A stretch of DNA of 16,995 bases from contig JAATVL010000132.1 of NCBI GenBank assembly GCA_014523525.1, forward strand, positions 1 through 16,995. The letters are read 5' to 3'. Shown one piece after another: positions 1 to 16,995 of the stretch (the stretch's first letter is position 1; each line of letters starts with the position of its first letter). Under the pieces are notes generated by a model that did not search any database, was not told the origin of the DNA, and saw nothing but the letters and a program-made list of their open reading frames with translations. Source of the stretch: Nitrososphaerales archaeon TH703 (GTDB taxonomy: Archaea > Thermoproteota > Nitrososphaeria > Nitrososphaerales > Nitrososphaeraceae). A program made the translations under genes and the position numbers.

Positions 1-358
1 AATTGACGAACCCTGATAATTTGAACTTTAATGTACAGGTTAATTTAACCTTTTGACACAGATATACTAATTATTGCAACAAACATGCTAACACGTATTA
101 CGTCATAGAAAGAGAATCAAAGTAGTAACTAATTATATCATTTATATGGACAATAATGCACCTTTAATAGACTAGGGTGTTCAAACCTTGTTTACGACAT
201 ACCCCAACAAGGATTTATAGAGCTGATAAAAAGTAATACCGACATAATGAGATAATAGAATTACCTCGGAATAGTCAAAATGGGTAAAAACCTCTTGGGC
301 TTGGTAATAATCGAAACTTACAAAAGCATTAATAACATTGTCAAATAATTTGTGTGAA
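1..358. other. Non-coding region upstream of alaS
   Basis: No convincing gene is visible on either strand. The stretch contains a perfect 15-bp palindrome at 37-51 (7-bp arms around one base) and a 7-bp inverted repeat at 186-192 and 206-212 with a 13-nt loop. A TATA-like ATTAATAAC lies at 328-336 and is treated separately as the likely alaS promoter. I looked for a tRNA around the TTCAAA at about 181 and could build no paired T arm or acceptor stem. Confidence 0.6.
328..336 (+). promoter_or_regulatory. Probable TATA box of alaS-leuS
   Basis: ATTAATAAC is centred about 27 nt upstream of the ATG at 359, the spacing expected for an archaeal box A and a leaderless transcript. This supports ATG 359 over the upstream TTG at 338 as the alaS start. 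It is a weak match in A+T-rich DNA. Confidence 0.35.
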
Positions 359-3112
359 ATGGAAAAACAGTCACTATTATCACTTTTTTCTTCAAATCCA
401 GATAAATATTATAAGGTTTCATTGTTCGATGAAAAAGGATTCAAAAGACAAAATTGCAAGTTATGCGGAAAATTCTTTTGGTCTATAAATGATAAAGCAG
501 CTTGTCCCGAACATGAAAACTACAGCTTTATAGGAGATCCCCCGACATCAAAGAGACTAAATTTTGTAAATACCTGGAAAGAATTGAGTAGTTTTTTCAG
601 AAAAAATGATCACGAACTAATCCAAAGATATCCTGTGGTATGTCGCTGGAGAGAGGATCTTTATTTCACGATTGCTTCAATAGTAGACTTTCAGAGGGTA
701 ATGAATGGAAAGATCGTATTTGAAATCCCAAAAAATCCTCTTGTAGTTCCTCAAATGTGTCTTCGTTTTAATGATATTGAAAATGTTGGTCTTACTGGTA
801 GACACTATACTAGTTTCTGCATGATAGGTCAAACCTGTAATGCAGATGCACCAGGTGGATATTGGAAGGACAGGTGTATAGAACTGGATCACGCTCTCCT
901 TAAGGAAGTACTTGGTATTCAATCGGAAGAAATTACTTTCGTTGAAGATGTTTGGATGGGTGCCGGAGCCTTTGGTAATTCGTTGGAATATTATGTTCGA
1001 GGATTGGAGATAGGAAATGCGGTATTCACTGAGTTTGAGGGAGACGAACACAATTACCGTACCCTTGATAACAGGATTATAGATATGGGAGCAGGACTAG
1101 AACGCATGTCCTGGATCACATTAGGCACCCCAACAAGCTACGATGCTACATTCGGACCGGTAATAAAAAAACTAAAAGATATAATTGGTATCGATATTGA
1201 TTCGAATCCAGAGTTTCTATCTCAATATTTCAGGATATTTTCTGAGAAATATTCGAACTATCATTATGATGTAAGACTTTTGAAAACAAATATTGCAAAA
1301 GAAATGGACGTATCGTATGAAGCTTTAGAAAAGACTATCTTACCGTTTGAAACATTATCAGTAATAGCTGATCACACAAGAACTTTATTGTTTGCAATTT
1401 CTGATGGTTCTTTACCTTCCAATGTCGGAGGGGGCTACAATCTGAGAATCATATTAAGAAGAACTCTTGCATTACTTGCACGTTTTGGCTGGAATGTCAA
1501 TTTAGAAGATATCATGGATTTACACATTGATCAACTAAAACCTATGTATCCTGAGTTATATGAGCACAAGAATGATGTTAGAACCATAATACAAATTGAA
1601 TCCGGCAGGTATTCTTCGTCTAAAGTAAGAATGTATTCCATAGCCAAATCCATGTTAACAAACAAGAAAAGCCCCAGTGTTGAAGACCTAATAAGGATGT
1701 ACGAATCCGATGGAATTACACCTGATTTTTTACTTGAAACTGGAGTTATAGAAAAAATACCACCTGATTTTTATTTGAAATTAGCAGAGCTTCATACCTC
1801 TCATGAATCAAAACGGGTTCCAGTTGTTGAAACTATCACTGGACTGAAACCCACAAGATTATTGTATTACGAGGATGCGTCCATTAGAGAATTTGATGCA
1901 AGAATTCTTAGAATAGTTAAAGGCAAATACATGATTTTGGATCAAACTGCATTTTATCCCAGAGGAGGAGGACAAGAACCAGATTTTGGATATATCGAAG
2001 GGATTAAAATTGCAGACGTAGTAAAACAAAATGATATAGTACTTCATAAATTAGACGGTTCATCAAAAGATCATTTTCCAGAGGATAAAATAGTCCACGG
2101 AATTGTTGATAACGAAAGGAGACTAGCTATAACCAAAAATCATAGCGCAACCCACATATTGAATTCCGCTGCAAGGAACAGTCTTGGAACATGGGTATGG
2201 CAGAATTCCGCCTTTAAGGAAGAACATTACGCAAGATTGGACATTACTCATCATTCTGCTCTGACGATAGAAGAAATCAAGCAGATAGAAAAAACCGCCA
2301 ATGAAGTGGTTCAGAGAAATTTACCAATATTAATCAATGTATTTGAAAGATCCGATGCTGAGAAGCGATATACATTCAGGATATATCAAGGAGGCGCAGT
2401 TCCATCAAACAATGTAAGGATAGTAAACATAGACGGATGGGATGTCGAAGCATGTGGTGGAACCCATGTAAATAAGACAGGAGAAATAGGTCTGATAAAA
2501 ATTCTAAAAACTGAGAGAATTCAAGATGGGGTAGTAAGACTAGAGTATGTTGCTGGAAATAATGCTTTGAAGTACGTGCAATCACAGGAGTCTCAGTTAC
2601 TTCATATCGCCCAATCCCTGGGTTCAAGCAAAGAGAAAGTAGTTGATTCGTTTGACAGGATAACAGCGGACAATGAATTAATGAAAAGAAAGTTTAGAAT
2701 TCTTGTTAATAAATTTTCAGACAATATGACCGAAATCGTTTCTCAGAAAGCGACTAAATCAAGATCAGGATTAAAGATCTACGTTACTTATGATGATGAA
2801 ATAGGCGATGATTACTATATTGCATTAGGAGAAAAAAGTATAGATAATGATCCTTTTTTAGTATACATCGCACTCGTTCAGGATCAAGAAAGAATAAAAG
2901 TCATAGTTTTTGTTGGTGTTGAATCAAGAAAAGTCATTAAAGCATCAAAAATTGCTAAAGAAATTTCGTTAAAACTTGGAGGTACCGGTGGAGGAGGCAC
3001 AGAGAAATTTGCTCAAGGCGGAGGAACAGACAAGAGTAAGGTTCAAGAATGCTTGAATAATCTTGAGAATTTGTTGACAAGTATTTTAGATTCTAGTGAA
3101 AAAAATGGCTGA
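359..3112 (+). CDS. alaS: Alanine--tRNA ligase (AlaRS), archaeal type
   Basis: This enzyme charges tRNA-Ala with alanine and removes mischarged serine or glycine; it is cytoplasmic. Counting from ATG 359 (917 aa), an N-terminal zinc motif (CKLC then CPEH, about residues 33-53) marks the archaeal branch. The class II catalytic core follows, with CRWREDLYFT near 95 and the ADHTRTLLFAISDG segment near 337. The editing domain has HSATH near 595-599 and CGGTH near 699-703, which together supply the editing-site metal ligands. The glycine-rich GGTGGGGTEKFAQGG near the end is typical of the C-Ala domain. Length is normal for archaeal AlaRS. The frame stays open to a TTG at 338 (7 more residues), but the ATG has better TATA spacing. 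The stop overlaps the leuS start, so the two genes are probably cotranscribed and translationally coupled. Confidence 0.97.
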   Translation: MEKQSLLSLFSSNPDKYYKVSLFDEKGFKRQNCKLCGKFFWSINDKAACPEHENYSFIGDPPTSKRLNFVNTWKELSSFFRKNDHELIQRYPVVCRWREDLYFTIASIVDFQRVMNGKIVFEIPKNPLVVPQMCLRFNDIENVGLTGRHYTSFCMIGQTCNADAPGGYWKDRCIELDHALLKEVLGIQSEEITFVEDVWMGAGAFGNSLEYYVRGLEIGNAVFTEFEGDEHNYRTLDNRIIDMGAGLERMSWITLGTPTSYDATFGPVIKKLKDIIGIDIDSNPEFLSQYFRIFSEKYSNYHYDVRLLKTNIAKEMDVSYEALEKTILPFETLSVIADHTRTLLFAISDGSLPSNVGGGYNLRIILRRTLALLARFGWNVNLEDIMDLHIDQLKPMYPELYEHKNDVRTIIQIESGRYSSSKVRMYSIAKSMLTNKKSPSVEDLIRMYESDGITPDFLLETGVIEKIPPDFYLKLAELHTSHESKRVPVVETITGLKPTRLLYYEDASIREFDARILRIVKGKYMILDQTAFYPRGGGQEPDFGYIEGIKIADVVKQNDIVLHKLDGSSKDHFPEDKIVHGIVDNERRLAITKNHSATHILNSAARNSLGTWVWQNSAFKEEHYARLDITHHSALTIEEIKQIEKTANEVVQRNLPILINVFERSDAEKRYTFRIYQGGAVPSNNVRIVNIDGWDVEACGGTHVNKTGEIGLIKILKTERIQDGVVRLEYVAGNNALKYVQSQESQLLHIAQSLGSSKEKVVDSFDRITADNELMKRKFRILVNKFSDNMTEIVSQKATKSRSGLKIYVTYDDEIGDDYYIALGEKSIDNDPFLVYIALVQDQERIKVIVFVGVESRKVIKASKIAKEISLKLGGTGGGGTEKFAQGGGTDKSKVQECLNNLENLLTSILDSSEKNG

Positions 3113-6083
3113 AAATTCAGCTGAAAAAACGTCCAACGTAGAACTCGATTGGGCAAAAGTTGGAGAAAAGTGGAGAAAAAAGTGGTCTGAAGGTAGAATA
3201 TTTGAATCTGAAACTCAGCCGCATACGAAAAAGTATTTTCTTACAGTCGCGTATCCTTATCCAAATTCGCCACAACATGTAGGTCACGGAAGAACATATA
3301 CTTTGGCTGATGTCCATGCGAGATACAAACGTATGAAGGGTTATAATGTATTATTTCCAATGGGTTTCCACTATACCGGAACACCTATTGTGTCAATGTC
3401 ACAAAGAATCAAAACCAACGATCTAGAATTAATAGAAACTTTTGAACAAATATACAAGATCCCTGATGAAGTAATATCAAGTTTTAAAGAACCTAAAAAA
3501 ATAGCCAACTTTTTCCATGAAGAAATCAAACAAGGAATGAATGAAATGGGGTATTCTATTGATTGGAGGAGAGAGTTTACGACGATAGATACGGCCTATT
3601 CTAAATTCATTTCGTGGCAATTTAGAAACCTTAGGAAGAAAGGCTTAATAGTTCAGGGATCTCATCCAGTCGGATGGTGTCCTCAGGATCAAAATCCAGT
3701 TAGTCAACATGATACTATAGGCGATATCGAACCAGAGCTAATTGAATATGTGCTTGTGAAATTCAAATTTGAAGAACAATACATTATTCCAACCGCGACA
3801 TTAAGACCAGAAACTATTTTTGGTGTGACTAACTTATGGATAAATCCAAATATTAAGTATGTAATTGCACTTGTAAATAATGAGAAATGGATAATAACTA
3901 AAGATGCAGCAAAAAAGTTGGAATTTTTAAACCTAAACGTGTCGATAATTTCAGAAATACATGGATCGGATTTGATAGGAAAATCTGTATTTGATCAATT
4001 AAGAAAACGACGCATACCTATATTTCCTGCATCATTTGTTGATCCCAATAATGGGACTGGAATTGTTATGTCGGTTCCAGCACATTCGCCTTATGATTAC
4101 CAAGCGCTCATTGATTTAAGGAAGGACTCCGTTACCTTGACAAAATATGACATGACTGTTAATATTGTTCCCATAACGGTAATCCATACTGATACGTTTC
4201 CCTCAATTGGCTTATCCCCTGCAGAATTTATAGTGACTAGCTATTCAATAACGAATCAGAACGATCCAAAACTTGAAGAAGCAACAAACAAGCTTTATTC
4301 CGACGAATTTCACAATGGTGTCCTTTTGCCAGAGATAGATATAATCGGAAATCTAAGTGTGTTAAAAGCAAGAGATACAATAAGGGAAAAAATCATCAAC
4401 CAGGGAATCGGAACTACCATGTATGAATTAAAAAATGCAGTAAAATGCAGATGCGGTACTTCTTGCGTAGTGAAGCTACTAACAAACCAGTGGTTTATCA
4501 ATTATGGTGATGAAAATTGGAAAAAATTGGCATATGAACTGATAAAAAATATGGAAATTCTACCAGAAGAAATAAGACAAGAATTTGCAAATGTTATAGA
4601 TTGGCTAAAGGAAAGAGCATGTGCAAGAAAAAGCGGTCTAGGAACGAAACTTCCATGGGATAATGAGTGGATTATTGAAAGTCTAGCAGATTCAGTTATC
4701 TATATGGCTTATTACACCCTATCAAATTATATTCGCAATAATATCGATCTACAAAACAGCAAAGATAAGGTATCGGCAGATAATTTGAGTGATAGTTTTT
4801 TTGATTACGTTCTTTTAGGAAAGAATGATCGTGACCTAGTTGCTAAAGATTCAAAAATTTCCGTACAATTATTGGATAAAATCAGAAATGAATTTCTGTA
4901 TTTTTATCCAGTAGATTCTAGGCATTCTGGAAGGGATTTGGTTCCAAATCATCTAGCGTTTTTTATATTTAATCATGCAGCAATTTTTACCAAGGATAAG
5001 TGGCCTAAGCAAATTGTTGTCAATGGGTCGGTACTAATGGAAGGTAAGAAAATGTCTAAATCGTTTGGAAATATTATTCCCCTGCGACATGCAATAGAGG
5101 AATATGGTGCTGATCCGATTCGTCTTACAATGCTAGCATCTGCAGAGATATTACAAGATTCTGACTTCTCGTTTGATTTAGTAAAAGGAATTAGATCCAA
5201 ATTGTTTGAAATTTACAGAGCTATATGTACTCACAAGAGCGTTTTTACTATAATTCATAATAGTACGGAGTGTAATGAACTGGAAGACCTCTGGATTTCA
5301 AGTAGGATTCAACATATTATTTTAGAAACTACTTCTGCTATTGAAAAATTTAGAATCAGAGAAGCATTACACAATATATTATACTTGATGGACAATGACC
5401 TACAGTGGTATCATAAAAGAAAACTTGCAAAAAATAAATCAATACGTAATATTTATCTAAAGGAATTCTTCGAAACGAGGATTAAATTATTATCGCCATT
5501 TGCTCCTTTCTTCTGTGAGGAAGTTTGGGAAATAATGGGTAATCATTCCTTTATAAGTATAGATCAATGGCCCGAAGCTGATGATTCAAAAATTAGGTTG
5601 AAATCTGAAGATAATGAAAGACTTATTCAAGATATAATTTTAGATATACAGAAAATAACTAAGGTTACTAAAATCGTTCCAAAAAGGATTATGATATACA
5701 CGTCTTCAACCATCAAGTGCATATTATATAAAAAATTATTAGACAGGATACAGAGCCAATCAACTGCAAATTTTGGATTATTCATGAAGGAGTTTGTAAA
5801 TGATAGCGAAGTTAAAGATTTCGTAAAGCATGACCCTGACTTGGTAAAGAAAATGATAAATGACATTCTGTCGGAGTCACTAGAAGTTAGACAAAGAAGA
5901 ATGAAAATTGATTCATTTAATGAATTGATACCTCTACAAGATGCCATATCTTTACTAATTAGTGAAATTGGAAATGATCAACTTGAAGTAAGTATCTTAT
6001 GTGAAGACAATAGTAACAAATATGACCCTAAGCAAAAGTCGAAATTTGCCAGGCCGTATAAACCAGCTATCTATATTGAATAA
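3105..6083 (+). CDS. leuS: Leucine--tRNA ligase (LeuRS), archaeal type
   Basis: This class I synthetase charges tRNA-Leu and hydrolyses mischarged tRNA in its CP1 domain. From ATG 3105 the protein is 992 aa, near the usual archaeal length. The HIGH signature appears as HVGHG at about residues 58-62, inside a YPYPNSPQHVGHG block. CP1 editing signatures follow: TATLRPETIFGVTNLW, the threonine-rich editing pocket, and later GTGIVMSVPAHSPYDYQ, whose aspartate region binds the substrate amino group. A CRCGTSC metal-ligand cluster and the KMSKSFGN loop (about 649-656) complete the catalytic core. The C-terminal region is helical and more divergent. The ATG lies within the end of alaS (8-nt overlap); a GTG at 3096 would add three residues and is less likely. 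The overlap suggests one alaS-leuS transcript. Confidence 0.97.
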   Translation: MAENSAEKTSNVELDWAKVGEKWRKKWSEGRIFESETQPHTKKYFLTVAYPYPNSPQHVGHGRTYTLADVHARYKRMKGYNVLFPMGFHYTGTPIVSMSQRIKTNDLELIETFEQIYKIPDEVISSFKEPKKIANFFHEEIKQGMNEMGYSIDWRREFTTIDTAYSKFISWQFRNLRKKGLIVQGSHPVGWCPQDQNPVSQHDTIGDIEPELIEYVLVKFKFEEQYIIPTATLRPETIFGVTNLWINPNIKYVIALVNNEKWIITKDAAKKLEFLNLNVSIISEIHGSDLIGKSVFDQLRKRRIPIFPASFVDPNNGTGIVMSVPAHSPYDYQALIDLRKDSVTLTKYDMTVNIVPITVIHTDTFPSIGLSPAEFIVTSYSITNQNDPKLEEATNKLYSDEFHNGVLLPEIDIIGNLSVLKARDTIREKIINQGIGTTMYELKNAVKCRCGTSCVVKLLTNQWFINYGDENWKKLAYELIKNMEILPEEIRQEFANVIDWLKERACARKSGLGTKLPWDNEWIIESLADSVIYMAYYTLSNYIRNNIDLQNSKDKVSADNLSDSFFDYVLLGKNDRDLVAKDSKISVQLLDKIRNEFLYFYPVDSRHSGRDLVPNHLAFFIFNHAAIFTKDKWPKQIVVNGSVLMEGKKMSKSFGNIIPLRHAIEEYGADPIRLTMLASAEILQDSDFSFDLVKGIRSKLFEIYRAICTHKSVFTIIHNSTECNELEDLWISSRIQHIILETTSAIEKFRIREALHNILYLMDNDLQWYHKRKLAKNKSIRNIYLKEFFETRIKLLSPFAPFFCEEVWEIMGNHSFISIDQWPEADDSKIRLKSEDNERLIQDIILDIQKITKVTKIVPKRIMIYTSSTIKCILYKKLLDRIQSQSTANFGLFMKEFVNDSEVKDFVKHDPDLVKKMINDILSESLEVRQRRMKIDSFNELIPLQDAISLLISEIGNDQLEVSILCEDNSNKYDPKQKSKFARPYKPAIYIE

Positions 6084-6257
6084 ACTCAAGGCATTAATTT
6101 GAAAGATTTATTCCTCCAAATGGACGCTTAGAGTTGTAGTAGCACCGACGGCCAATATTTTCTTATTATCTATTCAGTTAATAGTAAATTGTGAACTAAA
6201 ATTATTTTTATTGGTTGCGTATACTATTTAATTTAGAAGCATTTCAAATATTCAGAG
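6084..6257. other. Intergenic spacer with dtd2 promoter
   Basis: This 174-bp A+T-rich gap between leuS and the D-aminoacyl-tRNA deacylase holds no ORF of note. The only feature recognised is the TATA-like element near its end. Its presence suggests dtd2 has its own promoter and is not simply the third gene of the synthetase operon. Confidence 0.5.
6225..6235 (+). promoter_or_regulatory. Probable TATA box of dtd2
   Basis: TATTTAATTTA is centred about 28 nt upstream of the TTG at 6258. This is archaeal box A spacing for an mRNA starting at or just before the start codon, and it supports the TTG start. Confidence 0.5.
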
Positions 6258-7070
6258 TTGTCTGCCAATTATACACTAATTTGTTCAAACGAAGATCTTG
6301 CAAGTAGTACAATTTCGCGTCGTTTGATCGAGAAATATGGATTCATTAAAGATACTAATTCTACCTTTTGTTCAAGTAATTATCCAAATATTGTGTTACA
6401 TATTTCTGAAAATAATTTGCTCTATCTTGATAATCTGGATGAACTATATCCCAACACATCATGTTTTATTTTCCTATCTCAACACAGATCTAAAGCTAAC
6501 ATTCCGGCATTGACGTGTCATTCCACAGGAAATTTTAGCAAAAATAATTTTGGGGGCAAAGAAAGGGAATTAGGAGTATGTTATCCTTGGCTTCAAAAAC
6601 AATACCTTATTGAATTGAATAATCATAAGGATAGAGTTCCCATGTATGATATTATTATAGAATCTACCCATCATGGTCCGACTTCACTAAAAAAACCAAC
6701 TCTATTTATTGAAATAGGATCAACTGAAAAACAATGGAAAGATGAAAATGCAGCACATACAGTATGTAGATCTTTATTTAAGGTTATTACCAGAAAAAAT
6801 GAGTTTTGTGAAAAGGTAGCCATAGCCTTAGGAGGCAATCACTATCCAACAAAATTCAATAAGATATTACTGGAATCGGAAATCGGTTTGGGTTCCATTG
6901 CTGCAAAGCATGATTTACCATATTTGGATAATTTTTTAATAGAACAAATGGTATCTCGGAACATTGAGGAAGTAACTTTTGCTTTGGTAGATTCAAAGGG
7001 ACTAGGAAAAGAGAAATCTAGAATATTATCTGCACTCGATGACGTTGGAATTGAAGTTTTAAGAATCTAG
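6258..7070 (+). CDS. dtdA: D-aminoacyl-tRNA deacylase, DTD2/GEK1 type
   Basis: This 270-aa protein belongs to the archaeal/plant DTD2 family, which hydrolyses D-amino acids wrongly attached to tRNA and so keeps D-residues out of proteins. Family signatures are clear: LSQHRSKANIPALTCHSTGNF (about residues 73-93), ESTHHGPTSLKKPTLFIEIGSTEKQW (135-160) and LGGNHYPTKF (191-200), which carry the conserved histidines of the active site. Length is standard. The start is TTG, supported by the -28 TATA-like box and by alignment of the short MSANYTLI N-terminus with the family. It follows alaS and leuS on the same strand after 174 bp, so three genes guarding the accuracy of tRNA charging lie together. 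A coregulated cluster is inference. Confidence 0.93.
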   Translation: MSANYTLICSNEDLASSTISRRLIEKYGFIKDTNSTFCSSNYPNIVLHISENNLLYLDNLDELYPNTSCFIFLSQHRSKANIPALTCHSTGNFSKNNFGGKERELGVCYPWLQKQYLIELNNHKDRVPMYDIIIESTHHGPTSLKKPTLFIEIGSTEKQWKDENAAHTVCRSLFKVITRKNEFCEKVAIALGGNHYPTKFNKILLESEIGLGSIAAKHDLPYLDNFLIEQMVSRNIEEVTFALVDSKGLGKEKSRILSALDDVGIEVLRI

Positions 7071-7092
7071 AGTAATGAAAACGCCGTTATAG

Positions 7093-7104
7093 TTATTTAT
7101 TATT
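7093..7104 (+). promoter_or_regulatory. Probable TATA box of the methyltransferase gene
   Basis: TTATTTATTATT is centred about 25 nt upstream of ATG 7123, consistent with a separate leaderless transcript beginning at the start codon. Confidence 0.45.
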
Positions 7105-7122
7105 GTGTAACGTCAATAGATT

Positions 7123-7461
7123 ATGGATTACATTAGAAGAAAAAAACATAGGGGAACAAGTACGCGTCATATTAATAATCAGTGTGTCTACAATCTTGTT
7201 TCAAATATACCTCCTGGAAAAGTTGCAACTTATGGACAATTGGCGTCATCCGTAGGGAATCCTCGCGCGGCACGTGGAATTGGAAAAATCTTAAACAAGA
7301 ATCCACGCCCAATTATAGTACCTTGTCATCGTGTTGTGTGTTCAGACGGACATATTGGAGGTTATATGTACGGAAAGGAACGAAAGATATCGTTGTTACT
7401 TAATGAAGGAATTCCTATTGTTAATGATCTTATAAAAGATTTTGAAAAATACAGAGTGTAA
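7123..7461 (+). CDS. ogt: Methylated-DNA--protein-cysteine S-methyltransferase, minimal catalytic domain
   Basis: This suicide repair protein transfers alkyl groups from O6-alkylguanine in DNA to its own cysteine. The 112-aa product shows the whole C-terminal MGMT domain: PPGKVATYGQLA (about 30-41, with the base-flipping tyrosine), the RAARGIG helix with the arginine finger (48-54), and the active-site motif IVPCHRVV (65-72, Cys68). The cysteine separates it from alkyltransferase-like proteins, which carry Trp there. It lacks the usual N-terminal alpha/beta domain of Ogt and Ada-C; in its place is a short basic leader (MDYIRRKKHR). The archaeal GYRWG-type strand appears as GGYMYG. It ends 11 bp from the end of rpl19e on the other strand. 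Confidence 0.9.
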   Translation: MDYIRRKKHRGTSTRHINNQCVYNLVSNIPPGKVATYGQLASSVGNPRAARGIGKILNKNPRPIIVPCHRVVCSDGHIGGYMYGKERKISLLLNEGIPIVNDLIKDFEKYRV

Positions 7462-7472
7462 GGTTGGGATTG

Positions 7473-7922
7473 TTACTTATGTATCTTTGCTTGTTTGGCA
7501 AGTTCTCTCAAGTGAGATAGAGACCTTACATTACCACCCTTAATTTTTTTATATAACGCCCAAAAAGTTTCTCTATTTATCTCGTTTCTGGCTTTTAATA
7601 TTTTTAAATGACGTCTCATGGCCTTGGTTCGTTTAACATAAACATCTTTCTTTCCCACTCTAGCAGTTTTCTTTCCTTTCTTTGAGCCGGCCGAAGTACC
7701 ATGTTTTCTACGTGTCTTTAGTTTCTTTTCTGCTCTTGACCTAGAAATCCCTCTTAGTTTTACTGTCCATATAGTCCCCTTCTTAACCAAGGAACGTATA
7801 TCCTCTCGTGTAATAGCATCAGATATATCATCAAGCTTATCAGGTTCGAATCTTACTCTATTTAATCCGACACCCAATACTCTTGAAATCAGTTCTCTTT
7901 TTTTTCTTAAATTTACAACCAT
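7473..7922 (-). CDS. rpl19e: Large-subunit ribosomal protein eL19
   Basis: This is a structural protein of the archaeal 50S subunit. The 149-aa product has the family N-terminus (LRKKRELISRVLGVGLNRVRFEP), the VKKGTIWTVKLRGISRSRA segment near residues 45-64, then the basic RRKHGTSAGSKKGKKTAR block near 71-88 and a long C-terminal helix. It is complete and of normal length. Its ATG overlaps the last base of the rpl32e stop (TAATG), so translation is probably coupled with the upstream gene. It is convergent with the methyltransferase gene. Confidence 0.96.
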   Translation of the reverse strand: MVVNLRKKRELISRVLGVGLNRVRFEPDKLDDISDAITREDIRSLVKKGTIWTVKLRGISRSRAEKKLKTRRKHGTSAGSKKGKKTARVGKKDVYVKRTKAMRRHLKILKARNEINRETFWALYKKIKGGNVRSLSHLRELAKQAKIHK

Positions 7923-8488
7923 TATGATTTAGCCACTTTTTTTCTTGAACTTTTACCCTTCACTTCTTTTTTGCCCTTTGCTTCAGCTTCTTTCTTGGGC
8001 TTTGTTTCTACCTTTGCTTCAGCTTCTTTCTTGGGCTTTGTTTCTACCTTTGCTTCAGCTTCTTTCTTGGGCTTTGTTTCTACCTTTTCAGGCAACTTCT
8101 TTGCTTCAATCTTACCTGGATTTAAAATCTTGATTTTCAACTTTGTAGCTTCTGTAACTATTTCTATTCTTTTTTTGTTCCCAACGCCATGAGCTATTCT
8201 TACTGCATCTTTCATGGGATCAATTTTTGTCAAATCCCTAGTATTAAAAACCAAAACATCATTATAACCTGACGGATGTAAGCCCCTTGATATTCTAGGT
8301 CCCTTATAACCAACCTTAACCAACCGCGGAACACCTGAGACCTGCTTTCTCATCTTATTGTCTTTTCCTTTGGGTTTCCTCCAATTAGATGCAAGTTTTT
8401 TATACCTCCAGCTCTCTTGTCTCACAAACTCTGGTCTTTTCTCTGCTATTTTTTTTCTGAGTTGCAGGAGTTCCTTATTAATAACCAA
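7922..8488 (-). CDS. rpl32e: Large-subunit ribosomal protein eL32 with repetitive lysine-rich tail
   Basis: This 50S protein is 188 aa, longer than the roughly 130 aa of most archaeal eL32. The core is typical: LRKKIAEKRPEFVRQESWRYKKL near 10-32, WRKPKGKDNKMRKQ near 36-49, then GVPRLVKVGYKGPRISRGLHPSG and VFNTRDL. From about residue 125 the protein becomes a charged tail with three identical VETKPKKEAEAK units and a KKEVKGKSSRKKVAKS end. The start is TTG; a TATA box about 28 nt upstream and the family N-terminus both support it, and the next Met is inside the core. It is first in an operon with rpl19e. Confidence 0.95.
   Translation of the reverse strand: MVINKELLQLRKKIAEKRPEFVRQESWRYKKLASNWRKPKGKDNKMRKQVSGVPRLVKVGYKGPRISRGLHPSGYNDVLVFNTRDLTKIDPMKDAVRIAHGVGNKKRIEIVTEATKLKIKILNPGKIEAKKLPEKVETKPKKEAEAKVETKPKKEAEAKVETKPKKEAEAKGKKEVKGKSSRKKVAKS
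7976..8083 (-). repeat. Three perfect 36-bp tandem repeats inside rpl32e
   Basis: Three head-to-tail copies (7976-8011, 8012-8047, 8048-8083) appear identical base for base. On the coding strand each encodes 12 residues, VETKPKKEAEAK in one phase, so copy-number change would preserve the frame. Lack of synonymous differences between copies suggests recent expansion or ongoing homogenisation. Confidence 0.95.
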
Positions 8489-8512
8489 TTGACTATTGTC
8501 AAGACCCTATTT

Positions 8513-8520
8513 TTTAAATA
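8513..8520 (-). promoter_or_regulatory. Probable TATA box of rpl32e-rpl19e
   Basis: Read on the minus strand, TATTTAAA is centred about 28 nt before the TTG start at 8488. It is a strong archaeal box A match for a leaderless ribosomal protein operon. Confidence 0.55.
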
Positions 8521-8752
8521 AAAATGTTTCTAGATACACAAGATATTATTTGCTTGCTTCGTGACCGGATACAATTAGTCACGACTAAAAATAGATACTG
8601 AATTCAGTCCATAAGCTTAAATGAAAAGTGAAAAATTAGGATATTATGAAATCAATATTATTACTCATGCGAGTATTCAAAAGAAGGGTTTGTATGGATG
8701 CTGAAAATCTGACATTATTATATTCTTTGTATCACAATAATATGGTAATTAA
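8521..8752. other. Divergent intergenic region with a small inverted repeat
   Basis: These 232 bp separate rpl32e from the plus-strand YjzC-like gene. A perfect 7-bp inverted repeat, TCGTGAC (8559-8565) and GTCACGA (8578-8584), lies about 45 bp upstream of the rpl32e TATA box. A TATA-like TATTATATTC is centred near 8721, upstream of the TTG at 8753. No convincing gene is seen; two peptides of fewer than 40 codons were considered and rejected. Confidence 0.5.
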
Positions 8753-8950
8753 TTGACTGAATACCGTACTGGAGAGTTGGCACCGCATAGCGGCACGTTC
8801 AATTTGATGAGACATAACTCTACTCTCCTGAAACGAATTCGAAAATTAAATTGTTCACCGACAGCAAAAGATCGTATCATACCTCTATCGAAAGGTGATC
8901 CATTCCCACCCTGCAAGAGTTGCAATACAGGTGTTATTTGGAATGGCTAA
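8753..8950 (+). CDS. YjzC-like small protein
   Basis: This 65-aa product matches the pattern I associate with YjzC-like small proteins: an opening YRTGELAPHSGTF, a hydrophilic middle with a histidine, then IIPLSKGDPFPPCKSCNTGVIW, where xxGxxFPxCxxC ends the domain (Cys54, Cys57). The N- and C-terminal blocks are both present, so it looks intact. The two cysteines could bind a metal. The start is TTG with a TATA-like element about 32 nt upstream. It has no obvious operon partner: the next gene downstream is convergent. Molecular function is not known to me; family assignment is by memory of the pattern. Confidence 0.65.
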   Translation: MTEYRTGELAPHSGTFNLMRHNSTLLKRIRKLNCSPTAKDRIIPLSKGDPFPPCKSCNTGVIWNG

Positions 8951-8982
8951 GGATAATTCAATTTCTAAATCATTTGATAAGT

Positions 8983-9699
8983 TTATTGAACTATATCTAT
9001 GAATCCGTATTTTTCTCTCGTTGTTCTCAGGATTGACATATTATACTCGAATATTCGTTTCGAATACTCTTGTAGGACATCCATCATTGATTGTGATATT
9101 TTCTCTGTATAGAATCCAGGGCAATCACCAGTTAATTGGTATGAAGCATGCACAACAGGTTTTCCATTATTAGATTCCATCCATGAAGAAAAGGGATAAA
9201 GCCAGCAAACGCCTGGTTTGTCGGGATGTAGTACGCAACTGCCGCAGTCATTTAAGAATCTGCACGGTAAAGGCTTGCCATCTTGATCCTCAGTTTCATT
9301 TTCCTTCCTCTTTAGTGATATCATACTGATAGTTGTAATCACGTTATTCATAGTCGATGTTTCATCCCAACTAGAGATTGTGGTTTCCTTTTTGATAAAT
9401 TCAGATTCTGATTCATAACCCATTTTGTTTGAAATTAACGATATGTCGTCTTTAGTAAGGGGTAATCTTCCCTGTCTCTCACAGCAATTATGACAATCGG
9501 GCCATAAGCATTTCCAAAGAACATAAGTTTCATCTTTTGCAAGATAGGGAATATGAAATACTACACCATTTACGACTATTTGGGAATCAGAAACGTCGTC
9601 ACGTTTTCCAAGATGAAGATCATATATTGACTGCTCTATTTTCCAATTGTTGGCCAAATTATCTAACGACTGTTTTACTTCTAATTCTTTCAAAACCAA
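8983..9699 (-). CDS. YkgJ-family cysteine-cluster protein
   Basis: This 238-aa product carries the cysteine pattern of the YkgJ family (zinc- or iron-chelating, sometimes proposed to bind Fe-S). The first cluster is CLWPDCHNCC (Cys64, 69, 72, 73), followed by the LPLTKDDI segment typical of the family. The second is PCRFLNDCGSCVLHPDKPGVCWLYPF (Cys146, 152, 155, 165), with a further DCPGF cysteine at 193. There is no signal peptide or membrane segment, so it is likely cytoplasmic. The start is TTG, preceded by a TATA box about 27 nt upstream. It is divergent from the gene at 9730 with only 30 bp between start codons. The substrate and true metal are unknown. Confidence 0.82.
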   Translation of the reverse strand: MVLKELEVKQSLDNLANNWKIEQSIYDLHLGKRDDVSDSQIVVNGVVFHIPYLAKDETYVLWKCLWPDCHNCCERQGRLPLTKDDISLISNKMGYESESEFIKKETTISSWDETSTMNNVITTISMISLKRKENETEDQDGKPLPCRFLNDCGSCVLHPDKPGVCWLYPFSSWMESNNGKPVVHASYQLTGDCPGFYTEKISQSMMDVLQEYSKRIFEYNMSILRTTREKYGFIDIVQ

Positions 9700-9722
9700 A
9701 TATGATTATGTCGGAACCCAAG

Positions 9723-9728
9723 TTTAAA
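9723..9728 (-). promoter_or_regulatory. Probable TATA box of the YkgJ-family gene
   Basis: TTTAAA is centred about 27 nt upstream of the TTG at 9699 on the minus strand. It abuts the GTG start of the divergent gene at 9730, so the two transcription units share about 30 bp. Confidence 0.45.
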
Positions 9729-9729
9729 T

Positions 9730-10125
9730 GTGCCTAAGAAACAATTCTCATTTGAACTGTGCAACATGCATAATTTTCAAGATCCTAGTGACCCAAAACA
9801 GGAATCAAGTAATAAAGGCAAGCACGCATCGTCAACACAAAATAGGAGAATGGTGTGGGAGAACATTATATGGCCACTAATATTGGAGGTAAATCGTTCC
9901 TATTTCACCTTAAAAGAGTATCATTCTAAAAGAGATAATTTCTGTGAAAATAAGAAGATACAATCGTCTAAAGTGGCAGGTGGATTTGTGTCGCTTTTGG
10001 TTAAGGATATTCTTATAAGACAAAAAAGTATCTATTCTATTCATTATAGACTCATACCCTATATGCGAAAGAGGGCTAATCTAGAATATGGCCAAGCAAT
10101 AAGAGAAGCAAGTACAAAACGTTAA
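9730..10125 (+). CDS. Hypothetical basic protein
   Basis: I do not recognise this 131-aa protein. It has a polar, low-complexity N-terminus (about residues 1-40) and a basic helical C-terminal two thirds rich in Lys, Arg, Ile and Tyr, ending PYMRKRANLEYGQAIREASTKR. There are no membrane segments or cysteine pairs. The start is uncertain: GTG at 9730 gives the full frame and has a weak TATA-like AATATGATT about 25 nt upstream, while an in-frame ATG at 9766 is possible. The charge suggests nucleic-acid or ribosome binding, which is inference only. It converges on the membrane-protein gene. Confidence 0.5.
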   Translation: MPKKQFSFELCNMHNFQDPSDPKQESSNKGKHASSTQNRRMVWENIIWPLILEVNRSYFTLKEYHSKRDNFCENKKIQSSKVAGGFVSLLVKDILIRQKSIYSIHYRLIPYMRKRANLEYGQAIREASTKR

Positions 10126-10190
10126 GAGAATTTATTTAAAGCCTTAAATTTTAAACCATAGGTCATGATATAATTTAACCTAAAAATCCG

Positions 10191-10583
10191 TCATCTATAT
10201 TTTGTGGTCTGTAACTTTCCATTATCAGCTGTTACGATTATTTTTTTAAAATTTAGATTGTCCTTATCTGGGGTAACGAATATTGAACTAAATGGTCCGA
10301 TAGAATTGAAAACTTGTTTTTTCCCCTTATCATCATCGAAGACTACTGTTACATTATGAATTTCTTGCAGGTTGTTATTATTTATTTTTATATTTACGGT
10401 ACTAATAGCTTCCCCTGTTTCCATTATCTCGACAGTTAACCCCGCTCTTGGAATAAATACTAGCAATACCACAATAGCGACTATTGCAAAACCACCGTAG
10501 ATAGCATATCGAGCTATTCTTATCCAATCCCTTGACTTCTTGTCTTTGCGATGATAATACCAGTCATCATCCCATCCTCCCAA
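10191..10583 (-). CDS. Hypothetical membrane-anchored protein
   Basis: The 130-aa product has a charged, aromatic N-terminus (MGGWDDDWYYHRKDKKSRDW), one transmembrane helix at about residues 24-45 (ARYAIYGGFAIVAIVVLLVFI), and an 85-residue beta-rich domain outside. By the positive-inside rule the Lys/Arg-rich N-terminus is cytoplasmic. The outer domain (VNIKINNNNLQEIHNVTVVF and IGPFSSIFVTP) resembles an immunoglobulin-like beta-sandwich, as in other archaeal surface proteins, but I cannot name a family. The start is TTG; a TTATAATAAT at 10611-10620 gives a plausible promoter with a leader of a few bases. Confidence 0.6.
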   Translation of the reverse strand: MGGWDDDWYYHRKDKKSRDWIRIARYAIYGGFAIVAIVVLLVFIPRAGLTVEIMETGEAISTVNIKINNNNLQEIHNVTVVFDDDKGKKQVFNSIGPFSSIFVTPDKDNLNFKKIIVTADNGKLQTTKYR

Positions 10584-10684
10584 TTTTATTTCAATTATGT
10601 ATTAGGCAAAATTATTATAAACATTTTATTGTTGAAGACGTAAAAATTAGGTAAACATCCATTTTCTGTGAGGATTGCTTTTTG

Positions 10685-11008
10685 CTATTTGTTGAACTTT
10701 CTGTACAATGCAATTATGTTATCGCAGTTCTTGCATTTGTATTCTCCTTTTTCTACTAGTACTACTCCTTGCCCGAGTTCTTCATTTGGAGTCTCATATT
10801 TTATAATTGGAGAACCATCAAAATCCTTTCCACATTCATTACAATAATATTTCAAAAACCTATCTTCGCTCAATCTTCCCACATTAGCCAAAAATATTTG
10901 CGGAATTCCCAGATTGGCTTTGATTTCTTCATCTTCCGTAATTCTTGCTAAGGCGTAGCCCCCTGAACCTAATAGCTTCTTTTCCTCTAAATCTTCATTT
11001 TCACTCAT
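10685..11008 (-). CDS. Hypothetical protein with two CxxC knuckles
   Basis: The 107-aa product ends in a likely zinc ribbon: CNEC at about residues 56-59 and CKNC at 92-95, separated by 32 residues, with aromatic residues before each (YYC, YKC). The N-terminal half (LLGSGGYALARITEDEEIKANLGIPQIFLANVGRLSEDRF) is compact and without motifs I know. No membrane segment is present. The start is an ATG with a TATA-like TTAAAATTA (11031-11039) about 27 nt upstream. Four cysteines in this arrangement usually bind zinc, in nucleic-acid or protein contacts; any specific role would be a guess. Confidence 0.65.
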   Translation of the reverse strand: MSENEDLEEKKLLGSGGYALARITEDEEIKANLGIPQIFLANVGRLSEDRFLKYYCNECGKDFDGSPIIKYETPNEELGQGVVLVEKGEYKCKNCDNIIALYRKFNK

Positions 11009-11030
11009 ATATCGTATATAGATAAATCCA

Positions 11031-11039
11031 TAATTTTAA
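11031..11039 (-). promoter_or_regulatory. Probable TATA box of the two-CxxC protein gene
   Basis: TTAAAATTA on the minus strand is centred about 27 nt before ATG 11008, the spacing expected for leaderless transcription. Confidence 0.4.
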
Positions 11040-11124
11040 CAGTTCAGTTCATCAAGTATGATTTGATTTATCCGTATTTACATCTCAGTAAAGTTAATGA
11101 AAATTAATGTGGTTCTAAACACCA

Positions 11125-11682
11125 ATGATTTCAAAATTTGATTCAAATATATTGACAGACAGAGTTGAGTTCAAGTTATATGGTGCCCAAATACACTTGA
11201 ATAACCTACAAGAAATCCAGTTAAATTACTCAAACATGGAAAAGGACAACCCAGTAGTTCAGGCGGAATTGGAAATAGATTGCTTTCTTGCTCAAATTTT
11301 GGGAGCAGTGGATTGCCTGTTGATACTAATCAACACAAGATTAGAATTGGGAATTGCGATAGGAAACGTCGACCAAGCTACAATTCAGAGCGCCCTCAAT
11401 GCCAGAACTAAAAATATTAGCCTGTTAACAGAGCTAAGTCAAGCCTCAGAACACAACGGATGGCTTTGGATATTAAAGGAATTTAGAAATCAAACGATGC
11501 AAAGACCGTCCAAAGAAGCGCAAGCCCTTCTATTCGATGACAGGACAACATCGATAAGATCAAAAGATCCGAAGGAACTGATCAACAAGAATTTAATATC
11601 ATATCTTCAGCAAAGTCTTAATCGTGTTAGCGAGTTGGTTAATACTGTCAGAATGAAAGAGCCTCTCCTAAGTAGATATTGA
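11125..11682 (+). CDS. Hypothetical all-helical protein
   Basis: The 185-aa product appears wholly alpha-helical, with an amphipathic hydrophobic stretch at about residues 48-77 (ELEIDCFLAQILGAVDCLLILINTRLELG) that is interrupted by charges and is therefore more likely a buried helix than a membrane segment. EFRNQTMQRP near 119-128 resembles the RNxxxHR-type segment of HEPN-like helical proteins, but the key histidine is a glutamine here, so I do not assign that family. The start is an ATG with only a weak upstream A+T element. The stop lies just before the tRNA-Gln gene, and the tRNA's probable TATA box overlaps the end of this gene. Confidence 0.55.
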   Translation: MISKFDSNILTDRVEFKLYGAQIHLNNLQEIQLNYSNMEKDNPVVQAELEIDCFLAQILGAVDCLLILINTRLELGIAIGNVDQATIQSALNARTKNISLLTELSQASEHNGWLWILKEFRNQTMQRPSKEAQALLFDDRTTSIRSKDPKELINKNLISYLQQSLNRVSELVNTVRMKEPLLSRY

Positions 11683-11689
11683 TAAATAT
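11682..11689 (+). promoter_or_regulatory. Possible TATA box of tRNA-Gln
   Basis: ATAAATAT begins at the final base of the preceding gene's TGA stop (11680-11682). Its centre is about 38 nt upstream of the mature 5' end at 11724, which would give a short 5' leader of about a dozen bases for RNase P to remove. Confidence 0.35.
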
Positions 11690-11733
11690 CCGTTTGAAAG
11701 TTTCTACTTGTAGCTCGAGAATTAGCCCGGTCG

Positions 11734-11760
11734 AATCTACACGATTGTGTCGATGCCGAA
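11734..11760 (+). other. tRNA-Gln intron 1 (27 nt, position 10/11, non-canonical)
   Basis: Removal joins G10 to U11 and creates a paired D stem. The bulge-helix-bulge is clear: CGGU (11728-11731) pairs with GCCG (11755-11758), with 3-nt bulges CG|A and AA|U holding the splice sites. The intron closes on itself as AUC/GAU plus ACAC/GUGU around a GAUU loop. There is no convincing outer helix, as in relaxed motifs. Confidence 0.75.
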
Positions 11761-11772
11761 TCTAGCGGTCAA

Positions 11773-11790
11773 ACTCCACAGGAGGGCTAT
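11773..11790 (+). other. tRNA-Gln intron 2 (18 nt, position 21/22, non-canonical)
   Basis: The intron contains a tight hairpin CUCC-ACA-GGAG. The central helix is GGUC (11767-11770, exon) with GGCU (11785-11788), two Watson-Crick and two G-U pairs. Bulges AA|A and AU|G carry the splice sites. Excision joins the D loop to the 3' strand of the D stem. Confidence 0.78.
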
Positions 11791-11806
11791 GGATTTCAGG
11801 CTCTGG

Positions 11807-11822
11807 ATCGTCATGAAAAGAT
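11807..11822 (+). other. tRNA-Gln intron 3 (16 nt, canonical position 37/38)
   Basis: The intron begins after G37 of the CUCUGG half-loop and ends before A38. The central helix CUCU (32-35) with AAAG has three of four pairs, bulges are GG|A and AU|A, and the intron closes as UC-GUCAU-GA. Removal restores a perfect 5-bp anticodon stem. Confidence 0.8.
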
Positions 11823-11868
11823 ACCTGAGGACAGCAGTTCGAATCTGCTCCGGGCTACGATTTTAAAT

Positions 11869-13470
11869 CTAAATTTGAGGCCCAAATTTTCCCAAGTATC
11901 TAGCCTCTTCTCCGAACCTCTTGAAATTTTCGATAAACAAATGTGCTAATCTTTTCGCTGCAACAACGTATTGGTCCTTATTAGACCAAGAAGAACTTGG
12001 ATCTAAAATTTTTGATGGGATTTGAGGACATGACTGCGGAATTTCTAAGTTGAAGATATTATCATGTTTGTAATGTACCCTTTCAAGATCTCCATTTATT
12101 GATGCCGATACCATCGCTCTTGTATATATTAGATTTACTCTCCTGCCTATTCCATATGGACCGCCAGTCCAACCAGTATTAATAAGATATACACTTGTGT
12201 TATGTTTTGAAATTTTATCTGCAAGCATTCTTGCATAATCAATAGGATGTAATGGCATAAATGGCGCTCCGAAACATTGAGAAAATGTTTCCTTCGGTTC
12301 CGTAATTCCTCTTTCTGTACCTGCTAACTTACTTGTATATCCAGATATAAAATGATACATTGCACCTTCCCTCGAGAGTTTCGCTACTGGGGGCATTACA
12401 CCAAATGCATCCGCAGTAAGAAATATCATAACCTTAGGATGAGTAGCGATTGAAGGTATTACTGCTCCAGGGATAAATTCTAAAGGGTAGGCCACTCTAG
12501 TGTTCTCTGTTAGGAAGCTGTCGTCAAAAATTGGTTCTCGTGTTTGTTCATCAACAATTACGTTCTCCATTACAGAACCAAACTTTATTGCATTCCAAAT
12601 TTGCGGTTCGTCCTCCTTCCTAAGATTAATACACTTGGCGTAACATCCACCTTCGAAATTAAAAATTCCTCTATCAGACCATCCATGTTCATCATCTCCT
12701 ATTAAGTTCCTTTCTGGGTCCGCGGATAATGTAGTTTTTCCTGTCCCTGATAATCCGAAAAATAATGCGGTTTCTCCATTCTTTCCCATATTGGCAGAAC
12801 AATGCATCGGGAATACTCCCCTCTGTGGAAGTAGAAAATTCATGACAGAGAACATTGACTTTTTTATCTCCCCCGCATAGGATGTGTAACCTATTAAAAT
12901 CATTTTCTTGGAGAAATTAATGATTATGAATGTTCCGCTTTTGGTACCGTCAATCTCAGGGAGAGCGGCAAAATCATTAACAAAGAACAGAGTAAATTCA
13001 GGTTTATGATTATTGAGTTCTTCAGGTGTCGGCCGTATAAATATTTGTGATGCAAAAATGTTGTGCCATGCACTGTCGGTAAAAACCCTAATTGGCAGGC
13101 GATTGTCAGGGTCAGCGCCAACAAATCCGTCAAATATAAAAAAGTCCTTCCCAGATACGTGCTGTTTCATTCTTTCAAAAATTTTGTCAAACTTTTCTGT
13201 AGATATGGGATGGTTCACTTTACCCCAGTCGACGAGGCTATGCGTTATTTCGTCATCAACTATGAATTTATCGTCGGGAGAGCGTCCTGTAAATTTACCG
13301 GTCTTAACAGACAACGCGCCAGAATTTGATAACAGTCCTTCATTTCTCTGAATTGCTATTTCGATCAGGGTTGCTATTGGTAGGTTTCTCTCAATTTTTC
13401 CAAAATTGATATTCATCTTCTCAAGTTGTAAAAGATAGCTCTTAGTATGACCATCTTCCTCCTCATTCAT
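11869..13470 (-). CDS. pckA: Phosphoenolpyruvate carboxykinase (ATP)
   Basis: This enzyme interconverts oxaloacetate + ATP and phosphoenolpyruvate + ADP + CO2, an entry to gluconeogenesis in the cytoplasm. The 533-aa length is typical of the ATP-dependent family. Visible motifs: TGRSPDDKF (about 61-69) for oxaloacetate binding, YAGEIKKS (198-205) with metal-ligand lysine, PMHCSAN (221-227) with metal-ligand histidine, the kinase P-loop GLSGTGKTTLS (239-249), DDEHGW (259-264), and the C-terminal GWTGGPYGIGRR nucleotide-binding segment. The GTP-type signature is absent. The start ATG at 13470 has TATA-like TATTTAATTTA (13497-13507, reverse) about 32 nt upstream. The gene ends 12 bp from tRNA-Gln, tail to tail. 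In an autotrophic ammonia oxidiser the expected role is sugar synthesis from C4 acids (inference). Confidence 0.96.
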   Translation of the reverse strand: MNEEEDGHTKSYLLQLEKMNINFGKIERNLPIATLIEIAIQRNEGLLSNSGALSVKTGKFTGRSPDDKFIVDDEITHSLVDWGKVNHPISTEKFDKIFERMKQHVSGKDFFIFDGFVGADPDNRLPIRVFTDSAWHNIFASQIFIRPTPEELNNHKPEFTLFFVNDFAALPEIDGTKSGTFIIINFSKKMILIGYTSYAGEIKKSMFSVMNFLLPQRGVFPMHCSANMGKNGETALFFGLSGTGKTTLSADPERNLIGDDEHGWSDRGIFNFEGGCYAKCINLRKEDEPQIWNAIKFGSVMENVIVDEQTREPIFDDSFLTENTRVAYPLEFIPGAVIPSIATHPKVMIFLTADAFGVMPPVAKLSREGAMYHFISGYTSKLAGTERGITEPKETFSQCFGAPFMPLHPIDYARMLADKISKHNTSVYLINTGWTGGPYGIGRRVNLIYTRAMVSASINGDLERVHYKHDNIFNLEIPQSCPQIPSKILDPSSSWSNKDQYVVAAKRLAHLFIENFKRFGEEARYLGKFGPQI

Positions 13471-13740
13471 TGATACGATGTAAGGTCCACAATGGGTATT
13501 TAATTTATTTCATGTTACAAAATCAATGTAGATAATAAGGGGATTAAAAAATTAAAACAATAAAATGATTGGTGCTGATCATATAGGATGACCTTGCACC
13601 AACCAACAATTTTGTTACGTCTATCTCCTGAAATAGACGATATCTAATATCAATTGCTTATAGATTTTAAACTTTATTAAAATAGCTCTTACGAATCAAG
13701 GTAGTTTTCTTTATTAATCTGTTAACACTACTAAGTTTAA
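13471..13740. other. Divergent promoter region between pckA and a small gene
   Basis: These 270 bp contain no gene I can support. They hold a TATA-like element for pckA at 13497-13507 and one for the plus-strand gene at 13710-13718. A 7-bp perfect inverted repeat lies between them: TTGGTGC (13569-13575) and GCACCAA (13596-13602), with a 20-nt loop. The repeat could be an operator or a hairpin; nothing in the sequence decides. Confidence 0.5.
13710..13718 (+). promoter_or_regulatory. Probable TATA box of the gene at 13741
   Basis: TTTATTAAT is centred about 27 nt upstream of ATG 13741, consistent with a leaderless transcript. Confidence 0.45.
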
Positions 13741-14109
13741 ATGAGTAGCCAAGAAAGCAATAGTATTAGGGAAGTTGTACGGGAATTTACGGAAGCCGAT
13801 AATGCCATCAAAACGGTCTTTCCAAAGGTAGACCCAATTCTGGTTGTTAGACTAATTTTTGACGAAAAAGCAAAAAAAGAGAATATCTATACCCTAGAAA
13901 TGATCCTTAAACCTGAGCAGGATACCGAACAAATTAGAGAGAGAGTAATTAGTGTCACGGGCATGGCACCAAGTTTTTATCTTCAAGGAACAAAAATGGT
14001 AGTGAGTCATAGTCTAAATCTCAACTTATTAAAGAGAATTAATGATTTGGATTTTGTGGTTAACATCAAAGGAAGTCCATACAGTGCAGGTGGCTCTTCG
14101 GACTTTTAA
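13741..14109 (+). CDS. Hypothetical small soluble protein
   Basis: I do not recognise this 122-aa protein. It has no cysteines, no membrane segment and no signal peptide. Predicted elements alternate: an acidic N-terminal helix (SNSIREVVREFTEADNAIKTVF), a strand PILVVRLIFDEK, another strand YTLEMILKPEQD, a helix TEQIRERVISVTG, and strands around FYLQGTKMVVSHSL and FVVNIKGSPYS. This beta-alpha-beta order could be a small ferredoxin-like or ligand-binding fold, which is inference from pattern only. The start is well placed behind a TATA box. It is divergent from pckA and followed by a hairpin-rich non-coding stretch. Confidence 0.65.
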   Translation: MSSQESNSIREVVREFTEADNAIKTVFPKVDPILVVRLIFDEKAKKENIYTLEMILKPEQDTEQIRERVISVTGMAPSFYLQGTKMVVSHSLNLNLLKRINDLDFVVNIKGSPYSAGGSSDF

Positions 14110-14511
14110 CGAACGAATGTTACTATATAATAATAAAAGAGAATCTATGAATTCAATATAATGGTAGGTAAAAATTTTTTCAATCTTGAATAAACCTATC
14201 AACAAAATGAAAATATTAAAAGTTAAGTTTAGAAATTATTGACTTTTAGAGTGAAGACAATTATTTATTTCTAGAAATTCTAACTAAAATTGTCTTCAAT
14301 GTAATAATCACAATGTCGTTCGATTGAGACAACATTCATCCATTTCATTTCGTTTTCGGAGTATTGTGATAAATAAGCTTGCAACTATCTCTTTAGAAAT
14401 TACTAAATTAAGTGTAAATTTAATTTATCTCATGTTAAAATGGGTCATATTAAATTTTTATTGAGATCACATCTAATCGATAGAAACAAAACGCGTTAGT
14501 TAAACGATTCA
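14110..14511. other. Non-coding, hairpin-rich stretch
   Basis: No credible coding sequence is visible in about 400 bp. Two successive hairpins stand out: TAAAAGT/ACTTTTA (14217-14223, 14242-14248), and an 11-bp perfect repeat TGAAGACAATT/AATTGTCTTCA (14252-14262, 14288-14298), whose 25-nt loop contains a 12-bp palindrome. The stretch lies between the convergent ends of the genes at 13741 and 14512, so it could contain 3' untranslated ends or a small RNA. Remaining sequence is A+T-rich without recognised features. Confidence 0.5.
14252..14298. repeat. 11-bp perfect inverted repeat with palindromic loop
   Basis: TGAAGACAATT at 14252-14262 pairs exactly with AATTGTCTTCA at 14288-14298. The loop contains ATTTCTAGAAAT (14267-14278), a perfect 12-bp palindrome. 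No long T-run follows directly, so it is not a clear terminator on either strand. Confidence 0.8.
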
Positions 14512-14703
14512 CTAATTCAATTGAAAACACTTATTGCGCAGTACCCATGCTTTATACTTTCTAGAATAGTAGGATAGCCCGCTATCCTCCTGATTAATGT
14601 TATAATAGTGATAAGTCTCCTGTGTTTCCAATGAGCGTAAGAGCTTTAGAACAGTTCTCTCTTCAACCAAATATTTTACGATTCGTTCTACTTCTCTCTC
14701 CAC
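14512..14703 (-). CDS. Probable small hypothetical protein
   Basis: This is a 63-aa frame starting at GTG 14703 (a TTG one codon earlier is also possible). The product begins with a charged helix, VEREVERIVKYLVEERTVLKLLRSLETQE, then a Tyr-rich segment (YHYYNINQEDSGLSYYSRKYKAW) and ends VLRNKCFQLN. I know no family. Evidence that it is real: a TATA-like element at 14724-14734 sits 26 nt before the GTG, and the amphipathic N-terminal helix looks protein-like. Against it: small size and surrounding non-coding DNA. An 18-bp region at 14571-14588 within it is a near-perfect palindrome. Confidence 0.42.
   Translation of the reverse strand: MEREVERIVKYLVEERTVLKLLRSLETQETYHYYNINQEDSGLSYYSRKYKAWVLRNKCFQLN
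14571..14588. repeat. 8-bp perfect inverted repeat with 2-nt centre
   Basis: AGGATAGC, CC, GCTATCCT. The arms are exact. It falls inside the possible small gene and is unusually G+C-rich for the surrounding DNA. Confidence 0.8.
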
Positions 14704-14721
14704 CAATTTTCGGTACCTATT

Positions 14722-14736
14722 GGAATTTATAATTCC
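14722..14736 (-). promoter_or_regulatory. TATA box within a palindrome (possible operator)
   Basis: GGAATT-TAT-AATTCC has exact 6-bp arms. Its centre is 26 nt upstream of the GTG at 14703 on the minus strand, so a protein bound to the palindrome would cover the presumed TATA box. Repressor control is inference. Confidence 0.4.
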
Positions 14737-14928
14737 GTTATTACTTATATATGGTAACCAACATTTTTAATATAAAATTCCACGTACGTTTTTAAAGTAA
14801 AATTAAGTAAACGGAAAGATGAATAAAAAGACTCTTCTCATTTGACAAATGTATTTAAATTGCATCAACCAAATAATACGCTTTGTGTTTCGTTTTTATC
14901 AATATTAATGGAATTTTAAAACAATAGG

Positions 14929-14936
14929 TATAAATT
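14929..14936 (+). promoter_or_regulatory. Probable TATA box of the HtrA-type protease gene
   Basis: TATAAATT is centred about 28 nt upstream of GTG 14960, a good archaeal box A match supporting that start. The remainder of 14737-14928 is A+T-rich and holds nothing I can identify. Confidence 0.5.
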
Positions 14937-14959
14937 AACTTTTTAAAGTACAATTTTAT

Positions 14960-16531
14960 GTGAACTCTTTTATAGAGACTTTTGCAATCCGTAAGTTAGC
15001 TCATATTAAACTTTTTCAATTATATGTCATAATTCCAATCTGTTTTTTACTTGTTTTTAGCTATATTTCTGTAAATTCTTATGCTCAAACTACAGCTTTC
15101 GATGATACTTTATTGTCCAAATTATTCGATAGAGTTAAGGGATCTGTAGTACAGATTACTGTGTCTAACAAAGACCCCCTGTCTTCTGCACTTGGCTCAG
15201 GTTTTGTTTTTGACAAATCTGGTCATATTATCACAAATGATCATGTGGTTCGAAATAGATCGTATAACGATACTGATACTAATAGTACCAATAATGTTAC
15301 TGTGACGTTTTTGGACGATAAGTCCTTTAAGGCAAAAATTATTGGTAGCGATCCTTTTTCTGATCTAGCAGTTTTACAAATTGAAAACTTAACAAATCAA
15401 ACATTAATGCCACTGCCCGTTAGCAATTCTTCTAATGTAAAAATTGGTGAACATGTAATTGCGATAGGGAACCCATTTGGGCTTTCTGGTTCTATGACTG
15501 AGGGCATAATAAGTGGCTTGGGAAGAGTCATTCCATCGCAAAATCCAGGTAGTCCTGAAGGTCCAGAACTACCGCCTGATGAACAAAATACACTGGTCCC
15601 TCAGACCTCATTTTCGATACCAGAGATAATTCAGACTGATGCAGCAATAAATCCTGGAAATTCTGGCGGACCACTCCTTAATTTAAAGGGACAACTGATC
15701 GGGATAAATAGCGCTATTTTTTCATTAACTGGAGAATATTCAGGTGTGGGATTTGCTATACCGTCTAGTACTATTCAAAGAGTAGTACCAATCTTGATAT
15801 CAGAACATTCCTTCAAGCATCCGTGGATTGGAATTTCTGGAATAGACGTTGATGAGCAAATTGCCTCCGCCATGAATTTAAACACAACAAAAGGTTTTCT
15901 TGTAATAGAGACTAGTCCTGGAGGTCCTGCATCCAAGGCCGGAATTCACGGCGGAGATAAATTGGTAGATATAGGCGGTAGGAAAACAAAATTGGGTGGA
16001 GATGTTATTATAAAAATTGATAATCAAAGTGTTTCCAAAATTGATGATATATTAGTATATTTGGAACAACATAAAAAGGTTGGACAGAGTGTTAAACTAA
16101 CTGTTATACGAGATGGTAAACTACAAACGGTTAATGTTCCCTTGACTGAAAGGCCATTACGACTCAATGTAGAACCGTTGTGGTTGGGTATTGATGGTGT
16201 TGACATGAGTTCCGATATTGCTACAAAATTGAATACTAATCAGAGCACTGGAATCCTAGTAGTTGGAGTCATTTCAGACGGGCCAGCAGACAAAGCTGGA
16301 ATGAAAGGTGGTTATAGGATAACAGATATCAATGGAACGGAAATAGAATTGGGCGGGGATATTATTACGAGTGCAGACAAGGTACCCATTGAAAATTTGA
16401 AAGATCTATCAACCTATATTACAAATAATAAAAAAGAAGGCGACAAGATGAGTATTGGTATTCTTAGAGATGGTAAGCCGCAAGAAATTGAGGTTACTCT
16501 GGAACCAAGGCCAAAGAATTTAAAACAGTAG
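14960..16531 (+). CDS. HtrA/DegP-type serine protease with two PDZ domains, exported
   Basis: The 523-aa protein has an N-terminal hydrophobic segment (about 19-42, LFQLYVIIPICFLLVFSYISV), either a membrane anchor or a signal peptide with a possible cut after SYAQ. A trypsin-like domain follows, with the full triad: His95 in ITNDHVV, Asp135 in DPFSDLAVL, and Ser235 in NPGNSGGPL. Two PDZ domains span about 287-396 and 405-515, each with a GIL/GFLVIETSPGGPASKAGI-type carboxylate loop and GGD segments. The family degrades or refolds damaged exported proteins. NxS/T sequons crowd residues 99-114 (NRS, NDT, NST, NVT), and a proline-rich insertion lies near 192-218. The start is GTG; the nearby ATG at 14958 runs directly into TGA. 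The gene stands alone, convergent with the next. Confidence 0.93.
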   Translation: MNSFIETFAIRKLAHIKLFQLYVIIPICFLLVFSYISVNSYAQTTAFDDTLLSKLFDRVKGSVVQITVSNKDPLSSALGSGFVFDKSGHIITNDHVVRNRSYNDTDTNSTNNVTVTFLDDKSFKAKIIGSDPFSDLAVLQIENLTNQTLMPLPVSNSSNVKIGEHVIAIGNPFGLSGSMTEGIISGLGRVIPSQNPGSPEGPELPPDEQNTLVPQTSFSIPEIIQTDAAINPGNSGGPLLNLKGQLIGINSAIFSLTGEYSGVGFAIPSSTIQRVVPILISEHSFKHPWIGISGIDVDEQIASAMNLNTTKGFLVIETSPGGPASKAGIHGGDKLVDIGGRKTKLGGDVIIKIDNQSVSKIDDILVYLEQHKKVGQSVKLTVIRDGKLQTVNVPLTERPLRLNVEPLWLGIDGVDMSSDIATKLNTNQSTGILVVGVISDGPADKAGMKGGYRITDINGTEIELGGDIITSADKVPIENLKDLSTYITNNKKEGDKMSIGILRDGKPQEIEVTLEPRPKNLKQ

Positions 16532-16563
16532 TTGAATGAGATGGATAAAAAGTAAAGTAGACA

Positions 16564-16995
16564 TCAATTAGAATTGGTGAATTCTTTATATCCCTCCTTA
16601 AACTCTCCATTTATTTTCTGCAAAAGATCAATGAATTTTTTATCCTTGGATAGAATTTCTTTCATTTGACTTTCTATTTCATAATATGCTACGTCCGAGT
16701 CACCGGTAGTTGATTTTGGTGTAAGAGAGAGAATATTTGATTCTGAATACATGATCATAATCCTAAATGCCAATAATTTAGCATTTAACTCTAGTTCAAA
16801 CATTAAATCATTCATCAATTTTTTTTTATGTTCCTCATTAGAGTTCTGTGTATCCTCCAACCAGTTTAGAGTTATTCTGCAGCATTGTTTGAGATATTGT
16901 GTTACGATGGAATAAAATCTAGCAGTACTGGATTCAATTGTATCTTCTTCAAAATATTGATACAAGAGAGTCAAAAGAATCGGATCATCGCTATA
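16564..16995 (-). CDS. Hypothetical helical protein, open at the window edge
   Basis: The frame is at least 136 aa from a TTG at 16974 but stays open to the end of the window (preceding codons read YSDDPIL), so the real start may lie outside. The product is strongly helical and charged: LYQYFEEDTIESSTARFYSIVTQYLKQCCRITLNWLEDTQ, then a Met/Leu-rich helix (LMFELELNAKLLAFRIMIMY), a short polar linker near 84-92, and a final helix IESQMKEILSKDKKFIDLLQKINGEFKEGYKEF. There is no signal peptide or cysteine motif beyond a CC pair. I do not recognise it. It ends 32 bp from the protease gene. Confidence 0.55.
   Translation of the reverse strand, partial: YSDDPILLTLLYQYFEEDTIESSTARFYSIVTQYLKQCCRITLNWLEDTQNSNEEHKKKLMNDLMFELELNAKLLAFRIMIMYSESNILSLTPKSTTGDSDVAYYEIESQMKEILSKDKKFIDLLQKINGEFKEGYKEFTNSN

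Follow-up and report, generated by a model that had tools for sequence, protein, structure and literature searches.

Does a stretch of DNA in which tRNA finders see nothing encode a glutamine tRNA in four pieces? The question is raised by a 16,995-nt stretch from Nitrososphaerales archaeon TH703 (family Nitrososphaeraceae; contig JAATVL010000132.1), hereafter the window, which belongs to a MAG that is 88% complete. An initial annotation of the window proposed that 134 nt make no tRNA as they stand but yield tRNA-Gln(CUG) once three introns are removed, each of them marked by a bulge-helix-bulge (BHB) motif. In the raw window, ARAGORN found 0 genes, and the Rfam tRNA model had 0 matches at its gathering cut-off. 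When the Rfam search was extended genome-wide to an E value of 10, it returned 42 places, none of them on the window's contig.

A tRNA-Gln(CUG) gene in four exons

The gene occupies positions 11724-11857 of the plus strand and consists of four exons (10, 12, 16, and 35 nt) and three introns. Exon 1 (11724-11733) holds tRNA nucleotides 1-10, which are the 5' strand of the acceptor stem, U8, C9, and G10. It is followed by intron 1 (11734-11760; 27 nt) at position 10/11 and by exon 2 (11761-11772), with nucleotides 11-21, or the 5' strand of the D stem and the D loop. Intron 2 (11773-11790; 18 nt) lies at position 21/22. Exon 3 (11791-11806; nucleotides 22-37) carries the 3' strand of the D stem, the 5' strand of the anticodon stem, and the anticodon CUG. 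Intron 3 (11807-11822; 16 nt) is at the canonical position 37/38, and exon 4 (11823-11857; nucleotides 38-72) supplies the 3' strand of the anticodon stem, the variable loop, the T arm, and the 3' strand of the acceptor stem. The joined exons form a 73-nt tRNA-Gln body with an A1-U72 pair and the anticodon CUG. On re-reading, all of these coordinates, the three intron lengths, and the features of the product were as first annotated. The A at 11858 (plus strand) is, by sight and in the numbering of the initial annotation, the probable discriminator base A73, and CCA is not encoded.

The tRNA gene is flanked by an open reading frame (ORF) that ends at 11682 and by a convergent ORF with its stop codon at 11869. 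We take the latter (11869-13470, minus strand) to encode PEP carboxykinase. After six MAGs of the same genus, its best listed matches are bacterial (Moorella, 59%), and there were no further Nitrososphaeria titles among the 80 matches listed, a hint that the gene may have come from bacteria by transfer.

Excision of the introns yields a recognizable tRNA

When all three introns were excised in silico, ARAGORN reported tRNA-Gln(ctg) with a complete cloverleaf, which bears out the claim that the raw 134 nt make no tRNA while the spliced sequence does. The same call was obtained if introns 1 and 2 were excised and ARAGORN's intron option was turned on. Excising intron 1 alone led to a Leu(cag) call, and excising introns 1 and 3 led to Pro(agg) calls. 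If the spliced body is folded on its own for plain minimum energy, the result is not the cloverleaf.

We also searched the locus with a BHB grammar (BHB bulges, a central helix with 3-4 of 4 pairs, an inner helix of at least 2 pairs, at least 6 pairs in total, and an intron of 13-45 nt). This kind of search had been suggested as a check in the initial annotation, and it recovered exactly the three-intron solution given there, as Gln(ctg). Might three BHB-like inserts be excisable from many sequences so as to leave a cloverleaf by chance? The locus does contain 35 candidate introns, which make 1004 variants with up to three excised, and 4 of the 12 variants that score as a tRNA are not glutamine (there were 8 Gln(ctg), 3 Pro(agg), and 1 Phe(gaa)). 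However, the same procedure gave no tRNA of any kind from 1000 dinucleotide shuffles of the locus (0 of 1000) or from 442 further stretches of 153 nt in the window, counting both strands (0 of 442), and the architecture and its helices are conserved in relatives, as described below. We therefore rejected a chance fold, which is vanishingly improbable.

The gene is conserved across the family

To find relatives, we took 25 bases of the 3' exon (11832-11856) as a probe and allowed up to 3 mismatches. The probe matches once in its own genome. Across the Nitrososphaeraceae, it matches 61 of 70 genomes (the window's own included), once each, in 11 of 12 genera. There was no match to the probe in the other 9 of the 70 genomes, of which six are under 90% complete and three (G012, G013, and G033) are 90-95% complete. 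Of the 61 loci, 60 can be parsed into exons and introns; the remaining one (L088) is split by a contig end. Introns 2 and 3 are each present in 60 of the 60 parsed loci and intron 1 in 50 of them. The 10 loci that lack intron 1 all belong to one genus, g7, whose other 5 loci have it. In these 10 loci the intron is missing exactly: exon 1 runs directly into exon 2, and the result is the predicted ligated sequence. Because of this exact absence, the 10/11 junction is proved with no argument from folding, just where the initial annotation had placed it. The 21/22 and 37/38 junctions, also placed there first, rest on conserved BHB geometry, and they fit the intronless tRNA-Gln genes of more distant relatives (L092-L095, with anticodon CUG, and L100 and L104, with anticodon UUG; by eye).

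Could the introns be real but with boundaries slightly displaced, by a few bases? BHB motifs in other registers (for example 11737-11755 for intron 1 or 11774-11789 for intron 2) do exist, and such variants also yield tRNA-Gln(ctg) from ARAGORN. A displacement is very unlikely, given that the ten g7 loci without intron 1 read as the predicted ligation product, that the register we use for intron 2 has 4+4 pairs versus 3+3 for its neighbor, and that the intronless glutamine relatives fit the junctions used here (by eye).

Another reading is that the locus is a decayed tRNA-Gln pseudogene with insertions and that the true gene lies elsewhere. The raw sequence is unrecognized by ARAGORN and by Rfam, as a pseudogene might be, and the MAG is incomplete. 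Nevertheless, there is a single match in the genome, both the exons and the positions of the inserts are conserved over 60 parsed loci, and the helices are conserved as well, and on these grounds we rejected this reading as extremely unlikely. Nor did we see the combination that the initial annotation named as fatal to its proposal, a second intact tRNA-Gln(CUG) alongside a degenerate copy here: the probe has its single match in a MAG that is 88% complete, and a second copy could still lie in the unassembled part.

Splicing signals and predicted folding

All three introns have the 3-nt bulges that were first described at their splice sites. In each, the 5' bulge comprises the two exon bases before the cut and the first intron base, and the 3' bulge comprises the last two intron bases and the first exon base. 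Between the bulges is a 4-bp central helix, which in intron 3 is relaxed. For intron 1, CGGU (11728-11731) pairs with GCCG (11755-11758), and the inner helix starts from 11735/11754. For intron 2, GGUC (11767-11770) pairs with GGCU (11785-11788), and the inner helix is CUCC/GGAG. For intron 3, CUCU (11801-11804) faces AAAG (11817-11820) with a mismatch of C34 and A, and the inner helix has 3 pairs.

These helices are retained across the family. Every copy of introns 1 and 2 has a central helix with 4 of 4 pairs (50 of 50 and 60 of 60 copies, respectively). For intron 3 the central helix has 3 of 4 pairs in 60 of 60 copies, with C34 facing A in 59 and U in 1. When the introns were shuffled, 4 of 4 pairs arose in 2.1%, 2.5%, and 0.9% of cases (introns 1, 2, and 3, respectively) and at least 3 pairs in 15-18%. 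The mean length of the inner helices is 5.7, 2.8, and 3.2 bp, versus 0.58-0.65 bp in shuffled sequences. The counts are not independent because many of the loci come from close relatives. There are also changes that keep the pairing: in intron 1, CGGU is opposite GCCG (45 loci) or ACCG (5 loci), and in intron 2, GGCC, GGUC, or GGCU occurs with GGCU, GACU, or GGUU. A strict motif would have an outer helix in every intron, and by our reading intron 1 has no adjacent outer helix. This departure and the three central pairs of intron 3 had both been pointed out in the initial annotation.

We then considered how the unspliced RNA might fold. With standard parameters, BHB 2 is part of the minimum-energy fold of the window's RNA, while forcing BHB 1 or BHB 3 costs 4.5 or 6.1 kcal/mol. 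Among the 50 loci with three introns, the median costs are 5.65, 1.15, and 6.1 kcal/mol for introns 1, 2, and 3; BHB 1 and BHB 3 are free of cost in none of them, and BHB 2 is free in 16 of 50 (maximum cost 10.6 kcal/mol). These costs tell against our reading of the gene, as do the central-helix mismatch of intron 3 and the nine family genomes that the probe does not match. The central helix of intron 1 uses bases 5-7 of the acceptor stem and U8, and BHB 1 is costly because this helix competes with the acceptor stem. The folding models suggest that, before splicing, the window's RNA leaves BHB 2 available; since BHB 1 and BHB 3 compete with other pairing, the enzyme would have to trap them. 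It had been claimed that both D-arm introns must be removed before the D arm can fold. This needs qualification, as the D-stem pairs 11-24, 12-23, and 13-22, three out of four, already form in the predicted unspliced fold, where they flank the motif of intron 2.

Splicing endonuclease homologues and a proposed model for processing

The initial annotation recommended identifying the splicing endonuclease subunits, and two homologues are present in the genome. Both proteins pass the cut-offs of the two Pfam endonuclease domains (PF01974 and PF02778) and that of the NCBIfam model for tRNA-intron lyase (TIGR00324). One of them (L122, 199 amino acids) aligns best to the solved endonuclease chains 2cv8_A and 3p1z_B and, by eye, keeps the Tyr, His, and Lys that we take to be the catalytic residues of the enzyme. 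The other (L123, 198 amino acids) has Arg at the position of the His in 1a79_A (by eye on the alignment).

We conclude that the locus is almost certainly a functional gene for tRNA-Gln(CUG), interrupted by three short BHB introns and seen in one copy, whose transcript would be spliced by an (alpha-beta)2 endonuclease. The conclusion draws on the gene's anatomy, the conserved exons, the BHB helices and their pair-keeping changes, the exact absence of intron 1 in some relatives, and the two endonuclease homologues. From these, we infer transcription, cleavage, ligation, and charging, as well as any order of splicing. In archaea, the splicing endonuclease cleaves a 3-nt bulge between the second and third bases, the exons are then ligated, and CCA is added. 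The gene would accordingly be transcribed as a pre-tRNA that carries the three short BHB introns, the two-subunit (alpha-beta)2 enzyme would cut every 3-nt bulge after the second base, a ligase would join the exons, and CCA would be added to the 73-nt body plus discriminator.

In the parts of the papers available to us, Thaumarchaeota enzymes are described as the alpha2-beta2 type (PMC4090602, PMC3218864), which is tied to noncanonical and multiple introns (PMC4090602). The same kind of excerpt records relaxed motifs for (alpha-beta)2 enzymes (PMC4090602, PMC4033280).

An intron shared by both glutamine tRNAs

The genome's tRNA-Gln(UUG) gene (L205; G000:C140:380-680, locus 90-181) has a 19-nt insert at the same 10/11 position. 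A search with the 3' end of the UUG gene matched 64 of 70 family genomes, five of them twice. We read 31 UUG loci, namely one from each of 30 genomes of genera g3-g7 plus L205, leaving second copies out of the count. The 10/11 insert is present in 30 of the 31, and the other (L260) does not parse. By eye, CGGU can form four pairs in 29 of these 30 loci; in L247 it forms three. The 10/11 intron is therefore common to the two isoacceptors, which may have it by common ancestry or because it passed from one gene to the other. In six g7 genomes (G026-G030 and G032), the CUG gene lacks intron 1 and the UUG gene has the 10/11 insert.

We examined the history of intron 1 in g7 on two LeuRS trees. Tree (a) contains 15 g7 rows plus the window's genome and counts G033 and G040, whose state is unknown, as lacking intron 1; tree (b) drops these two and contains the 13 g7 rows of known state. 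Neither tree includes G028 and G036, two g7 genomes without intron 1 for which there was no full LeuRS match, and G037 had neither a known state nor such a match. Both trees need 3 changes in intron 1, but the well-supported branches force just 2 (tree a) or 1 (tree b). Nor is the state clearly clustered, with as few changes in 48 of 500 shuffles (tree a) and 103 of 500 (tree b). Because so few changes are forced and the clustering is weak, the pattern may reflect one loss, several losses, or a gain.

A speculative and unlikely idea is that the 10/11 intron is old, linked to glutamine, and kept by selection. Until it is excised, its central helix would hold acceptor-stem bases 5-7 and U8 and so block full closure of the acceptor stem, and it might thereby act as a checkpoint in the maturation of tRNA-Gln. 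Several CUG genes of one genus would have escaped by exact loss, with the UUG gene keeping the intron.

Relatives outside the family and other tRNA genes of the genome

In a class-wide search, at least 259 of 400 genomes had a match, and we read by eye the 30 listed loci from outside the family. These comprise 4 intronless tRNA-Gln(CUG) genes (L092-L095, from another order of the class), 19 CUG genes with inserts, 6 tRNA-Gln(UUG) genes, and 1 gene that is cut off. Among the CUG genes with inserts, L112-L121, which are ten loci of a single large family in the same order, carry inserts close to the second and third positions and lack one at 10/11; in L111, an insert at 10/11 is present (by eye). 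The tRNA-Gln(CUG) genes of L099 (family f9) and L105-L111 (family f3) have D-arm inserts at positions that differ from the window's (by eye). D-arm introns may therefore have changed position or arisen repeatedly.

Other tRNA genes of the genome seem to carry introns too. We applied the BHB grammar to 25 of the 42 matches to the tRNA model: 3 need no intron, 11 are best solved with one intron and 2 with two introns, and 9 have no solution, though several of the best solutions disagree with those of neighbors. L210 (G000:C148:380-680, minus strand) resembles tRNA-Met(CAU) by eye, with inserts that the grammar does not resolve.

Discussion

General annotation can overlook a tRNA gene of which one copy is seen, as the empty results from ARAGORN and the Rfam model illustrate. 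The family also offers a natural series, with intron 1 present, exactly absent, or common to the isoacceptors, that lends itself to tests of intron loss and of splicing order, given a cultured member.

The gene type is already known in archaea, and we did not find the exact arrangement described in the literature searched. That multi-intron pre-tRNAs are published, Thaumarchaeota included, agrees with the initial annotation, which could not confirm this particular tRNA-Gln(CUG). The three-intron tRNA-Gln(CUG) of Nitrososphaeraceae is unnamed in the titles and abstract openings on archaeal tRNA introns that we searched, a set that did not cover the early key papers and so gives weak grounds for calling the gene undescribed. 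The precise lack of intron 1 in part of one genus and the sharing of the 10/11 intron with tRNA-Gln(UUG) did not appear in the literature searched either, which is again weak evidence. Cultured relatives may already be so annotated in GtRNAdb.

One of the closest published frameworks is that of tRNAscan-SE 2.0. The portion of that paper available to us describes archaeal tRNA genes, those of Thaumarchaeota included, that have two or three introns; it also covers introns of the D arm and the removal of introns in steps, and it states that closely spaced introns need to be removed one after another (PMC8450103). A separate BHB model was trained for the noncanonical introns of Thaumarchaeota, of which 107 were counted, and within the same portion no tRNA-Gln(CUG) is named (PMC8450103).

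Among individual genes, the excerpted report on Caldiarchaeum subterraneum (Aigarchaeota) includes a tRNA with a CUG anticodon as one of three multi-intron tRNAs (PMC3293823). It is printed there as tRNA-Glu[CUG], though CUG is a glutamine anticodon, and we liken it to the window's gene by its anticodon and multiple introns and not by the positions of the introns (PMC3293823). In the Thermoproteales, as far as the available passages go, there are likewise multi-intron pre-tRNAs with noncanonical BHB introns; a single gene can carry as many as three short ones, which lie at 37/38 and at other sites, the D arm among them (PMC8450103, PMC4033280, PMC12397907, PMC3218864). Pyrobaculum and Thermofilum are the extreme cases in those passages, whereas the window's gene belongs to the Nitrososphaeraceae and has its intron positions fixed family-wide.
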